This document shows positions 1 through 64,000 of a stretch of DNA of 64,000 bases, in pieces; positions within the stretch are counted from its first letter, which is position 1; each line of letters opens with the position of its first letter. Under the pieces are notes generated by a model, which had not been told where the DNA came from, searched no databases, and saw nothing but the letters and a program-made list of their open reading frames with translations. The stretch covers positions 1-64,000 of the forward strand of contig NZ_JACXAC010000003.1 in the NCBI RefSeq assembly GCF_014699055.1, in the 5' to 3' direction. This stretch comes from Hymenobacter armeniacus (GTDB lineage Bacteria; Bacteroidota; Bacteroidia; Cytophagales; Hymenobacteraceae). Position numbers and translations under genes: made by a program.

Positions 1-1058
1 CGCTGTTCAGCGACGTGGCGGGCGACTACTTTGCCTGGTTTCCCACGCCGGGCAGCTACACGCTCACGGCCACGCCCTACGCCGGGGGCAACGGCACCGG
101 CGCCGCCGGCACCCCGCTCACCCTGAGCTTCTCGGTGGTGGATTCGGGCGTGGCCCTGACCAGCTTCACGCTGGTGAACGCCGACACCGACCTCGACCTC
201 ATGCCCCTGACCAGTGGCATGGCCCTGAACCTGAACGAGCTACCGGCCAATGGCCTGAACATTCGGGCCAATGCCACGCTGCCGGCTGCCGGCAGCGTGG
301 TGTTTAGCCTGAGTGGCGCGCAGGCCTGGACGGCCACCGAAAACGTGCCGCCCTACGCGCTGTTCAGCGACGTGGCGGGCGACTACTTTGCCTGGTTTCC
401 CACGCCGGGCAGCTACACGCTCACGGCCACGCCCCACGCCAGCGGCAACGGCACCGGCGCCGCCGGCACCCCGCTCACGCTCACGTTCAGCGTGGTCGCC
501 AACCCGCTACCGGTGCAGCTGACGTCGTTTGTGGCCAAGGCGACGGCGGCAAACGAAGTGCAGCTGCGCTGGCAAACGGCCTCCGAGCGCAACTGCCGCG
601 AATTTGAGGTGCAGCGCAGCCCCGACGGGCGGCAGTTTGCAACCGTGGGCCGGGCCGCCGGGCACGGCACCACCAACGTGGCCCAAGCCTATGCCTACGC
701 CGACCGCGAGCTGCCCGCGCAAGCTTCCACGCTCTACTATCGTTTGCGCCAGGTTGATACCGACGGCACGTCCGCGTTTTCGCCGGTGCAGGTGGTGGCC
801 GTGCGCGGCGCCGTGGCCGAGCTGCAGCTCTACTCGCCGCTGCTGCCCGCCGATGCCGTGCGCTACAGCTTCTCGGGGCCCCTGGCCGGAGACGAGTACC
901 TGCGGCTCTACAACGTGCTGGGCCAGGGACTGGGGCAGTTTCCGGTAGCGGCCGGGGGCGCCGGCACGGTGCCCACGGCGGGCCTGGCCTCGGGGGTATA
1001 TTGGCTGCGGCTGGGCAGCGCGCAGGGGGCGTACTCGGGCCGGTTTGTGGTGCCGTAG
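1..1058 (+). CDS. T9SS-sorted modular surface or secreted protein, 5' end outside window
   Basis: The frame is open to the left edge, so only the C-terminal 352 residues or so are visible. It shows the end of one, then one complete copy, of a module of about 110 residues that begins SFTLVNADTDLDL and ends near TATPxAxGNGTGAAGTPLTL. Next comes a fibronectin-like stretch (PVQLTSFVAK, LRWQTASERN, FEVQRSPDG) and a short C-terminal domain ending GVYWLRLGSAQGAYSGRFVV. That ending has the pattern of a type IX secretion sorting tail, so the protein should be exported and anchored or released at the cell surface. The same module occurs three times in the large sugar dehydrogenase at 2585-7246. The catalytic or binding part, if any, lies outside the window. 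It converges with the SGNH hydrolase gene, with only 5 bases between the two stop codons. Confidence 0.85.
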   Translation, partial: LFSDVAGDYFAWFPTPGSYTLTATPYAGGNGTGAAGTPLTLSFSVVDSGVALTSFTLVNADTDLDLMPLTSGMALNLNELPANGLNIRANATLPAAGSVVFSLSGAQAWTATENVPPYALFSDVAGDYFAWFPTPGSYTLTATPHASGNGTGAAGTPLTLTFSVVANPLPVQLTSFVAKATAANEVQLRWQTASERNCREFEVQRSPDGRQFATVGRAAGHGTTNVAQAYAYADRELPAQASTLYYRLRQVDTDGTSAFSPVQVVAVRGAVAELQLYSPLLPADAVRYSFSGPLAGDEYLRLYNVLGQGLGQFPVAAGGAGTVPTAGLASGVYWLRLGSAQGAYSGRFVVP

Positions 1059-1063
1059 CGGCA

Positions 1064-2548
1064 TCATAGCTTGCTAAGCCGACGCGCCACCCATCGTTTT
1101 TCCACCTGAAATTCAACCAGGTAGATGCCCGGCGCCAGCCCGGTGAGCCCCACCGTAGCCGCACCGCTCGCAAGGCTGCCCTGCGCCACCAGCTGGCCCC
1201 GGGCGCTGCGCACGCGGTAGGCCGTGGCCGTTGGCGCCGACAGCACCACCCCCTCGTGGGCAGGATTCGGAAACAAGCCCGGCGCGGGGTTGGATTCGGC
1301 CACGGCCACCACCGGCGAAAAGCTGGCGGCGCCGCTGTCGTCTACCTGCTGCAGGCGGTAGTAGAGCGGTGTGGCCGGGGCGGTGGGGTCGAGGGTGGAG
1401 TAGGTGGCCGGCTGCGCGGTGGTGCCCCGGCCGGGCACGGCGGCCACGGTTGCGAACCGGGTGCCGTCGGTGCTGCGCTGCACCTCAAAGCGGGCATTGT
1501 TGTGTTCGCTGGCGGTGGCCCAGCGCAGCTGCACCCCCGCCGCCAGGCGCTGCGCTGTGAAGGCCGTGAGCGTAACGGGCAGGGGCGTGCCGCCGAAAAC
1601 CTCCTGATAGGCAATGTTCTGTAAGGCCGTGGCCGCGGGCGGGGCGATGTCGAGGTCGACGGCGGCCTGCTCGGCCGCGCCCAGCGTGCGCGGGTCGCGG
1701 CCGGTGAGGCGGCCAAACAGCACGCAGGCGCTCAGATACGAGCCCCACTTGCTGGCGTGGAAGTTGTCGGCGGCCCACAGGTTGACCCGGCCCGCGGGCG
1801 GGCTAAACGGGTCGCGCAGGGCCACTCCGGCCTGCATGGCCCGCAGCCAGGCATCGCCCACCGGGGCCACGCCCGCAAAGCGCCCGTTGGCGGCCGCCAG
1901 CTGGTAATAGGCGGCGTGCAGGTCCTGGGTCATCACGTCCACGGTAGAGCCCGAATAGGGCTGGTTGGGAAATTCCACCAAATCGGCGCGGGCCCAGGTT
2001 TGGAACAGATACACATTGGCGGCCGGGTTGGCGGCGTGCACGGCCTGTTCGAGCCGAGTGGCGAAATCAACAAACACGGCCGGCTGGCCGCCCCGCGCCA
2101 CGGGCAGCGGCAATGTGCTCTGTTCCTGCAGCACCACGCCGTCCCATTTGCTCTGGGCGATGATGGGCAGCGCGTTGTTGTAGTGGTACTGCAGGGTAAC
2201 CTCGCTGATGGCTTCGAGGTGCACCGCGTAGTTGAGGCCGGCCTGGGTGGTGAATTTTTTGAAGATGCCCGCCACGCCGCTCCACGGGCCGGGCACGCTG
2301 CCGGTGGGGTCTTCGTAGCGCGGGTGGCCGGGCGGCAGGCCCGCGTTTTCGTCGATGATGGCCGCGCGGTTGTAGGTCTGCACCGGGTCGTAGGCGCCGT
2401 GCGTGAAGCTATTGCCCACAAACAACACCCGCACCTGCCCGCGGGCAGACCCAATGAAACCACCTGCCAGGGCCGCCACCAGGCCACCCCGCAAAAGGGC
2501 GCGCCGGGTGGCGGCGCGCCAGGAACAACATGAATGACGCATACGCAA
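1064..2548 (-). CDS. SGNH/GDSL-type hydrolase-like protein with T9SS tail
   Basis: This is a 494-residue exported protein. Residues 1-38 form a signal peptide with an arginine-rich start (RRALLRGG) and an Ala/Gly core. The catalytic-type region begins VRVLFVGNSFTHG, which matches SGNH block I (G-x-S) as seen in DUF4886-like members. It later has VVLQEQST and the tail motif DNFHAS, where the D-x-x-H spacing fits block V. A fibronectin-like segment (LPVTLTAFTA, LRWATASEHNN, FEVQRSTDG) follows, then a C-terminal NPAHEGV...GIYLVEF pattern typical of T9SS sorting. The likely role is hydrolysis of ester or acyl groups on an extracellular glycan, but the substrate is unknown. An alternative Met two residues in is equally possible as the start. 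Confidence 0.75.
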   Translation of the reverse strand: MRMRHSCCSWRAATRRALLRGGLVAALAGGFIGSARGQVRVLFVGNSFTHGAYDPVQTYNRAAIIDENAGLPPGHPRYEDPTGSVPGPWSGVAGIFKKFTTQAGLNYAVHLEAISEVTLQYHYNNALPIIAQSKWDGVVLQEQSTLPLPVARGGQPAVFVDFATRLEQAVHAANPAANVYLFQTWARADLVEFPNQPYSGSTVDVMTQDLHAAYYQLAAANGRFAGVAPVGDAWLRAMQAGVALRDPFSPPAGRVNLWAADNFHASKWGSYLSACVLFGRLTGRDPRTLGAAEQAAVDLDIAPPAATALQNIAYQEVFGGTPLPVTLTAFTAQRLAAGVQLRWATASEHNNARFEVQRSTDGTRFATVAAVPGRGTTAQPATYSTLDPTAPATPLYYRLQQVDDSGAASFSPVVAVAESNPAPGLFPNPAHEGVVLSAPTATAYRVRSARGQLVAQGSLASGAATVGLTGLAPGIYLVEFQVEKRWVARRLSKL

Positions 2549-2584
2549 GGAAACAGGAGCAAATCGTAAGCCCGGGCCGCCGCG

Positions 2585-5500
2585 CTACTCGCGCAGCAGC
2601 CGCAACTGGGCCGTGGCCCGCGGCTGTCCGGGGGCCTGGTAGTCGAGCCAAAGCATGTACAGTCCGGTGCTGATGCCCGCGGGTGCCAGCGGCAGCGGGG
2701 CCCGGCCGCCTTGGGCGGCCAGCTCGCCGGTGGCCACCGTGGCTCCCAGCGCCGACAGCACCCGGTAGCGCACCGGCCCCTGCCACTCGGCGGGCAGCAC
2801 CAGCCAGTAGCGGCCGTCGGGCGAAGGGTTGGGGTAGGCCAGCGCCTGGGTGGGCGCCGCCGCGGAGCTGGCGGCCGCCAGGGCCGGGCGGGCGGCCGGC
2901 GGGGCGGCCACGTCGGTCACGCTGAAGCTGATGCTGAGCGCCGTGCCCACCGTGCCCGTGGCGTTGGCGCCCGAGTAGGGGGTGGCCCGCAGGGTATAAT
3001 TGCCCACGGGCGGCGTCCAGGCCGGGTAGTCGCCGCCCGAATCGGCCACCAACGAGTAGGGCACGAGGTTTTCGGTGTGCGACATGGCCTGCGCCCCGGT
3101 CAGGGTGACGGTCACGCTGCCCACGGTGGCCGGGTTGGTGTTGGCCCGGATGCCGAGGTTGCGGGTGGGCAGCGTGGCCAGGTTGAGGGTGGCGCCGCTG
3201 GCCAGGGGCTGCAGGTCGAGGTCGGTGTCGGCGTTCACCAGCGTGAAGCTCGTGACCTGCTGCGCGGTGAAGGTGGCCGTGATGGTTTTGTTGGCCGTCA
3301 TCAGCACCGTGAGTGGATTGGTGGTGCCGGTGGCATCACCGCTCCAGCCGCTAAACCGGAAGCCCGCCGCCGGCGTAGCCGTGAGCGTCACGCTGCTGCC
3401 GCTGAGGTAATTCGTTGTGTTCGGGTTTTTCGTCACCGTGCCGCTGCCCACCACGGTGGTGGTGAGCGTGTAGCGCGTGGTGGTGGCCGTGAACGTGGCC
3501 GTGATGGCCTTGTTGGCGTTCATCGTCACGGTGAGCGGATTAGCAGTGCCCGTGGCCGCCCCGCTCCAGCCGCTAAAGGTGTAGCCCGAGGCCGGGGTGG
3601 CCGTGAGCGTGACGGCCGTGCCGCTGGCGTAGGCGGTCTGGTTGGGGCTCTTGGTCACGGTGCCGCTGCCCACGGTGCTCACCGTCAGGGTGTACTGCGC
3701 CACGAAGGTGGCCGTAATGGCCCTGTTAGCCGTCATCGAGACGGTGAGCGGGTTGGTGGTGCCGGTGGCGCCGCCGCTCCACCCGCTAAAGGCAAAGCCG
3801 GCAGCCGGCGTAGCCGTGAGCGTCACGCTCGTGCCACTGGCATAGCTCGTCTGGTTCGGGTTTTTGGTTACCGTGCCACTGCCCACCACGCTGGTGGTGA
3901 GAGTATACTGAGCTGGCTGCGCGGTGAAGGTGGCCGTGATGGTTTTGTTGGCCGTCATGCTGACAGTCAACGGGTTGGTGGTGCCAGTGGCATCGCCGCT
4001 CCAGCCGCTGAAAGTGTAGCCCGTGGCCGGCGAGGCCGTAAGGGTCACGTTCGTGCCGCTGGCGTAACTCGTCTGGTTCGGATTTTTAGTAACCGTACCA
4101 CTGCCTACCACGCTGGTGGTGAGCGTGAACGGCCCCGCCGCCTGGTCTATCACGCTGAAAGCAAGGGTGAGCGGCGTGCCCGCTGTGCCGGTGCCGCTGC
4201 CCGCGGTGTAGGGCGTGGCCGTGAGCGAGTAGCTGCCCACGGGCGGCGTCCAGGCGTAGTAGGTGCCGGCCGCATCGTCGGAAAACAGCGCGTAGGGCAC
4301 CACCGACTCGGTCTGGCTGCGGGTGGCCGTGCCGCTTAGGGCGAAAACCACGCTGCCCACGGTGGCGGGGTTGGTGTTGGCCCGGATGTTCAGGTTGCGG
4401 CTCGGCAGGGTGGCCAGGTTGAGCACCGCCCCGGCCGTCAGGGTCTGAATGTCGGCCCCGGTCGTTGCGTTTACCAGCGTGTAGCTCACCACGCTCTGCC
4501 CGGGCGCAACGGCCGTGAACGTGGCCGTGATGGCCTTGTTGGCGTTCATCGTAATGATGAGCGGGTTCGTCGTGCCGGTGGCATCGCCGCTCCAGCCGCT
4601 GAAGGCGTAGCCCGTGGCGGGCGTGGCCGTGAGCGTCACGTTGGTGCCGTTGGGGTAGGTGGCCTGGCTGGGGCTCACGGCCACGGTGCCGCTGCCCACG
4701 GTGCTGGTGCTGAGCGTGAACGGCCCGGTGGCCGCGCCGTTCGTCACCGAAAAGTTGATGGCCAGGGCCTGGCCGGGCGTGCCGGTGCCGCCCGCGGCCG
4801 AGTAGGGCGTGGCCGTGAGGACGTAATTGCCCACGGGCGGCGTCCAGGGGAAATAATTGCCGCCATCGTCCGAAAACAGCGCGTACGGCAGCACGTTTTC
4901 GGTGGCATTCTGGGTGGCCGCGCCGCTCAGGCTGAACACCACGCTGGCCGTGGTGGCCGGGTTGGCATTGGCCCGGATGTTCAGGTTGCGCGTGGGCAGG
5001 GTGGCCAGGTCGAGCACCGCGCCATTCACCAGCGTCTGAATGTCGGTGTCGTCGTCGGCATTCACCAGCGTGAAGCTGGTGGCGTTGCAGTCGGGGTTGA
5101 GGCGGACTTCCTGGGTGGCGCTCAGGCCGGCGGCGTCGGTCACCGTCAGCACGATGCGGTAGTAGAAGGTTTCGGCGCCGCAGCCGTAGGGCACGATGGT
5201 GGTGCTGGTCTGGCGGGTGGTGTCGATGGGGTCGGGGTGCTCGTGGGTGGCGTGGTGCAGGAAGGTTTGCCACTGGTAGCTCAGCAGGCGGCCGCTGTGC
5301 TCGGCATCCGTCACGGCGGCGCGCAACTGGTACACGGTGTTGCTGGTGAGCGGGTACAGCGTGCCCACCGCCGGGCTGGTGATGGTGACCTGCGGCGGCG
5401 TGTTATTGGCCGACACCAGCACCGTGGCCTGGTTGCTCAGGCCCTGGCCGTTGGTCACGGTGAGCGTCACGCGGTAGGCCGTGGGGGCATTGGTGGCGGT

Positions 5501-7246
5501 GGTGAAGGTGTGCGCCGGGTTGGCCGCGGTGCTGGTGGTGCCGTCGCCAAAATTCCACAAATACGTGAGCGCGCTGCCGGCCGGGTCGGTCGAGTTGCTG
5601 CCCGTAAACTGCACCGCCAGCGGGCTGGGGCCAAAGTTTTTGTTTACCGAAGCCACGGCCACGGGCGGCGTGCCGGTGGTGCCGTAGCTGATTTTGCGAA
5701 TCTCCGAAGGATAGAAGTTGACGTAGAACAGGCCGGTTTCGCCGGGGCTGGTGGCGAAAGCCACCGGCACCGCGCCGCTGGGCACGAAGTCGTTCACGGC
5801 GCTGGGCTGGTTGGTGCCGCTCACCGTGAGGCTGCGCACCCAGCCGCCCACGTAGTCGCCAAAAAAGTAGGTGTTGCGGTACTGCGCCGGCCAGTCGGCG
5901 TAGGGGTAAAACACGCCGCCCGTGGCCGCGCTGCCCCCAAACTGCGCCCCGCTCACCGGCGAGCCCGCCGCCCCGATGTTGGCCGTGGCCGCCACCCCGC
6001 CGCTGAAAATGCCCGTGCGCGACGGCCCGCTGGTGTTGTGATTCCAGTCGATGAGCGGCCGGGTGTGCACGAAGGTGGGCACCGCGGCCGGCACCGTCTG
6101 GGCCGTGTTGCAGGGGTTGGGGAAGGTGGCCGTGCCCGTGGGCGTTTCCTGCTTAATCAGGTTTTGAAACGTGAAATACTGCTGCGTGCAGCCGCCCGTG
6201 CCGAACAGCGGGTTGGGCGCGTCGAGGTTGGCCACGCTGGCGTTTTGGAATACGGTGAACGGCGTCAGCCCCTCAAACAGCGGCCAGCCGGCGTTCACAC
6301 GGGGCCGGTCCACCACGTGCACTTCCTCCCAGGTGGCGGCCCCCACATCGCCGAGGTAGATGGTGCCGGGGTTGGCGGCCGTGGGGTCGGGGCTGCCGGT
6401 GCCGGGCTTAAGCGTCATCCGGAAGGGATTGCGGAAGCCCAGCGCCCACACCTTCGAGCGCGGCGCGTTGGGGTTGGCCGCGTCGTAGAACGGGTTGCTG
6501 GGCACGCCGGCGCCGGTGGCCGGGTTGATGCGTAAAATCTTGCCATTGAGGCAGTCTACCAGCTGGGCGCGCAGCGAGCCCACGTTTTCCTTGGGCCGGA
6601 TGATGCCATCGGCCTGGGCTTGAGCGGCGTAAGTCAGATTGTAATTGCCCATGTCCTGGTAGGGATGGGCGCCGTCGCCGGTGGCAATGAGCAGCGTGCC
6701 GTCGGTGCCGAAAGCCAGCGCGGCCGTCACGTGGCCGTTGAAAGTGGAGGGGATGCCGGTGGTTTTGGTGGCGCCCAGCAGCACCAGGCGGCTGGCCGGG
6801 TTCACGGTGTAACCGGCGCCGCTGGGCACGGCCGTGTAGCGCGTGAGCCGGCCGATGGTGGCGCTGTAGTAGTCGTTGGCGGTGGCGCTGTAGCTGGCCG
6901 TACCGAAGTTCATCAGATAGTGCCGGTCTACCACGTACAGCAGGTAGAAGTAGCCGTTGCTGTCGAAATTGGGGTCGAGGGCGAAGCCCAGCAGGCCGTG
7001 GTCTTCCCAGGCACCCACTTCCTCCCGGATGTCGATGAGCAGCTGGCGCTGGCCGTTGGCCACCGTCCACACCCGGCCGGGCCGCTCCCACACAAACATG
7101 CGGCTGCCCGTGCTATTAAACGTCAGCCCCACCGCCTCGTCCCAGCCCGCCGATACGGTGGTGGAAACAAATCCCGCCGGCGGCGTTTGGGCCAGCAATG
7201 GACTACTGAATAGAAGCAGCAAGAGAAGGAGGATAGGCGTTTTCAT
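2585..7246 (-). CDS. PQQ-dependent sugar dehydrogenase-like protein with PKD, InlB-type repeats and T9SS tail
   Basis: The protein is 1553 residues. I chose the Met at 7246 because it starts a clean signal peptide (MKTPILLLLLLLFSSPLLAQ). The longer frame to 7336 would enter the inverted repeat at 7301-7524. About residues 25-510 are a beta-propeller of the soluble glucose/aldose dehydrogenase type, with LLGFALDPNF, FNGHVTAALAF, ALGFRNPFRM and YLGDVGAATWEEVHVVD. A PKD domain follows (YLWNFGDGTTSTAANPAHTF), then another Ig-like segment. After that come three copies of the TLVNADTD module and five InlB-B-like repeats (VGSGTV, FSGWSGDATG, ITATFTA). The end is a T9SS-type sorting domain (NPSPDGRYWLVL, GLYMLWL). 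It would oxidise sugars or related alcohols outside the cell. The number of appended repeat domains is large for this enzyme family. Confidence 0.85.
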   Translation of the reverse strand: MKTPILLLLLLLFSSPLLAQTPPAGFVSTTVSAGWDEAVGLTFNSTGSRMFVWERPGRVWTVANGQRQLLIDIREEVGAWEDHGLLGFALDPNFDSNGYFYLLYVVDRHYLMNFGTASYSATANDYYSATIGRLTRYTAVPSGAGYTVNPASRLVLLGATKTTGIPSTFNGHVTAALAFGTDGTLLIATGDGAHPYQDMGNYNLTYAAQAQADGIIRPKENVGSLRAQLVDCLNGKILRINPATGAGVPSNPFYDAANPNAPRSKVWALGFRNPFRMTLKPGTGSPDPTAANPGTIYLGDVGAATWEEVHVVDRPRVNAGWPLFEGLTPFTVFQNASVANLDAPNPLFGTGGCTQQYFTFQNLIKQETPTGTATFPNPCNTAQTVPAAVPTFVHTRPLIDWNHNTSGPSRTGIFSGGVAATANIGAAGSPVSGAQFGGSAATGGVFYPYADWPAQYRNTYFFGDYVGGWVRSLTVSGTNQPSAVNDFVPSGAVPVAFATSPGETGLFYVNFYPSEIRKISYGTTGTPPVAVASVNKNFGPSPLAVQFTGSNSTDPAGSALTYLWNFGDGTTSTAANPAHTFTTATNAPTAYRVTLTVTNGQGLSNQATVLVSANNTPPQVTITSPAVGTLYPLTSNTVYQLRAAVTDAEHSGRLLSYQWQTFLHHATHEHPDPIDTTRQTSTTIVPYGCGAETFYYRIVLTVTDAAGLSATQEVRLNPDCNATSFTLVNADDDTDIQTLVNGAVLDLATLPTRNLNIRANANPATTASVVFSLSGAATQNATENVLPYALFSDDGGNYFPWTPPVGNYVLTATPYSAAGGTGTPGQALAINFSVTNGAATGPFTLSTSTVGSGTVAVSPSQATYPNGTNVTLTATPATGYAFSGWSGDATGTTNPLIITMNANKAITATFTAVAPGQSVVSYTLVNATTGADIQTLTAGAVLNLATLPSRNLNIRANTNPATVGSVVFALSGTATRSQTESVVPYALFSDDAAGTYYAWTPPVGSYSLTATPYTAGSGTGTAGTPLTLAFSVIDQAAGPFTLTTSVVGSGTVTKNPNQTSYASGTNVTLTASPATGYTFSGWSGDATGTTNPLTVSMTANKTITATFTAQPAQYTLTTSVVGSGTVTKNPNQTSYASGTSVTLTATPAAGFAFSGWSGGATGTTNPLTVSMTANRAITATFVAQYTLTVSTVGSGTVTKSPNQTAYASGTAVTLTATPASGYTFSGWSGAATGTANPLTVTMNANKAITATFTATTTRYTLTTTVVGSGTVTKNPNTTNYLSGSSVTLTATPAAGFRFSGWSGDATGTTNPLTVLMTANKTITATFTAQQVTSFTLVNADTDLDLQPLASGATLNLATLPTRNLGIRANTNPATVGSVTVTLTGAQAMSHTENLVPYSLVADSGGDYPAWTPPVGNYTLRATPYSGANATGTVGTALSISFSVTDVAAPPAARPALAAASSAAAPTQALAYPNPSPDGRYWLVLPAEWQGPVRYRVLSALGATVATGELAAQGGRAPLPLAPAGISTGLYMLWLDYQAPGQPRATAQLRLLRE
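3260..4735 (-). repeat. InlB-B-like repeat units inside the sugar dehydrogenase gene
   Basis: Four adjacent coding units of about 215 bp occupy roughly 3260-4130, and a fifth lies near 4500-4735. Each encodes VGSGTV, then a YASGT turn, FSGWSG and ITATFTA. The units are similar enough at the DNA level to recombine, so copy number may vary between strains. Confidence 0.8.
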
Positions 7247-7300
7247 GGCTGTTGCGGAAAGGAAGAAGGATGGGGCTGGTTGGCCGTCTTGCGGCGCGTG

Positions 7301-7524
7301 GCATCTTGTGAGGGGTCGTTCTGGCGGGCGCCTCACGGGACCCCTCCGGGGCCGGCCCCCTCTCCTCAGGGAGAGGGGGAGCCACGGCGGCGCGGGGTCT
7401 TTAGGTAGTCGGGAGACAAGCCAGCCCTAAAGAGATTTTTTAACTGCCTCCTGACTCCCCCTCTCCCTTGGGAGAGGGGGCCGGGGGGGGAGGCGCCCCG
7501 CCAGAACGACCCCTCACAAGATGC
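7301..7524. repeat. Long imperfect inverted repeat (REP/MITE-like)
   Basis: The arm at 7301-7380 begins GCATCTTGTGAGGGGTCGTT, and its reverse complement is found at 7455-7524. The arms match closely apart from an indel of about 11 bases. Each arm carries its own CCCCTCTCC...GGAGAGGGGG hairpin. The element fills the gap between the sugar dehydrogenase and the ATP-grasp gene. It could fold into a strong RNA structure and act as a terminator, but it lacks a clear poly-T tail. Confidence 0.8.
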
Positions 7525-7528
7525 CTGC

Positions 7529-8638
7529 CTACTCAATGCGCACGCTGTGCCGATTGAACAGGCAGAACAGCTTGGGCAGCGGGTCGCCCAGGAAGCTCAT
7601 GAGGCTGGTGTTGCCGAAGGTGAAGCGCACCTTGTCGCGCAGCCGCGAGAGGTATTTGTATTTCAGGAAGTTATTGAACGGAATGTAGCGGCCCAGCGCG
7701 AAGGCGGGCCGGGCCACCGGCCGGTTGAGGGCCGCCAGGCAGGCCAGCACCGGGAAATTGACCTTGGCCGTGACGGCCGAGCCCACCACCGTGAGCCAGA
7801 AGCGCGGGTTGATTTCGATGACGTTGATGGCCCCACTGTCGGCGTCGTAGCGCAGGTCGAGGTGGGCCACGCCGTTCCAGTGCAGCGCCGTCATCAGGCG
7901 GTCGACCACGGCCAGCACGGCGTCGTTTTTCACAAACTCAATGGCCTGGGTGGGGGCGTAAGCATTGGCCGCCGGCAGCAGCCCGCGCTGCACCGAATAG
8001 GCCAGCAGCTGCCCGTCCTTGTAAAGCACGTTGCAGTCGATGTCGTAGCCTTCCAGGTAGGTCTGGACGATGTATTTGGCGCCCGGCGGCAGTTGGGCGA
8101 TGCGCTCGAGCAGCGGCGCGGCTTCCCGGAACAGCTCGATGCCCAGGCCGCCCTCGCCGCCCGTGGGCTTCAGCAGCACCGGGAAACGCAGGGTGGCCAG
8201 CTGCTCGGGCAGGTGCTGGCCGATGTTGGTGATGGTGACCGGGCCGGGAATGTCGTGGCGGCGCATGAAGCCGGCCAGCCAGCTTTTGTCGGCCGCTATT
8301 TCGTAGGCGTGGGCGCTGGGCAGGGGCAGCACGCGCAGCGCCGTTTCCAGGGCCGGGTGGTGGGCAATGCAGAAGCGCATGCCTTCCACGTCGATGGGCA
8401 GCAGCACCTGGGCGGCCGTGCGCGCGGCCACCTGCTGCACAAAAGGCACAAAATCAGCGTCGAACGCGCCCTGCGGCTGGCGGTGGTGCGAGCGCACGTA
8501 GCGCGAGTAGCGAAACGGGCTCGTGGCATCGCGCGACACCATGTGGACGACCATCCGCTCGTCCCGGCTCAGGCAAAACAGCACGGCGGCCGTCAGCCGG
8601 TATTCGCCCTCCAGCACCAGTACGATGAGCTTTTCCAT
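7529..8638 (-). CDS. ATP-grasp domain protein
   Basis: The 369-residue protein has the ATP-grasp layout: an N-terminal nucleotide-fold-like part (MEKLIVLVLEGEY), the ATP-binding lobe with FPVLLKPTGGEGGLGIEL at about residues 150-170, and the metal-binding strand NVIEINPRFW near 275. Such enzymes join a carboxylate to an amine or thiol through an acyl-phosphate. The similarity is to the carbamoyl-phosphate-synthase-like ATP-grasp proteins often found in polysaccharide and natural-product loci. It is the last gene of the leftward sugar block, 173 bases after the methyltransferase. Inverted-repeat elements bracket it on both sides (7301-7524 and 8691-8816). The substrate cannot be deduced. Confidence 0.8.
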   Translation of the reverse strand: MEKLIVLVLEGEYRLTAAVLFCLSRDERMVVHMVSRDATSPFRYSRYVRSHHRQPQGAFDADFVPFVQQVAARTAAQVLLPIDVEGMRFCIAHHPALETALRVLPLPSAHAYEIAADKSWLAGFMRRHDIPGPVTITNIGQHLPEQLATLRFPVLLKPTGGEGGLGIELFREAAPLLERIAQLPPGAKYIVQTYLEGYDIDCNVLYKDGQLLAYSVQRGLLPAANAYAPTQAIEFVKNDAVLAVVDRLMTALHWNGVAHLDLRYDADSGAINVIEINPRFWLTVVGSAVTAKVNFPVLACLAALNRPVARPAFALGRYIPFNNFLKYKYLSRLRDKVRFTFGNTSLMSFLGDPLPKLFCLFNRHSVRIE

Positions 8639-8690
8639 GGGTGTAATTGTGGGAATTTTGGGGTGAGTTGTTCGCGAAGTGAACCGTCAT

Positions 8691-8816
8691 GCTGAGCGCA
8701 GTCGAAGCCGGGCTACCGCTTCGTTGGCGGGCTGGCGTGGCGCCTCACCCCCGACCCCTCTCCGGTGGAGAGGGGAGCCAACACGGAGCGGCAGCGAGGC
8801 TTCGGCTGTGTTCAGC
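8691..8816. repeat. Small MITE-like element with terminal inverted repeats
   Basis: The outer arms are 8691-8709 (GCTGAGCGCAGTCGAAGCC) and 8798-8816, which reads GCTGAACACAGCCGAAGCC on the other strand, with 3 mismatches in 19. The interior has a perfect hairpin at 8755-8775 (CCCCTCTCC/GGAGAGGGG). It also has a GGCGCCTCAC stretch like that in the 7301-7524 element. The right arm includes the stop codon of the methyltransferase gene at 8812. Confidence 0.65.
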
Positions 8817-9666
8817 TGCCCTTGGCCTTTTCCATCAGGAAGTAGGCGAAGTGGTGGTCGTTGTTGAGGGGCTGCACGGGCTCCAGGTAAAGCAATTGGG
8901 GCTCGAAGCCGCACTCGCGGGCCATGGTCCAGAACTCCTCGATGAAGTAGGTGGTCATGTTGCCCAGGTTTTTGGAGTAGCCCCAGCGGTACGACATGCT
9001 GTTGAGCTTGTGCGTGCTGTACTTTATCTGAATGAACGCCAGGCCTTCATCGGCCAGCAGCTCGTGAATGGTGCGCAACACCCGCCGCCCGTATTCCTTT
9101 GACGGCAGCAACTCAAACACGTAGGTGGAGAGCACCAGGTCGCAGGGCTTGTCGATGAGGCGCGCCACCCGCTCGGGCTCGGGCGCCTGGAAGAGCACCG
9201 GCTCGAAGTTGTGCAGGCCCAGGGCCTCCACCTGCCGCTTGCACTCGGCCAGGCTGGCCTCGGTGATGTCGACGCCGTAGTAGCTGGCCGCGGCGGGCGC
9301 GAAATGCACCGCGCAGGAGCCGCCGCCGCAGCCCCAGTCCAGAATGCGGCGGGGCTTCTTGGTCAGCCAGTCCTGGCCCGCTAACCGGTAAAAAATGCGC
9401 AAGCTGTTCTCGCCCAGGCCCACCCAGCGGTTGTCGTCGGCGAAAATACTTTGGCCGCGGAAGTGGGCCGGGCCGCCGTCGCGTCCCTGGTTCGAAAGGT
9501 TGTTCCAGAAGGCCTGCGAGTCGGCAATGATTTTGTCTTCCGGCTCGCGGATGCCCGCGTAGTTGTCCAGCAGCCGGCGGCTGACGCGAATAATTCGCTC
9601 GATGTAGCGGTGCATGACGAAGGAGGGCACAGAAAGCCAGGAGGACTTGCGTAAAAGAGGGTTCAT
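8812..9666 (-). CDS. Class I SAM-dependent methyltransferase
   Basis: The protein has 284 residues. The SAM-binding motif I is RILDWGCGGGSCAVHF at about residues 115-130, followed by YYGVDITEASLAECKRQ as motif II, and LVLSTYVFELL as the motif IV region. It is a soluble Rossmann-fold methyltransferase. Its acceptor is probably a sugar or a small precursor used by the neighbouring glycan genes, but nothing in the sequence fixes this. It follows the aminotransferase gene by 14 bases and is probably cotranscribed. The stop codon lies inside the right arm of the MITE-like element at 8691-8816, so its last residues may have been altered by that insertion. Confidence 0.82.
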   Translation of the reverse strand: MNPLLRKSSWLSVPSFVMHRYIERIIRVSRRLLDNYAGIREPEDKIIADSQAFWNNLSNQGRDGGPAHFRGQSIFADDNRWVGLGENSLRIFYRLAGQDWLTKKPRRILDWGCGGGSCAVHFAPAAASYYGVDITEASLAECKRQVEALGLHNFEPVLFQAPEPERVARLIDKPCDLVLSTYVFELLPSKEYGRRVLRTIHELLADEGLAFIQIKYSTHKLNSMSYRWGYSKNLGNMTTYFIEEFWTMARECGFEPQLLYLEPVQPLNNDHHFAYFLMEKAKGS

Positions 9667-9680
9667 GGGGCGCCAAATGG

Positions 9681-11054
9681 TTAGTTGTAAGGGCGGTACA
9701 CGGGCTGCACGGGGCGGCCCAACAAGTAGCGGTCGAGGCCCTCGTTGAGGGCGCGGCGGTACACGCCTAGGGCCTCGTGCACGCGGGCCACCGTTTGGTC
9801 CACGATGCTGGCCGTGTGGGCGTAGCTGATGACGAAGGAGGGCAGCAGCAGCCCCCGGCGCAGGGTTTCCTGCAAAAACAGCGTCCGGAAGCCCTGCGAA
9901 GGCTGCCCGTCGGCGTCGCGGGTGCCGTAGGCCAGGCAGCAGGGCGGCCCCAGCACCTGGAAATAAGGGGCCACGTCCTGGTCGCGGGCGGCGGCTTCGA
10001 GGCCCTCGCGCAGGCGCCGGCCCTGCTCGTGCAGGTGGGCCACCACGGGCTCCAGGGTGTAGGTGCGCATCACGGTGCGGGCCACGGCCAGGGCGTGGGT
10101 TTCGGCCCCGTAAGTGGTCGAGAGCAGGAATACCCGCTCGCGCTGGTGCTGCAGGCCGCCCAGCTCCATCAGCTCGCGTCGGCCGGTGAGCGCCGCGATG
10201 GCAAAGCCGTTGCCCAGCGCCTTGGCGAAGGTGCTCAAATCGGGCCGCACGCCGTGCACGGCCTGGGCGCCGCCGTGGTGCCAGCGAAACCCGGTGATGA
10301 TTTCATCAAAAACCAGCACCGTGCCTTCCTGGTCGCACAGCCGGCGCAGGCCGGCCAGGAAGCCGGGCGCCGGCGGCACGTCGCGCTCCACTTCCAGAAT
10401 GAGGGCGGCCAGCTGACGCGGGTGCTCGGCAAACAGCTGCTCCACGCCGGCCAGGTCGTTGTAGCGAAAGCGCAGCGTGAGGGCCCGCACAGCAGCCGGC
10501 ACGCCCGCCGCCACCGGCGTGGTGCCCATAAACCAGTCGTCGGTGGAGAAAAACGGGTGGTCGGCGCAGCAGGCCACCAGGTCGCGGCCGGTGTAGGCAC
10601 GGGCCAGCTTGATGGCCGCCGTGGTCACGTCGGAGCCGTTTTTGGCAAACTTCACCATGTCGCCGGCCTGCGTGAAGGCCAGGAACTCCTCGGCCGCGCT
10701 TAGCTCCAGGGTGGTGGGCCGGCCCAGGTTGGTGCCGCGCGTCATGGCGCGGTGGGCGGCCTGCACCACGGGGCCGTAGGCGTGGCCCAGCGTCACGGCG
10801 CGCAGCCCCATGCCGTACTCAATGAACTCATTGTCATTCACGTCCCACACCCGGCAGCCGCGCCCGCGCACCAGGTACGGGGCCATGAACTCGGGGAACT
10901 GGTCGTCGCCCTTGGCGTAGGTGTGGCTGCCGCCGGGAATGGCCGCGTGCAGCCGCTCCTGCAGCAGGCGCGAGCCCCGAAAATCGTTGGGCGTCAGGAG
11001 TTGCGGGTTGTCCACGGGCAAGGCGTGGAGCGGGGGAGGGGAAGCAGCGGTCAT
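9681..11054 (-). CDS. Class III PLP-dependent aminotransferase, glutamate-1-semialdehyde aminomutase-like
   Basis: This is a 457-residue protein. I placed the start at 11054 (MTAASPPPLHALP) because its ATG overlaps the stop of the upstream DUF4910 gene as ATGA. The open frame continues upstream, but only in the shadow of that gene. Visible class III features are GGSHTYAKGDDQFPE near the N-terminus, VLVFDEIITGFRW with the PLP-contacting Asp, and TFAKALGNGF with the Schiff-base Lys. A housekeeping HemL is unlikely given the surroundings. The gene sits between DUF4910 and methyltransferase genes in a nucleotide-sugar operon, as GSA-type aminotransferases in polysaccharide clusters do. It may transfer an amino group to a sugar or a small side chain. 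Confidence 0.82.
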   Translation of the reverse strand: MTAASPPPLHALPVDNPQLLTPNDFRGSRLLQERLHAAIPGGSHTYAKGDDQFPEFMAPYLVRGRGCRVWDVNDNEFIEYGMGLRAVTLGHAYGPVVQAAHRAMTRGTNLGRPTTLELSAAEEFLAFTQAGDMVKFAKNGSDVTTAAIKLARAYTGRDLVACCADHPFFSTDDWFMGTTPVAAGVPAAVRALTLRFRYNDLAGVEQLFAEHPRQLAALILEVERDVPPAPGFLAGLRRLCDQEGTVLVFDEIITGFRWHHGGAQAVHGVRPDLSTFAKALGNGFAIAALTGRRELMELGGLQHQRERVFLLSTTYGAETHALAVARTVMRTYTLEPVVAHLHEQGRRLREGLEAAARDQDVAPYFQVLGPPCCLAYGTRDADGQPSQGFRTLFLQETLRRGLLLPSFVISYAHTASIVDQTVARVHEALGVYRRALNEGLDRYLLGRPVQPVYRPYN

Positions 11055-12394
11055 GGCGCAGGGTCGGGAACGGGCGTGAGCAGGTCGTGGGCCAGCAGCA
11101 GGTCGGCGGCGTGCTGCAGCTGGGCAAAAGGCAGGCCCGAGCGGTCGGCGATGTCGAGCAGGCTGTGCTGCCCGTCGGAGAAGTTGAGCACCCACAGCAG
11201 CGCCCGCTGGGCGCGGGCCGCGTCGGGGCTGCCGCTCACGGCGGCGTAGAGGCCGCGGCGGCCCAGCGCGGGCTCGCCGTAGGGGCTTAGGTTCTGGTAG
11301 CGGCGGTTGGCTTCCAGCACGCCCGCCACGCTTTGCACCAGGTGCAGGGAGTCGAGCAACGCCTCGGGCCGCACAAAATCCAGGTCGTCGGCCGAGGTGT
11401 GGTACTCCGGAAACTGGCCGTAGGGCGTGCGCGACAGGCAGCCCACCGGCAGGTCGAAGCCCGGCGAGCAGTACTGCCGCTCGTCGTAGCCGTAGGGTTC
11501 GAACTCCGCCACGCGGTGCGGCACCGCCGCCTCGCGCAGGGCCAGCGCCACGGCGCGGTCTACCGCAGCGGTGCCGCGGCGCGATTTTTTGTAGGTGAAG
11601 CCGCCCGCTTCGCCCAGCAGGCTCAGCACCAGCCCGTGCCGGATGCGGGCCACGGCCTCGGCGTTGGCACTCAGCCAGGTGATGGCCCCGATGGTGCCGG
11701 GCGCAAACACGAAGCGGTAGCTGTAGCGGCGCGGCTGCTCCCGCAGGTGCTGGGCCAGAAACGTGGCCACCGCAATGCCCGAGAGGTTGTCGTTGGCCAG
11801 CGAGGGGTGGCACACGTGGCTCGAAACCAGCACCTCTTCCTCGGTGTCGCCGGGCAGCAGCAGCTCGCCGTAGGTGAGCGCGCCGGGGGCCAGCGTGCTG
11901 TCGATGCACACCTCGTAGGTGGGCTCGGCCAGGGCTTCCAACTGCTCGTGCGCCAAGCAGAAACCCCAGGTTTCGGCGTAGTAGGCCGTGCGATAGGGAA
12001 TGAGCTGCGGCTGCTCGGGCAGCGAGTACAAATGCTGTTTCAGCTCTTCCAGCGCGTACGTGCCGCGCACCGGCAGGCTGTAGCTCAGCACGTGCAGGTT
12101 GTGTTGCCGGAAATCCACCACCCGCTCGCCGCGCCCGTTCTTAATCCAGGCGTCGCGGATGTTCCACTCGCGGGGCACCTCCCAGTCGAGCACCGGCGTG
12201 CCGGTGGGCACCTCGTGCACCTGCAGGTCGGGGAGGTATTCCTGCAGAATGGCCAGCGTCTGGCGCACGCCGTCGCCCGTGATGCTCCGGCAAATGGGGT
12301 AGAGCCGGCGCACCAACGCGTGCAGGTCCTCGCCGCGGGCGGCGGGCGGCGCCGCGGCGGGCGCGGGTGCAAGAACATCGGCAAGCAGACTCAT
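11051..12394 (-). CDS. DUF4910 domain, M28-like aminopeptidase-fold protein
   Basis: The 447-residue protein starts at MSLLADVLAPAP. The longer frame to 12493 runs into the upstream gene. It has the DUF4910 arrangement. An N-terminal helical and beta domain (DLHALVRRLYPICRSITGDG) leads into an M28-like core with the metal-site motif SSHVCHPSLANDNLSG, and a later EYHTSADDLDF supplies another His and Asp. A C-terminal winged-helix-like stretch follows (LLDIADRSGLPFAQLQHAADLL). Family members commonly sit in surface-polysaccharide loci and may act as amidases or deacylases on sugar intermediates. No signal peptide is seen, so it should be cytoplasmic. It is translationally coupled to the downstream aminotransferase by a 4-base overlap. 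Confidence 0.85.
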   Translation of the reverse strand: MSLLADVLAPAPAAAPPAARGEDLHALVRRLYPICRSITGDGVRQTLAILQEYLPDLQVHEVPTGTPVLDWEVPREWNIRDAWIKNGRGERVVDFRQHNLHVLSYSLPVRGTYALEELKQHLYSLPEQPQLIPYRTAYYAETWGFCLAHEQLEALAEPTYEVCIDSTLAPGALTYGELLLPGDTEEEVLVSSHVCHPSLANDNLSGIAVATFLAQHLREQPRRYSYRFVFAPGTIGAITWLSANAEAVARIRHGLVLSLLGEAGGFTYKKSRRGTAAVDRAVALALREAAVPHRVAEFEPYGYDERQYCSPGFDLPVGCLSRTPYGQFPEYHTSADDLDFVRPEALLDSLHLVQSVAGVLEANRRYQNLSPYGEPALGRRGLYAAVSGSPDAARAQRALLWVLNFSDGQHSLLDIADRSGLPFAQLQHAADLLLAHDLLTPVPDPAP

Positions 12395-12441
12395 GACAAG
12401 CAGAAAAAAGGCGAGAAAAGCAGCGGGGTAACTATCCGGGT

Positions 12442-13764
12442 TTAAGCAAAAACCCGGGGCTCTGGAATGGGCACCACGAACTGCCCGCCCCACTCGCGGA
12501 TGACGGCCATCTGGGCCATGATTTCCTCGCGCAGGTTCCAGGGCAGAATCAGGAGGTAGTCGGGGCGCGTTTCCAGGACGTGGCTGGGGTCGAGGATGGG
12601 GATGCGGGTGCCGGGCAGGAAATTGCCCTGCTTGTGCGGGTTCAAATCCACGGTGTAGTCCACGAAATCAGTCCGGATGCCGCAGTAGTTGAGCAGGGTG
12701 TTGCCCTTGCCGGGGGCCCCGTAGCCGGCCACCGTCTTGCCGGCGCGCTTGGCCTCGATGAGGAATTCGAGCAGCTTGCGCTTGGTTTCGCGCACCTGCT
12801 CGGCAAAGTCGGCGTAGAAGCCCAGGTCGCACACGCCGGCCTCCACTTCGCGGCGGCGCAGGTCGGCCACGGCCGGGGTCACGGCCAGGTGCGGGGCGGT
12901 GGCCGCCGCGTGCCGGGCGTAGATGCGCAGCGAGCCGCCGTGGGTGGGCAGCTCCTCCACATCGAACAGGGTGAGGCCGTGGGCGGCAAACACGCGCTCC
13001 ACGGTGAAGAACGAGAAGTAGCTGAAATGCTCGTGGTAGATGGTGTCGAACTGCCGCCCTTCGATGAGCCGCAGCAGGTGCGGAAACTCCATCGTGATGA
13101 CGCCTTCCGGCTTGAGGGCTAGGCGCAGGCCGTCCACGAAGTTGTTGAGGTTGGGCACGTGGGCCAGCACGTTGTTGCCGATGAGCAGGTCGGCCGGGCC
13201 GCAGCCGTCGATGAGCTCGCGGGCCGTGGCGCTGCCAAAAAAGCGGCGCAGCGTGGGCACGCCCTTTTGCTCGGCCGCGCGGGCCACGTTGCCGGCCGGC
13301 TCCACGCCCAGCACCGGAATGTCCTTTTCCAGAAAATACTGTAGCAGGTAGCCGTCGTTGCTGGCCACTTCCACCACCAGGCTGCTGGCGTTCAGGCCAA
13401 ACCGTTCGGTGGCCATGGCGCAGTACTGCCGGGCGTGCTGCAGCCACGACGACGAGTACGACGAGAAGTAGGCGTAGTCTTGGCGGAACACCTCGTCGGG
13501 CTCCACAAACTCGCCCACCTGCACCAGAAAGCACTCTTCGCACACGTAGGCGTGCAGCGGGTAGAAGGCTTCGGCGTGGGCAAACCGCTCGGGGGTCACG
13601 TGGTCCTGGCACAGCGGCGAGGTGCCCAAATCAACGAACGTGTGGCGCAGCGGCGTGCCGCAAAAGCGGCAGTAGCCGGCCGGGCTGGGCGCCACGGCCG
13701 TGGCCGGCGCACCGGCCGCCGCGGCGGGCAAAGGCAGAGCAGAGGCAGTCAAGGAGGTTTCCAT
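12442..13764 (-). CDS. Sugar C-methyltransferase (zinc-binding N-domain, NDP-hexose C-methyltransferase type)
   Basis: The protein is 440 residues with the three-part layout of TylC3-like enzymes. A zinc-binding N-terminus has CRFCGTPL and later YVCEECFLVQ. The SAM-binding core has LVVEVASNDGYLLQYF and VLGVEPAGNVARAA. A C-terminal Rossmann-like domain has VAGYGAPGKGNTLLNYCG. These enzymes add a methyl group at C-3 (or another ring carbon) of a keto-deoxy NDP-sugar. With the cytidylyltransferase, SDR and epimerase upstream, this suggests that the operon makes a branched deoxysugar. It lies 55 bases after the lipoprotein gene and 47 bases before DUF4910. Confidence 0.88.
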   Translation of the reverse strand: METSLTASALPLPAAAAGAPATAVAPSPAGYCRFCGTPLRHTFVDLGTSPLCQDHVTPERFAHAEAFYPLHAYVCEECFLVQVGEFVEPDEVFRQDYAYFSSYSSSWLQHARQYCAMATERFGLNASSLVVEVASNDGYLLQYFLEKDIPVLGVEPAGNVARAAEQKGVPTLRRFFGSATARELIDGCGPADLLIGNNVLAHVPNLNNFVDGLRLALKPEGVITMEFPHLLRLIEGRQFDTIYHEHFSYFSFFTVERVFAAHGLTLFDVEELPTHGGSLRIYARHAAATAPHLAVTPAVADLRRREVEAGVCDLGFYADFAEQVRETKRKLLEFLIEAKRAGKTVAGYGAPGKGNTLLNYCGIRTDFVDYTVDLNPHKQGNFLPGTRIPILDPSHVLETRPDYLLILPWNLREEIMAQMAVIREWGGQFVVPIPEPRVFA

Positions 13765-13819
13765 CGAGAAAGAGAAAGGTGAGAAAGAGTGAAAAAGCGG
13801 AATTGCCCAGCCGGCCGGC

Positions 13820-14470
13820 CTAGTGTTTTTGGGCCACCGAGGGCGAAGCCACCGGCTCGGGCAGGGGCAGCGGCCCGCTGGCCAGCAGCCGCGGCCGCAG
13901 GCGGTCGGCCGCCGTGTCGACCTGCGCCCGAATCTGGGCCAGGGCCATGCGCAGGGCCTCGGCGTCGGACAGGGGCGGGGCTTCGGCCTGCGAGTAGCCG
14001 TGGTACATGGCCACCTTCACGGCCGAGGTGCCGGTGCCTTCGTACTCGCCCAGCACGTTGCCCTCGGCGTCCAGCACCTGCAGCTGCGCCGTGAGGGTGG
14101 TGCGGTAGGTTTCGAGGGGCACGCCCAGCAGGCTCGGCGTGAGCAGCGTGACCACCTGCAGCGTTTGGAGCGCGCGGCCGGTGCGCCGCACGTTGGCCCG
14201 CATCACCTGCAGGCGGGCGTAGCCGAAGGCGTGTGGCGCGGGGCTTTCGGCCAGGTTGGCGTGCAGCTCGCTTCGCCACAGCTGCAGCAGCTCGGCGGGC
14301 GTGGTGGCGTCGGTGCGGGCCAGCGCGCCCAGCTCGGCCACGGCCTCCAGGGGCGGCAGGCGGTGGGCATTAGCCGCCGGGGGCACCTGCCACAGCGCCG
14401 GCCCCGCCGACACGCAGGCCGTCGTGGCCAGTCCAATCAATCCCATGCAGCAGCACAACAACGATTTCAT
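13820..14470 (-). CDS. Putative lipoprotein of unknown function
   Basis: The protein is 216 residues. It begins MKSLLCCCMGLIGLATTAC, where LATTAC is a lipobox, so the mature protein would be a lipid-anchored envelope protein from Cys19. The rest is soluble-looking. It has a central stretch rich in beta-strand residues (VVTLLTPSLLGVPLETYRTTLTAQLQVLDAEG) and a C-terminal helix (DAEALRMALAQIRAQVDTAADRL). I do not recognise the family. It is embedded between the RmlC-like and C-methyltransferase genes with gaps of about 60 and 55 bases, so it is likely cotranscribed. A role in envelope handling of the glycan is only a guess from position. Confidence 0.7.
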   Translation of the reverse strand: MKSLLCCCMGLIGLATTACVSAGPALWQVPPAANAHRLPPLEAVAELGALARTDATTPAELLQLWRSELHANLAESPAPHAFGYARLQVMRANVRRTGRALQTLQVVTLLTPSLLGVPLETYRTTLTAQLQVLDAEGNVLGEYEGTGTSAVKVAMYHGYSQAEAPPLSDAEALRMALAQIRAQVDTAADRLRPRLLASGPLPLPEPVASPSVAQKH

Positions 14471-14530
14471 AGGAAGTCTGTGTTAAAGTCTGACAATGAA
14501 GAATGGGCGCGGCCCCCGGGCGCTGGCGGC

Positions 14531-15121
14531 CTAGTGAAAGCTGGCGCTCAGCAGCTGCCCGGTGGGGGGCGCCGCCCGACGGGCGGCGGTGGGCGGCTGC
14601 CAGTCGGGGTAGTTGAGGTCTTTGGCCGAGATGAGCTGGGGGCGCACCGGCCAGCGAATGCCCAGGGCGGGGTCGTTCCAGCGCAGGCCGCGGGCGGCGC
14701 TGGGCTCGTAGCAGGCCGACATCAGGTAGCTCACGTCGGTGTGGGGCGCCAGCGTGAGGAAGCCGTGGGCGCAGCCGCCCGGCACCAGCAGCTGCTGGTA
14801 GCCGGCGGCCCACAGCTCCACGCCCAGCCATTGCCCGCAGGTGGGCGAGTCGGGCCGCAGGTCCACCACCACGTCATAAATGGCGCCCCGGGTGCAGCGC
14901 ACCAGCTTGGTTTCTTCGTGCGGCGCGGCCTGGTAGTGCAGCCCGCGCAGCGTGCCCGGCCGCGGGTTCACCGACACGTTGGCCTGCGCCACCGTCATCG
15001 CGATGCCGTGCTCGGCCAGTTCGCGGGTGCACCAGGTGCGGGCAAAAAAGCCCCGTTCGTCTTCCAGGCGGTCCACGTCGACGAGGAAAACACCCGGCAA
15101 TTTGGTGGCGGAGAGCTGCAT
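14531..15121 (-). CDS. rfbC: dTDP-4-dehydrorhamnose 3,5-epimerase-like (RmlC/RfbC cupin)
   Basis: The protein is 196 residues, close to the usual 180-200. Visible RmlC features are LPGVFLVDVDRLEDERGFF near the N-terminus, TLRGLHYQ with the catalytic His, GAIYDVVVDLRPDSP, and GCAHGFLTL with the substrate-binding His-Gly. It epimerises the 3 and 5 positions of a 4-keto-6-deoxy NDP-hexose. No rmlA, rmlB or rmlD is seen in the window and a CDP-sugar cytidylyltransferase is two genes upstream. The physiological substrate may therefore be a CDP-4-keto-deoxyhexose rather than the dTDP form. The symbol names the family, not a proven rhamnose role. Confidence 0.85.
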   Translation of the reverse strand: MQLSATKLPGVFLVDVDRLEDERGFFARTWCTRELAEHGIAMTVAQANVSVNPRPGTLRGLHYQAAPHEETKLVRCTRGAIYDVVVDLRPDSPTCGQWLGVELWAAGYQQLLVPGGCAHGFLTLAPHTDVSYLMSACYEPSAARGLRWNDPALGIRWPVRPQLISAKDLNYPDWQPPTAARRAAPPTGQLLSASFH

Positions 15122-15188
15122 GGCAAACGCGAAAGCTGGCGCAGCCCGGTGGGCTGCAGGGTGAGGGAAACGAAACGGCCAGGCGGCC

Positions 15189-16289
15189 TCAGGCCGGCAC
15201 CGGCGCGGCGGGGCGCAGGGTGGCCGGGGCCGGGCGGGGCAGCGGCGCCCAGGTCAGGTCGGGGGTCAGGTCGCCCTGCTCCACCAGGGCCTTCAGCACC
15301 CGCAGGCGCATCAGCCGCGAAGTGCGGAAATCGGGGTCGATAAACCACATCTCCAGCAGCTTGCTGGTGAGCTCGGTGATGGTGGCGTCGAGGGTCATCA
15401 GGGGCTGGTGCTCGGGGGCCAGCTGCCGAAACAGGTCGAAGTCGACGCGGTACGACCGCCGGTCGGGGGCGCCGGTCGGGCTCAGGCGCACCTTGGTGTC
15501 GGGCCGGTTGCGGGCCACGGCCTCGGCCAGCTCGCGCACGCGGTAATTCCAGGCATTGCTGCCCACGTTCAGGGCCAGAAACGGCCCGCCCAGCGGGCGG
15601 TGGGTGGCCCAGAGCACCGCGCGGGCCATGTCGCGCACGTGGATGAGGGGCCGCCAGGGCGTGCCGTCGCTCAGGATGGTGATTTCGCCGGTGGCCACGG
15701 CGCTGGCCACAAAGTCGTTGAGCACCAGGTCGAGGCGCAGCCGCTCGCTCCAGCCGCAGGCCGTGGCAAAGCGCAGGCAGGTCACCCGGAACTTGTCGTC
15801 GGCCAGGGCGGCCAGGTCGCGCTCGGTGGCCACCTTGGAGCGGGCGTAGGCCGTGAGCGGGTTCAGGGCCGCGTCTTCCGACTTCCATTCGTCGCCGCCC
15901 AGGCCATACACGCTGCACGAGCTGGCAAACACAAACGCGCGGGCGCCGTGGGCCTTGGCCACGCGCGCCAGGTGCACGCTGGCGTCGTGGTTCACGGCCA
16001 TGGTCACGTCTTCGAAGGCCGTGCCCATGGGGTCGTTGGAAATGGCGGCCAGGTGCACCACCACGTTCACGCCCGTGAGCAGGCCGGAGGGCAGGTGGCG
16101 CACGTCGCCGAACACCTGGCGGTCGAGGCAGACTTCGGGCAGCGGGGCCGGGCCGGTGAGGCAGTGGGCAAACAGGCCGAGGTCGAACCCAATCAGCTCG
16201 GCGTCGGGAAAGGCCTGCCGGAGCTGGCGCACCACGCCGGGGCCCACGTAGCCCAGGTTGCCGGTTATCAGAATGCGAGGAGAATCCAT
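15189..16289 (-). CDS. Extended SDR: NAD-dependent nucleotide-sugar epimerase/dehydratase
   Basis: The protein is 366 residues. It begins RILITGNLGYVGPGVVRQL with the GxxGxxG dinucleotide loop. The active-site Ser/Cys strand is FVFASSCSVYG, and the catalytic pair is Y-x-x-x-K in LTAYARSKVATERDL. The C-terminal half binds the nucleotide sugar (RPLIHVRDMARAV, NVGSNAWNYRV). It could be an epimerase, a reductase or a dehydratase on the CDP-sugar made by the product of the upstream gene. I cannot separate these by eye. If it is the CDP-glucose 4,6-dehydratase equivalent, the pathway here would be more complete than it appears. Confidence 0.82.
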   Translation of the reverse strand: MDSPRILITGNLGYVGPGVVRQLRQAFPDAELIGFDLGLFAHCLTGPAPLPEVCLDRQVFGDVRHLPSGLLTGVNVVVHLAAISNDPMGTAFEDVTMAVNHDASVHLARVAKAHGARAFVFASSCSVYGLGGDEWKSEDAALNPLTAYARSKVATERDLAALADDKFRVTCLRFATACGWSERLRLDLVLNDFVASAVATGEITILSDGTPWRPLIHVRDMARAVLWATHRPLGGPFLALNVGSNAWNYRVRELAEAVARNRPDTKVRLSPTGAPDRRSYRVDFDLFRQLAPEHQPLMTLDATITELTSKLLEMWFIDPDFRTSRLMRLRVLKALVEQGDLTPDLTWAPLPRPAPATLRPAAPVPA

Positions 16290-16351
16290 GAAGCGTAGCG
16301 AGAGGGGCGCCGCGGGGGCACCGGTGAGTAATGCGAAGCGGTTGGTGGGGG

Positions 16352-17272
16352 TCAGTCAATGGGGATTTGGCCGGTGGCCACGAGGTAGCTGGGCAGGCGC
16401 CGGGCGCCCGCCAGGGGCGAGGGCAGGCGCCGCCGGGCCGCGGCCGGCGCGGGGGCGGCCGCGGCCGGCGTCGGAATGGCTTCGGGGGCGGGTTCCCACA
16501 CTTTCCAGGCGGCCTGGCCGCGCTGCCAGAGGTCTTCCAGTAGGTTGCGGTCGCGCAGCGTGTCCATGGGCTGCCAGAAGCCGGGGTGGCGGTAGGCGGC
16601 CAGCTGGCCCTCGGCCGCCAGGCGTTCGAGCGGGTCGCGCTCCCACACCGTGGCGTCGCCGGCGATGTAGTCGAGCACGGCCGGCTCCAGCACAAAGAAG
16701 CCGCCGTTCACCCAAGGCATCAGGCCGCCGTCGGGCTTCTCGCTGAAGCTGTTGATGCGGGCGTCTTCCTCGCCCAGGTTGAACACCCCGAAGCGGCCCG
16801 GCTGGCGCACCGCCGTGAGCGTGGCCAGCAGCCCCTGCTGCCGGTGAAAAGCAATGCTGGCCGCAATGTCGACGTCGCCCACGCCGTCGCCGTAGGTCAG
16901 GCAAAAGGTTTCGCCCTCGTCCAGGTAGTGGCGCACGCGGCGCAGGCGGCCGCCGGTCATGGTTTCCTGGCCGGTGTCCACCAGCGTCACCGTCCAGGGC
17001 TCGGCGCGGTGGTAGCGCACCTGCATCTCGTTGCGGTCCATGCGGAACGTCACGTCCGAGTTGTGCAGGAAGTAGTTGGCGAAGTACTGCTTGATGAGGT
17101 GGCCCTTGTAGCCGCAGCAAATCACAAAATCGGTGATGCCGTGGTGGGCGTAGATTTTCAGGATGTGCCACAGAATGGGCTGGCCGCCAATCTCGACCAT
17201 GGGCTTGGGCCGCAGCCCGCTTTCCTCGCTGATGCGGGTGCCGTAGCCGCCCGCCAAAATCACTGCTTTCAT
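16352..17272 (-). CDS. rfbF: Glucose-1-phosphate cytidylyltransferase with C-terminal extension
   Basis: The enzyme makes CDP-glucose from CTP and glucose-1-phosphate, the entry step to CDP-deoxysugars. I chose Met at 17272 ([20 protein letters not shown]) over the Met two codons earlier because it places the signature at the very N-terminus. Family features include [21 protein letters not shown], a [13 protein letters not shown] stretch, and [11 protein letters not shown] with metal-binding Asp residues. RfbF is usually about 257 residues, while this protein is 306. The extra 50 or so residues (from about 250) are rich in Ala and Pro and end [16 protein letters not shown]. The WecG gene stop is 10 bases upstream. 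Confidence 0.9.
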
Positions 17273-17282
17273 ACACAAAAGG

Positions 17283-18143
17283 CTAGGAATGAACGGTGGT
17301 AAGGGCGCCGGCGCGCCAGGACGTTAAGACACTGGGGTGCATGCGCAGGCCGCGCCGCCGGCCCGGCTGGGCCCGGGGCGTCTGTTGCTGCCCGCGCGCC
17401 AGCAGCTGCCGGACCAGCAGCCACACAAACCAGGTGTTGGTGACGAGGTAGCGGCGGGCCAGGCGGCGGGGCTCCAGCCAGAGGCGGTAGGCCCACTCCA
17501 GCCACAGCCCGCGGGCCCACTCCGGCAGGCGCCGCTCCAGCCCCGCATACACCATGAAGGCCTGGCCCACGCCCAGCATGCAGGCCCGCACCCGGCCGCG
17601 GTGCTCGGCCATCCAGCGCTCCTGCCGGGGGCAGCCCAGCGCCACAAACACCAGGTCGGGGTCGGCGGCGTTGATGGCGGCCACGGCGGCGGCGTCTTCT
17701 TCTGGCGTGAGCGGGCGGAAGGGCGGGGCCTGCCAGCCGGCCACCCGCAGCGCGGGCAGCTCGCGCCGGGCCCGGGCCACCATGGCCGTCAGCACCGCCT
17801 CGGTGGTGCCGTAGAAGTACACCGACTGCCCGCGGGCGGCGGCCTCGGCTAGCAGCGCGGGCAGCAGGTCCATGCCGGCCACGCGGGGCTGCGGGCGGCC
17901 GTGCAGCCAGCCCAGGGCGGCGGCCACGGGGCTGCCGTCGGGCGTCACCACGCTGGCCTGGTCCAGCACGCGCCGGAACTGCGGGTCCTGGTGGGCTTCT
18001 ACCAGCATGTGGGCGTTGGCGCAGCACACGTAGGCCGAGGCGCGGGCCGCCCCCAGCCGCAGAATGGCGTCGATGAACTCGGGCACGGCCCCGGTCGAGA
18101 TGCGGGCGTCCAGCACGGGGCGTTTCAGTAGCAGGGTTGACAT
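17283..18143 (-). CDS. WecG/TagA/CpsF family glycosyltransferase (GT26)
   Basis: The protein is 286 residues. Family signatures are [30 protein letters not shown] (the family usually has a PDG motif here), FYGTTEAVL, and [19 protein letters not shown] with GCPRQE near residue 180. GT26 enzymes transfer a sugar, often ManNAc(A) or a glucosyl residue, to a polyprenyl-pyrophosphoryl-sugar acceptor at the inner face of the membrane. That fits its place directly after the initiating sugar transferase gene, whose stop lies 58 bases away. The C-terminal helix ([21 protein letters not shown]) is amphipathic and may bind membrane. Confidence 0.88.
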
Positions 18144-18201
18144 AAGCAGGGAAAGGTGATGGCGGGAAGGGAGGGAGGTGATTGGTGAGACCAGGCCCGG
18201 C

Positions 18202-19599
18202 TCAGTAGGCGTTTTCTTCGCCCCGCACCATGTTGACCACGGTTTGGCCGATGATTTTCAAATCCAGGACGAACGACCAGTTTTCCAGGTACTTGAGGTC
18301 GTACTCCACGCGCTTTTCCATGGCGTTGGGGGCACGGGTTTCGCCGCGGCAGCCGTTCACCTGGGCGTAGCCCGTGATGCCGGGCGTCACGGCGTGGCGC
18401 CACTGGTAGGTGTTGATGCGCTTGGAATACTCTTCGAGCTGCGAGAGCATGTTGGGCCGCGGCCCCACCACCGACATGTGCCCCAGCAGCACGTTGAAGA
18501 ATTGGGGCAGCTCGTCGAGGTTGTACTTGCGCAGGTAGTAGCCCACGCGCGTCACCCGGGGGTCGCCTTTGCGGGCCTGCAGCTCGGTCTGGCCGTGGCC
18601 CGTGTGCATGGTGCGCAGCTTGTAGCACGGAAACAGCCGGTTGCGCCGCCCCGGCCGCAACTGCTTGAAAAACACCGGCCCCCGCGAGTCGAGCTTGATG
18701 GCCAGCGCCAGCACCGGCATCAGCAGCGGAAACAGCAGCCCGATGACCAGCCCCGAAAACGCCACGTCGAAGCTGCGCTTGAGCAGGCGGTTGGTCCAGA
18801 TGGCCAGCGGCTCGCGCCGCACCGTGAGGATGGGCAGGTGGTCGTAGTGGTACACGCTCACGTCTTGGCGAATGGTGCCGGGGTAGTCGGGCACGATGCG
18901 AAACGAGAGGAAGTTGTTGATGGCGAAGTCCGACAGCTCCCGGATGAGCTGGTGGTGGTCGAAGGGCAGCGCGAAGTAGATTTCGTCGACCGGCGTGCGC
19001 AGGCAGTAGTCCTTCACTTCGGCCACCGAGCCGCGCACCAGCGGGCGCAGGGCCGGCGCCACCGGCTCGTCGGCAAAAAAGCCCTTGAACTGCGTGCCGG
19101 CTGGGTCGTGGGCGGCCAGAAAATGGTAGAGGCGCTGCCCGCTTTCGCTGGCCCCCACTATCACGTAGCGGCTGTGGGGCTCGGCAAAGTGGCGCTGGTA
19201 CGCCCGGTAGCAGAACGCCAGCACGAAGCGCCCCAGCACCACGCCCGGAACGGCCAGCCCGTACACCAGCAGCAACTCCTTCAGGGGCAGCTGCTGCACG
19301 TCGAGCAGCAGCGCCGTGCCCAGCAGCAGCAGCGCGTGCATCAGAAAGGTGCGCAGCAGGTAGCCCAGCTTCTCGGCGTAGGTAATCAGCCGGTCGAGGC
19401 GAAAGATGTTGGCGTACTGCCGCGAGAGCGTCCACCAGAGCAGGGCGAAGATGATGAACAGGAACGGCGCGTAGCCGGTAAAATCCCAGCTGTGCCACAC
19501 CAGGAAACCGGCCAGGTGGAACGCCCCAAAGATGATGGCAACATCCAGCAGCGGCAGGATAAACCGAGTCGAATCGGTGTAGTGCGCGTATCGTTCCAT
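18202..19599 (-). CDS. Undecaprenyl-phosphate sugar phosphotransferase (WcaJ/WbaP type)
   Basis: The 465-residue membrane enzyme starts lipid-linked repeat-unit synthesis by moving a sugar phosphate to undecaprenyl phosphate. The N-terminal half has about four hydrophobic helices (FILPLLDVAIIFGAFHLAGF, APFLFIIFALLWWTL, ALLLLGTALLL, LLLVYGLAVPGVVLGRFVL). A CoA-binding-like domain follows (RYVIVGASESGQRLYHFL). The C-terminal transferase has a membrane helix (VAFSGLVIGLLFPLLMPVLA), DELPQFFNVLLGHMSVVGPRP and TPGITGYAQVNGCRG, all diagnostic. It heads the leftward nucleotide-sugar operon, with the promoter presumably in 19600-19971. Confidence 0.93.
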   Translation of the reverse strand: MERYAHYTDSTRFILPLLDVAIIFGAFHLAGFLVWHSWDFTGYAPFLFIIFALLWWTLSRQYANIFRLDRLITYAEKLGYLLRTFLMHALLLLGTALLLDVQQLPLKELLLVYGLAVPGVVLGRFVLAFCYRAYQRHFAEPHSRYVIVGASESGQRLYHFLAAHDPAGTQFKGFFADEPVAPALRPLVRGSVAEVKDYCLRTPVDEIYFALPFDHHQLIRELSDFAINNFLSFRIVPDYPGTIRQDVSVYHYDHLPILTVRREPLAIWTNRLLKRSFDVAFSGLVIGLLFPLLMPVLALAIKLDSRGPVFFKQLRPGRRNRLFPCYKLRTMHTGHGQTELQARKGDPRVTRVGYYLRKYNLDELPQFFNVLLGHMSVVGPRPNMLSQLEEYSKRINTYQWRHAVTPGITGYAQVNGCRGETRAPNAMEKRVEYDLKYLENWSFVLDLKIIGQTVVNMVRGEENAY

Positions 19600-19971
19600 A
19601 AGCTTGAGGAGTAAGGGTGAAGCATGTGAATGGAGCTACCGGGCAGGGAATGTTGTAATGGTGTAGTGAAGGAAAAGAAGCTATTTCCACTAATCAATGA
19701 TTTAATTGACCTCCGTTTATAGGGCAAAGTGCATGAATAGAAAAAACACTATGTCTAAAGCTTCTTGAGGCTCAACAGCCGCCGTTCGACTGGAAAAAAC
19801 CCAACTTATTTTTATGGTACTACCCCAGGGGTATTTTTGCTTTTATCAGGAAGTAGCCAGCGGGCCCGGCGGGTTTTCCGCTGCCGGCACCGCCCGCCGG
19901 GGGCAGTGCCCGCTGTCGTTTTTTGGCTGTGCGCCGCCCGTTTCATCGTTCTTTTCCACCCGGAACAACAA
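19600..19971. other. Non-coding stretch upstream of the sugar transferase operon
   Basis: There is no convincing gene here. The leftward operon promoter should lie in this 372-base region. On the minus strand a TTTG near 19710 is followed about 20 bases on by TAAATCATTG, a weak match to the Bacteroidota -33/-7 pattern. The part at 19640-19830 is clearly more AT-rich than the flanking genes. Confidence 0.4.
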
Positions 19972-20000
19972 AAAAGCCTGGCCAATCTGGCCAGGCTTTT
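19972..20000 (-). terminator. Intrinsic terminator after the beta-helix/malectin gene
   Basis: This is a perfect 13-bp stem (AAAAGCCTGGCCA / TGGCCAGGCTTTT) with a 3-base loop. A-rich sequence lies at the left end, giving a U-run for leftward transcripts. It sits 40 bases past the stop of the gene at 20040-23078. It would also end rightward transcription, since the stem runs into TTTT. Confidence 0.85.
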
Positions 20001-20039
20001 CAGCAGTAGTGGTAAGAAGTAAGTGCTTGCGGGAGCCGC

Positions 20040-23000
20040 TTATGCGGTGCGCAGGGCCGGCTCGTGGCCGGGCTGCAGGCGGCTTAGGGAATGCTGGCGG
20101 TGGGCGGCGGTCAACCGGTCGTCGGTCCGCACGGCCAGGCCAGGGGTAGCGGTTTCAAGCATGAAACGGAAGCCCTGCACAGGGGCAGCCTGGGCACTGG
20201 CGGGGCGCAGGCCGGCCTGAGCAGTGGCGGCCGAAGCCACCTGCGCTTGCGCGTCGGGGCGGCTGGCGGCCGGGAACAGACCGAAGCCGTTGGGGCTAGG
20301 CGCTATGCCGCGCATGGCCGTGGAGTTGTGCTTCCAGATTTCAAGGCCGGAGAGGTTAGCGTTGCCACCGGTGGTGCCCACGTTGATGGTGCCGTCGGTC
20401 ACGTTGGCCGTGAAGGGGCCCACGCGCTCCCAGTGGCCGGCCGAGCCGGTGCTGTAGCCCGAGCGCACGGTCTGGCCCTCGAGCTGGATGTTAAGCGTTT
20501 CCGGGTTGTTGTCTTCCCAGATGTACAAGTACACCGAGTACGTGCCGCTGGCCACGCCGCTCACAGCCAGCGTGGGGCCGGTGCCGAACAGGGCCGAGCG
20601 AATCATGCCCCCGCGGGCCGCGTCGGTGGCCGGGTTCAGCGTGGACGAGGGGCTGGACCAGCCCGAGGCGTTGGTGCTGAAGTTGGCGGCGCCGCTGCTG
20701 GCTTCCCAGCTGCGCCCGTCAATCGTGGCGGCCGCGCCGCCCAGGTTGAAGGCGCGGAAGAACGTGGCGTTGGCCGGGCCAGTAGCCAGCGGGTTGGCTG
20801 GCACTGCCGTCACACTGACACTGGCCGTGTTCGACGTCGTGCTGGCGCCGGCGTTGTCGGTGGCGCGGGCCGTGAGGCTGAGCGTACCGGCGGCCGTGGG
20901 GGTATAGCTGAGCGAATAAGGCGAAGTCAGGTCCTCGCCGAGCTTGGTGGCGCCGTTGAAGAACTCCACTTTGCTCACCGTGCCGTTGGCGTCGGCGGCC
21001 GTGGCCGACAAGGTCAGGGCCGTGCCCACCGTGCCCGTCGCGGGCGCGCTCAGGCTCACCGTCGGCGGCGTGTTGGCCGGGGCGGTGGTGCTGTTCTGCT
21101 TGAAGATTTCAAGGCCGGAGAGGTTGGCGTTGCCGCCGGTGGTGCCCACGTTGATGGTGCCGTCGGTCACGTTGGCCGTGAAGGGGCCCACGCGCTCCCA
21201 GTGGCCGGCCGAGCCGGTGCTGTAGCCCGAGCGCACGGTCTGGCCTTCGAGCTGGATGTTCAGGGTCTCGGGCGAGTTATCCTCCCAGATGTAGAGGTAC
21301 ACCGAGTACGTGCCGCTGGCCACGCCGCCCACGGCCAAGGTGGGGCCGGTGCCGAACAGGGCCGAGGTAATCATGCCCGCGCGGGCCGCGTCGGTGGCCG
21401 GGTTGAGCGAAGCGCCGGGGCTGGACCAGCCCGAGGCGTTGGTGCTGAAGTTGGCCGCCCCGCTGCTGGCTTCCCAGCTGCGCCCGTCAATGGTCGCGGC
21501 CGCGCCGCCCAGGTTGAAGGCGCGGTAGAAGGTCGAATTTGCGGGGTCGCCCGTGGACGTTACGGGCGGCGTCGTGGTGGTGCTGGTGCCCACCGTGACA
21601 CTGGCCGTGTTCGACGTCGTGCTGGCGCCGGCGTTGTCGGTGGCGCGGGCCGTCAGGCTGAGCGTGCCGGCGGCCGTGGGGGTATAGCCGAGCGAATAAG
21701 GCGCGGTCAGGTCTTCGCCGAGCTTGGTGGCCCCGCTGAAGAACTCGACCTTGCTCACCGTGCCGTTGGCGTCGGCCGCGGTGGCCGACAAGGTCAGGGC
21801 CGTGCCCACCGTGCCCGTCGCGGGCGCGCTCAGGCTCACCGTCGGCGGCGTGTTGGCCGGGGCGGTGGTGCCGCCGCCACCCGAGCCACCGGGGCCCAGC
21901 GTCACGTTGTTCTGGGCCAGCTTTTGCTGCCAGAGGGTCAGTTCGTTCTGCTCCACGCCCAGCGTGATGGGGTTGGGCAAGTGGTTGGTGCCGGTGCAGG
22001 TGGCGCAGGCACCGTTCGAGAGGTCGTGCCGGTCCTGGAAAGGAATGGTGTAGCCCGGGTTGCGGTAGCCGATGGTGTTGTTCTGGATGGTGTTGTTGTA
22101 GAACACGCTGCTCGACACCTGGTGGCCGTTGAACACGGCCGTGCCCGCATATACGGCGTTCAGCGGCGTGCCATCGGGCAGGTAGGCGCTGGTCACAATG
22201 CGGTTGTTGTAGTACTTAATGTCGTGACCGGCGGCAATGTTCATGCCCGCGTTGCAGGTCGAAACAAACTGGTTGTCATACGCTTCCAGGAAGGCCGGTA
22301 CCGTGCTCACGGTGGTGCCGTCGCCGTCGGTGGTCATGCCCGTGCCCGAGTAGGTCGAGCTGGTGGCCGGGAACGGGTAGGCGCCCTGCACGTAGTTGTC
22401 GTGCACGCGGGCCGGGCTCTGGGCCGTGCCGCCCGAGTTGTAGAAGTTGATGTTGTCTTCCACCGACGACAGGTTGGGCTCGTTAATCACCTGGTTCCAG
22501 GCAATTTCGATGTTGGCAATGTTGCGCACCGTGTTCAGGCCGATGAAGTTGGCCAGGTTGCGCCCGCCGTTGCGGGTGCGGCCGTCGATGTCGAGCACCT
22601 TGTTGCGCAGAATGCGCACCGTCTGGCTAGCCGAGCCATCGCCGCTGAACTGGTAGATGGTAAAGCCCGTGGTGTGCTCCAGGTAGTTGTTCTCGGCCCG
22701 GATGTTCCGGGCGTTGGTGGCGGCAATGAAGCGGCCGCGGTACCGGTCGTCCTGGGTGGGCGTGGTGCCGTAGGCCTGGCTGTTGAGCACGGTGATGTCG
22801 CCGGGCGTGCCGTTGGCCTGAATCAGGTCGCCGGGGCCCACCAGAATGCAGCCCTGCAGCGTCACGGGCGAAGACGTGGCGATGGTCACGGCCGGCGTAT
22901 TGGAGTCGGTGCTCCGGTAGTTGCCCGTGTAGGTGCCGCCCTGAGTGATGGTGATGGGGCCCTGGTACGTCACGTTCGGGACGTTTTGGGCCTGGGCCAG

Positions 23001-23078
23001 TGCCGGCGCCAGGGCCAGACTCAGCCAAGCGGCACGCAGCAATGACGAAATGCGATTTTTCTTAGAATGGACTTTCAA
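20040..23078 (-). CDS. Secreted right-handed beta-helix protein with Ig-like and malectin-like domains
   Basis: The protein is 1012 residues with a signal peptide ending near PALAQAQ. Residues 35-400 have the Asn-rich, evenly spaced pattern of a right-handed parallel beta-helix (IRAENNYLEHTT, NIEIAWNQVINEP, ARVHDNYVQGAYP, VFYNNTIQNNTIGY), the fold of many polysaccharide lyases and carbohydrate-binding surface proteins. A Gly/Ala/Pro linker follows, then two copies of a pair. Each pair is an Ig-like domain (PTVSLSAPATGTVGTALTLS) and a malectin-like carbohydrate-binding domain (FNLGGAAATIDGRSWEASSG, VYLYIWEDN, GHWERVGPF). The last 75 residues or so are Ala- and Gln-rich with no T9SS tail that I can see, which is odd for a protein of this type. 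It lies between two glycan operons and probably binds or cleaves the product. No catalytic residues were identified. Confidence 0.8.
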   Translation of the reverse strand: MKVHSKKNRISSLLRAAWLSLALAPALAQAQNVPNVTYQGPITITQGGTYTGNYRSTDSNTPAVTIATSSPVTLQGCILVGPGDLIQANGTPGDITVLNSQAYGTTPTQDDRYRGRFIAATNARNIRAENNYLEHTTGFTIYQFSGDGSASQTVRILRNKVLDIDGRTRNGGRNLANFIGLNTVRNIANIEIAWNQVINEPNLSSVEDNINFYNSGGTAQSPARVHDNYVQGAYPFPATSSTYSGTGMTTDGDGTTVSTVPAFLEAYDNQFVSTCNAGMNIAAGHDIKYYNNRIVTSAYLPDGTPLNAVYAGTAVFNGHQVSSSVFYNNTIQNNTIGYRNPGYTIPFQDRHDLSNGACATCTGTNHLPNPITLGVEQNELTLWQQKLAQNNVTLGPGGSGGGGTTAPANTPPTVSLSAPATGTVGTALTLSATAADANGTVSKVEFFSGATKLGEDLTAPYSLGYTPTAAGTLSLTARATDNAGASTTSNTASVTVGTSTTTTPPVTSTGDPANSTFYRAFNLGGAAATIDGRSWEASSGAANFSTNASGWSSPGASLNPATDAARAGMITSALFGTGPTLAVGGVASGTYSVYLYIWEDNSPETLNIQLEGQTVRSGYSTGSAGHWERVGPFTANVTDGTINVGTTGGNANLSGLEIFKQNSTTAPANTPPTVSLSAPATGTVGTALTLSATAADANGTVSKVEFFNGATKLGEDLTSPYSLSYTPTAAGTLSLTARATDNAGASTTSNTASVSVTAVPANPLATGPANATFFRAFNLGGAAATIDGRSWEASSGAANFSTNASGWSSPSSTLNPATDAARGGMIRSALFGTGPTLAVSGVASGTYSVYLYIWEDNNPETLNIQLEGQTVRSGYSTGSAGHWERVGPFTANVTDGTINVGTTGGNANLSGLEIWKHNSTAMRGIAPSPNGFGLFPAASRPDAQAQVASAATAQAGLRPASAQAAPVQGFRFMLETATPGLAVRTDDRLTAAHRQHSLSRLQPGHEPALRTA
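20333..21870 (-). repeat. Tandem 768-bp coding duplication (Ig-like plus malectin-like unit)
   Basis: The segment from about 20333 to 21100 recurs at about 21101-21870 with an offset of 768 bases (256 codons). The anchor CAAGGCCGGAGAGGTT is at 20342 and again at 21110. Long stretches are identical in DNA, which implies a recent duplication or ongoing gene conversion. Confidence 0.85.
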
Positions 23079-23674
23079 ACTGGTGGTTCTGGTTTAAGCA
23101 ACAGCGCCGAACTCAACCCTCGCGGGTTGCGAAACGCCATCAATGAAAGAAATCACCCAGGTTGTTTTTGTTCAATTATTGCCGCAGCCTGCACTGCCCG
23201 AGCCAATTCATCGCCATGTGTTCGCCAGCCTCATTCCGGACTGTGGCCAGCGGCCATCACGGCAACGGTTTTCGCCACGAAAAACGCGGGTACTCCCTCT
23301 ATTAAATTGACTCTGACAAGTGATTCAGGCTTTTACTTCAACAACACAACTCCAACACCCTCGGCCGACGGCCCCCTGGCCGCCATTGTTTGGTTCGTCA
23401 GCTTCCGCAGAAAATTCCTTCTTTGGGAAAGACTTACCCCGTAACCCGACGAGCCTTCTTAATGTTCATCTTGTAAAAGTGATACACCAAGACCTGCTCT
23501 TCGTGGCAAATCTACAAACCGAAGGGGAATTTGGTTCATCCCGGGGAACTTATACTATTGCCAAAGTATGCAAACACTAGAAAATCGAAATTGAATATTT
23601 TTGCGTTACCTCCTCATTTATCGGCACTTAGCACAGAAGCGTTTGTGAGTGGTCGGGAGCAAAAAAAAGTTGAA
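23079..23674. other. Non-coding, AT-rich intergenic region upstream of the beta-helix gene
   Basis: About 600 bases hold no convincing gene. Rightward reading frames in 23067-23580 look random in composition. The region should hold the leftward promoter of the beta-helix gene. A rightward TATTTTTG at 23596-23603 matches the Bacteroidota -7 consensus, but nothing is encoded downstream on that strand before the terminator hairpin. Confidence 0.4.
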
Positions 23675-23719
23675 AAGGGCGGCTTCAACTCACGCTATCA
23701 GTGAATTGAAGCCGCCCTT
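23675..23719 (-). terminator. Intrinsic terminator of the exopolysaccharide operon
   Basis: The 14-bp arms AAGGGCGGCTTCAA (23675-23688) and TTGAAGCCGCCCTT (23706-23719) are perfectly complementary around a 17-base loop. On the minus strand the hairpin is followed by a run of eight T (the A-run at 23661-23668). It lies 52 bases beyond the fucosyltransferase stop and marks the 3' end of the leftward operon. Confidence 0.85.
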
Positions 23720-23771
23720 CGCGGCTGTGATGGCCAGGCAAGCCGCCCCGGTGCGGGCGGCCGCTGCGGGC

Positions 23772-24671
23772 TTACTGGTCGAGAAACACCGCAAAATCGG
23801 TTAGCTGCACCGGCTGGTCGGCTTGGTGCAGGTGGCACAGCGGCACTTCGCCGTAGAACGAGGCCCACATGGAGTAAGAGCTGGGCGGCCCCAGCAGGTA
23901 GTCGCAGCCGGCCAGGGCGTAGAGGTCTTCCACAAAATGGCCGCTGCCGCGGTGCACGGGCAGGCCGGCAAAATCGGCCAGGTTCAGGTCTTCGTCGGAG
24001 CACAGCAGGAACTCGACGCGCCGGCCGGGCGCAAACTGGGCCCGCAGGGCCCGCATGTGGCGGGCGTACACGTCATTGCCGAAGAAATACTGCCCGTTGG
24101 CAAAGGTGGCGTAGTCGCCGCGCCGGATGTGCACGCCCACCAGCACCTCGGCGGTGCTGCGGCAGCGGGCCAGCACGGCCGCCACGGCCTGCCGGTGCGG
24201 CGGCACCAGCGCAAACAGCCGGCGGATGAGGGCGGCGTGCCGGGCAAAGCTGGGCCGGTCGCGGAAGCACCAGCCGTGCAGCAGCACCACGCGCTGGCGC
24301 ACGGCGGCGAGGTAGGGCGCCGCGCTCAGGTCGAAGGTGCCGGCGCTGTCGTCGAGGTAGAGCAGCTGCGGCAGCCCCGTCCAGGCCGGCAGCCAGCGGC
24401 GCACGGCGGCCAGCCCCCGAAACACCTGTGGCCGCTGCACCAGGCCCAGCAGGCGCTCCAGGGCGCGGGCCAGCCACTGGTGGGGCAGCAGCGCCAGCCG
24501 CACCGGCAGCGCACCGAAATCATCGGCCGCCGGCGCCTCAAAAAAACGGGCGTAGGCCGCAAAGCTCGGGTTGGCCACGGCGTAGCCGTGCTCGGCGGCG
24601 TTGGCCACGAGGTGGGCAAAGAGAAACAGCCGGTTGCCCAGCTGGCCGAAGCGTTTTACCAGAATGACCAT
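23772..24671 (-). CDS. Alpha-1,2-fucosyltransferase-like glycosyltransferase (GT11)
   Basis: The protein is 299 residues from the Met at 24671 (MVILVKRFGQLGNRLFLFAH). The longer frame enters the inverted-repeat element upstream. GT11 features are the N-terminal GQLGNRLF (related to the GxGNQxFQ motif), VGVHIRRGDY near residue 190 (the HxRRxDY donor-binding motif), FLLCSDEDLNLADF, and GCDYLLGPPSSYSMWASFYG near 260. It would add fucose or a similar deoxysugar in alpha-1,2 linkage to the repeat unit. It is the last gene of the leftward exopolysaccharide operon. The fucose specificity is a family-level inference. Confidence 0.75.
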   Translation of the reverse strand: MVILVKRFGQLGNRLFLFAHLVANAAEHGYAVANPSFAAYARFFEAPAADDFGALPVRLALLPHQWLARALERLLGLVQRPQVFRGLAAVRRWLPAWTGLPQLLYLDDSAGTFDLSAAPYLAAVRQRVVLLHGWCFRDRPSFARHAALIRRLFALVPPHRQAVAAVLARCRSTAEVLVGVHIRRGDYATFANGQYFFGNDVYARHMRALRAQFAPGRRVEFLLCSDEDLNLADFAGLPVHRGSGHFVEDLYALAGCDYLLGPPSSYSMWASFYGEVPLCHLHQADQPVQLTDFAVFLDQ

Positions 24672-24683
24672 GAGATGGTAGGG

Positions 24684-24795
24684 GTAGAGACGCACTATGT
24701 TGCGTCTCGTCGTTGAGCGAAGACGCCCGAACGGTGACGCTAAAACGCTATGCAAACGGCGCGGCTGACGAGACGCAACATATTGCGTCTCTCCC
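24684..24795. repeat. REPIN-like pair of palindromes
   Basis: There are two short palindromes in inverted arrangement. The one at 24687-24708 is GAGACGCACTATGTTGCGTCTC and the one at 24770-24791 has the same ends around AACATATT. Each can form its own hairpin, and the two arms are also complementary to each other over about 25 bases. The element fills the gap between the GT2 and fucosyltransferase genes. Confidence 0.8.
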
Positions 24796-24801
24796 CCGGT
24801 T

Positions 24802-25641
24802 TTAATGCAGAAAATACCCCAGCAGCCGGCGCAGGTAGCCGTTGAGCAGGAAGAAGGGCAAAAAGAATACCGGCGCGTTTTTGAGGGCGAAGTAGGTGAA
24901 ATTGCGCAGGTTGCCGCCGCCCCGGATGCCGAACAGGTGCTGGTAGTAGCCGCGCAGGCTGCGCCGCTGCCGGGTCTGCACCTGGCCGCTGTCGTCGGGG
25001 TAGGTGAGCAGGTGGGTGTCGTAGTTGACGTACACCGGGAACCCGGCCCGCCGGGCCTGGCTGGTGAAGTCGTAGTCGGCCAGGTAGTGGGGCAGGTGGC
25101 GCTCGTCGAACAAGCCCTGCGTGACGAACACGGAGGCCGGAATCAGCAGGCCGCGGCCGGGCAGGTACGTTACGGGGTGCAGCCCGCACCGGTCTTCGGG
25201 TGGCAGCGTGGCCAGCAGGTTGTGGCGCTGGTGGGTGAGAAAGCTGAAGGTTTCGCCGCCAAACACGGGCTGGCCGGTGGTGGCGTCCAGCTCCACGGGG
25301 CCGAGCAGGGCGCTGGGCTGGCGCCGGGCCCAGCGCAGGGCACTTTCGATGAAATCGGGCGGGGCCACCACGTCGTTGTTGAGCGTCATGATGCGGTCGG
25401 CGCCGCGGGCCAGGGCGTGGCGGATGCCCAGGTTCACGGCGGCCGTCCAGTAGAGCTGGCCGGTGCCGGGCAGCACTTCCACCGCCGGAAACTCGCGGGC
25501 CAGGTGCGCAGCGGTGCCATCGGTGGAGCCATCGTCGACGACGACCACGCGAAAATTTTGCTCCTTCTGTTCTTGCAGCGACTGTAGGCAGGCCCGCGTG
25601 AAATGCCAGCGGTTGAAAACGGGAATGATGACGTAGAGCAC
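24802..25641 (-). CDS. Glycosyltransferase family 2
   Basis: The protein is 279 residues with the GT-A fold signatures of family 2. YVIIPVFNRWHFTRACLQSL lies at the N-terminus, VVVVDDGSTDGTAAHL carries the nucleotide-binding DDGS, RIMTLNNDVVAPPDF holds the metal-binding Asp of the DxD-like site, and HYLADYDFTSQARRAGF is the acceptor-side motif. The C-terminus is hydrophobic (APVFFLPFFLLNGYLRRLLGYF) and probably associates with the inner membrane. It resembles rhamnosyl- or mannosyl-type transferases. The sugar transferred cannot be told. Confidence 0.88.
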   Translation of the reverse strand: MLYVIIPVFNRWHFTRACLQSLQEQKEQNFRVVVVDDGSTDGTAAHLAREFPAVEVLPGTGQLYWTAAVNLGIRHALARGADRIMTLNNDVVAPPDFIESALRWARRQPSALLGPVELDATTGQPVFGGETFSFLTHQRHNLLATLPPEDRCGLHPVTYLPGRGLLIPASVFVTQGLFDERHLPHYLADYDFTSQARRAGFPVYVNYDTHLLTYPDDSGQVQTRQRRSLRGYYQHLFGIRGGGNLRNFTYFALKNAPVFFLPFFLLNGYLRRLLGYFLH

Positions 25642-25695
25642 GGCCGTGATGAAAAGATGAGAAAGCTTGACGAATGAGGCGTTGGCCCGCCGTGG

Positions 25696-26976
25696 CTACG
25701 CCACTTCGGCCGGCACCGGCCCCGGCACCAGGTCCGACAGGACGTGGGCGGCGTCGGCGGCGCGCAGCAGCAAGCGGGCCACCAGCGCCGGCCAGCTCTG
25801 CTCCCGGGCGAAGGCGAAACTGGCCCGGCCCCGCCGTTCGAGCTCGTCGGGGTGGTCGTAGAGGTGCTCCACGGCGCGGGCCAGGGCGGCGGCCGTGGCC
25901 TCGGGCGACTGCACCGGCACTTTCAGCCCCGCGTCGTTGGGAATGAAGTCGGTGGCGCCGTGGTGGTCCAGCGTCAGAATGGGCAAGCCCATGGCCATCG
26001 ACTCCAGGTATTGGGCGGCGTAGCTGTCGCGCAAGCTGCAGAGCATGAACAGGTCGTGGGCCAGAAAGGCCGAGCGCACCGTGGCGTAGGGCGCATTGCC
26101 GTGCCAGGTCACCCGGTCTTGCAGGCCGGCGGCCTCTATCCAGCCGGGCAGCAGCGGCGCCACCGGCCCGTCGCCGTAGATGTTGAGGTGAAACTGCACC
26201 CGCGGGTGCACCTGCCCCAGGGCTTCCAGCACCAGGTGCAGGCCCTTGCGCGGAAACAGCCGGGCCAGCCACAGAATGCGCAGCTCGCGCCCGGCCAGGG
26301 GCGCGCGCACCGGGTACTCGGGCGGGAAGAAGCTTAGGGGCAGGGCCGTGCTCATGGCCAGCTCCACGTGGCGGGCGCCCAGCTCCCAAGCCAGTTGGGC
26401 CGTTTCGCGGTTGGCCGCAAACACCAGGGCGGCGTGGCGCAGCGTTTGGCGCACGTTGGGGTCGAAGGTGACCAGCAGCCAGCTCACCAGGTTGCGCAGG
26501 GTTTCGGTCTTGAACCAGTCGGGCAGGTAGCGGCGCAGCAGCTTGGGGGCCTGCTGCCCCCCGCCCACCGGCCCAAAAATGAGCGGCCGGCCCAGCCGCC
26601 ACAGCCAGGAAGCAAACTGCAGGCTGCCAAAAGTGACGTGGTGCACCAGGTCGAAGCACACGCGCTGGTCGAGGGGCCGGGCCAGCCGCCAGGCGCGGTA
26701 TTGCCACACCATGTAGTGCAGGTACACGCCAAACTGCCAGCGGTACAGAAATTCTACCCACCCTGGCACGGCCACAAACATAAAGTGCAGGCGCTGAGCA
26801 GCCGGATTGGCCGCCCGGACGTGCATTTCGGCCTCAATGGCGGCCTTGCCCCAGGGCGTGGTGAGGCACCACACCTCGTGGCCGAGGTTGGCCATTTCCC
26901 AGGCCCAGTTGAAGCCATTGCCGCCTTCGCCGCCGTGGGTAGGGTCGCAGGCATACGCCGAAAGCAAAATTTTCAT
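25696..26976 (-). CDS. Glycosyltransferase family 4
   Basis: The protein is 426 residues. The start at 26976 (MKILLSAYACDPTHGGEGG) overlaps the upstream stop as ATGA. Frames reaching further upstream are in the shadow of the preceding gene. It has a GT-B fold: an N-terminal Gly-rich acceptor lobe (GGEGGNGFNWAWEMANLGH), LIFGPVGGGQQAPKLL, the donor-lobe strand LRILWLARLFPRKGLHLVLEAL near residue 235, and the AAQYLESMAMGLPILTLDHHG region that carries the EX7E-type motif. It probably adds one residue of the exopolysaccharide repeat unit on the cytoplasmic face. Confidence 0.87.
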   Translation of the reverse strand: MKILLSAYACDPTHGGEGGNGFNWAWEMANLGHEVWCLTTPWGKAAIEAEMHVRAANPAAQRLHFMFVAVPGWVEFLYRWQFGVYLHYMVWQYRAWRLARPLDQRVCFDLVHHVTFGSLQFASWLWRLGRPLIFGPVGGGQQAPKLLRRYLPDWFKTETLRNLVSWLLVTFDPNVRQTLRHAALVFAANRETAQLAWELGARHVELAMSTALPLSFFPPEYPVRAPLAGRELRILWLARLFPRKGLHLVLEALGQVHPRVQFHLNIYGDGPVAPLLPGWIEAAGLQDRVTWHGNAPYATVRSAFLAHDLFMLCSLRDSYAAQYLESMAMGLPILTLDHHGATDFIPNDAGLKVPVQSPEATAAALARAVEHLYDHPDELERRGRASFAFAREQSWPALVARLLLRAADAAHVLSDLVPGPVPAEVA

Positions 26977-28013
26977 CGCGAAGCGGGTTCGACAATAACG
27001 GGAGAGGAGGGGGCGGCGCCAGCCGGGGCCGTCGGGCGGGCCGGCCGTAGCAGGCCCCGCAGCTTGGCCCGCAGCCGCCCGCCCAGAAACGCGCGGAACT
27101 GCTGCCGGTCGCGCGGCCGGTCGTTGAGCACCCGGCTGGGGTGGCGCAGCGGCCAGTGCAGCTGGCCCGTGGGCAGGGCGGCGTGGGGGTCGGTGGCGTC
27201 CTGGGTGTGGGTGGCTTCTTCGTGGCCGAAGCCGATGTTGGTGACCAGGTTCACGCTGGGCATGATGGTGAGGCCGGCGTGGGCCGCCCGGGCAAAATGC
27301 CACTGGTAGTCCCAGGTGGTGAAGGGGCGCGGGCCGTGGTACAGGTCCCAGAACTTGCGCAGGAAATACTGGCTTTCGAGCTGGCTGCTGAAGCTGCCGC
27401 GCAGGCGGCCGTGGGCGGCCAAAGTGGGCAGGGCGTGCAGGTGCAGGTCGTAGTGCTGCCAGGCGCGGCGCCAGGTGGCCCAGCCCCAGGTGTGCACTTG
27501 TTGGGAGAAATAATAGGAGTCGGTTTTGGGGCCCAGCGCGCTGCCGGCGTCGGGGCCAAAATGGTTGCCCCCGATGTGCATCACGCGGGTGTCGTGGCGG
27601 TAGCGGGCCAGCAGCTCGGTGCAGAACGGGATAAAATCGGGCGCGGGCAGGCAGTCGTCTTCCACGATGATGCCTTCGGTTTCGTGGGCAAAAAACCAGT
27701 TGATGGACTCCGACACGGCCACGCTGCAGCCCAGGTTGTTGACGCGGAACAGCGTGTGCACTTCGCAGTTCCAGCGGGCCGTAATCTGCATCACCACGGC
27801 CCGCACCTGGGCGCAGAGGGCCTCGTCGGTGGGGTGGCCGGGGCGGGCGCCGTCGGCGGCCACGTACAGCCGATGCACCCCGGCCACCATCAGCCGGTTG
27901 AGCACCTGGGCCGTGGCGTCGGGGCGGTTGAAAACCAGGAACAGGACCGCCGTTTCGCAACGGGGCCGTACGGGGGGCTTGTCAGCCGGCGGAAGTGGGG
28001 GCGAGGGTATCAT
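26973..28013 (-). CDS. GT-A glycosyltransferase of the nucleotide-diphospho-sugar transferase type
   Basis: The protein is 346 residues. I chose Met at 28013 (MIPSPPLPPADK), which overlaps the upstream GT4 gene by 32 bases. It has CETAVLFLVFNRPDATAQVLNRL at the N-terminus, a lone EGIIVEDDCLPAPDF with the acidic metal site near residue 120, and TWGWATWRRAWQHYDLHL. This matches the branch of GT-A enzymes often labelled hemolysin-like or nucleotide-diphospho-sugar transferases. The N-terminal 25 residues are Pro-rich and may not be folded. The Pro/Ala-rich C-terminus after about residue 320 is also low complexity. Confidence 0.8.
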   Translation of the reverse strand: MIPSPPLPPADKPPVRPRCETAVLFLVFNRPDATAQVLNRLMVAGVHRLYVAADGARPGHPTDEALCAQVRAVVMQITARWNCEVHTLFRVNNLGCSVAVSESINWFFAHETEGIIVEDDCLPAPDFIPFCTELLARYRHDTRVMHIGGNHFGPDAGSALGPKTDSYYFSQQVHTWGWATWRRAWQHYDLHLHALPTLAAHGRLRGSFSSQLESQYFLRKFWDLYHGPRPFTTWDYQWHFARAAHAGLTIMPSVNLVTNIGFGHEEATHTQDATDPHAALPTGQLHWPLRHPSRVLNDRPRDRQQFRAFLGGRLRAKLRGLLRPARPTAPAGAAPSSPVIVEPASR

Positions 28014-29235
28014 GGGGGATAAGGCTTGCGGAATGACTAAAAGAAGCGGTGGCCAGCGGGCTGATTTCCAATCCGTAGCGCACGGCCTGATAAATTTCAA
28101 ACGTACGGCCCAGCACCGTGGCGGGGTCGTGGCGGGCCAGGGCCACGGCCTGGGCCTGGCGGGCCAGGCGGGCGCGTAGCGCGGCGTCGTGGTGCAGGCG
28201 CAGCACCTGGGCGGCCAGGCTGTCGGGCGTGAGCTCGGCAAAGAGGCCGGTTTCGCCATCTTCGATGAGGGAGCTCACGCCGCCCACGTTGGTGGCCACC
28301 ACGGGCAGGCCGGCCACCTGGGCTTCGCACACGCTGTTGGGGCTGTTGTCGAGGTAGGACGGGTGAATGAGGCACTCGGCCTCGCGGCAGAGTTGGGCCA
28401 GCTGCTCGCCGTTCTGGTAGCCGCGGTATTCCACGTCATCGGGGCGCAGGTGGCGCAGCGGGTAACGGCGGTAGGCGTCGGCCACCTCGTTGGGGTAGTG
28501 GCCGCCGGCTATCACCAGCTTGAAGTCGGTGGTTTGGCGGAGGATGTCGAAGGCGGCCAGGGTTTCCTGGTAGCCCTTCATCACCTGCGAGCCCCCCATG
28601 AACAGCAGCACCGGCCGGCCGCCGGCGGGCGCGGCGCGGGCCTCGTGCGCGGCCCGGAAAAACGGCTCGCGCAGGGCCTCCCAGTTGTGGTAGATGCGGG
28701 CTTTGGGGTTGAAGCGGGCCGCGTGGGCGGCGTCCCAATGGGTGCGGCACGAGAAGTTGGGCATCAGCGGGAGGTACTTGCGCTCGTAGTAGCCGGCCAG
28801 CGTCCAGAGCACCTTGCGCCACGAGAGCAGCCCCGGCACGCACTTCACGCACTCCGACACCAGCCCCTGCATCGAGAGCAGCAGCGGCATGTCGAGCCCG
28901 GCCGCCGCCGCCGGAAACTGCAGCTCCGAGCCGTGCAGGTGCAGCAGGTCGTAGCGGTGCGCGTGCTGGCGCAGGTAGCGCGCCGTGATGCCGATGCGCT
29001 GCTGGTAGAGCGTGAACAAGTCTTGCCGAAACGCCGGCACGCGCAGCGAAATGAAGCGGATGCCTTCGTGGTCGAGCTCTTCCACGGGGTTCTCTTGGCG
29101 GGCGTTCCAGTTCAGAATGCTGAGCTGCACGCGCGGGTGCCGGCTGAGCAGGTCGGCCAGCGTCACGAGCCAGGGCACGGGGTGTTCGCGGGTGATGCGC
29201 GGCGAAGGGTAGGCCGCAAGCCACAGGATTTTCAT
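27982..29235 (-). CDS. Glycosyltransferase family 4
   Basis: The protein is 417 residues. The N-lobe starts MKILWLAAYPSPRITREHPVP, which is Bacteroidota GT4-like. The donor lobe has PVLLFMGGSQVMKGYQETLAAF near residue 205, FKLVIAGGHYPNEV, and NSVCEAQVAGLPVVATNVGG near 300, which contains the EX7E-like nucleotide-sugar site. It acts on the repeat unit in the cytoplasm. Its 3' end overlaps the next gene by 32 bases, which suggests coupled translation. The sugar donor cannot be assigned. Confidence 0.88.
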   Translation of the reverse strand: MKILWLAAYPSPRITREHPVPWLVTLADLLSRHPRVQLSILNWNARQENPVEELDHEGIRFISLRVPAFRQDLFTLYQQRIGITARYLRQHAHRYDLLHLHGSELQFPAAAAGLDMPLLLSMQGLVSECVKCVPGLLSWRKVLWTLAGYYERKYLPLMPNFSCRTHWDAAHAARFNPKARIYHNWEALREPFFRAAHEARAAPAGGRPVLLFMGGSQVMKGYQETLAAFDILRQTTDFKLVIAGGHYPNEVADAYRRYPLRHLRPDDVEYRGYQNGEQLAQLCREAECLIHPSYLDNSPNSVCEAQVAGLPVVATNVGGVSSLIEDGETGLFAELTPDSLAAQVLRLHHDAALRARLARQAQAVALARHDPATVLGRTFEIYQAVRYGLEISPLATASFSHSASLIPHDTLAPTSAG

Positions 29236-29282
29236 GGCCGGGAGGGTTAGAAAGAAGAAAAAGGGCAGGGCCGGCGCGCCGC

Positions 29283-30629
29283 CTACGGCGTGGCCCCAAC
29301 TCGCGGCGGGTGCGCCGCCAGCAGGTCAGTGCTTTGCAAAACGGCGGGTTCCAGGCGTGCGCTGGCGTTGGCTGTTGGCCGTGCCCGCCTCGGCGCTGGC
29401 CGGGCGGCCTCCGGCGGCGCCGGCCGGCTGATGATGGCCAGCAGCAGGCCGATGAAGCCGTAGGCGTAGTTGGGCCAGTCGTAGGAAAGCCCGAACACCG
29501 GAAACGTGGCCACGAAGGCCAGCAGCGCCGCCGGGCCTTCCTGCAGGGGCGCCAGGCTCAGCAGGCAGCGGCCCAGCTGCACCGCCGGCACGCCCAGCAC
29601 CAGCAGCATCCCCAGCCAGCCGAAGTAGAACAGCCGGTCGAGGTAGAAGCTGTGGAAGTGGTGGCCGGTGAAGTCGGGCCACACCTGCTTGCCCGAGTCG
29701 TCGCTGTAGAACTGCACGGGCACCTCAAAGCCCTGCAGCCGCCAGCCCGCCAGCGGCCGCTCGCGCACCAGCGGCAGGTAGGCCTCGTACTGCTGCATGC
29801 GGAAGGTGCCGGTGCCCTGCGTGGTGGGGTGCTGAATGTCGCTGATGCTTTTGGCCAGCTTCTGCACCACGTCGGGGTTGTCGAGCACCACGGCTAGGCC
29901 GCTGGCCAGCGCCAGCCCCACGCCCAGCGCCCCCAGCACCGCCAGCCGCGTGCCCCAGGCCCGCGCCGCCGGCACCCGCAGGGCCAGCAGGCCCAGGTTG
30001 AGCACCAGCGCCAGGGCCGTGCACACCCACACCGTGCGGTGCTGCAAAAACACTATCAGCGCCAGGCACAGCAGGCCAGCCAGCCCATAGACAAGGTTGT
30101 TGGAGGAGATATAAAAGTTGAGGCAGAGCAGCAGCACCGGCAGCAGCAGGTAGGCCGACGTGACGCTAAACCCCCGCTCGGTTTCCAGAAACGAGCCCAG
30201 CGTCAGCGCCTCGGGGTAAACGACAATCAGACTGAGCAGCAGCGTCGCCAGCATCAGGCCCGCCAATTGCCGGTAAGACGGCGGCGGAAAACGGCGGTAA
30301 ACCGCGTACATCCCAAACAGCGGGAGCAGCGCCGTCAGCTTGCTGAACACGTGCGGGTATTTGGCCCACGAATGCCACAGCGCGTACGACTCCAGCGCCA
30401 GCCCCGCCATGCTGACCAGCAGCACCGCCAGCCACACCTGCACCACCGGCTGAAAGTACCCGTAGTAGCGCACCGCCGCGGCCAGCGATAAGGCCGTCAG
30501 GGCGTACTCGTAGCGCAGCCCCAGCCCGGCCTCGTCGGCCTTCCCGAAGAAGAAGGCGTTGAAGGCTGGGTTGGTGAACAGCACCGCCAGCAGCGGCAGC
30601 AGGTACAGAAAGCGCAGGTTGAGTTTCAT
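29283..30629 (-). CDS. Wzy-like O-antigen/exopolysaccharide polymerase membrane protein
   Basis: The protein is 448 residues and largely hydrophobic, with about 10-12 predicted membrane helices (for example LRFLYLLPLLAVLFTNPAFN, WLAVLLVSMAGLALESYAL, LLLATLLLSLIVVYPEAL-like stretches, and LLALVLNLGLLAL). A large hydrophilic loop at about residues 255-325 includes GTGTFRMQQYEAYLPLVRERPLAGW, followed by HHFHSFYLDRLFYFGWLGMLL. This is typical of Wzy/ligase family proteins, in which the loop faces the periplasm. The protein would polymerise the lipid-linked repeat units moved by the flippase encoded upstream. A WaaL-type ligase role is the alternative. Confidence 0.78.
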   Translation of the reverse strand: MKLNLRFLYLLPLLAVLFTNPAFNAFFFGKADEAGLGLRYEYALTALSLAAAVRYYGYFQPVVQVWLAVLLVSMAGLALESYALWHSWAKYPHVFSKLTALLPLFGMYAVYRRFPPPSYRQLAGLMLATLLLSLIVVYPEALTLGSFLETERGFSVTSAYLLLPVLLLCLNFYISSNNLVYGLAGLLCLALIVFLQHRTVWVCTALALVLNLGLLALRVPAARAWGTRLAVLGALGVGLALASGLAVVLDNPDVVQKLAKSISDIQHPTTQGTGTFRMQQYEAYLPLVRERPLAGWRLQGFEVPVQFYSDDSGKQVWPDFTGHHFHSFYLDRLFYFGWLGMLLVLGVPAVQLGRCLLSLAPLQEGPAALLAFVATFPVFGLSYDWPNYAYGFIGLLLAIISRPAPPEAARPAPRRARPTANASARLEPAVLQSTDLLAAHPPRVGATP

Positions 30630-30715
30630 GGCGCGCGTAAGTTTCCAGACTTTCTAAAATCAAGTCACAGGTAGTAATAGTGTTGCGTGTTTAAAGACAT
30701 TCAGGCGGTTCATTC

Positions 30716-30757
30716 TTCTCACTTCTCACTTCTCACTTCTCACTTCTCACCTCTCAC
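30716..30757. repeat. Tandem heptamer repeat, TTCTCAC x5 plus one variant
   Basis: There are five perfect TTCTCAC units at 30716-30750 and a sixth unit, CTCTCAC, at 30751-30757. The TGA stop of the GT4 gene lies inside the last unit (30754-30756 on the minus strand), so the repeat array is the first sequence after that coding region. Unit number could vary by slipped-strand mispairing without changing either protein. Confidence 0.9.
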
Positions 30758-31956
30758 GGCATGGTCAGCACGAGTTCGGGCACGGCCGCGGCCTGCGGGG
30801 CCCGGAAGTGCCGCCGCGCGTGTTCGTAGAAGTTCAGGGTGGCGTCCACCATCTGGCCCACGGCGAAGTGGGCGGCGGCGTAGGCGGCCTGCTCGCGGCT
30901 GAGCTGCCGGCGCAGGGCGGGGGCGTTCAGCCAGCTGTGCAGCACGGCGGCCAGGCCGGCCGGGGTGATGTCGGGCGGCAGCAGGGCCGCGGGGGTGGCG
31001 CGCAGCACCTCGGGCACGCCGCCCACGGCCAGCGCCAGCGCGGGCACGCCGGCCGCCATGGCCTCCACCAGCACCAGCCCGAAGGTTTCGTGGGTGGCCA
31101 CGTGCACGTACAGCTCGGCGGCGCGCAGCAGCGGCGGCACCTGCTCGTGCTCGCGGTAGCCCAGCAGGAGCACCACGTCTTCCAGCCCAAGCTCGGCAAT
31201 GTGCTGGCGGAGCAGCGCCTCGTCTTCGCCCTTGCCCACCAGGCCCACCACAAAATCTTGGCGAAACTGGCGCAGGGCGTGGGCGGCCCGCACCAGCAGC
31301 AGCTGGTTTTTGCGGCTTTCGAGGTGGCCGATGTTGAGCAGCACGTGGCGGCCTGCGGCGCGGCGGCGCAGCTCCGCATCGGGCGTGGCGGCGCGCCCGG
31401 CGGCCAGGTCGATGCCGTTGGGCACCACGCGGCTTTCGCAGTGGGGCGGCAGGGCGGCCCGCACCGCCTCCAGCCCAAACCGCGACACGCCGATGAAGTA
31501 CTGGGTGCGCGCCAGCAGGTGCGCGTACCAGCGTCCGATGGCCCGCGCCGCGGCGGGGCCGCGCGGCTTCTGGCGCAGCTCGTCGGCGGCCGGGTGGGCG
31601 TTGAAGTGGCCCGTCACCACCACCGGCACGCGGTTGCCCAGGGCGTGGCGGGCGGCCAGGCCGCTGCCCAGGTCCTGGGCATTCACCACGTCGTAGCGGC
31701 GGCTGGGGTCGATGCCCCAGCGGATGTGCAGGTAGTAGGCCATGGTGGTGGCCAGGGCGCGGGGCACCGGCCCCAGCCGCCGTAGCAGGTGGCGCAGCCC
31801 CGCCACCAGGTGCCGCCGCGGCCCGGTGAGGGTGGCAGGCGTCACCACGTCTACCTCGTGCCCGCGCTGGCGCAACTGCTCGGCCAGGCGCACGTAGTGC
31901 ACCCGCACCCCGGAAGGCGCGTCGGGCTTCAAAAACGAAACCAGCAGAATGTTCAT
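30754..31956 (-). CDS. Glycosyltransferase family 4
   Basis: The protein is 400 residues. The start at 31956 (MNILLVSFLKPDAPSGVRVH) forms an ATGA overlap with the flippase stop. Longer frames are shadow. GT4 signatures are SGVRVHYVRLAEQLRQRGHEVDVVTP in the acceptor lobe, FIGVSRFGLEAVRAAL, RVVPNGIDLAAGR, HVLLNIGHLESRKNQLLLVRA near 220, and THETFGLVLVEAMAAGVPALAL near 320 with the EX7E residues. It acts on the lipid-linked unit at the cytoplasmic membrane. Its stop codon lies within the heptamer array, and 124 bases separate it from the polymerase gene, an unusually long gap for this operon. Confidence 0.9.
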   Translation of the reverse strand: MNILLVSFLKPDAPSGVRVHYVRLAEQLRQRGHEVDVVTPATLTGPRRHLVAGLRHLLRRLGPVPRALATTMAYYLHIRWGIDPSRRYDVVNAQDLGSGLAARHALGNRVPVVVTGHFNAHPAADELRQKPRGPAAARAIGRWYAHLLARTQYFIGVSRFGLEAVRAALPPHCESRVVPNGIDLAAGRAATPDAELRRRAAGRHVLLNIGHLESRKNQLLLVRAAHALRQFRQDFVVGLVGKGEDEALLRQHIAELGLEDVVLLLGYREHEQVPPLLRAAELYVHVATHETFGLVLVEAMAAGVPALALAVGGVPEVLRATPAALLPPDITPAGLAAVLHSWLNAPALRRQLSREQAAYAAAHFAVGQMVDATLNFYEHARRHFRAPQAAAVPELVLTMP

Positions 31957-33539
31957 GGCTGAAGGGGCGAAGGCTGCGGCCCAAAGCCGGGCGTGAACGA
32001 CGACGAAAGCGGTGCCTGCCGCTCCAAAAACCGCAGGTAGCCGGCCAGGAAGCGGGCCCCGGGGCTGGCCGCATTGCCGGGCCGCAACCGCCCCAGGAAA
32101 CGGCGCAGCTCCTCGCGCAGGGCCGGGCGGGGGCGCAGCAGCATCAGCCCGCCCAGAACCAGGGCGCCGGCCAGCATCAGCAGGGTGAGGGCGGCGGGGG
32201 CGGGCCAGGCCAGGGGCTTCAGAACCCAATGCAGCAGGCCCAGCAAGGCGCCCAGCGCCACCGCGTGAAACAGGCCCGGTCCGTAGGCGGCCAGCAGGCG
32301 CGGGTAGGGCAGGGCCAGCTCGTGGTGCATCAGCCGCAGGAACAGGGCCGTGCGCACCAGCTCATTCAATACCAGAGCGCCGGCAAAGCCCGCCAGCCCG
32401 TAGCCGCGCAGAAAAAAGAAGAACAACACCAAGCTGCAAAGGGCCAGCAGGTTGGCGTTAATTTTGGCCGTGAGGGCCGCCCGGGCATCGCACACAATGC
32501 CGGCAAACATGGTAATGAGACTCAGCGGCACGGCGGCGCAGAGAATGCGCAGCACAGGCACGGCGGCTTCCCAGCCCGGCCCCAGCACGGCGCGCACCAG
32601 CACCGGCGCGGCCACCGCCACGCCCGCCCCCAGCGGCAAGATGCCCGCCGCCACCAGCGTGATGCTGCCCAGGTACACGCCGCCCAGCTTGGCGCGGTCG
32701 GCCTGCACCTGGCTGAAGGCCGGGAAAATGACCCGCGACACGCTGCGCGTGAGCAAATACAGCGGCAGCGTAATCAGCATCGAAGCCCGGTTGTAGACGC
32801 CGAGCAGCGCGGCGCCCAGCAGCCGCCCAATCAGCAGCGTGTCGAGCGAGCTGGTGATGAACTCAATGAAGCTGGTGAAGGTGATGCGGGTGCCATAGGC
32901 CAGCAGCGGCCGGTAGTGCGCCCAGCGGAAGTACAGCCGCAGGCTGTGCCGCGTGACGGCGTAGGCCAGCAGCGCCACTAGCAGGCCCTGGGCCAGGTTG
33001 GCCACCACCAGGCTCCACACGCCCCAGCCGGCCCAGGCCATGGCGATGCCCAGCCCGCCGTAGGCCAGCACGTAGGCCGTGGTTTCGATGATGGCCAGGG
33101 CGCGGAAGGCCATGCGCCGCCGCAGAATGCTCAGGGCCGTGGCCGACAGCCCGTTGAAGAACAGCCCGAGGCCCATGAGGCGCACCAGCGGCACCACGGC
33201 CGGCTCGTCGAACACCAGCCGGGCCAACGGGGCGCCCACGGCCAGCGCCAGCGCGCATACCCCGCCCAGCAGCGCCGCCGAGGTGAAGGCCGCGCGCACA
33301 TCCTCGTCGGTCATGTCGGGCTTTTGCACGAGGGCGTGCTCCAGCCCAATCTGCGAGAAGTAGGTGCCAAAGCGGATGACCACGCCCGCCAGCGCCACCA
33401 GCCCGAAGGCGGCCGGAGCCAGCAGCCGGGCCATCACGCCGGTGTAGCCCAGCTGGAGCACGGCCATCACCACCGTGGCGGCCGTGCTCCAGCTGATGCT
33501 GTGCAGCGTGGATGTAGTCAGGTTTTTTGCAGAAGCCAT
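31953..33539 (-). CDS. Polysaccharide flippase (Wzx, WzxC-like MOP family)
   Basis: The protein is 528 residues with about 12-14 predicted membrane helices. The N-terminus (LHSISWSTAATVVMAVLQLGYTGVMARLLAPAAFGLVALAGV) and the internal MRLGLFFNGLSATALSILRRRMAFRALA-type stretch match the WzxC subgroup of the MOP superfamily. It should flip the undecaprenyl-linked repeat unit to the periplasm for polymerisation. It follows the Wzc-like kinase gene by 15 bases and overlaps the next glycosyltransferase gene by four. The last 50 residues or so are hydrophilic and extend beyond the last helix. Confidence 0.9.
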   Translation of the reverse strand: MASAKNLTTSTLHSISWSTAATVVMAVLQLGYTGVMARLLAPAAFGLVALAGVVIRFGTYFSQIGLEHALVQKPDMTDEDVRAAFTSAALLGGVCALALAVGAPLARLVFDEPAVVPLVRLMGLGLFFNGLSATALSILRRRMAFRALAIIETTAYVLAYGGLGIAMAWAGWGVWSLVVANLAQGLLVALLAYAVTRHSLRLYFRWAHYRPLLAYGTRITFTSFIEFITSSLDTLLIGRLLGAALLGVYNRASMLITLPLYLLTRSVSRVIFPAFSQVQADRAKLGGVYLGSITLVAAGILPLGAGVAVAAPVLVRAVLGPGWEAAVPVLRILCAAVPLSLITMFAGIVCDARAALTAKINANLLALCSLVLFFFFLRGYGLAGFAGALVLNELVRTALFLRLMHHELALPYPRLLAAYGPGLFHAVALGALLGLLHWVLKPLAWPAPAALTLLMLAGALVLGGLMLLRPRPALREELRRFLGRLRPGNAASPGARFLAGYLRFLERQAPLSSSFTPGFGPQPSPLQP

Positions 33540-33554
33540 GAGGGGGGCGAGGCC

Positions 33555-35945
33555 TTATTTGTAGTAGGCGTAAGCATTGCGCTGGTGGCGGTGCTCGTAG
33601 CTGCCGGCAAAGCGCACGTCGTTAATGAGCAGGTATACCTGCCGGATTTTCTCGTCCTGGTACAGCTCGTTGATGCGGCCCACCAGGTCGCGGTCGGTGT
33701 AGTTGTGGCGCACCACGTACACGGTGGCGTCGAGGTGCTGCACCAGCACGAAGTATTCGGCCACAAAGCCCACGGGCGGCGTGTCGAGTACCACGTAGTC
33801 GTACTCGGCGCGCAGGCGTTGCAGCAGCGTGGCCATGCGCGGGCTTTCGAGCAGCTGCGTGGGCCGGGCCGGCACCGGGCCGCAGGGTATCAGGTCGAGG
33901 CCGGGCACGCCGCTGGGGCGGCGGCACTCGTCGAGGGAGCAGTCGTCGGCCAGGTAGCTGGTGAGGCCGTGCAGGGAGCTGGGCGCCAGCGGGAAATAGG
34001 CGGCCACGGTGGGGCGGCGCAGGTCGGTTTCCACCAGCACCACGCGGCGGCCGGAGTGGGCCAGCTCGGTGGCCAGGTTCACGGCGCAAAAGGTTTTGCC
34101 CTCGCCGGGCACCGTCGAGGTCACGCCCAGCACCTTTTTGTCGGGCCCGGCCGTGAGGTACTGCAGGTTCACCCGAATAGAGCGAAACGACTCGGCAATG
34201 GGGCCTTTGTTGCGGTGGGCCAGGTCTTTGGTGTCGGCCGGGGTGCCGTGGGCCACCACGCCCAGCACCGGAATGTTGGTCATGCGGGCCAGGTCGTTCT
34301 GGCCCTGCACGGTCTGGTTGGCTTTGTCGAGCAGCAGCACCAGGCCGGCGGGCAGCAGCAGCCCGGCCAGCAGCGCAATGAGCCCCACCAGCTTGGGATT
34401 GGGCGAATCGGGGCCGGCGCTGGTGCGTTGGGCGCGGTCCACCACGCGCTTGTCGGTGGTGTTGGTGGCCAGGGCCAGGGCGGCCTCGTTGCGCTTCTCC
34501 ACCAGGAAGTTGTAGTTCTTTTCGTTGAAGTCGCTCTCGCCCTTCAGCGAAGCCAGCTGGCGCTCGTTTTCGGGCATGCGGCTGATTTGGCCGCGCACTC
34601 GGGCCAGCTGGGCGTCGAGGTCGCGCAGGCCGATGGCGGCGGTGCGGCTCATGTTGGTGAGGGTCTGCATCAGGGCCTCCTTGGTGCTGCGGATGCGCTC
34701 GTCCGTCACCACCAGCAGGGGGTTGGCGTCGCTGCCGTTCACGCTCAGGGCGGCGCGGCGGCTGTTGAGCTCGTTGAGCTGCAAAATGAGGCTGTTGAGC
34801 ACGCCGTCGTCGATGCCGGCGCTGCTGGGCGAGGCCATCTGGCCGCCGCCTCGGTTGGCCTGCAGGTATTCGAGCAGGCTCTGGCAGTAGCGGCGGGTGG
34901 TGGCGGCGCGGGCGCGGGCCGTTTCCAGCTCGGCCAGCCGGCCAATCTCCGACGACGACTGCGCCTGCACGTCCACCACGCCCCGCGTGGCCCGGAACGC
35001 CGACAGCGCCCCCGCGGCCTGCTGGCGGGTGCGGGCCAGCTTGGCAATCTCCTCATCCAAAAACGCCAGGCTTTTGCGGCCGGTCTGGTTTTTGGCGCGC
35101 AGGTCGGCGGCGATGTACACGGCCATCAGCGTATCCAGAAAGGCCTGTGCCTGGGCCGGCACGCTGTTTTTGAGGCGTATCTCCACAATGCGCGAGTCGT
35201 GGTCGATGGGGCGCACGGCCAGGCCTTCGGCGTAGCGGCCGGCGGCCCCGTTCACGTCGTTCAGCACAAAGCCGTAGCGCCCTGTGCCGGCCTCGAAGGG
35301 CACGCCCGGCACGGGCCGCAGCACCAGGCGCAGCAGCGGGTGGCGCAGGGTGTCGCCGGCGGCCAGGGTGGTGTCGAGGCGCACGTTCCAGGTGTCGCGC
35401 ACCGCGCTGCCGGTGGGCAGGTCGGCGAGCCGGGCGCGGGCGGCGGTGGCCTGCAGGCGGTAGCGCCCGGCCCCGGCGGGCGCCACGTACACGCGCACGT
35501 CGGCGAGCTGGGGGGCCGTCAGGTCGGGCAGCACCTCAAAGGGCATGGCGGCGGCGGGCTGCTCGCGGCGCAGCACGGGCCGCAGGCGGTTCAGCCAGGA
35601 GGCGGGCTCGCGGAAGTAGGCCACGGCAAAGGGCAGCCGGCGCACGGCCTGCCGCACGGTGGCCCCCGAAGTGATGAGGCCGATTTCGTCTTCCATCTTG
35701 AGGGCCTTGTCGTGCACTTCCAGAATCTGCAGCAGCTCCTGGGCCCGCTTCGAGCCCGTGGCCTGGTCGCCGAGCAGCATGGTGGCGCGCAGGCCGTACA
35801 CCGGCGGCGTCACTTGCAGGTACACGTAGGCCAGCGCCCCGGCCAGCAGCAGGGCGCCCGCAAACAGCGGCCAGCGCCGCCGCAGCTTAAAAAACAGCTG
35901 GCTCAGGTCCAGTTCGTCGGCGGCCGGTTCGGGAGGTGTTTTCAT
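33555..35945 (-). CDS. Wzc-type polysaccharide co-polymerase with tyrosine autokinase domain
   Basis: The protein is 796 residues from the Met at 35945 (MKTPPEPAADELDLSQLFFK). An extended frame further upstream overlaps the Wza gene and is rejected. A Wzz-like N-terminal helix (RRRWPLFAGALLLAGALAYVY) starts the periplasmic co-polymerase region, which has coiled-coil segments to about residue 500. A second helix follows (LVGLIALLAGLLLPAGLVLLL). The BY-kinase domain has Walker A at 608-618 (VTSTVPGEGKT, Lys617), Walker A' at 635-644 (VVLVETDLRR) and Walker B VVLDTPP ending near 723. The C-terminus is a Tyr cluster (NAYAYYK), the usual autophosphorylation tail. Cycles of phosphorylation control chain length and export. 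Confidence 0.93.
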   Translation of the reverse strand: MKTPPEPAADELDLSQLFFKLRRRWPLFAGALLLAGALAYVYLQVTPPVYGLRATMLLGDQATGSKRAQELLQILEVHDKALKMEDEIGLITSGATVRQAVRRLPFAVAYFREPASWLNRLRPVLRREQPAAAMPFEVLPDLTAPQLADVRVYVAPAGAGRYRLQATAARARLADLPTGSAVRDTWNVRLDTTLAAGDTLRHPLLRLVLRPVPGVPFEAGTGRYGFVLNDVNGAAGRYAEGLAVRPIDHDSRIVEIRLKNSVPAQAQAFLDTLMAVYIAADLRAKNQTGRKSLAFLDEEIAKLARTRQQAAGALSAFRATRGVVDVQAQSSSEIGRLAELETARARAATTRRYCQSLLEYLQANRGGGQMASPSSAGIDDGVLNSLILQLNELNSRRAALSVNGSDANPLLVVTDERIRSTKEALMQTLTNMSRTAAIGLRDLDAQLARVRGQISRMPENERQLASLKGESDFNEKNYNFLVEKRNEAALALATNTTDKRVVDRAQRTSAGPDSPNPKLVGLIALLAGLLLPAGLVLLLDKANQTVQGQNDLARMTNIPVLGVVAHGTPADTKDLAHRNKGPIAESFRSIRVNLQYLTAGPDKKVLGVTSTVPGEGKTFCAVNLATELAHSGRRVVLVETDLRRPTVAAYFPLAPSSLHGLTSYLADDCSLDECRRPSGVPGLDLIPCGPVPARPTQLLESPRMATLLQRLRAEYDYVVLDTPPVGFVAEYFVLVQHLDATVYVVRHNYTDRDLVGRINELYQDEKIRQVYLLINDVRFAGSYEHRHQRNAYAYYK

Positions 35946-35995
35946 ACGGCGAGCCGGGCCCGGCGGCGGCCCGCAGCCGCCCGCCTGCCCCGCGG

Positions 35996-36778
35996 TTAGT
36001 TGGATTTCAGAAAGCTGAGCAGCAGCACCACGGCCGAAATGCCGGCAAAGGCCAAGCCGAGGTTGTTGGCGTTGGCGCGGGCGGCGCGCGCCCGCAGCGG
36101 CTCCACGTAGAGGGCGTCGTTGGGCAGCAGGTAGTAGTAGGGCGAGCCCAGCAGGGCGGGGTCGGTGAGGTTGAGCAGCACCACCTGCGAGCCCGTGGGC
36201 GTTTGGCGGATGAGCTTCACGTTCTGGCGGTTGCCGTACTCGGTGAGGTCGCCGGCCAGGCCCAGGCCTTCGAGCACGCTGGCCTGGCCGTTGTACACGA
36301 AGTAGCGGCCGGGGTTGCGCACCTCGCCCAGCACCGTCACCTTGAAGCTCAGCAGCTTCACCACCACGTTGGCCCCCCGCACGAAGCCGCTCACGCGCTG
36401 CTGCACCAGGGCCTGCGCGGCCATAACATCCAGCCCGGCCACTTTGAGGGCGCCCACCGTGGGCAGCGCAATCTGCCCGTCCTCGCTCACCGAGTAGCCG
36501 CTCAGAAACATGGCGCCGGGGTCGCTGTTCATCATGGCGCGCGCATCGGCCACGTTGAACAGTTCGTTGAATTCGGGCTGCGGGCTCTGCACCCGCACCG
36601 ACAGCACGTCGTTGGGCTGAATGCGGTAGCTGGGGCGGGCATTGGCCACGGCCACGGCCGAGGACGCGGAGTAGCCCGGGCTTTGCAGGTAGGGCAGCTG
36701 CCGCTGGGCCACGCAGCCGCTCAGCAGCGTCAGGGCCGGCAGCAGCCACCGCAAGCAGGAGGAGGGGAGAGACGGCAT
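35996..36778 (-). CDS. Polysaccharide export outer-membrane lipoprotein (Wza/GumB family)
   Basis: The protein is 260 residues from Met at 36778. The earlier Met at 36820 would add 14 residues before the signal peptide. The lipobox is LTLLSGC near Cys22. The poly-export domain has PSYRIQPNDVLSVRVQSPQPEF and SEDGQIALPTVGALKVAGLDV. An SLBB-like segment has FKVTVLGEVRNPGRYFVYNGQ and VLEGLGLAGDLTEYG. It ends with a hydrophobic helix (LGLAFAGISAVVLLLSFL), as is common in Bacteroidota. It forms the export channel that works with the downstream Wzc protein. It is the first gene of the leftward exopolysaccharide operon. Confidence 0.92.
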   Translation of the reverse strand: MPSLPSSCLRWLLPALTLLSGCVAQRQLPYLQSPGYSASSAVAVANARPSYRIQPNDVLSVRVQSPQPEFNELFNVADARAMMNSDPGAMFLSGYSVSEDGQIALPTVGALKVAGLDVMAAQALVQQRVSGFVRGANVVVKLLSFKVTVLGEVRNPGRYFVYNGQASVLEGLGLAGDLTEYGNRQNVKLIRQTPTGSQVVLLNLTDPALLGSPYYYLLPNDALYVEPLRARAARANANNLGLAFAGISAVVLLLSFLKSN

Positions 36779-37091
36779 GGGAAGGGAAGCAGTGGCGGTC
36801 GGAGCAGGTGGGTTCCCCAAATCGGGCCGGGTGACGGTTCTGGCGCAGCGGTGGGTACTTGCGGCGCACCGGGCCGCCGCCGGTTGGAGTGGCCTGACAA
36901 AACTCGTTGCCGGCCCCAGCCATCGAAATGAGGAGCATCAATTTCCGAATTGAGGATGCTCACTTGCGCGCCGCAACGGTAAGGGCCTTATTGCCAAAAC
37001 GAAAAGCCTCCGGCCCTTCCCGGTGGCCGGCGGTGCCCGCGGCACGGCGCGCTTTTGAGCAAAATGCCGCCGCGGGCGCACGATTCCGGGG
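36779..37091. other. Divergent intergenic region between the exopolysaccharide operon and the LytTR gene
   Basis: No gene is seen in these 313 bases. A near-perfect dyad lies at 36933-36961 (GAGCATC ... GATGCTC around AATT-rich arms), inside what should be the 5' leader of the leftward exopolysaccharide transcript. It could be an operator or an attenuator hairpin. On the minus strand a TACCGTTG near 36974-36981 is one base off the TAnnTTTG -7 pattern, with a TTTTCG about 18 bases upstream, so it is a weak promoter candidate for the wza-wzc operon. Confidence 0.4.
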
Positions 37092-37122
37092 TTGCAATTC
37101 CTCTGGTAATATACTATATTTG
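37092..37122 (+). promoter_or_regulatory. Bacteroidota-type promoter with overlapping dyad, upstream of the LytTR regulator
   Basis: TTG at 37092-37094, a 20-base spacer and TATATTTG at 37115-37122 match the Bacteroidota sigma-A pattern (TTG, 19-21 bases, TAnnTTTG). A 7-bp inverted repeat, AATATAC (37108-37114) and GTATATT (37123-37129), sits symmetrically over the -7 element. It could serve as an operator, perhaps for autoregulation. The start codon lies 65 bases downstream of the expected transcription start. Confidence 0.7.
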
Positions 37123-37193
37123 GTATATTGTGGTAGCATCCGAGTGTTTCACAATTTGCGCTGCCACCATTGCCCCATCCTTCGTACGCGCCC

Positions 37194-37946
37194 ATGGCTG
37201 ACTCCGCACTTCTCCGTTGCCTTATCGTGGACGACAACGAAGCCAGCCGCCTGATGCTGGCCCACATGGTAGGGCTCACCCACACGCTGGAGCTGGTGGC
37301 CAGCCTGCCCGACGGCGTGCAGGCCCTGAGCTACCTGCAAACCCACCCGCCGGTCGACATCCTGTTCCTCGACATCGAAATGCCGGAGCTGACCGGCCTT
37401 GCCCTCGTGCAGCTCCTGCCCGAGCCCCACCCGGAAATCATCCTCGTGAGCACGCACGCCGACTTCGCCATCGAAGCCTTCGAGCTGCACGTGACCGACT
37501 ACTTGGTGAAGCCGGTCGATTTCGCCCGGTTTCGGCGGGCCGTGGACGTGGCCGTGCGCCGCCGCCGGGCCGCCCTGGCCCACGAAGCCGCCGCCGCCTT
37601 GCCCGTGGCCGCCCGCAAAGACGCCCTCGAGGACTGGTCGGAGCTGTTTGTGAAAGTCAACAACCGCTTGGTCAAGCTCAACTTCGACGAAGTGCTCTAC
37701 ATCGAGGCCATGTCGATGTATTCGGTGCTGGTCATGGCCAACCACAAATACATCGTGCACGCCACGCTCAAGCAGCTGGCCGAGCGGCTGCCGTTTGCGC
37801 ACTTCCAGCGCGTGCATCGGTCCTACATCGTCAACACCCGCCTCATCGACAGCATTGAGGACAACATGCTGGTGGTGGGGCCCTACGAAGTTCCGCTGGC
37901 CAAATCCTACCAGGAGGTGCTGTTTCGCTCTATTCGGAGCCTGTAA
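37194..37946 (+). CDS. LytTR-family response regulator
   Basis: The protein is 250 residues from the Met at 37194 (MADSALLRCLIVDDNEASRL). The receiver domain has the acid pair in LIVDDNEAS, the phosphoacceptor Asp in ILFLDIEMPELTGL near residue 56, and the conserved Lys in DYLVKPVDF near 105. After a basic linker, the LytTR DNA-binding domain runs from about residue 145 (LFVKVNNRLVKLNFDEVLYIEAMSMY) to FQRVHRSYIVNTRLIDSI, as usual. It is divergent from the exopolysaccharide operon and convergent with the hybrid kinase, with the two coding regions overlapping by 17 bases at their 3' ends. It is a plausible regulator of exopolysaccharide genes, but that is inferred from position only. Confidence 0.9.
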   Translation: MADSALLRCLIVDDNEASRLMLAHMVGLTHTLELVASLPDGVQALSYLQTHPPVDILFLDIEMPELTGLALVQLLPEPHPEIILVSTHADFAIEAFELHVTDYLVKPVDFARFRRAVDVAVRRRRAALAHEAAAALPVAARKDALEDWSELFVKVNNRLVKLNFDEVLYIEAMSMYSVLVMANHKYIVHATLKQLAERLPFAHFQRVHRSYIVNTRLIDSIEDNMLVVGPYEVPLAKSYQEVLFRSIRSL

Positions 37947-40596
37947 CGTGGGCGTCCGCGTCGCGGCGCAGGGCCTGCACCACGTCTTCCACGGTGGCCA
38001 CAAATTCCTGCGCCGCCGCCCGAAACACCGCCGGGTCCACCGCCGCCGGGCCGCGGCCCCGCCCGTGAATGGGCGCAAGCAGGGTGGTGGTGCAGCTTTC
38101 CAGCCCGCCCACGTCCAGCGTCTTCAAATTGAAGTGCAGGTAGTGTACCTGCTGGGCCGCCGTGCGCCAGTCGCCCTCGGCGGCGGCCGCGCTCAGCTTG
38201 GCCAGGGCGGCGGGGGCGTTGTTCAAAAACGAGGCAACGACTTTGTCCACCAGCGCGTGGTCGCCTTTGGCAAAGCTCTGCAGGCCGGCCAGGCTGTAGG
38301 GGCGCGCCGGCCGGGGCACGGCCAGGAGCTGCTGGCACAATTCGGCTTCGCTGAAGGGCTTGGCCAGCCGGCCGATGATGCCCTGGCGCCGGTAGTAGTC
38401 GTCGGGGCGCGGCAGCGTGGCCGCCGTGAACGCAATGACCGGGGTGTGGGCCCGCGCCGGGTGGGGCAGGGCGCGCAGGCGGCGCACCACCTCCAGCCCG
38501 CTGAGGTCCGGCATCTGAATGTCGAGCAGGGCCACGTCGAAGTCCTGCGCCGCCAGCAGGCGCAGCGCTTCGGCCCCGCTGGCGGCCTCGGTGGGCCGAA
38601 TGCCCCAGTCGGCCAGCGTCAGGCGCGTGACTTCGCGGTTCATCTCGTTGTCGTCGGCCAGCAGCACGCGCAGGCCCGCCAGGCGGGCCGGAAGGGAGGG
38701 CTGCTCGGCGGCAGGTGCCGGGCGGGCGCCGGCCGGGGCTTTGGGCAGGGCCAGCTCCAGCGTGAAGCAGCTGCCCCGGCCCGGCTGGCTGGTCACGCCG
38801 AGCGTGCCGCCCATTTGCCGGGCCAGGCGCCGGCTGATGCTCAGGCCCAGTCCGGCGCCGCCGTAGTGCCGGCCGGTGGCCGCGTGGGCCTGGGTGAAGT
38901 CGTCGAACACGCTCGCCAGCATTTCCGGCGCAATGCCAATGCCGGTGTCGGCCACCCGAAACCGCACCCGCAGGGCGGTGGAGCTTTCGGCCAGCACCCG
39001 GCAGCTAACGCGAATGCTGCCCCGGTCCGTGAATTTCACGGCGTTGCTCACCAGGTTGAGCAGAATCTGGTTGAGGCGGAGCGGGTCGCCCAGCACCCAG
39101 CGCCGCGGAAACGGCCGCCCCGCCGTGGCCCCCTGAAACCGCAGCCCCTTCTCCCGGGCCTGCGCCGCCAGCGGCCGCAGCACGGCGTCCACCGAGTCGC
39201 CCAGCACAAACGGCACGGCTTCGAGCTCAATGGCCCCGCTGTTGAGGCGGCTGAGGTCGAGCACGTCGTTGAGCAGGCCGGTGAGGTGCGCGCCGGCCTG
39301 GCAAATGCTGCTCAGCAAATACCGCTGCCGCTCGGTCAGGGCGGTTTTGCCCAGCTGCGCCGCCAGCCCCAACATGCCGTGAATGGGCGTGCGCACTTCG
39401 TGGCTGATGCTGGCCAGGAACACTTCGCGGGCCCGGGCGCTGGCCGCCGCCTGCTGGCGGCTGCGCCGGGCTTCCCGCTCGGCCTCAATGCGCGCCGTGA
39501 TGTCGTGCGAATGGCCGATGACGTAGGCCGGTTGGTCGGGTTCCTGCACCAAGGTGTTGTGAAACAACAGGTAGCGCACCTTTTCGGGCGCCGTGCCCAC
39601 TCGCAGCACGCCAGTGGCGCTGCCCGCCGAACCGACCCGGGCCAGGTACCGGCTCAGCGCGCCCTGCTGCTCCGGCTGCAGAAACCGGCCAAGGGGCTGG
39701 CCCACCAGCTCGGCTTCGGGCCGCTGCAGGAGCGCGGCCAGGGCCGGGTTCACCGTAAGCAGGCGCCCGGTCAGGTCGTGGGTGCAAATCAGGGTTTGGG
39801 TGTGGCGCAGCAGGTCGTGGTACTGCTTTTCGCGCAGGGCCAGCACCTGCTCGTGGCGCTTGAGGTCGGTGATGTCGGTGGTCACGCCCAGCACGAACAC
39901 CGTGCCGTCGGGGTTGTGCAGGGGGCAGCGCACGGTCTGGTACCAGCGCCGCTCCCCCGAGTCGAGGGTCAGCGTCATTTCTTCCCGCACTTCGCCGTTG
40001 GTTTGGCGCACCTGCTCGTTGATTTCGGTGCGGCGTCGGCGTTCGGCGTAGGCGGGGGTGGCCGGGTCGTGGTGCGCCGGCCCGCTGTACACCTGCAGGT
40101 GTTGCATCAGCTCGCGCACGGCCCGGTTGTAGAAGACGGGCCGGTCGGCCGTGTCGTACACGGTAAACAGGGTGGAGCTGGTGTCGAGCATGAGCTGCCG
40201 GAAATCCTGCTGGTGGCGCAGCTGCTGCTCGGTGGCCCGCCACGCGGTCACGTCGACCAGGTAAAAAAACGTTAGCTCCTGGTCTGCGGCGCTGGCGCTG
40301 CTCACCTGCCAGCACTGGCCGTTGGCCTCTAGCACGGCCGGCTGGTTGGCGGGCTGGGTGCGCAGCCACTCCGCGGCGTCGCTCAGTGCCTGCCACAAGG
40401 CCGTGGGGCTGCTGCCTCGAAACGCCTGCCGGATGCGGCGGGCGGCGGGGTTGGCGTAGCGCAGCCGGCCGCCCGCGTCGAAGCACAGCACCGGGTGCGG
40501 GTTGTGGTCGAGGAGCGCCGCCGGAAGCGCCAGGTCGGGAGGCCGGGCATCGGTGCGGACTTCCAAGGCAAGAGAGTCGGTGGTGCTTTCGAACAT
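37930..40596 (-). CDS. Hybrid sensor histidine kinase with PAS repeats, receiver and Hpt-like domain
   Basis: The protein is 888 residues without obvious membrane helices. At least three PAS-like regions occupy about residues 20-370 (LLDHNPHPVLCFDAGGRLRY; FTVYDTADRPVFYNRAV with the PAC end LGVTTDITDLKRHEQ; ICTHDLTGRLLTVNPAL). HisKA has FLASISHEVRTPIHG with the phospho-His near 400. The ATPase domain has LLNLVSNAVKF, VADTGIGIAPEML and GAGLGLSISRRLA. A receiver follows with VLLADDNEMNREV and ALLDIQMPDLSGL. The end is Hpt-like (QQVHYLHFNLKTL). It should feed a phosphorelay through its own receiver and Hpt. The convergent LytTR regulator is a possible partner. Confidence 0.9.
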   Translation of the reverse strand: MFESTTDSLALEVRTDARPPDLALPAALLDHNPHPVLCFDAGGRLRYANPAARRIRQAFRGSSPTALWQALSDAAEWLRTQPANQPAVLEANGQCWQVSSASAADQELTFFYLVDVTAWRATEQQLRHQQDFRQLMLDTSSTLFTVYDTADRPVFYNRAVRELMQHLQVYSGPAHHDPATPAYAERRRRTEINEQVRQTNGEVREEMTLTLDSGERRWYQTVRCPLHNPDGTVFVLGVTTDITDLKRHEQVLALREKQYHDLLRHTQTLICTHDLTGRLLTVNPALAALLQRPEAELVGQPLGRFLQPEQQGALSRYLARVGSAGSATGVLRVGTAPEKVRYLLFHNTLVQEPDQPAYVIGHSHDITARIEAEREARRSRQQAAASARAREVFLASISHEVRTPIHGMLGLAAQLGKTALTERQRYLLSSICQAGAHLTGLLNDVLDLSRLNSGAIELEAVPFVLGDSVDAVLRPLAAQAREKGLRFQGATAGRPFPRRWVLGDPLRLNQILLNLVSNAVKFTDRGSIRVSCRVLAESSTALRVRFRVADTGIGIAPEMLASVFDDFTQAHAATGRHYGGAGLGLSISRRLARQMGGTLGVTSQPGRGSCFTLELALPKAPAGARPAPAAEQPSLPARLAGLRVLLADDNEMNREVTRLTLADWGIRPTEAASGAEALRLLAAQDFDVALLDIQMPDLSGLEVVRRLRALPHPARAHTPVIAFTAATLPRPDDYYRRQGIIGRLAKPFSEAELCQQLLAVPRPARPYSLAGLQSFAKGDHALVDKVVASFLNNAPAALAKLSAAAAEGDWRTAAQQVHYLHFNLKTLDVGGLESCTTTLLAPIHGRGRGPAAVDPAVFRAAAQEFVATVEDVVQALRRDADAHVTGSE

Positions 40597-41083
40597 GCTG
40601 ATGCGTGCTGAGAAGTGAAGCGCACAACAGGGATGCGCCGGAAGCTATGCTCGGGAACGTAGCAAGTTACTGCTAATCAATAGCTCCTTGTATGGCGGGC
40701 ACACCGCGGAAGGCTACTGACCCAAAGCAAATATATAAAATATTATATGTATAATGACTAGTTTCTGGTTTGCTGTTGAGCTTATTAAGATAGCTAAGTT
40801 TGTTTTTAATTGATGTTAATGGACCGTCGGCCGAAAAGTTAACGCCTTGACCTGGCGGGCATCGGCAAAGAGCGAAACCGCCCTGGCAAACAAGCTAGCA
40901 GGAATTCCTGCCACCGCGGCTGCCTCAGGCGGAGTAGGTGCCGGCAGCTCACCCGCGACCGGCACCACGTTCCTAAATTCCGCCGAGCGATTGGCTCGGG
41001 CTATGAAAACAATCAGCGCCGCGGCTGATTTTAATCAGGCTGCCCGCCGAAACGCTTGGGCGCTTGGCGCAGGATGAAATGGA
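40597..41083. other. Gene-free region with AT-rich core between the two kinase genes
   Basis: These 487 bases are upstream of the hybrid kinase. The core at about 40725-40830 is very AT-rich. A minus-strand TATATTTG (CAAATATA at 40728-40735) matches the -7 consensus and could serve the kinase gene at about 130 bases distance, but no clear -33 is seen. A rightward frame at 40847-41077 lacks family resemblance and is not called a gene. Confidence 0.4.
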
Positions 41084-41110
41084 AAAAGGCGCCCTTGGGA
41101 GGCGCCTTTT
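41084..41110 (+). terminator. Intrinsic terminator, AAAAGGCGCC/GGCGCCTTTT
   Basis: Perfect 10-bp arms (41084-41093 and 41101-41110) enclose a 7-base loop. The stem is followed by GTGTAGTCCGTGGGGCTC, a tail that recurs almost unchanged after the terminator at 53596-53627. The unit may therefore be a conserved element rather than a simple terminator. No convincing gene precedes it on the plus strand. Confidence 0.75.
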
Positions 41111-41516
41111 GTGTAGTCCGTGGGGCTCAAACGGGGCTATGCCAGCCTTGGGGGTGCTATACGCCCCGATGGAAAAAGGGAGCAGTTTTGTAGGGCAAGG
41201 CCTGACATGAGGCGAAGGGCATGGTGTGCTGAGAATGACTAGGGAAGAGACGGAAATATGGCAGCGGATGCTTCACGCACGCTAGGACGACTGTCGGGTG
41301 CAGGGGCTCTCGGCGGGGCGTAGATTCGTGTTTACTTTTCCAGCCAACAACCAGCCAAACACGGCTCGCTACACCTGCCTTACCTAACAATGCTGCAGAC
41401 TGTACCAAAACGCACGCCTGCCCGATTCAAGAGCGGCCCCAACAGAAACCCACTATTTTCAGTATCCGCGACGAGGATGCGTGCTGGTTTCCGCACGCCC
41501 TGACACCACCCCATTT
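41111..41516. other. Non-coding region upstream of the multi-PAS kinase
   Basis: About 400 bases contain no supported gene. The kinase promoter should lie here. TACTTTTC near 41332-41339 is one base off the -7 consensus, but no -33 was found, so no promoter is called. Confidence 0.4.
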
Positions 41517-44024
41517 ATGCCAGACTCTTCCAGCCGCTTGCCCGCAGGACTCCCCGCTGACCCCACCCTGTTAGCCACGCTGCTGAATCTGCTGCCGATG
41601 GGGGTTATCTACTACACCCCCGTGGTGGATGCCGCGGGCACGCTGACGGACTTGGCGCTGGCTTACCTCAACCCGGCCGCCCAGCGCATGACCCGGCTGC
41701 CCGCCCAGCCGGGCACCACCTACCGGCAGCAGTTTCCGACGACCGACGACAACGGCGCCTGGGATTTTCACCGCCGGAGCTGGCTTGCCCAGGAGCCCCA
41801 GCAGTTCCAGTTTTATTACGATGCGGACGGCTTCGACAGCTACTTCCGCGTCACGGCCCAGCGCCAGGGAGAAGGGCTCCTGGCCGTTTTTACCGACACG
41901 CAGGACGAAGTGCGCAGCCAGGCCGAGCAGGCGCTGCTTGCCAGCCAGGCCCGGGAGCGGCAGCGCACCCAGGAACTGGCGGCGGCGCAGGCCGCCACCG
42001 AGCGCGAGCGGGCGCTGCTGCAAGCCTTGCTCACCCAGGCCCCGGTGGCCATTGCCTTGTTTCAGGGCGAGCAAATGCGGGTAGCGGCCGTGACCACCGA
42101 GATGGCGGCTATCTGGGGATACACGCCCACCCAGGTGGTGGGCCGGCCCCTGCTCGAAGGCGTGCCCGAGCTGCGCGGCCAAGGCTTTGACGACCTGCTG
42201 CGGCAGGTGTTACACACCCGCGAGCCGGTCTCTGGCACGGAAACCCCGGCCCAACTGCTGCGCGACGGCCAACTGCAAACCAGCTACTACAACTTCATCT
42301 ACCAGCCGCTTTTCGACGCGCAGGGGCAGGTTCTCGGCGTTATCGACGTGGCGGTGGACGTGACCCAGCAGGTGCTGGCCCGCCGGCAGGTAGAGCAGCT
42401 CAACCAGGAGCTGGAAGTGCGCGTGCAGGAGCGCACCCGCCAGCTCAGCGAGCAGCAGGCGCTGCTGGACCGCATCCTGGGGCAGGTGCCCGCGTCCGTG
42501 GCCACGCTCCACGGGCCCGACCACCGCTATTCGTTCATCAACGAACACTACCAGCAGCTGGTGGGCAACCGGGTAACGCTGGGCCAGTCGGTTGCGGAGG
42601 CCCTGCCCGAAGCCGCGGAGCAGGGCTTCGTGGCCCTGCTTGACCAGGTGTACCAAACCGGGGAGCCCTACGCCGGCGACGAAACCGTGCTCTTCCTCCA
42701 GCAGCCCACGGGCCCGCCCACTGAGCACTACCTCAATTTTGTGTACCAGCCCCTGCGCGACGACCAGGGCCAGGTCCACGGCATCCTGGCCTTTGCCGTG
42801 GAAGTCACCGAGCAGGTATTGGCCCGGCGGGAGCGCGAAACCCAGCGCCGCGAGCTAACCACCCTCTTCGAGCAGGCCCCGGTCGGGGTGTGCATCCTCG
42901 ACGGTCCGGAAATGGTTTACAGCTTTGCCAACCCGGCCTACCAGCGGATATTGCCCGGCCGCGAACTGCTGGGCCGCTCGGTGCTGGATGCCATCCCGGA
43001 GCTGCGGGGCACCGAAGTAGAAACCCTGCTGCGGCAGGTATACGCCACGGGCAACACGTACCAGGCGCAGGAGCAATGCATTCCCGTGGCCCGCGCGAAC
43101 GGCAGTGGCGAGCTGGAAAATCGGTATTTCACCCTGGTGTACCAGGCCCGGCGCGACGAACACCACCGCATCACGGGCATTTTCAATCTGGTGGTGGAAG
43201 TAACCGAGCAGCTGCTGGCCCGTCAGCAGGCCGAGCAGAGCCGCCACCAGGTGCAGCTCCTCAACGAAGAGCTGGCCACCATCAACCGGGAGCTGCTTGC
43301 CAGCAACGACGAGTTGTATGCGAGCAACACCCAGCTCACGCGCACCAACGTGGACCTGGACAATTTCATCTACACCGCCAGCCACGACCTGAAGGCGCCA
43401 ATTACCAACATTGAGGGCCTGCTGCTGGCCCTGGAGCACGAACTGCCGGCCGCCAACCGCCCGGGCGACGTGTCGCTGATGCTGACGATGATGCAAGAGG
43501 CGATTGAGCGCTTTCAGCGCACCATCGTCCACCTCACCGACCTGAGCCGCCTGCAAAAGGAGCACAACCCGGCCAGCGCCGCCGTGCCCCTGGCCCCGGT
43601 GGTGGAGGCGGTGCGCCTCGACATCATCCCGCTGCTGGCGCAGACCCGGGGCCAGCTGACGGTAAATATTCCCAAGGACCTGACGGTAACGTTCGCCGAG
43701 AAGAACCTGCGCTCGGTGGTGTACAACCTGCTCAGCAACGCCTTCAAGTACCACCACCCCGACCGCGTGCCCGTGGTGCAGCTGCGCAGCGGGCTCGCCG
43801 ACGGCTACGTGGTGCTGGAGGTGCAGGACAACGGCCTGGGGCTGGACCTGGCGCAGGGGCAGGAGCGGCTATTTGGCCTGTTTCAGCGCCTGCACACCCA
43901 CGTCGAGGGCACGGGCATCGGCCTGCACATGGTCAAGCGCATGCTGGAAAACGCCGGCGGCCGCATCGAGGTGAGCAGTCAGCTGGGGCAGGGCACCACG
44001 TTTCACGTGTACTTTCGGCGGTAG
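41517..44024 (+). CDS. Soluble multi-PAS sensor histidine kinase
   Basis: The protein is 835 residues from ATG at 41517 (MPDSSSRLPAGLPADPTL). A GTG 12 codons upstream is possible. Four PAS-like units are visible: LLNLLPMGVIYYTPVVDAAG; LLTQAPVAIALFQGEQMRV; LGQVPASVATLHGPDHRYSF; and LFEQAPVGVCILDGPEMVYS. Coiled-coil linkers sit between several of them. HisKA has FIYTASHDLKAPITNIEGLL with the phospho-His near residue 622. The ATPase domain has VVYNLLSNAFKYHHPD, VQDNGLGLDLAQG and GTGIGLHMVKRML. There is no membrane helix, so it senses a cytoplasmic signal. The receiver gene 38 bases downstream is the likely partner. Confidence 0.9.
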   Translation: MPDSSSRLPAGLPADPTLLATLLNLLPMGVIYYTPVVDAAGTLTDLALAYLNPAAQRMTRLPAQPGTTYRQQFPTTDDNGAWDFHRRSWLAQEPQQFQFYYDADGFDSYFRVTAQRQGEGLLAVFTDTQDEVRSQAEQALLASQARERQRTQELAAAQAATERERALLQALLTQAPVAIALFQGEQMRVAAVTTEMAAIWGYTPTQVVGRPLLEGVPELRGQGFDDLLRQVLHTREPVSGTETPAQLLRDGQLQTSYYNFIYQPLFDAQGQVLGVIDVAVDVTQQVLARRQVEQLNQELEVRVQERTRQLSEQQALLDRILGQVPASVATLHGPDHRYSFINEHYQQLVGNRVTLGQSVAEALPEAAEQGFVALLDQVYQTGEPYAGDETVLFLQQPTGPPTEHYLNFVYQPLRDDQGQVHGILAFAVEVTEQVLARRERETQRRELTTLFEQAPVGVCILDGPEMVYSFANPAYQRILPGRELLGRSVLDAIPELRGTEVETLLRQVYATGNTYQAQEQCIPVARANGSGELENRYFTLVYQARRDEHHRITGIFNLVVEVTEQLLARQQAEQSRHQVQLLNEELATINRELLASNDELYASNTQLTRTNVDLDNFIYTASHDLKAPITNIEGLLLALEHELPAANRPGDVSLMLTMMQEAIERFQRTIVHLTDLSRLQKEHNPASAAVPLAPVVEAVRLDIIPLLAQTRGQLTVNIPKDLTVTFAEKNLRSVVYNLLSNAFKYHHPDRVPVVQLRSGLADGYVVLEVQDNGLGLDLAQGQERLFGLFQRLHTHVEGTGIGLHMVKRMLENAGGRIEVSSQLGQGTTFHVYFRR

Positions 44025-44062
44025 GGTCGACCGCAAAGCCCTCCGCCTCGTATACGCCAGCC

Positions 44063-44470
44063 ATGCCTTCAATTCCCCTTGTGCTGCTGGTGGATGATGA
44101 CCCCACTACCAACTTTCTTCATAAGAAGCTGCTGCAGCGCCTCGACGTGACGAACGACATCCGCGTGGCCCTCAACGGGCAGGAAGCCCTGCGCGAACTG
44201 CAGCAGCTTGGCCAGTCGCCCCGGGCCGACCAGTCGATACTGGTGTTACTGGACGTCAACATGCCCGTGATGACCGGTATCCAGTTTCTGGAGGCGTACG
44301 AGCACCTGCCTGCCGCGCTGCGGCGGGCGGTAGTGGTGGTGGTAGTAACCAGCTCCGTCAGCCCCCGGGACCGGCAGCGGGCGCAGGAGCTGCCCATTGC
44401 TGATTACCTCGACAAGCCCTTGACGCAGCAGCAGATGGAGCGCGTCGTGGCGCAACATTTCGCTGCCTAG
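44063..44470 (+). CDS. Single-domain CheY-like response regulator
   Basis: The protein is 135 residues, a lone receiver domain of the type that Bacteroidota often place after PAS kinases. The acid cluster is VLLVDDDPTTNF near residues 8-12, the phosphoacceptor is in ILVLLDVNMPVMTG near 63, a Thr/Ser sits in VVVVVVTSSVSP, and the conserved Lys is in IADYLDKPL near 117. There is no output domain, so it must act by protein contact or as a phosphate shuttle. It is probably cotranscribed with the kinase 38 bases upstream. Confidence 0.9.
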   Translation: MPSIPLVLLVDDDPTTNFLHKKLLQRLDVTNDIRVALNGQEALRELQQLGQSPRADQSILVLLDVNMPVMTGIQFLEAYEHLPAALRRAVVVVVVTSSVSPRDRQRAQELPIADYLDKPLTQQQMERVVAQHFAA

Positions 44471-44660
44471 CGCCAGGCAGGCGGATTGGGCCGCAGCGGT
44501 GACCAGCCGGCAGCTTTGTTATAAAGGGCCAGGGCCAGTCAAGCACAGCCTGCTTCAGCCGCCGGAAAGGTGTCCGAGTATTGCCTGATGCCACCGGCGC
44601 GAGCCCGCGGCGGAACCCCGCCGTCCCTGACCATTGCGTAGCGGCGACGCGATAGCAGTA

Positions 44661-45308
44661 CTAAGCCCTTGTGCGGCCGCAAAAAAGGGAGTCGGCCCAG
44701 GGCTGCCTGGCGATGCGCGCCACCACTTCGCCCGCCACCAGGTAGAGGTTGTTGTCGTAATCGAACCGGCTGCGAAAGGAAGCGGCGGGCTTGAAGTAGC
44801 GCAGGGCGTGAAGGACGTCGTGAACGGTGAAGTCGGCGGAGTCGGGAAACAGCATCAGGTCGCCCGTGCCCAGACCCATGCCGCTGCGGTGGCAGAGCAG
44901 GTCGCGCACCGTGAATTCGGCCGTCGCGTAGGGGTCGTACAGTTGGAACTCGGGGAGGAACTTCGTCACCTTGTCGTCCCACCGCAGTTTGCCTTCGTCC
45001 ACGAGCAAGCCCAGCGCGGCCGCCGTGAAGGCCTTGGTGGTGGCGCCAATGCCGAACAGGGTGTTGGCGTCCACCGTCGCCTTCGTTTTTAGCGAACGCA
45101 CGCCATAACCCTTGCTCAGCACGATTTGCCCGTCTTTGACCACGGCCACGGCCATGCCTGGCACGTCAAAGGCTTTCAAGGCGCGAGCCACCGCCGCATC
45201 CACGGCGGCCACGTCGAGGGGGGCCGCCGCGGGCGCCGCCGTTTGGGCCCAGGTAGGCAGCGAAAAAAGGCCGGCCAGCAGGTAGCCGCAGCAGCGAGAA
45301 AGAAGCAT
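44661..45308 (-). pseudogene. Truncated serine hydrolase (class C beta-lactamase family) lacking its nucleophile
   Basis: The frame gives 215 residues from MLLSRCCGYLLAGLFSLPTW, with a signal peptide ending near TWAQ. The N-terminal half of the family is clear: DVPGMAVAVVKDGQIVLSKGYG, FTAAALGLLVDEGKLRWDD and VRDLLCHRSGMGLG. The Y-x-N region appears as FDYDNNLYLVAGEVVA. The SxxK motif reads GATTKAF, with Ala89 where the nucleophilic Ser should be. That is a single-base change from a Ser codon. After WADSLF the sequence ends in unrelated residues (CGRTRA) and the usual remaining 250 or more residues are missing. Both defects point to a decayed gene. An N-terminal regulatory fragment is much less likely. 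Confidence 0.8.
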
Positions 45309-45468
45309 GCGTAAAGGAAAGGGTGCGAAACAGATGGCCAAAAGTAGATGCTTTATGCCACCGCCCTGCAAAGACTGTGACCGCCTAGTTGCCCGATACC
45401 CTATCTGTTTGTCCAATGCGCCATTCCGTGAATGGCGCTCGTTAGCGGCACTACCGTTTTCCTAAACG

Positions 45469-45821
45469 TTGCCAAGCAGTTTGGCTGCGTACGCCTTCAG
45501 GTTGCCGCGTGCGGCGCTACCCCTGCGGGCCGAACCAGTAGGAGAGGAAGAGGTGGCCGGTTCCGTTGTAAGACGGCCGGGTGCTGCCCCTGCTGCCCGT
45601 TGGCACCAGCCCCACGCTGTACTCGGCCTGCGCCAGGAGCGCCCCGCGCCGAATTACCTGGCCTACCGGCTCGACACGGCCCAGTGGGTGCGTAAAAACG
45701 GGTGCTGTACGTGCGCATTCGCCGGCCGCAGCCCGCGGAGGCGGTGGTCTGCACGGCGCGCGGACCCGGCTACGCAGCGTTTACCGTCATCAGCGCCCGA
45801 ATAAAGCCCGGCAGCGAGTAA
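45469..45821 (+). pseudogene. Possible frameshifted gene remnant, family not recognised
   Basis: Low confidence. One frame reads ERPAPNYLAYRLDTAQWVRKN up to a run of five A at 45694-45698. If one base were added there, the reading continues as VLYVRIRRPQPAEAVVC and TARGPGYAAFTVISARIKPG to a stop at 45819-45821. The two halves look like genuine protein on either side of a homopolymer slip, but I do not recognise the family. The upstream limit is uncertain. The rest of the 750-base gap (45309-46056) shows nothing else I can support. Confidence 0.25.
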
Positions 45822-46056
45822 GCCGCGCCCAGTGCTTGATGCCCAGCTGTGCTCCTGCGGCGGTTTGAGATTGATGAGGCTTGAACAGCAAGACGTTTAG
45901 CCAAACGGCGCAATGATGGCGTTGCATGAGCGACCCCCTGCAAACGCGTAGACGGTTCGAGCCGCTTTGCCGGTGCCCAACCGTTTTTGTTTCGGCCGCC
46001 CGTTGCGCTGCCCGGCATACAAACGGTAGAAGCGGGAAGCTACCCTGCTCGTTGGT

Positions 46057-46893
46057 TTAACAATGCAACGTGATGGCCCGGCCCTGCAACGCCTTCTCAG
46101 ACGCTGGTAAAATGTCGCAGTTGTCCCAGATGCCCGTCAGGAGCGTGTCAGCATAGGAATCGGGAAGCCCATTGGTCCGCATCAACTGGTGCGCCTGGCC
46201 GTTGTCGTAGGTAAAGGCATGAAAGGTGTAGCTGAAGCGGCCATCGGTGTCATCGAGCAGCAGGTACCATACCCGCGGGGTGCCGTCGTTGGCGGGCATC
46301 CCAATCACGCCCGCGTTGAGCCAGTGGTGCCCGGCCCGTTCATCGGCAAAGGGCAGGCCGGCGTGACCGGCCAGGATTACCTCGGCCCCGGTGGCGGCAA
46401 AGCTAGCTTCCTTCACCAGCCAGGGAGTCGAGGCAAACACAAAATCGGCAATGCCGGTGGCCGCCCCGTGCAGCACGGCCACCGCCTTGCCCGCGTACCG
46501 GAAAGCCAGCTGCAGCGGCAGGGTGCTCAGCCAGGCCACCGAGCCCGCCGACAGGCTCCGCACCGCGTAGGGAAACCAGGCGCGGGACAACAGGTCGCAC
46601 CGGCTGCCCTCGGCGAAGTTGCAGCCGCAGTCGTCTTCGCCCCGGATGATGTTCTGCTCCACATTGCCCTGAATGGCGTGCACGCCCCATTCTTTCACCA
46701 GCTGCACCGCGGCTTCGGGCTGGGCGCAGTAGCCCACGATGTCGCCGGTGCAGATGATGTTGCCCGCCGGAATCTGCAGCTGGTCGGCAATGGCTTTGAG
46801 CGCCGCCAGCGCCTGCAGGTTTGAGTAGGGCCCGCCGAAAACGAGCAGCCGGCCGCTGCGTGGGCCGAGGTCCTGGGTGAGTGGGCTATGCAT
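46057..46893 (-). CDS. Metallophosphoesterase-like protein with altered metal motif
   Basis: The protein is 278 residues from Met at 46893 (MHSPLTQDLGPRSGRLLVFG). It follows the calcineurin-type layout: LVFGGPYSNLQALAAL at the position of D-x-H-G-N, then ICTGDIVGYCAQPEAAV (GD motif), AIQGNVEQNIIRGEDDCGC (GN-E motif), VAVLHGAATGIADFVF, and VILAGHAGLPF (GH-x-H-like). In the first motif the Asp and His are replaced by Gly and Tyr, so one metal site is altered. Such variants exist as a subgroup, but activity is uncertain. No signal peptide is seen, so it is cytoplasmic. It overlaps the symporter gene by 8 bases and ends the SusC-SusD-symporter operon. Confidence 0.75.
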   Translation of the reverse strand: MHSPLTQDLGPRSGRLLVFGGPYSNLQALAALKAIADQLQIPAGNIICTGDIVGYCAQPEAAVQLVKEWGVHAIQGNVEQNIIRGEDDCGCNFAEGSRCDLLSRAWFPYAVRSLSAGSVAWLSTLPLQLAFRYAGKAVAVLHGAATGIADFVFASTPWLVKEASFAATGAEVILAGHAGLPFADERAGHHWLNAGVIGMPANDGTPRVWYLLLDDTDGRFSYTFHAFTYDNGQAHQLMRTNGLPDSYADTLLTGIWDNCDILPASEKALQGRAITLHC

Positions 46894-48241
46894 GGGAGGT
46901 TTTTTTTCGAAGAAGAACACAGAGCCCGTATGCGCCGAAGCAGAACCCCGACGTAATCAGGTTCGTGCTCAGCAGCGCCCCGTATTTGCCGTTGCCCAGT
47001 TGCAGGGCCTCGGGCAGGGGAAAAAGCGTCAGCAAACCGCCCAGCACCAGCCCGCCCACCACCACCAGGTGAAAGGCCAGGCGCGGCACGGGCACGTGCC
47101 AGAACAAAAACACGGGGGCCAGCCCCAGCACCAGCGTGCCGCTGATGGTGGTGGCCGAGAGAATGGCGGGGTTGAAAAACACCGGAATGGTGCCCAGCAC
47201 CGTCAGCACCACCATGGCCCAGCGGCCCCTCGATACGCTGGGCACGGCCGCTTTGCTCAGGTCGATGCTGATGAGTTTGGAGAACGAGGCCATGGCCGAA
47301 TCGAGGGTCGACGAGGCGGAGGTGACCATGATGAGGTTCAGCAGCAGCAGCATTGGCACCCCGAAGTACCGCGCCACGGCCACTGGGGCTTCGCCGGTCA
47401 GAGCGTTGAGCTTGGCGAAGATGCCCACGAAGCTAAAAAAGATGATGCAGCTAGACCCGATAACGGCCGCCCAGAGGTAAGACCGCAGCGTGGTGCGCGT
47501 GTCGGAAATAAAGCCCCGGTCGGTGAGCACGGGGTCGTGAAAGGGGTAGCTGAAACACTGCACCAACGCCACCAGCAGCAAGTCGACGCCCTGCCCCAGG
47601 GTCCATTCCCCGCTGCGCAGAAAGGGCTGCAGGCTGCCCCCGTACTGCGGCAGGATGAACCCCAGAATCACCGTGAGCAGCACCACGAAGAGCGAGAGCT
47701 GAATCACGTCGGTCATAATGGAGCTGCTCATGCCGCCCTTGAGCGTGTAGGCCAACGTCAGCAAAGTGAACACCACAATGGCAACGTAGTAGGCCGTCGT
47801 GCCCTGGGCACCAAAATACGAGCCGATGACGATGGTGTTGGACCAGATTTCGTTGTACAGCCGAATGATAATCAGGCAGGTAAAGACGACCACTGCCCCC
47901 GCGCCGTATTTCGACTCCAGAAAATGGTGGATGCTGCGGTAGCCCCCTCGGTTGCGCATGGAGACGATGACGAAACCGGCCACCAGAAACGACAGGTAGT
48001 ACCCCGCGTAGGCCACGCCCCCCACCAGCCCGAAGCTCTGGCCCAGGTTGGCGGCATTGGTAATCGACTTGGCAAACAGCCAGGAAATGACCAGGCTACT
48101 CGTCAGGAAAACCGCGTTGGGGGTGCGCTCTTTGCGGGCTCCTCGGAAAAATTCGGGCGCGGTGCGGGACAGCGGCGACACGAAAAACAGCGTGACGCTG
48201 GAGGCCAGGACCAACGCCCACTGCAACAGGGTGGTGCTCAT
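46886..48241 (-). CDS. Sodium:solute symporter (SSS family)
   Basis: The protein is 451 residues, a normal to slightly short length for the family, with about 12 hydrophobic helices. Early landmarks are RTAPEFFRGARKERTPNAV, then VISWLFAKSITNAANLGQSFG. A later landmark is TLAYTLKGGMSSSIMTDVIQ, typical of the helix before the substrate site, followed by GLGFILPQ-type sequence and SASSTLDSAMASFSKLISIDL, the sodium-site region. It should import an organic solute with Na+ across the inner membrane. Its place after SusC and SusD suggests it takes up what that pair brings into the periplasm. The substrate is unknown. Confidence 0.88.
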   Translation of the reverse strand: MSTTLLQWALVLASSVTLFFVSPLSRTAPEFFRGARKERTPNAVFLTSSLVISWLFAKSITNAANLGQSFGLVGGVAYAGYYLSFLVAGFVIVSMRNRGGYRSIHHFLESKYGAGAVVVFTCLIIIRLYNEIWSNTIVIGSYFGAQGTTAYYVAIVVFTLLTLAYTLKGGMSSSIMTDVIQLSLFVVLLTVILGFILPQYGGSLQPFLRSGEWTLGQGVDLLLVALVQCFSYPFHDPVLTDRGFISDTRTTLRSYLWAAVIGSSCIIFFSFVGIFAKLNALTGEAPVAVARYFGVPMLLLLNLIMVTSASSTLDSAMASFSKLISIDLSKAAVPSVSRGRWAMVVLTVLGTIPVFFNPAILSATTISGTLVLGLAPVFLFWHVPVPRLAFHLVVVGGLVLGGLLTLFPLPEALQLGNGKYGALLSTNLITSGFCFGAYGLCVLLRKKTSHA

Positions 48242-48251
48242 ACGCGGGGAA

Positions 48252-49700
48252 TCATCGGGCCCACCAGACGGGGACGTTGATGCTGTTGTTCTGGGTGTTA
48301 TCGGCCGCTTTTTTGTACTGCACCGCGTTTAGCGCACTTTCCGTGGCGGGGTAGGGCATTCGCTTGGGAAGGAGCCCGTTGTTGAGGCTGGCCGCAACCG
48401 TTTTCAGGGCCGGGAAACCCGTGCGGCGGTACTCGGTCCAGCCTTCGTAGGCGTTGTTGATGTTGCCCAGCCATTTCTGCGTCAGTATCTGCTCGATGGG
48501 GTTCTGGCCGTTCTGCCCGTATGCCACCCGGCTGCTGGTGAGGTAGGTGGCGGGCAGCGCCGTGCCCCAGTAGGCAAACGACTGGGTGATGCCCTGCTCG
48601 TACAAGGTCCTGGCCGAGGTGGATATCAGCCCCCGCTGGGCGGCTTCGGCCAGCCAGAAACTGGTTTCGGCCGCGGTCATGTAGTTGGCCGATAACCGGT
48701 CGGAGCTTTCCCGGAAGATGCTGCCCGTCAACGAGTAATCGGCCACCGAAATAATGAGCCGGGAGGCATCCGGTCCGTTCAACAGGCCTTTGTAGGTGCC
48801 CGGGGTGGCCGCGGCGGGCCGGAAATACGTCGCTATCCGCGGGTCGCCCAGCCCCGTCAGCAGCTCCTCGCTGGTTTTGGACATGATGAACAGGTTGAAA
48901 TCGCCGATGCGGGCCGTCGACATGCGGAAGTTGTTGGGCTGCGCCAGCGAGAACCGGAAGGCGGCATTGTCGGCATTTGTGCGGATGTAATTGCCATCGG
49001 TCACGATTTTTTGCAGGGCCGCCTGCACGTTGACCTTGCCCGATATGCGCATCAGCGCTTTTATTTTCAGCGAGTTGGCAAATAGCACCCATTTGCTGCG
49101 GTTGCCCCCGTAGAGGATGTCCCCTTCGAGCGCCGTCGGCCCGTTGTAATTGTTGATGGAGGCAATGCCCTTGTCCAGGTTGTCGAGGATGCCGCCGGGC
49201 GCCGTGTAGATGGATTCCTGCGTGTCGTAGGCCGGCGTAATCACCCCCGCTTTGCCCTGCAGGGCTTCGCTGTAGGGCACGTCGCCGTACAGGTCCGTCA
49301 GCGCGGCGGCCATGTAGGCCTTCAGTATCAGGGCCGGTCCTTCGTACACCCCAAACGCTGCATTGGCGCGCGCTTTTTGCAGCAGAATCTCGTTGTCGCG
49401 CAGGTTGCTGTACAGAAACGGCCAGGGGTTGCCGCCGTACTGCGGCTCGCTCAGGCTGTGCCGGTCGAACAGGTTGAAGTCGATGGCCGTGAAGTACTGC
49501 CCCAGCAGGTTGCCCGCCACGAAGGCTTCGTAGGACATCTGCTCGCCGTAGTCGAAGATGACTTTGCGAAACAGCAGCGACGGTTGCACGTCGACCGGCG
49601 CGTTGGGGTTCGTGTTGATTTCCTTGAAGTTGTCCGTGCAGCCGGGCAGAAGGCCCGCCAGCGCGGTCAGCAGCAGGAGGCTGTATAATTTCCGTTTCAT
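48252..49700 (-). CDS. SusD/RagB-like outer-membrane nutrient-binding lipoprotein
   Basis: The protein is 482 residues. The signal peptide ends with the lipobox LLPGC (Cys21), followed by TDNFKEINTNPNAPVDVQPS, which is characteristic of the SusD-like_2 subfamily. TPR-like helices follow (ALILKAYMAAALTDLYGDVPYSEAL; WVLFANSLKIKALMRISGKV). It closes with QNPIEQILTQKWLGNINNAYEGWTEYRRTGFP, the helix typical of SusD. It caps the SusC barrel and binds the nutrient at the cell surface. The SusC stop is 16 bases upstream of its start, and the symporter start is 10 bases downstream. Confidence 0.93.
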   Translation of the reverse strand: MKRKLYSLLLLTALAGLLPGCTDNFKEINTNPNAPVDVQPSLLFRKVIFDYGEQMSYEAFVAGNLLGQYFTAIDFNLFDRHSLSEPQYGGNPWPFLYSNLRDNEILLQKARANAAFGVYEGPALILKAYMAAALTDLYGDVPYSEALQGKAGVITPAYDTQESIYTAPGGILDNLDKGIASINNYNGPTALEGDILYGGNRSKWVLFANSLKIKALMRISGKVNVQAALQKIVTDGNYIRTNADNAAFRFSLAQPNNFRMSTARIGDFNLFIMSKTSEELLTGLGDPRIATYFRPAAATPGTYKGLLNGPDASRLIISVADYSLTGSIFRESSDRLSANYMTAAETSFWLAEAAQRGLISTSARTLYEQGITQSFAYWGTALPATYLTSSRVAYGQNGQNPIEQILTQKWLGNINNAYEGWTEYRRTGFPALKTVAASLNNGLLPKRMPYPATESALNAVQYKKAADNTQNNSINVPVWWAR

Positions 49701-49716
49701 GGTCTGGTGGCAGGGC

Positions 49717-52700
49717 TTAGAAATTCGCGCTTAGTTTCAAGCCCAGGTTGCGGGTGGTCGGGTAGGTCATGTCCTCAACGCCGGTCTGCAGCTGGTTTTG
49801 CTGGAACGAGGTCTGCTCGGGGTCGAAGTGCGGGATGTGCGAAACGGCCAGCAGGTTGCGTCCGACCAGGGCCACGGTCAGCCGCTGCGTGCGCAGCTTT
49901 TTGGCCAGCCAAGCCGTTTCGGGCACCGAGTAGCCGATGGTCACTTCCCGCAGCTTCACATACGAGGCATCGTAGGTGTTATTCTCTTCGTGGTTGCGGT
50001 CGTAATACATCCGGTAGTAGGTTTCGGCCGGAATGGCCTTCGTATTAGGCTGGTAGTTCGGGTTTTCGGGGGTGCTGACATTCACCACGCCTTTGGCCAC
50101 GATGCCCGCGTCGGGCCGGTCGGCCGTTTCCATCAGCTGGCCCGCCACGCCGGCCAGGGCCAGCGTGCGCGACACCAGAATGCCGCCCTGCCGCCAGTCG
50201 AGCAGAAAGCCGAGGTTAAAATTGCCGACGCTGAACTGGTTCGACAGCCCCACCATGAAGTCGGGGTTGTAGTTGCCCAGCTTCTTCAGGGTATTGTCGG
50301 CAATGTACTGCCCGTTGCTGCCCACGATGAAGTCGCCCTGCGCGTTGCGCAGGTAGCCCGTGCCCCACATGTCGCCCATGCGGTCGCCCTGCCGCACCTG
50401 GTACCACACGGTCTGGTTCACGTTGTCGTAGATGCGGTTGTAGCCCAGCGTCAGGGTGCCGGCTTCTGCGGGCAAGGACACCACGGTGGTCCGGTTCTGG
50501 CTGAAATTCAGGGTTGTATTCCACCGGAAGCGGCTCGTCTGCACGGGCGTGGCGCTCACCACCGCCTCGATGCCCCGCGAGCGTACCTCCCCGCCGTTGA
50601 TGACCCGTTCGCTGTAGCCCGTCGGGATGGCAATGGGCAGCGACAAAATCTGGTTGCGGGTGCGGGAATCATAATACGTCAGGTCGAACCCCAGCCGGTC
50701 GTTGAGGAAACGGACATCGGCCCCCACTTCCAGCGAGGTAATCGATTCCGGTTTCAGGTTGGTGTTGGCAATGGTGCTCTGGTCGCTGAACGCCGGCTGC
50801 GAAAACACCGGGTTGCGGGAGGTGAATACCCCCGCCGTCTGATACGGACTGGTGTCGTTGCCGACGTTGGCGGCGCTGGCCCGGACTTTGGCAAACGACA
50901 CGAGAGCGGGCAGCCGGAACTGGTTCGACAGCACCCAGCTGGCCGATACCGACGGGTAGAAGAAGGAAGTGTTGGCCGTCGAGGTGGGGGTCGCCAGGGC
51001 GCTCGACCAATCGTTGCGCCCGGTAATATCAACAAACAACACGTCCTTAAACCCCAGCTTGGCCAGGGCATACAGGCTGTTGATGCGCTTGCGGCCGCTC
51101 TGCTGGTACACCTCCACCGGCGAGGCGGCGTTGTTGAGCTTGAACACGCCCGGCTGCGCCAGCGTCAGGGCCTGGTATTGGTCGAACGAGGCCAGCTGGT
51201 CCATGCGGTTGCCCCCGGCCGACACGTCGAGCGAAAACGCCCCTAAGCTGCGGGCATAATTCAGCAGGAAGTCGGTGTTGATTTCCCGGAACAACACGGC
51301 GTTTTCGGCGTAGGCGCCGCTCTTGAAGCGGTTGCTGCTGAAGGCCCGCCGAAACTGGCGGTTCTCGTTGGAGTAGTCCATGCCGCTGCGCACCAGCAGC
51401 GTCAGGTTGTTGGCCAGCTCGCCCGTGAGGGCCAGGTTGCCGATGAGCCGGTCGCGGGTAAAGGAATTGCGATTTTCGTAGAGCGTAAAATACGGGTTGT
51501 CGAAGAAGGTGTAGTTGTAGGAAAATTGCTGGATGCCCTCCAGCCCCGGCTGCCAGTACTGCTTCATGGGGTCGACATCGGTTTGGCGGCCCAGCCAGGC
51601 ACTCAGGGCGTAGTTGGTATTCTCCGAACCGTACTTGGTGGCGGGGCGGTTGGCGCTGCCGCTGTTGATGTAGTTAATCGAGGAGCTGATTTTCAGCCGC
51701 CGGGTCGGGTCAAACTGCAGCCGGGCGGCCAGGGTTTTGCGCTTGAGGTCCACCCCCGGAATAATCGACTGGCTGTTGAGGTCCGTGTAGGAAAGCCGGT
51801 AGCTGCCTTTGGCGTAGTCGCCCGAAACGGCCAGGTTGTTGATGGCCGTGTGCCCGGTCTGGTAAAAATCGCGCAGGTTGTTGGGGTGCGACACAAACGG
51901 CGTCGGGGTGATGGGCAGGCCGCTGTAAAGCTTCGTATCGGCGCCGCGCACCACCTGGCCGTTGGGCAGTGTCACGGGGCTGTCGTACTGCGGAATGAGC
52001 AGGCCCGCGTCCAGCTTCGGGCCGTAGCTGTACGAAATGTTGTCGTTGACGCCCCCGCCCAGGCCGTCGCCGTACTTGAATGCCCCGCTGTTGCCCTGCC
52101 CGTAGGTGTTCTGGAAGCGGGGCAGCTGAAACGGCTGCTCGGCGTAGAAGGTGCTGTTGAAGCTCACGCCAATGCCCTTGCCCGCCGCCGAGCCGTCTTT
52201 GGTGGTAATCAGGACGACCCCGTTGGAGGCCCGAGTGCCGTACAGGGCGGCCGCGCTGGGGCCTTTCAGCACCGACACCGACGCCACGTCGTCGGGGTTG
52301 ATTTCCCCGGCCCCGTTGCCGAAATCGATTTCCTGAAACCCGTTGGCATCGTCGTTGACGCGGTTGACCACCGTGGCGTTGTTAATCACAATGCCGTCGA
52401 CCACGAACAAGGGGTTGTTGTTGGTAAAGGACGATTCGCCCCGGATGGTGATGCGCGACGAGGCCCCCACCCCGGTCGAGCCGGCCGTGACCATGACGCC
52501 CGCCACCTTGCCCGCCAGGTTGTCGAGGAAGTTGGCCGCCTTCACCTCGCTCACCTGCCGGCCCTCCACCTTCTGCACCGCGTAGCCCAGGCTCTGGGCG
52601 TTGCGCTCCAGCCCCAGGGCCGTCACCACGACCTCGTTGAGGGCAAGGCCCGCCACCAGTTTAACCGTTAGGTTGGCTTGGCCCGTGTACGGGATTTTCT

Positions 52701-52935
52701 GCGATTGGAAGCCCAGGCTCGAAATAACAAGGGTGTCAGCGGGCTGGAGATTGGTCAGCGTGAATGTTCCCGCAGCATTGGTGAGCGTACCCACTTGCGT
52801 GCGTTTCACCTGCACGGTGGCACTCGGTATCGGTTGGGAAAAGGTATTATCTAGAACCTGCCCGGTAAGTTTCTGGGCAGCTGCAGAAACGGATAATAGG
52901 GGTAGAAAGGCAAAAAGGGGTAGTATTCGTCGCAT
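49717..52935 (-). CDS. SusC/RagA TonB-linked outer-membrane protein
   Basis: The protein is 1072 residues with signal peptide MRRILPLFAFLPLLSVSAAAQ. A carboxypeptidase-like regulatory domain covers about 22-105 (QVLDNTFSQPIPSATVQVKRT, LQPADTLVISSLGFQSQKIP). The TonB-box and plug region follows (LAGKVAGVMVTAGSTGVGAS, NNNPLFVVDGIVINNATVVN, VLKGPSAAALYGTRASNGV). The rest is a barrel of beta strands ending LGLKLSANF. It imports the ligand captured by SusD with energy from TonB. It leads the leftward SusC-SusD-symporter-phosphoesterase operon. No anti-sigma gene is visible nearby, so control of the operon is not apparent. Confidence 0.95.
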   Translation of the reverse strand: MRRILPLFAFLPLLSVSAAAQKLTGQVLDNTFSQPIPSATVQVKRTQVGTLTNAAGTFTLTNLQPADTLVISSLGFQSQKIPYTGQANLTVKLVAGLALNEVVVTALGLERNAQSLGYAVQKVEGRQVSEVKAANFLDNLAGKVAGVMVTAGSTGVGASSRITIRGESSFTNNNPLFVVDGIVINNATVVNRVNDDANGFQEIDFGNGAGEINPDDVASVSVLKGPSAAALYGTRASNGVVLITTKDGSAAGKGIGVSFNSTFYAEQPFQLPRFQNTYGQGNSGAFKYGDGLGGGVNDNISYSYGPKLDAGLLIPQYDSPVTLPNGQVVRGADTKLYSGLPITPTPFVSHPNNLRDFYQTGHTAINNLAVSGDYAKGSYRLSYTDLNSQSIIPGVDLKRKTLAARLQFDPTRRLKISSSINYINSGSANRPATKYGSENTNYALSAWLGRQTDVDPMKQYWQPGLEGIQQFSYNYTFFDNPYFTLYENRNSFTRDRLIGNLALTGELANNLTLLVRSGMDYSNENRQFRRAFSSNRFKSGAYAENAVLFREINTDFLLNYARSLGAFSLDVSAGGNRMDQLASFDQYQALTLAQPGVFKLNNAASPVEVYQQSGRKRINSLYALAKLGFKDVLFVDITGRNDWSSALATPTSTANTSFFYPSVSASWVLSNQFRLPALVSFAKVRASAANVGNDTSPYQTAGVFTSRNPVFSQPAFSDQSTIANTNLKPESITSLEVGADVRFLNDRLGFDLTYYDSRTRNQILSLPIAIPTGYSERVINGGEVRSRGIEAVVSATPVQTSRFRWNTTLNFSQNRTTVVSLPAEAGTLTLGYNRIYDNVNQTVWYQVRQGDRMGDMWGTGYLRNAQGDFIVGSNGQYIADNTLKKLGNYNPDFMVGLSNQFSVGNFNLGFLLDWRQGGILVSRTLALAGVAGQLMETADRPDAGIVAKGVVNVSTPENPNYQPNTKAIPAETYYRMYYDRNHEENNTYDASYVKLREVTIGYSVPETAWLAKKLRTQRLTVALVGRNLLAVSHIPHFDPEQTSFQQNQLQTGVEDMTYPTTRNLGLKLSANF

Positions 52936-53595
52936 TTATGAGAAGTATTCGAGGAAAATTTTGGCAAGCTACAGAATGAGGAAGTCTAGAAATGCCGAAT
53001 AGCAGCGGGCCGCATAGTTCTCCTGCTATGCCAACCACAACCAGCGGGGCGTCGCCCAACAAACGGCATAACCACGGCGGCGGATTTAAAACCGAATTGC
53101 CACCCCATGAAGGAATGCGCTGCATGTGCCGCGTGTAATGGTGCCGAAATGATAACGCTTCAAAGGCTTTTGACTGTCAATTGCGAGGTAATGCACTCAG
53201 TCAAGTCCTGGTGGGCTGCAATTGTTAGCACGAGGCTTCGTTGCAGCGCCCAAACCCGAGCGTGGCCTAGCTCGATGCCTTATCCATCAAGCGCAGCCTG
53301 CGGAGCGTGTTGAAAAAAGGCGTTGACGCCTACAAATGAGTTCAGCCGGCACTGGTGCGATGCGGAATACTACACCGATGGCAACATGCTTAGTGGGTCA
53401 GCCGCGCCCAGTTTCGGTACCTAGAGAGTGGAGCCGACCATCAGTAAGGTGGCCTCGGCCACGCGGCAAACGCCTAGTCGTCAGTACATCACGTGGTCGG
53501 ACGACGACACGGCCAATGTGGAAGAACAGCTGGAGGTACGCAACGCCGACCGGCCAGAGGCGCAGATTAAGTACATATGTCACAAACAACAAAGA
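52936..53595. other. Lower-GC gene-free region upstream of the SusC gene
   Basis: About 660 bases hold the presumed leftward promoter of the SusC operon, although no TAnnTTTG motif was found. Short frames at 53428-53613 and 53398-53592 resemble no known protein. GC content is visibly lower than in the SusC operon and stays lower rightward, so this marks the edge of the accessory region. Confidence 0.4.
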
Positions 53596-53627
53596 AAAAG
53601 GCCCTCCTGCTAGCAGGAGGGCCTTTT
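53596..53627. terminator. Strong intrinsic terminator, AAAAGGCCCTCCTGC/GCAGGAGGGCCTTTT
   Basis: This is a perfect 15-bp stem with a 2-base TA loop. It is A-rich on one side and T-rich on the other, so it can end transcription in both directions, including leftward read-through from the DUF4209 gene. It is followed by GTGTAGTCCGTAGGGGCCTC, which nearly repeats the tail of the terminator at 41084-41110. Confidence 0.85.
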
Positions 53628-53650
53628 GTGTAGTCCGTAGGGGCCTCTAA

Positions 53651-53767
53651 ATCATAATCTTAAACCGATTCAAGTCGTCTAAAACCGTCTCCTTGGCCCT
53701 TTCTGGGGGTATGCTCCACAACTAAAAATCGGCTTTGGTCGGCTCTAATAGGCCTGAGAAGGGCGGC
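53651..53767. repeat. Direct repeat copy 1 (117 bp) 3' of the DUF4209 gene
   Basis: This is a diverged copy of the sequence at 55940-56056, in the same orientation. The best conserved part is GTATGCTCC followed by CAACT and AAAATCGGCTTTGGT, then TGAGAAGGGC. Together the copies bracket the DUF4209/HEPN-like gene. There is no long open frame, so it is non-coding. Confidence 0.8.
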
Positions 53768-53868
53768 GGGTTCCCTACAGGGTCCCCCGGTTCAGGGTAT
53801 TGAGTTAAGCCCCGCACCATCATCATGTGCTGTAACCGTGGACCATTTTGAACAAAGGTTTTGCTTTG

Positions 53869-55743
53869 CTACAACCCTGGTTCACTGCTGGCTGCATCAC
53901 CTGCGCTATCCGGTGTAGCCTCTGCTGCAACTGGTCCGAAATGGAAATGGGACAGGCGTAACAAAACCAGTACCATCAAAACAGCTTTTTCGATGGAGTA
54001 CTGGTGCAGGTGGTGGTAATAAGCATGCGCAACGTTGTTGCGAACATTTTTACCCTCGGACAAGCAGACGTACCGAATAAAATAGCACTCGTTCTCGTCA
54101 AGCAAGTCTTTCTCCTGGGCTAGGTCGAGCAGACCATCAAAAGCGACTTCGCGTAGGTCCCGCTGCCGAGCCGTGATGGTGCTGGCGCCTGAGCGTTGTA
54201 ACAACTCCCGGAGTAGCCCTTCCATTTTCGGAGTCAACGAATCGAGGCACAGCACAAAATCTGGCTGGCCGCTGCCGTTAGCTACTTTACCAAGCTGCTG
54301 GAAGAAATTTTCTAAGCCAGGTAATATCAATGGAGCCCAAGCGTACTCAACGGTGTTGCCACTAAAGTCACTTTCGGGGAGCGGTTGAGCAAACCAACTG
54401 TGCTGCTCCAAGTAACTACGGACGGTCTCAAAAGTGAATTTGCCTTGCCGGTAGCCTTCAACGAACAGACGGCCGGTATACTGGAGCTGGAGCTGCAGCC
54501 CGAGGCTATACATTTGTTTGGCATAGCGAAGGTTGCGCTCCTCCTCATCGGCGCCGCTGGGTTCGTGCGACGTATTCCGGTTTTCGTCGATGTAAACGGT
54601 GGGGACTAAATCCAGGAAAGATGGCTGCCGCTCTTGGGCGGCTTTCTGCTTCATATCTGCGAAATCCGGGATGGCGCGCGGCGAAAAGGCTAGGTACCGA
54701 CAAACCTCATCGGCGTCAACGGCTAAAACGGCTTCGGTGTGACGTTTAATATCGTCGGCCAGCATTTGGGACTGTTCCGGGGTAAACTCGCTGGTTACAA
54801 CGCCTAGGCGGAGCTTGTCCTTAAGGGCTTGAGCCTGCTCCAGGGAGCGGGTTTCAGCTGCCTGGTCACCGGATAGCTGGTAGGCATTGGCCGCACGGGT
54901 CAGGAACTCGATGGGCATGAGGCTGGAGTCATCGGAGAGACGTTGGGCGGCCAAGGCCTCGTAGGTCTGTCCCAAACGCTGATGCCACTCACGGGGGGGC
55001 AGCTGGCTGCCTTGGGCGAAAGGCGCTGCCAGCTTACAAAGGTGCTCGCAGGTGTGATAGTCGGCAGCGGCGAAGCGTTCCTCAAACAGGCTGACAACAG
55101 TGGGTAAAATAGTGCCCGCGGGGTCATGGGCCCGAAACAGCTGAGCCTGCTCGGTGATGAGCGTGAAGATATGAGCGCGACCCTCTTGCTCGTAAGGCAC
55201 AGCGCCGGTAAAGCGGTCGAGGGCTGCCGCCGCCGTATCAGCCTCGCGGTGACGAAAGCGGGTGGAAATGGCGCAAGCTTGCCGCAAGATATCCAGACAG
55301 TCCCGGCGCCCACTGATACAGTCCGCTTGATTGAGAGCAGCGAGCAGGCTATCCAAGGCTGCTATAGCGTAGCGGCCGCTTTTAATAGGCTTGGGAGCAT
55401 TCCAGAGAATAAGGCCGTAGCGAGCCTTCAGGAAGGGATTGGTGGTTTGATCGAAGCGTTGCTGATAATAGCTTAACGCATCGCTGCCAAGGTCGTTGGG
55501 CAGGGGCGAGCCCACTGTTTGGCCTTCGGTCGTGGTGGCTGAAAACTCCCGTTCGGCGGTGCACTCCTTGAACCAGATACCCAGTGCAATCCGCTCATAT
55601 TGGACCGCTGGGGCTATTTCACTGGGAGCCGTAGCCTCTTTTAGTTCGGCAGTAAGATCACGGTCATGGATAGCATTCCATGTGTGACAGTTGGTATCTA
55701 AAAAGCTGGCTAAGTTAGCTATAGAAGTAAAAATTTCTGGCAT
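53869..55743 (-). CDS. DUF4209-like protein with HEPN-type R-x4-H motif
   Basis: The protein is 624 residues and mostly alpha-helical. The N-terminal 400 residues are rich in short helix-turn repeats (SALDSLLAAL-type, FEERFAAADYHTCEHLCKLA). The C-terminal 180 resemble DUF4209 (LPGLENFFQQLG, KMEGLLRELLQRSG, LREVAFDGLLDL). They end with GKNVRNNVAHAYYHH, in which R568-N-N-V-A-H573 is the R-x4-H signature of HEPN domains. HEPN proteins of this pattern are often RNases in defence or toxin systems, but activity is not shown here. It is flanked by the 117-bp direct repeats and follows the pPIWI-RE cassette by 481 bases in the same orientation. It is lower in GC than the chromosomal genes. Confidence 0.7.
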   Translation of the reverse strand: MPEIFTSIANLASFLDTNCHTWNAIHDRDLTAELKEATAPSEIAPAVQYERIALGIWFKECTAEREFSATTTEGQTVGSPLPNDLGSDALSYYQQRFDQTTNPFLKARYGLILWNAPKPIKSGRYAIAALDSLLAALNQADCISGRRDCLDILRQACAISTRFRHREADTAAAALDRFTGAVPYEQEGRAHIFTLITEQAQLFRAHDPAGTILPTVVSLFEERFAAADYHTCEHLCKLAAPFAQGSQLPPREWHQRLGQTYEALAAQRLSDDSSLMPIEFLTRAANAYQLSGDQAAETRSLEQAQALKDKLRLGVVTSEFTPEQSQMLADDIKRHTEAVLAVDADEVCRYLAFSPRAIPDFADMKQKAAQERQPSFLDLVPTVYIDENRNTSHEPSGADEEERNLRYAKQMYSLGLQLQLQYTGRLFVEGYRQGKFTFETVRSYLEQHSWFAQPLPESDFSGNTVEYAWAPLILPGLENFFQQLGKVANGSGQPDFVLCLDSLTPKMEGLLRELLQRSGASTITARQRDLREVAFDGLLDLAQEKDLLDENECYFIRYVCLSEGKNVRNNVAHAYYHHLHQYSIEKAVLMVLVLLRLSHFHFGPVAAEATPDSAGDAASSEPGL

Positions 55744-55939
55744 ATGCTACAGATTGGCGTGTCAAAAAAGTGAAGGTTTAGTACCTGAAAATGCAAACAC
55801 CGTAATTCGACATCGCAATCATTGCGTTGGTTCCCTCGCTGCTTACTTTATTCGTAGCCGATTGACCTTAGTAAAGCCAACGTATTGTGCAGCTTTAAAC
55901 CTGAAGGCTACTGCTCATCGGAGACACTCGGGAGCCAAA

Positions 55940-56056
55940 ATCACAATCTAAAGCCGACGAAATTGTCTAAGAACCATCTCTCAGGACTTTTCTGAGTGTA
56001 TGCTCCGCAACTGAAAATCGGCTTTGGTGGACTCTGATGGGCTTGAGAAGGGCAGC
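55940..56056. repeat. Direct repeat copy 2 (117 bp) between the DUF4209 and pPIWI-RE genes
   Basis: It aligns end to end with copy 1 at 53651-53767 with a few single-base gaps. The 15-base AAAATCGGCTTTGGT core is identical. It lies about 170 bases past the stop of the PIWI gene, and copy 1 lies about 100 bases past the stop of the DUF4209 gene. The remainder of the 480-base gap (55744-55939 and 56057-56224) shows no gene. Confidence 0.8.
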
Positions 56057-56224
56057 ATGTCAACTAGCGAGTGCCCCGGCTTGACGGCTCTCACTTGGCC
56101 TTACGAAATGACATGCCAGCCACTTTTACACCATTTAACTTGAATTAAGATGCTGTTCGCTCGCAAGTCGGGTGCCGTAGTGTGGCCGCATCAATCACAT
56201 TACGGCACCCATCACCTACAAAAG

Positions 56225-59152
56225 CTACTCTGACTCTTCTTCATCTACTTCTTCCCCACCTTCATCCTCCGCCTCAAACTCGGCCAGTTCATAGTCGGGT
56301 ACATATTGCTTGAGCACCGAAGCAAAGTGAAGCGGCCCGGGCAGCGTGGTCCAGCCACCAAAATGGTCGTAGGAAGCCCGTAAATCCTCAACGAAGCAAG
56401 CTAATTCATCCGAGGTATAGCGCGGTGTGGGTTGGTCAGGATTGGGCACCACGGTAATTTCCACCGCCACGGGCGTGGCCCAAGTACCCGTGAAAACACC
56501 CCGATTAAACACCTTGCTGTCTTTGCCCTTTAAGCTGGTAACAGGGCGGTAGCAACTCTGGGCCCGGGGCTCCGACATAAGCTTGGAGCCGAAGGACAAG
56601 TAGGTCGGGAGGAAAGGGGTGGCCTCGCTAAGATGATAGAGCTTAGCATCGGCCCAGGTTCCCACCGCACGCGTTTCTTCACCTCCTGTGGCCAAGAGTC
56701 CGTCCGCAGCAAGCACGACTTTGGGAGCATGAGCGGGTCGGATGCGCAGCAGGGAAACATGGGGCAGGCCCTTTAACAAGCCATTTCCTCCGCCCGGCAG
56801 GCTAATTGCTGCAGCGTTGCTGCCGTCTATCGCTTTGTCTGCCAGCCAGGGCCAGACGCCGCCGAGTGTGCTCATGTCAGCTAAGATGACCACATCGCGG
56901 GTGGAATGGTGGGCTGCCCGCGCGCGAAGCTGATTGAAGAAAAATTGCCCCGATTGATTTTTGCGTCCCTCCATGAGGGCAAAAAAGTTAGCTGTATTCC
57001 CTAGGTAGCTGGAACCATGACTGGCAATGCGGCGCACGGCCTGCGAAAGTGGCAACCAGATAACCTCTTCGGTTTGGGAGTGCTCCCGTTTCTGCAACAG
57101 CGTCGCGGCTAAACACTCGCCGGTCTGCGTGTCGATTTCGACCAAATAAGGGATAAAGCTGGTGTTATTGCCTTTCTGCTGTTTCTGGTTAACCCGGATA
57201 ATGCCCATGCCCAACACCACAGGGCAGAAGTCGCCAGCGGCTACGTGAGGCAGGCTTTTTGCAAGAAGGTCTTTCAGACCGTGCATACGGCCCATGGGCT
57301 TCCAAGCTAAGTCACCCCAGGCGTTGATGGTGCGGAGGCGGAAGTCGGCTACTTCGTCCTCCGTAGCCGTGCGGCCTGCTTCGGTGCTGGGGAGCAGGTA
57401 CTGGACGAGTACATTCAGGCCGTTGATGAGTTCAATGCGGCCGACTTGCTTGTTAATGGGGTCGTCGGCACCGCTGCTTCCGTCGGCATGCTTGTACTGT
57501 TTGCGGGCGATGACCAGCGCCCCATCAAGCGGAGCTTTTCCATCAGGGTCGTATTTCTTCTGCAGGCGGCTCACCCACGGCTGCCAAGCTGCTTGGCGCC
57601 GTTCAGCCCGTTCCTGGGGCCGGGCTGAACGGCCCTGGTACTGCCTTTCGCTCGGGTCCCAATTGGAAAGATGAACGCCTGAAGGGAGCTCTTCAAGGTG
57701 AACCTTGAGGGCGCGGGTGCCCAGCGCTTTTTTTAGAATATCCCGGGCCAGCTTCGCATCCTCTACCAGGCCATTCTGATAAGCAATAAGCAGGTGGTAC
57801 TGCCCATCATAGTACTGAGCCAGCCCAGTCTGGGCACGGGCCTGCCAGTCGGCGTAGAGAAGCTTTTTCCGCTTGCGGTCGGCAGCATCTTTTTTCTTCT
57901 GTTCTTGTGGACTCAAGGAAGAAGGTTTCTTTCGTTTGATAGGCGAGGGGAAGGCAACTTGCCAATCGGCGCCCAACCCAGCCAACGGGGTAGTTTCGGT
58001 TTCAACCAACCGCAATGCCCCGTTCCACGGACAGAACCCCGCCTGTGTCAGTAGTCGCCTAACGGCCGCGTAGGCATCCAAGCGGTCGAGGTCAGTGACA
58101 CCCGTGCCAGCAGTTTTGAGCTTGCTACGGCCAGGAAGCGCTTGTACTCGAACCGGGCAGCGCAGGAAGTCGTCGGCGGAAGCGCCATCCCGGCCTAGCT
58201 CCGTAGCCGTAAAATCAGCTGCTGGCGCAGGCAGAAAATACTCTGCTGCCAGGGCGGCATAGTCATCTTGCAGCACCAATCGGTTGGTGATACTATACTT
58301 GAATGCCCGCCCTGGCTGTTCGTGCGGAAAAGCAAGTCCGCTCAAACCACGACCTCGGAAACTCTTGGTCGGCGTCGTAGTCCAGTTCTGCTTGCGTACT
58401 TCCATGAACAGCACCGGCAACTTCCGGCCGGGGTAGGTTGCTACCTTCAGCGTCAGGCCCAGGCTAAACCACGCTTGATGTCGGCCGAGGGCCACAGGAA
58501 TGGGGTCCGTAACCAACCGGGCGCTGCCGTCAGCGAGGTCAGTACCAACCTCGCGGCGCAAAGCTCCTTTGCCTTCGAACACCTCTTTCCCAACCAGCAA
58601 ACTAGCCGCATAGTCGGCCAGGTCGGCAAAAGCCGTGGCCTCATACGATTTAGCAGGAACTGCCGTATTGTTTTTGCCGGTGTCCCACCCAAAAACCGGG
58701 ACGTTAGCCGCATTGGCCTCGGCGGCATCGCCGCGGATGGCCAGTTTCTGCAGTTTGCCGGCGATTACTTTTTCCGATTCGCTCAAGCCCAGCTTAGGCA
58801 GTGCCTCCCGGGTCCATTGAACAATGGCGCGATTGGCTTCGAATTTGGCCTTTTCCTCATTCGACTGGCTAAAGCATAGTAATCGATTTTCCCGCTCGCC
58901 AAATCGCATCCCTAGACCCAAGGCGTACCCCACTCGAACTGTGCCAGGGTCGTAGAGTTGAACGCGCAGGCGCAGGTCCTTGATGGGAAGCCTTTTTTCC
59001 TTCGCATCCCAATAGGCTTTTGATAGCTCGATAGCCAAATCGTGTGCCTCCTGGGTCCAACGAACCCGGGTGATGGAATAAGACGGGGTAGCGCCCTCGT
59101 TGGAGAAGGCAAAGGCCAAAAACGTGGGCGGGGGAGCGGATTTTCGGGTCAT
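56225..59152 (-). CDS. pPIWI-RE family PIWI/RNase H-fold protein
   Basis: The protein is 975 residues. The N-terminal part has a beta-rich module (ITRVRWTQEAHDLAIELSKAYW; RLRVQLYDPGTVRVGYALGLGMRFGERENRLL-type strand pattern), like the X module of pPIWI-RE proteins. A basic, Lys-rich segment lies at about 405-432. The C-terminal RNase H-like region covers about 640-950. It has CPVVLGMGIIRVNQKQ at 643-658, YLVEIDTQTGECLAATLL at 669-686, and DVVILADMSTLGGVWPWL at 753-770 with Asp759. It also has LPGPLHFASVLKQYV near 937-951, a feature I associate with the family. An acidic tail follows. I see no PAZ or MID domain of ordinary Argonautes. It starts 15 bases after the helicase stop. The predicted role is nucleic-acid-guided or R-loop-directed interference. 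Target and guide are unknown. Confidence 0.72.
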   Translation of the reverse strand: MTRKSAPPPTFLAFAFSNEGATPSYSITRVRWTQEAHDLAIELSKAYWDAKEKRLPIKDLRLRVQLYDPGTVRVGYALGLGMRFGERENRLLCFSQSNEEKAKFEANRAIVQWTREALPKLGLSESEKVIAGKLQKLAIRGDAAEANAANVPVFGWDTGKNNTAVPAKSYEATAFADLADYAASLLVGKEVFEGKGALRREVGTDLADGSARLVTDPIPVALGRHQAWFSLGLTLKVATYPGRKLPVLFMEVRKQNWTTTPTKSFRGRGLSGLAFPHEQPGRAFKYSITNRLVLQDDYAALAAEYFLPAPAADFTATELGRDGASADDFLRCPVRVQALPGRSKLKTAGTGVTDLDRLDAYAAVRRLLTQAGFCPWNGALRLVETETTPLAGLGADWQVAFPSPIKRKKPSSLSPQEQKKKDAADRKRKKLLYADWQARAQTGLAQYYDGQYHLLIAYQNGLVEDAKLARDILKKALGTRALKVHLEELPSGVHLSNWDPSERQYQGRSARPQERAERRQAAWQPWVSRLQKKYDPDGKAPLDGALVIARKQYKHADGSSGADDPINKQVGRIELINGLNVLVQYLLPSTEAGRTATEDEVADFRLRTINAWGDLAWKPMGRMHGLKDLLAKSLPHVAAGDFCPVVLGMGIIRVNQKQQKGNNTSFIPYLVEIDTQTGECLAATLLQKREHSQTEEVIWLPLSQAVRRIASHGSSYLGNTANFFALMEGRKNQSGQFFFNQLRARAAHHSTRDVVILADMSTLGGVWPWLADKAIDGSNAAAISLPGGGNGLLKGLPHVSLLRIRPAHAPKVVLAADGLLATGGEETRAVGTWADAKLYHLSEATPFLPTYLSFGSKLMSEPRAQSCYRPVTSLKGKDSKVFNRGVFTGTWATPVAVEITVVPNPDQPTPRYTSDELACFVEDLRASYDHFGGWTTLPGPLHFASVLKQYVPDYELAEFEAEDEGGEEVDEEESE

Positions 59153-59167
59153 ACGGAAAGAAGGATT

Positions 59168-62100
59168 TTATTTGGTGTGCTTGGCCACAAGGCCCTCAAT
59201 GGAATCGAAAGCAAACGCCTGGGCGAAGGGGGCGTAGAGAGCGGCCAGAACCGGGGGGAACCACTCGGGAGGGCAGTCGTCGCTCAAATAATCCGCAAAC
59301 AGCTCCTGCATGGTGACGAGCACACTGGAGCGGTTATCGTCCGGTTGGCTGCGCGGATTCTCTTCATTCCACTCGGCGCTGTGCGGGGCCCAAGCAGCGT
59401 CCACGAAGTAGACGACGGCTGGGCTACCCCCGCGGATGGCCCGGCCAATGGTTTGCAGAATGGGGATGAGTAGGTTCGCGGCAAAGGGGCGGATAAACTC
59501 CTTTGGCAGGCGGTGGGCACTCAAGGGACGGGCCAGCAGGCTCATGGCCTTTTTGTAGAGCAGATGGCGCTGCTCTGTAAATGCCTCGGCGATAGTAGCT
59601 AAGCTGCTGGTTGCAAAATCTGTTAGGTCAAAATGCTCCGTGTGCTGTGCAATAGTAGAAAGCAATAGGCTGACGTCACCTGCCGTCGGGTGAGGCCGGG
59701 TGAGAAAGTAAACCGTCCCGATAGCGGCCGTGCGATTGTCCGGGTCGTGGATATTCTCGGCATCGTTGAATACGATGTTGATGCCGCGGCCTAGCGCCGT
59801 AAAAGGGAAGACGACCACCTGCACGCCTTCATCGTCGACTAATTGCCCCAATAGTTCTACCTGCCCTTTGAGTAAGTACTGCTTGGCTGGGAGCCCATCG
59901 GCTGGACGAGTACGCACAATGCCCCGGGCGTGCTTGGCCAGGTCCTTGTTGGCCTCCTCCAACGCCTGCATGACCAGCTGCACTTGCTCGTAGGAGTTGA
60001 CAATTAACGCGGCGAGGCGTCGCCGCTTGCGGGGGCCGGCGGAAAATAAGGCGTCGCGTTCCAGTGCGGAGGTGCCCGTCGCGTCGGCGCGGGCCAGGCC
60101 GGCTACCATATGGGCCAGGTTTTCGAACTGGGCGCCCGCGGCTCCGCTGAAGCGCAAGTACTCGTGGGGCCGCTCGGGATGGGCGATGGGCTGACAACGG
60201 AGTTGAATTTGCACGGGCGCGGGCCGGGCCGAACGGAGAACGTAAGAAGGGGCTACGCCCAGGTGGTAGGCGGGCGAATCGGGAAGCCAGGAGGTCGCAG
60301 AAGCCAGGAGTACGTGCGCCCGGCCAGGGCCGTGTAGGCGGTGCAGCAACAGGCGCGGCGCGGCGTCGAGTAGCAAGTAGTCAATGACTACGTTTGGAAA
60401 CCGTTGGCCCGCCCGGCGGCCAGTCTGGCCGTAGCGGAAGCGTACGGCGCTGAACGGGCCAAGTAAATTGACCGGCACCAGCAAACGCAGCGCCTCGCTA
60501 ATCTGACCACCAACGAGGCCGTCAGGTAGTAAACCAAACTGCGAGAGCGACTGAGCAATACGAGCTAGCTTCTGGTAGGATGCGACGGCAAAGCCAACTT
60601 CAACCAGCAATTGCGCCACCGGAGCCACTAAGCTGTGATAGGTGGGAGGAACGTGTAACAGGTCGTTCAGCTGCGCGCTCAGGGCGTCCGTAGCGGCTTG
60701 CACATTTTCGTCGTGATAGAGGGCGTGCAAATAGGCAGCAAGGGCGGCAACCAGCACCTCCCAACGTTTGCGCGCTTTCTTTTCCGTCTTAAATCCTAGG
60801 CGGCGCTGCCAGTCCGCTACCCGCTGCTCCGGCCGGGCATCCCCGTAGAATGCCGCGTATACCGCACTATCCCAGAAATCATAGAGCCCAGCACGGTAAT
60901 CGGTGGATAAGGTGCTTGCCACCGGCACGCGTTCAAGCGCAAAGCGGATGAGGTAGTTGGTGGTAAGCAGTTGTTGTTCTAGTTGCTTGCCAAGTTCTTC
61001 CTGGTTAAGGCGCGATACGGTGTCGTAGAACCGAATCAGGTGCCGCTCAAACGTATTGGCCGCATACACGTGGGGCAGCAGCAGCTCCCGCTCGCGCAAG
61101 GAGGCCACGCCGCCCGTGAGGGCCATGCCCGTTACCCGCTGGGCCTGCATGTGAATGCTCTCATGCGTACCACCAAGTTCCAGGGTTAGTGCGCCCAAAT
61201 CGTCCAGCAGGCGCTGGCTTTCGTCGGCCTCATCAAAGATGAGCAGGTCGAAGTGCTCGGCCAGCAGTTCAAAGTACTGCAGCTTGTCGGTGCTGGTATG
61301 GGCTGGTACCTGCGTATCCGCGCTGCGGACGTGCCCCAGCCAAACAGGCGCTGAGACCAGTTCGCGTTGGTTTTTTACGCGCCCGCACTGGCTCCACAAG
61401 GGGCACAGCAAAGGCCGGGGATTATCCTTGCCGAGTGAATCGGGCAGGTAAAATTTTTCGCAAGGGGTTTCGGTGGGCCGCCATTCACGCCACGCAGTAG
61501 TTTCATCTACGGCAAAAGCGGGCAGCGGACACGTCTGGGCGAGCAAGTCAGCCCCGGCCCGGGTATCGGCAAAGCCTTCGTGTCCCTGCGCGGCGATGAG
61601 TTGCGCCAAGCGGTCAGCGTGACGGGCATGCGTAGCTGGTCCGCGCCCTACCAGCAAGCCGGCCTGCACCTGGTAGTTGCGTAGGCGTTCTAAGTAATCG
61701 CGCGCGGTTTCGATGCTGGTGAAAAATACAGCCACCCGGAGCCCTGTGGTGGCCAAGTGTGCGCAGAGCAGGGTAATGAGAGTGGTCTTGCCCGAGCCAG
61801 GCAAGCCGATGAGATGACGTAACCCCGTTAAGTCTAACTCCTCCGTGCGGCGCAACTGCCCTTTATCCCAGGCATCAACCACAATATCCTGTAGCCGCTT
61901 TCCCCATTCTTCCCGGGGAAAGCGCTGAGCTGCTTCGTCCTGCGCATCCATGGCCTCGGCCATTGCGCGCAGCGCCGCCAAGCTGACCGTTAACCCTTTT
62001 GCGGGAGCGCGGTGCAAGTTGTGCTGCGCTGGCGCGGGAGGGGTAAGGCCGGCGAGGCGCAAGGGGATGTTGACGGGGCTATTCTCCTCGCGCAGCCGAA

Positions 62101-62590
62101 CGACTAAGTCGTCCTCGGTTGGCGCCAGTTTACGTACGGGCTTGGTGTGCGCCAACGGAGAAAGCAATACTGCACGGGCGCGTTCGATTTCATCGTCCTT
62201 GCCTTCTTCGCGCGTAAAAAACAGGCTTGCTTCATCAATGCGATAAGCGGGGGTTACTCCCGCTTCGCGAGCAAAAGTGTAGAGGTCTCGCACCGCTTTC
62301 TGAACGGCCCGGCGGGTGGGAAGCGGCCCCGTATGGCGGCGATTTTGCGCGATGGCCTGTGCGTAGCCAGTAGCTTGATAGCTTGTTTCGAAAGCCTTGC
62401 TCCCGCTGAGTAAATGGGGGAGAAGTTCAAGATTTCTTTCGCCTAGCAATTCAAGTAGCACGCAGCTCCACTGAATGCGAAGCTGTCGCCGCCAGTCGGG
62501 TGGACTGAGCGGGTTGGCCGCGGCAGGCGCAGCTTTGGTCTTCTTTTTAGTCGAGGCGGCCACGGGTGCGTAGAATATGGATGAGGTCAT
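59168..62590 (-). CDS. XPD/DinG-like superfamily 2 helicase of the pPIWI-RE cassette
   Basis: The protein is 1140 residues. Walker A is GLPGSGKTT at 262-270. Walker B is LLIFDEADES with D453-E-A-D456. Between them lie four cysteines, at about 354, 377, 396 and 402, as CP ... C ... LLCPLWSQC. That spacing fits the Fe-S domain of XPD/DinG helicases. Motif VI is ILQTIGRAIRGG near 1044-1055. The first 200 residues are a poorly recognised N-terminal domain. Its 5' end overlaps the REase-like gene by 44 bases and the PIWI gene starts 15 bases after its stop, so the three genes form one operon. It likely unwinds DNA or an R-loop for the PIWI protein. Confidence 0.8.
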   Translation of the reverse strand: MTSSIFYAPVAASTKKKTKAAPAAANPLSPPDWRRQLRIQWSCVLLELLGERNLELLPHLLSGSKAFETSYQATGYAQAIAQNRRHTGPLPTRRAVQKAVRDLYTFAREAGVTPAYRIDEASLFFTREEGKDDEIERARAVLLSPLAHTKPVRKLAPTEDDLVVRLREENSPVNIPLRLAGLTPPAPAQHNLHRAPAKGLTVSLAALRAMAEAMDAQDEAAQRFPREEWGKRLQDIVVDAWDKGQLRRTEELDLTGLRHLIGLPGSGKTTLITLLCAHLATTGLRVAVFFTSIETARDYLERLRNYQVQAGLLVGRGPATHARHADRLAQLIAAQGHEGFADTRAGADLLAQTCPLPAFAVDETTAWREWRPTETPCEKFYLPDSLGKDNPRPLLCPLWSQCGRVKNQRELVSAPVWLGHVRSADTQVPAHTSTDKLQYFELLAEHFDLLIFDEADESQRLLDDLGALTLELGGTHESIHMQAQRVTGMALTGGVASLRERELLLPHVYAANTFERHLIRFYDTVSRLNQEELGKQLEQQLLTTNYLIRFALERVPVASTLSTDYRAGLYDFWDSAVYAAFYGDARPEQRVADWQRRLGFKTEKKARKRWEVLVAALAAYLHALYHDENVQAATDALSAQLNDLLHVPPTYHSLVAPVAQLLVEVGFAVASYQKLARIAQSLSQFGLLPDGLVGGQISEALRLLVPVNLLGPFSAVRFRYGQTGRRAGQRFPNVVIDYLLLDAAPRLLLHRLHGPGRAHVLLASATSWLPDSPAYHLGVAPSYVLRSARPAPVQIQLRCQPIAHPERPHEYLRFSGAAGAQFENLAHMVAGLARADATGTSALERDALFSAGPRKRRRLAALIVNSYEQVQLVMQALEEANKDLAKHARGIVRTRPADGLPAKQYLLKGQVELLGQLVDDEGVQVVVFPFTALGRGINIVFNDAENIHDPDNRTAAIGTVYFLTRPHPTAGDVSLLLSTIAQHTEHFDLTDFATSSLATIAEAFTEQRHLLYKKAMSLLARPLSAHRLPKEFIRPFAANLLIPILQTIGRAIRGGSPAVVYFVDAAWAPHSAEWNEENPRSQPDDNRSSVLVTMQELFADYLSDDCPPEWFPPVLAALYAPFAQAFAFDSIEGLVAKHTK

Positions 62591-64000
62591 CTACTGCCAG
62601 GACGTGAATGCGTCGGGCCAGCTTCGGATGCAGTTGTTCGCGTACTTGCTGCAAGTACTCCGGTCGATTGCGCACCTGCCGTTGAGCGACGGCGATAACC
62701 ACCTCCTCGTAGAGGTGCAGGCCCTCGACGCGATGATTGAGCTTATGGGCTAAACGCACCGGGTCGTGGTAGTCCTTGACATCAATGCCGAAGCGCAGGC
62801 CAACGGCTACGTCGCACTTGTCTTCAAACGGATAGAGGTGGACCTCTTCCGCCGGGCTGAAAATCGCGGACAGTTCCCTGTACAGGCGCAACTCTTCAAG
62901 AGCCGGGCTGCACCAGTATTGTAATAGTTCTGGCCGGGCCAGGTATGTGTCGCCCAATTTTAGGGGGTTGGGCGTAGCTTGAGGCTGCGGGTGCATGGCG
63001 CGGCAACCGCTGAGCTGGCACTGTAGAGCGCTGCCATGACGGCTATCTGCCGGATGCACCAGCGGAGCCCGGCAATGGCCACAGCGGGGGATATACCCTT
63101 GCCGGTTGGCCAGGTGAGCATGGACTGGTTCGTAGGAAACGCGCAGCCAGTCAGTAATCTCTTTATTTAACAGCGGGTGTCGGTAGACAGTAGCTAGTTC
63201 TGACCAAGTGGCCATGGGGTGAGTTGCCACGAACTGCCGGACCAGGGTATAGGCCGCCGGTCGGTCGGTGTCATCGAGTTTATCGAGGCCAGTCCGCAGT
63301 TGCTTATAAAGCTGCTTTTCAACAATGTCGGCTAGGTGACCGCCTAACTCTGCTAAATCGCCACACTCTTGAGTGGGTACATGGTATTCCTGATTGATAA
63401 GTACTACACTGGCATACCGTTCATCGGTTTGGAGAGGCAGGGGGGCCCAGTCACGTAGAGGGCGAGTGCAAAAGGCGAGTAATTCATGTACGCTAGCGCA
63501 TACGTCGACTTGTCCACTGCCAATGGCCAAGCGTGCCAGGTGCGTCTGCGCTTGACGTAACTCAAGCGGAATCGCTGTTGCCGCAATTTGGGGATTTGGA
63601 TGGCTTAATCCTACGCCCACAGGATACCCTGCCCGCACCGCTTGAAACTGTTTTAGGATACCGTAAGCCAGCAAAATAGCGGCTTGTTCTACTCGTTGAG
63701 CAGAAGGGCTGTCTGAGAGCTCAATTCGGGCTTTTTGTGTTAAAGCCGCAGCCAAGTCTTCCATGCCAAGTTCCCGGAGGCGGGCAACAATGGTGCTCAT
63801 ATTGACCGCTTCCTTTCGCTGCCAGCTCACGTAAGCCGCTTCCAGTACATTGTACCCTGTGAATTGGCGTCCTACGCGAGTAAGTATGCCTTCCTGACGC
63901 CATTTGCGCATAGCCCGTTCAGTAGGAGCCAGTACCCCCGGGCGATAATGTAGCAGGACTTCCGTTACTTCGTACGTAGCCTCGGCTGGGCTGCCACGCC
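62547..64000 (-). CDS. PD-(D/E)xK nuclease-like protein of the pPIWI-RE cassette, 5' end outside window
   Basis: The frame stays open to the right edge, so the N-terminus is missing and about 483 residues are visible. The visible N-terminal part is helical and HTH-like (APTERAMRKWRQEGILTRVG). A zinc-ribbon-like pair, RCGHC and CQLSGC, lies near 63070-63090 and 63005-63025. The nuclease-like core is CDVAVGLRFGIDVKDYHD at about 62764-62820, in which the D...D-x-K pattern (C-D-V-A-V then I-D-V-K) fits a restriction-endonuclease fold. The adjacent HKLNHRVEGLHLYEEVVIAVAQRQ continues that fold. The 3' end overlaps the helicase start by 44 bases. It should supply DNA cleavage. Identity as the REase partner of pPIWI-RE rests on this layout and context. 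Confidence 0.7.
   Translation of the reverse strand, partial: RGSPAEATYEVTEVLLHYRPGVLAPTERAMRKWRQEGILTRVGRQFTGYNVLEAAYVSWQRKEAVNMSTIVARLRELGMEDLAAALTQKARIELSDSPSAQRVEQAAILLAYGILKQFQAVRAGYPVGVGLSHPNPQIAATAIPLELRQAQTHLARLAIGSGQVDVCASVHELLAFCTRPLRDWAPLPLQTDERYASVVLINQEYHVPTQECGDLAELGGHLADIVEKQLYKQLRTGLDKLDDTDRPAAYTLVRQFVATHPMATWSELATVYRHPLLNKEITDWLRVSYEPVHAHLANRQGYIPRCGHCRAPLVHPADSRHGSALQCQLSGCRAMHPQPQATPNPLKLGDTYLARPELLQYWCSPALEELRLYRELSAIFSPAEEVHLYPFEDKCDVAVGLRFGIDVKDYHDPVRLAHKLNHRVEGLHLYEEVVIAVAQRQVRNRPEYLQQVREQLHPKLARRIHVLAVDDLIHILRTRGRLD

Follow-up and report, generated by a model that had tools for sequence, protein, structure and literature searches.

An intact pPIWI-RE cassette of Hymenobacter with a probably non-cutting PIWI protein and an operator-like palindrome

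Three adjacent genes at the right end of a 64,000-nt stretch of Hymenobacter DNA (the window, positions 1-64000 of contig C5 of genome G000, whose assembly comprises 5.28 Mb in 11 contigs) are, as judged from their sequences, a pPIWI-RE cassette, an intact Hymenobacter copy of a known and little-tested family. We somewhat favour reading it as a complete defence cassette in which a non-cutting, guided PIWI protein would recruit a helicase and a nuclease, in a manner like that of DdmDE, and in which a helix-turn-helix (HTH) would repress the operon. The computational support consists of family membership, gene order, the PIWI fold, residue conservation and a palindrome.

Layout, family and surroundings of the cassette

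Coordinates of the features considered are collected in Table 1. The initial annotation of the window had described an operon whose genes overlap by 44 bases at one junction and lie 15 bases apart at the other, and the ORF coordinates agree: the order on the minus strand is REase, DinG helicase, PIWI, the first two genes share 44 bases (62547-62590) and the last two are separated by 15 bases (59153-59167). It had also taken the cassette to be complete apart from the 5′ end of the nuclease gene, and the contig sequence past 64000 does finish that gene. Inside the window the nuclease ORF (62547-63998, minus strand) has an open 5′ end; beyond it the start would be either an ATG at contig position 64028 (493 aa) or a GTG at 64055 (502 aa), the ATG, about 28 bases beyond the window, being more likely by alignment with relatives.

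Table 1. Positions of the cassette genes, their domains and motifs, and neighbouring features (window coordinates unless a contig or locus is given)
Feature	Position	Strand	Remarks
REase-fold nuclease	62547..64000, continuing past window	(-)	first cassette gene; ORF call, Pfam, PADLOC, contig sequence
DinG-type superfamily 2 helicase	59168..62590	(-)	1140 aa, middle gene; ORF call, Pfam, PADLOC, motif alignment
pPIWI-RE protein	56225..59152	(-)	975 aa, last cassette gene; ORF call, Pfam, PADLOC, predicted-structure search
Operator-like palindrome TATTTGCCACTTTTGAATTAATAAGTGGCAAATA	contig 64048-64077		just upstream of nuclease ATG
Nuclease, N-terminal MerR-like helix-turn-helix region	63756..63938, approximate bounds	(-)	weak PbrR691 structure match
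Nuclease, helical pPIWI_RE_Y domain (PF18156)	63207..63506	(-)	Pfam
Nuclease, zinc ribbon C325-x2-C328 ... C346-x4-C351	63003..63083	(-)	invariant in 35 sequences
Nuclease, REase domain (PF18154)	62562..62897	(-)	D415, D425, K427 (GTG-start numbering)
Helicase, N-terminal pPIWI_RE_Z domain (PF18155)	62015..62506	(-)	residues 29-192, Pfam
Helicase, Walker A GLPGSGKTT	61781..61807	(-)	residues 262-270, alignment
Helicase, four-cysteine Fe-S-type region	61385..61531	(-)	C354, C377, C396, C402
Helicase, DEAD box	61223..61234	(-)	residues 453-456
PIWI protein, N-terminal pPIWI_RE_X domain (PF13111)	58364..59092	(-)	residues 21-263, Pfam
PIWI protein, first RNase H strand VVLGMGIIR	57194..57220	(-)	residues 645-653; alignment and predicted structure
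PIWI protein, RNase H/PIWI domain (PF13032)	56294..57190	(-)	residues 655-953, Pfam and alignment
PIWI protein, beta-4 Asp D759	56876-56878	(-)	within RNase H/PIWI domain, alongside signature R803 and E898
DUF7380/DUF4209 gene (HEPN-class; PDC-S39)	53869..55743	(-)	624 aa; neighbour, not judged a component; RNNVAH at residue 568
Class II pAgo (PADLOC pAgo_II, E 2.6e-241)	contig 77283-79535 (L003:5284-7536)		~13 kb from cassette
Aga_Unknown (Aga-type) partner of pAgo	L003:7206-8426		
Dsr2-like SIR2 protein	contig 80507-84583 (L003:8508-12584)		1358 aa
Upx-like SEC-C protein	contig 85353-89126 (L003:13354-17127)		1257 aa

All three proteins had Pfam matches far beyond chance and exceeding the curated cut-offs: the PIWI protein to RNaseH_pPIWI_RE (4.5e-25) and pPIWI_RE_X (2.5e-12), the helicase to pPIWI_RE_Z (3.8e-10), and the nuclease to pPIWI_RE_REase (1.6e-17) and pPIWI_RE_Y (6.4e-12). 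PADLOC placed them in PprPIWI (4e-43), PprDinG (1.7e-164) and PprRE (2.6e-40), respectively. No credible sequence match to a solved structure was found for any of them. The strict gene order of the three-gene island was set out by Burroughs, Iyer and Aravind in 2013 (PMC3702460), and the window cassette shares with that island the gene order, the tight spacing and the domains (X and RNaseH_pPIWI_RE; Z and DinG-type; HTH, Y, zinc ribbon and REase), with no feature that excludes membership. We assigned the cassette to the known family because the Pfam and PADLOC families, gene order, spacing and PIWI fold agree; the pPIWI-RE identity first proposed for the three proteins is upheld by the family matches and by the published order. 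Three features of the window copy go beyond the island description, namely the absent first catalytic Asp, a lineage-specific operator-like palindrome and a pAgo neighbour.

A scan with six DinG proteins recovered 60 loci in Bacteroidota, Cyanobacteria and Proteobacteria, and the REase-DinG-PIWI order with tight spacing was found in every locus in which all three genes were detected (about 49 relatives). Over 49 loci the pairwise distance matrices of the three proteins correlate with r 0.987-0.990, a value inflated by shared phylogeny, and exceed all 1,000 permutations for each protein pair. The closest cassettes are all from Hymenobacter, including one (L032, on contig C14) in G009 (Hymenobacter telluris), as expected from the initial placement of the DNA near this genus. 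The cassette is rare and patchy (2/59 relatives and 2/395 genomes of a phylum sample, the window genome being included in both counts), and copies also occur on plasmids; no relatives were found in phage records, viral contigs or PHROGs. In 369 genomes of the Stagnimonas class, no PIWI-RE protein beyond the starting one was recovered.

By its predicted gene content, the neighbourhood of the cassette is a defence island with mobile-element genes nearby. GC content runs at about 0.60-0.63 immediately to the left of the island and at 0.51-0.62 within it, the conserved left flank ends near 53,132, and the sequence that follows this flank in relatives was not found in 53-130 kb of the contig. A divergent Mrr_cat nuclease gene (PDC-S02-like; contig 64273-65277, L002:12274-13278) shares its upstream region with the cassette nuclease; beyond it lie BT4734-like, DUF3987 and tyrosine-integrase genes, and the pAgo_II, Dsr2 and Upx defence genes are 13-25 kb from the cassette. 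Two PIWI-fold systems, pPIWI-RE and a class II pAgo, hence occupy one neighbourhood, and in the literature searched we found no mention of a pAgo or other defence genes near a pPIWI-RE cassette. The DUF4209 neighbour was considered as a fourth component and rejected, its relatives being near the cassette in only 2 of ~64 loci; the presence of the family in 14/101 Hymenobacter genomes was likewise counted against that role. On a Hymenobacter plasmid, too, a DUF4209-related gene (L008:4889-6877) lies beside the cassette.

Other genes accompany cassettes elsewhere. PIWI-RE proteins of Proteobacteria are often 3100-3400 aa long, with a C-terminal STAND-like ATPase region of 2,150-2,460 residues (L010, L050, L051, L054, L055, L060, L063-L065, L069, L071, L072, L075) in which GGRRLGKTALL and LLDEAD are conserved; in Hymenobacter lapidarius the ATPase has a gene of its own, immediately downstream of the cassette (L016:16589-22777). 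We found no description of this fusion in the pPIWI-RE literature searched. As a missing component of the window cassette, the ATPase was not found in the window genome, an empty result that is weak evidence. In G400 the gene immediately after a PIWI-RE-type cassette (L014:1262-7561) encodes a 2099-aa helicase resembling DruE of Druantia (E 2.6e-95), and a UvrD-helicase/PD-(D/E)xK fusion lies beside three other Hymenobacter cassettes (L008:14994-18182, L012:12987-16220, L016:5481-8372) and not beside that of the window.

Folds and active sites of the three proteins

The product of 56225-59152 had been described as a 975-residue protein with an RNase H-like C-terminal region. Both PF13032 (residues 655-953) and a PDB search with the predicted structure (mean pLDDT 80.9) bear this out, since Piwi and Argonaute structures matched with E between 1.8e-10 and 1e-4 (EfPiwi 1.8e-10, TtAgo 2.1e-9, AfAgo about 1e-6 to 1e-4). 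The search also recovered 7kpv_D (5e-7), a yeast CKM chain that we take to be Med13; weaker matches, beyond the 0.001 level, were to a DdmD-DdmE complex chain (1.8e-3) and to DdmE (0.024). The protein had no Pfam Piwi (PF02171) or PADLOC pAgo match at E up to 1, and its profile comparison with the neighbouring pAgo gave no signal.

The first RNase H strand has a non-acidic residue at the position expected for the first catalytic Asp. The corresponding column (window G650) holds T, S, G, Q or Y and is acidic in 0/55 aligned PIWI proteins; two residues further on, E or D occurs in 6/55. The D759 column is Asp in 51/55, R803 is invariant (55/55), and the E898 column contains E in 40, D in 9, G in 2 and a gap in 4, with R803 and E898 equated with the published signature R and E columns by alignment position. 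The catalysis of PsPIWI-RE from Pseudomonas stutzeri requires D525 and D610, 85 residues apart (PMC10991935). In a short relative (L014) the positions matching the first catalytic Asp and D759 are also 85 apart, which supports the assignment of the catalytic columns, PsPIWI-RE being compared here by spacing and not by alignment. Of a PsPIWI-RE-type pair, the window protein has the second Asp (D759) and not the first. The absence of the first Asp is nowhere mentioned for pPIWI-RE proteins in the literature searched. Conservation of 89-96% at the MID-like residues K568, Q584 and R607 suggests that the end of a guide is bound there. We considered the window protein to be probably a non-cutting, guide-binding PIWI, and probably not a nuclease because its first RNase H strand is without an acidic residue.

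In the helicase, the Walker A motif, DEAD box and four-cysteine Fe-S spacing of the initial annotation were all located, together with a QTIGR motif at residues 1046-1050, and an alignment of six relatives showed no variation in the motifs or the four cysteines.

For the nuclease, an I-D-V-K core and a CxxC pair had been proposed. The core is present as GIDVK (D425 and K427, joined by D415), whereas the cysteines are four and not two, making a full zinc ribbon; D415, D425, K427 and the four cysteines are invariant in 35 nuclease sequences. In alignment, then, the nuclease keeps its catalytic residues, unlike the window PIWI protein. Its predicted structure (pLDDT 90.8) had no match at 0.001 in the PDB; the best matches were weak (E 0.013-0.08) and were the PD-(D/E)xK enzymes DdmD (0.013, spread over several domains) and Can2 (0.07-0.1), which, with the strong Pfam pPIWI_RE_REase match, agree with the REase fold predicted for this protein. 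A weak MerR match (PbrR691) of the model suggests an N-terminal HTH, and such domains, MerR included, occur on some pPIWI-RE nucleases (Burroughs et al., PMC3702460).

A palindrome upstream of the nuclease gene

The operator-like palindrome sits about 20-50 nt 5′ of the nuclease ATG. Its core, TTTGCCAC-N14-GTGGCAAA, is found unchanged 5′ of the L008 and L012 nuclease genes and nearly so in L017; it is absent in L016, whose nuclease is without the HTH region. Exact matches in 120 Hymenobacter genomes occurred only at the cassettes of G000 and G009; the other matches carried a mismatch, and backward-control matches were similarly frequent. Thirteen cyanobacterial cassettes have different, TTTACAT-type palindromes in the same place. 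Either motif was present in 17/38 loci whose nuclease has >=460 aa (13 cyanobacterial-type, 4 Hymenobacter-type) and in 0/15 loci whose nuclease has <=400 aa. In shuffled controls either motif appeared in 2/11,600, a comparison that is not a pre-set test, as the two patterns were written after inspecting the sequences.

The palindrome is linked to nuclease length and hence to the N-terminal HTH. Burroughs et al. (PMC3702460) left open whether this HTH is an autoregulator or a specificity determinant, and the recurrence of palindromes upstream of HTH-bearing nucleases favours autoregulation; from its sequence and position, the element looks like the operator of the nuclease's own HTH. No mention of an upstream palindrome in pPIWI-RE cassettes was found in the literature searched. 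Its distance from the ATG would also suit an alternative in which the palindrome is no DNA operator but folds in the nuclease mRNA as a hairpin that covers the site of ribosome binding, and in L008 and L012 the arms do extend into near-perfect longer inverted repeats that differ between the two loci by compensated changes. We consider a hairpin unlikely, since the palindrome tracks nuclease length and the HTH (none of the 15 loci at <=400 aa) and since its half-sites are spaced by 22 bp, close to two turns of the helix.

Several cassettes with an HTH-less nuclease have a separate gene for a ~290-aa regulator, ~3.3 kb upstream of the DinG midpoint (L010, L052, L054, L055, L056, L060, L075; most divergent), annotated as WYL in L010 and L011.

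Proposed mechanism and alternatives

In the reading that we favour, the MID pocket of the PIWI-RE protein would take up a short guide of nucleic acid, and the guide would pair with invading DNA (a plasmid, phage or conjugative element). The protein would mark the target instead of cutting it, because its own active site is probably dead; the Fe-S DinG-type helicase would be recruited, open the DNA and travel along it, and the zinc-ribbon PD-(D/E)xK nuclease would cut the target DNA. The N-terminal HTH of the nuclease would repress the operon through the palindrome just upstream of the nuclease gene. We infer the type of guide, the target, the recruitment, the cutting and the repression. A guided, RNA-dependent restriction of invading DNA was predicted for pPIWI-RE cassettes in 2013 (PMC3702460).

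Guided recruitment by a non-cutting PIWI protein was rated highest because the cassette has DdmDE-type parts on three chains. DdmDE consists of a catalytically inactive pAgo (DdmE) and an SF2 helicase carrying a PD-(D/E)xK nuclease (DdmD), and the window cassette has a probably inactive PIWI-fold protein, an SF2 helicase and a PD-(D/E)xK nuclease, although the fold matches to DdmE and DdmD chains are weak. The cassette differs in being three polypeptides and not two, with helicase and nuclease in separate genes, in its DinG-type helicase with Fe-S-type cysteines and its nuclease with HTH and zinc ribbon, and in that Pfam and PADLOC put its proteins in the pPIWI-RE/Ppr families; DdmDE is a mechanistic analogue of it from outside the family. 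The MID-PIWI fold of the window PIWI is also that of class II prokaryotic Argonautes, but the window protein has an X domain in place of PAZ/N. We hold more tentatively, as a possibility short of even, the specific version in which the cassette is a counterpart of DdmDE split over three polypeptides, with a dead, probably RNA-guided PIWI protein directing a Fe-S DinG helicase and a separate nuclease against plasmids or phage DNA, and with the operon kept repressed by the nuclease's HTH and its operator until invasion.

The initial statement that very little has been shown experimentally holds in that the family is little-tested, but the 2022 biochemistry of PsPIWI-RE (PMC10991935) must be added to it. 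That protein, whose gene likewise neighbours dinG and a gene for a nuclease, carries both catalytic residues, D525 and D610, the first of which is missing from the window PIWI, and is an RNA-guided DNA nuclease in vitro; deletion of piwi-re in P. stutzeri increased ciprofloxacin sensitivity and affected cell division, which is not a defence phenotype (PMC10991935). Given this cutting and this phenotype, the role of the window cassette could differ. The literature searched yielded no experiments on the window cassette or on any other from Bacteroidota.

A serious rival, though we rate it improbable, is the R-loop-sensing restriction of Burroughs et al. (2013), in which a PIWI-RE protein without a preloaded guide senses DNA-RNA hybrids in invading DNA under active transcription, DinG is brought to the R-loop and the REase cuts at that site. 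DinG-like helicases act on R-loops, the nuclease is present without a methylase and is made first (PMC3702460), and PsPIWI-RE cleaves only when guide and target pair as DNA/RNA hybrids (PMC10991935); against this, the conserved MID-pocket-like K568/Q584/R607 suggest binding of a guide end, and host R-loops would have to be spared. The P. stutzeri deletion phenotype would fit a host role, in which the cassette proteins deal with conflicts of replication or transcription, or maintain the genome, in place of invader defence, but this is decidedly unlikely for a cassette that is rare and patchy, has GC below the host sequence to its left, lies among defence-island and mobile-element genes and has plasmid-borne copies. 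Least probable of all is a PIWI-RE protein that does the guided cutting on its own, the helicase and the REase serving guide generation or clean-up, as PsPIWI-RE, which needs both D525 and D610, and the retained D759 might suggest, because strand 645-653 of the window protein is without an acidic residue and Asp/Glu is missing at the aligned position in 55/55.

The only wet-lab study of the family found in the literature searched concerns the nuclease-active Pseudomonas protein. The Hymenobacter copy is intact; its PIWI site is predicted to be dead, its helicase and nuclease motifs are preserved and it has a candidate operator, all of which makes guided recruitment directly testable, and Hymenobacter, a genus with many cultured species, favours such tests. 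The cassette suggests that the combination of guide protein, helicase and nuclease may have arisen in more than one arrangement.
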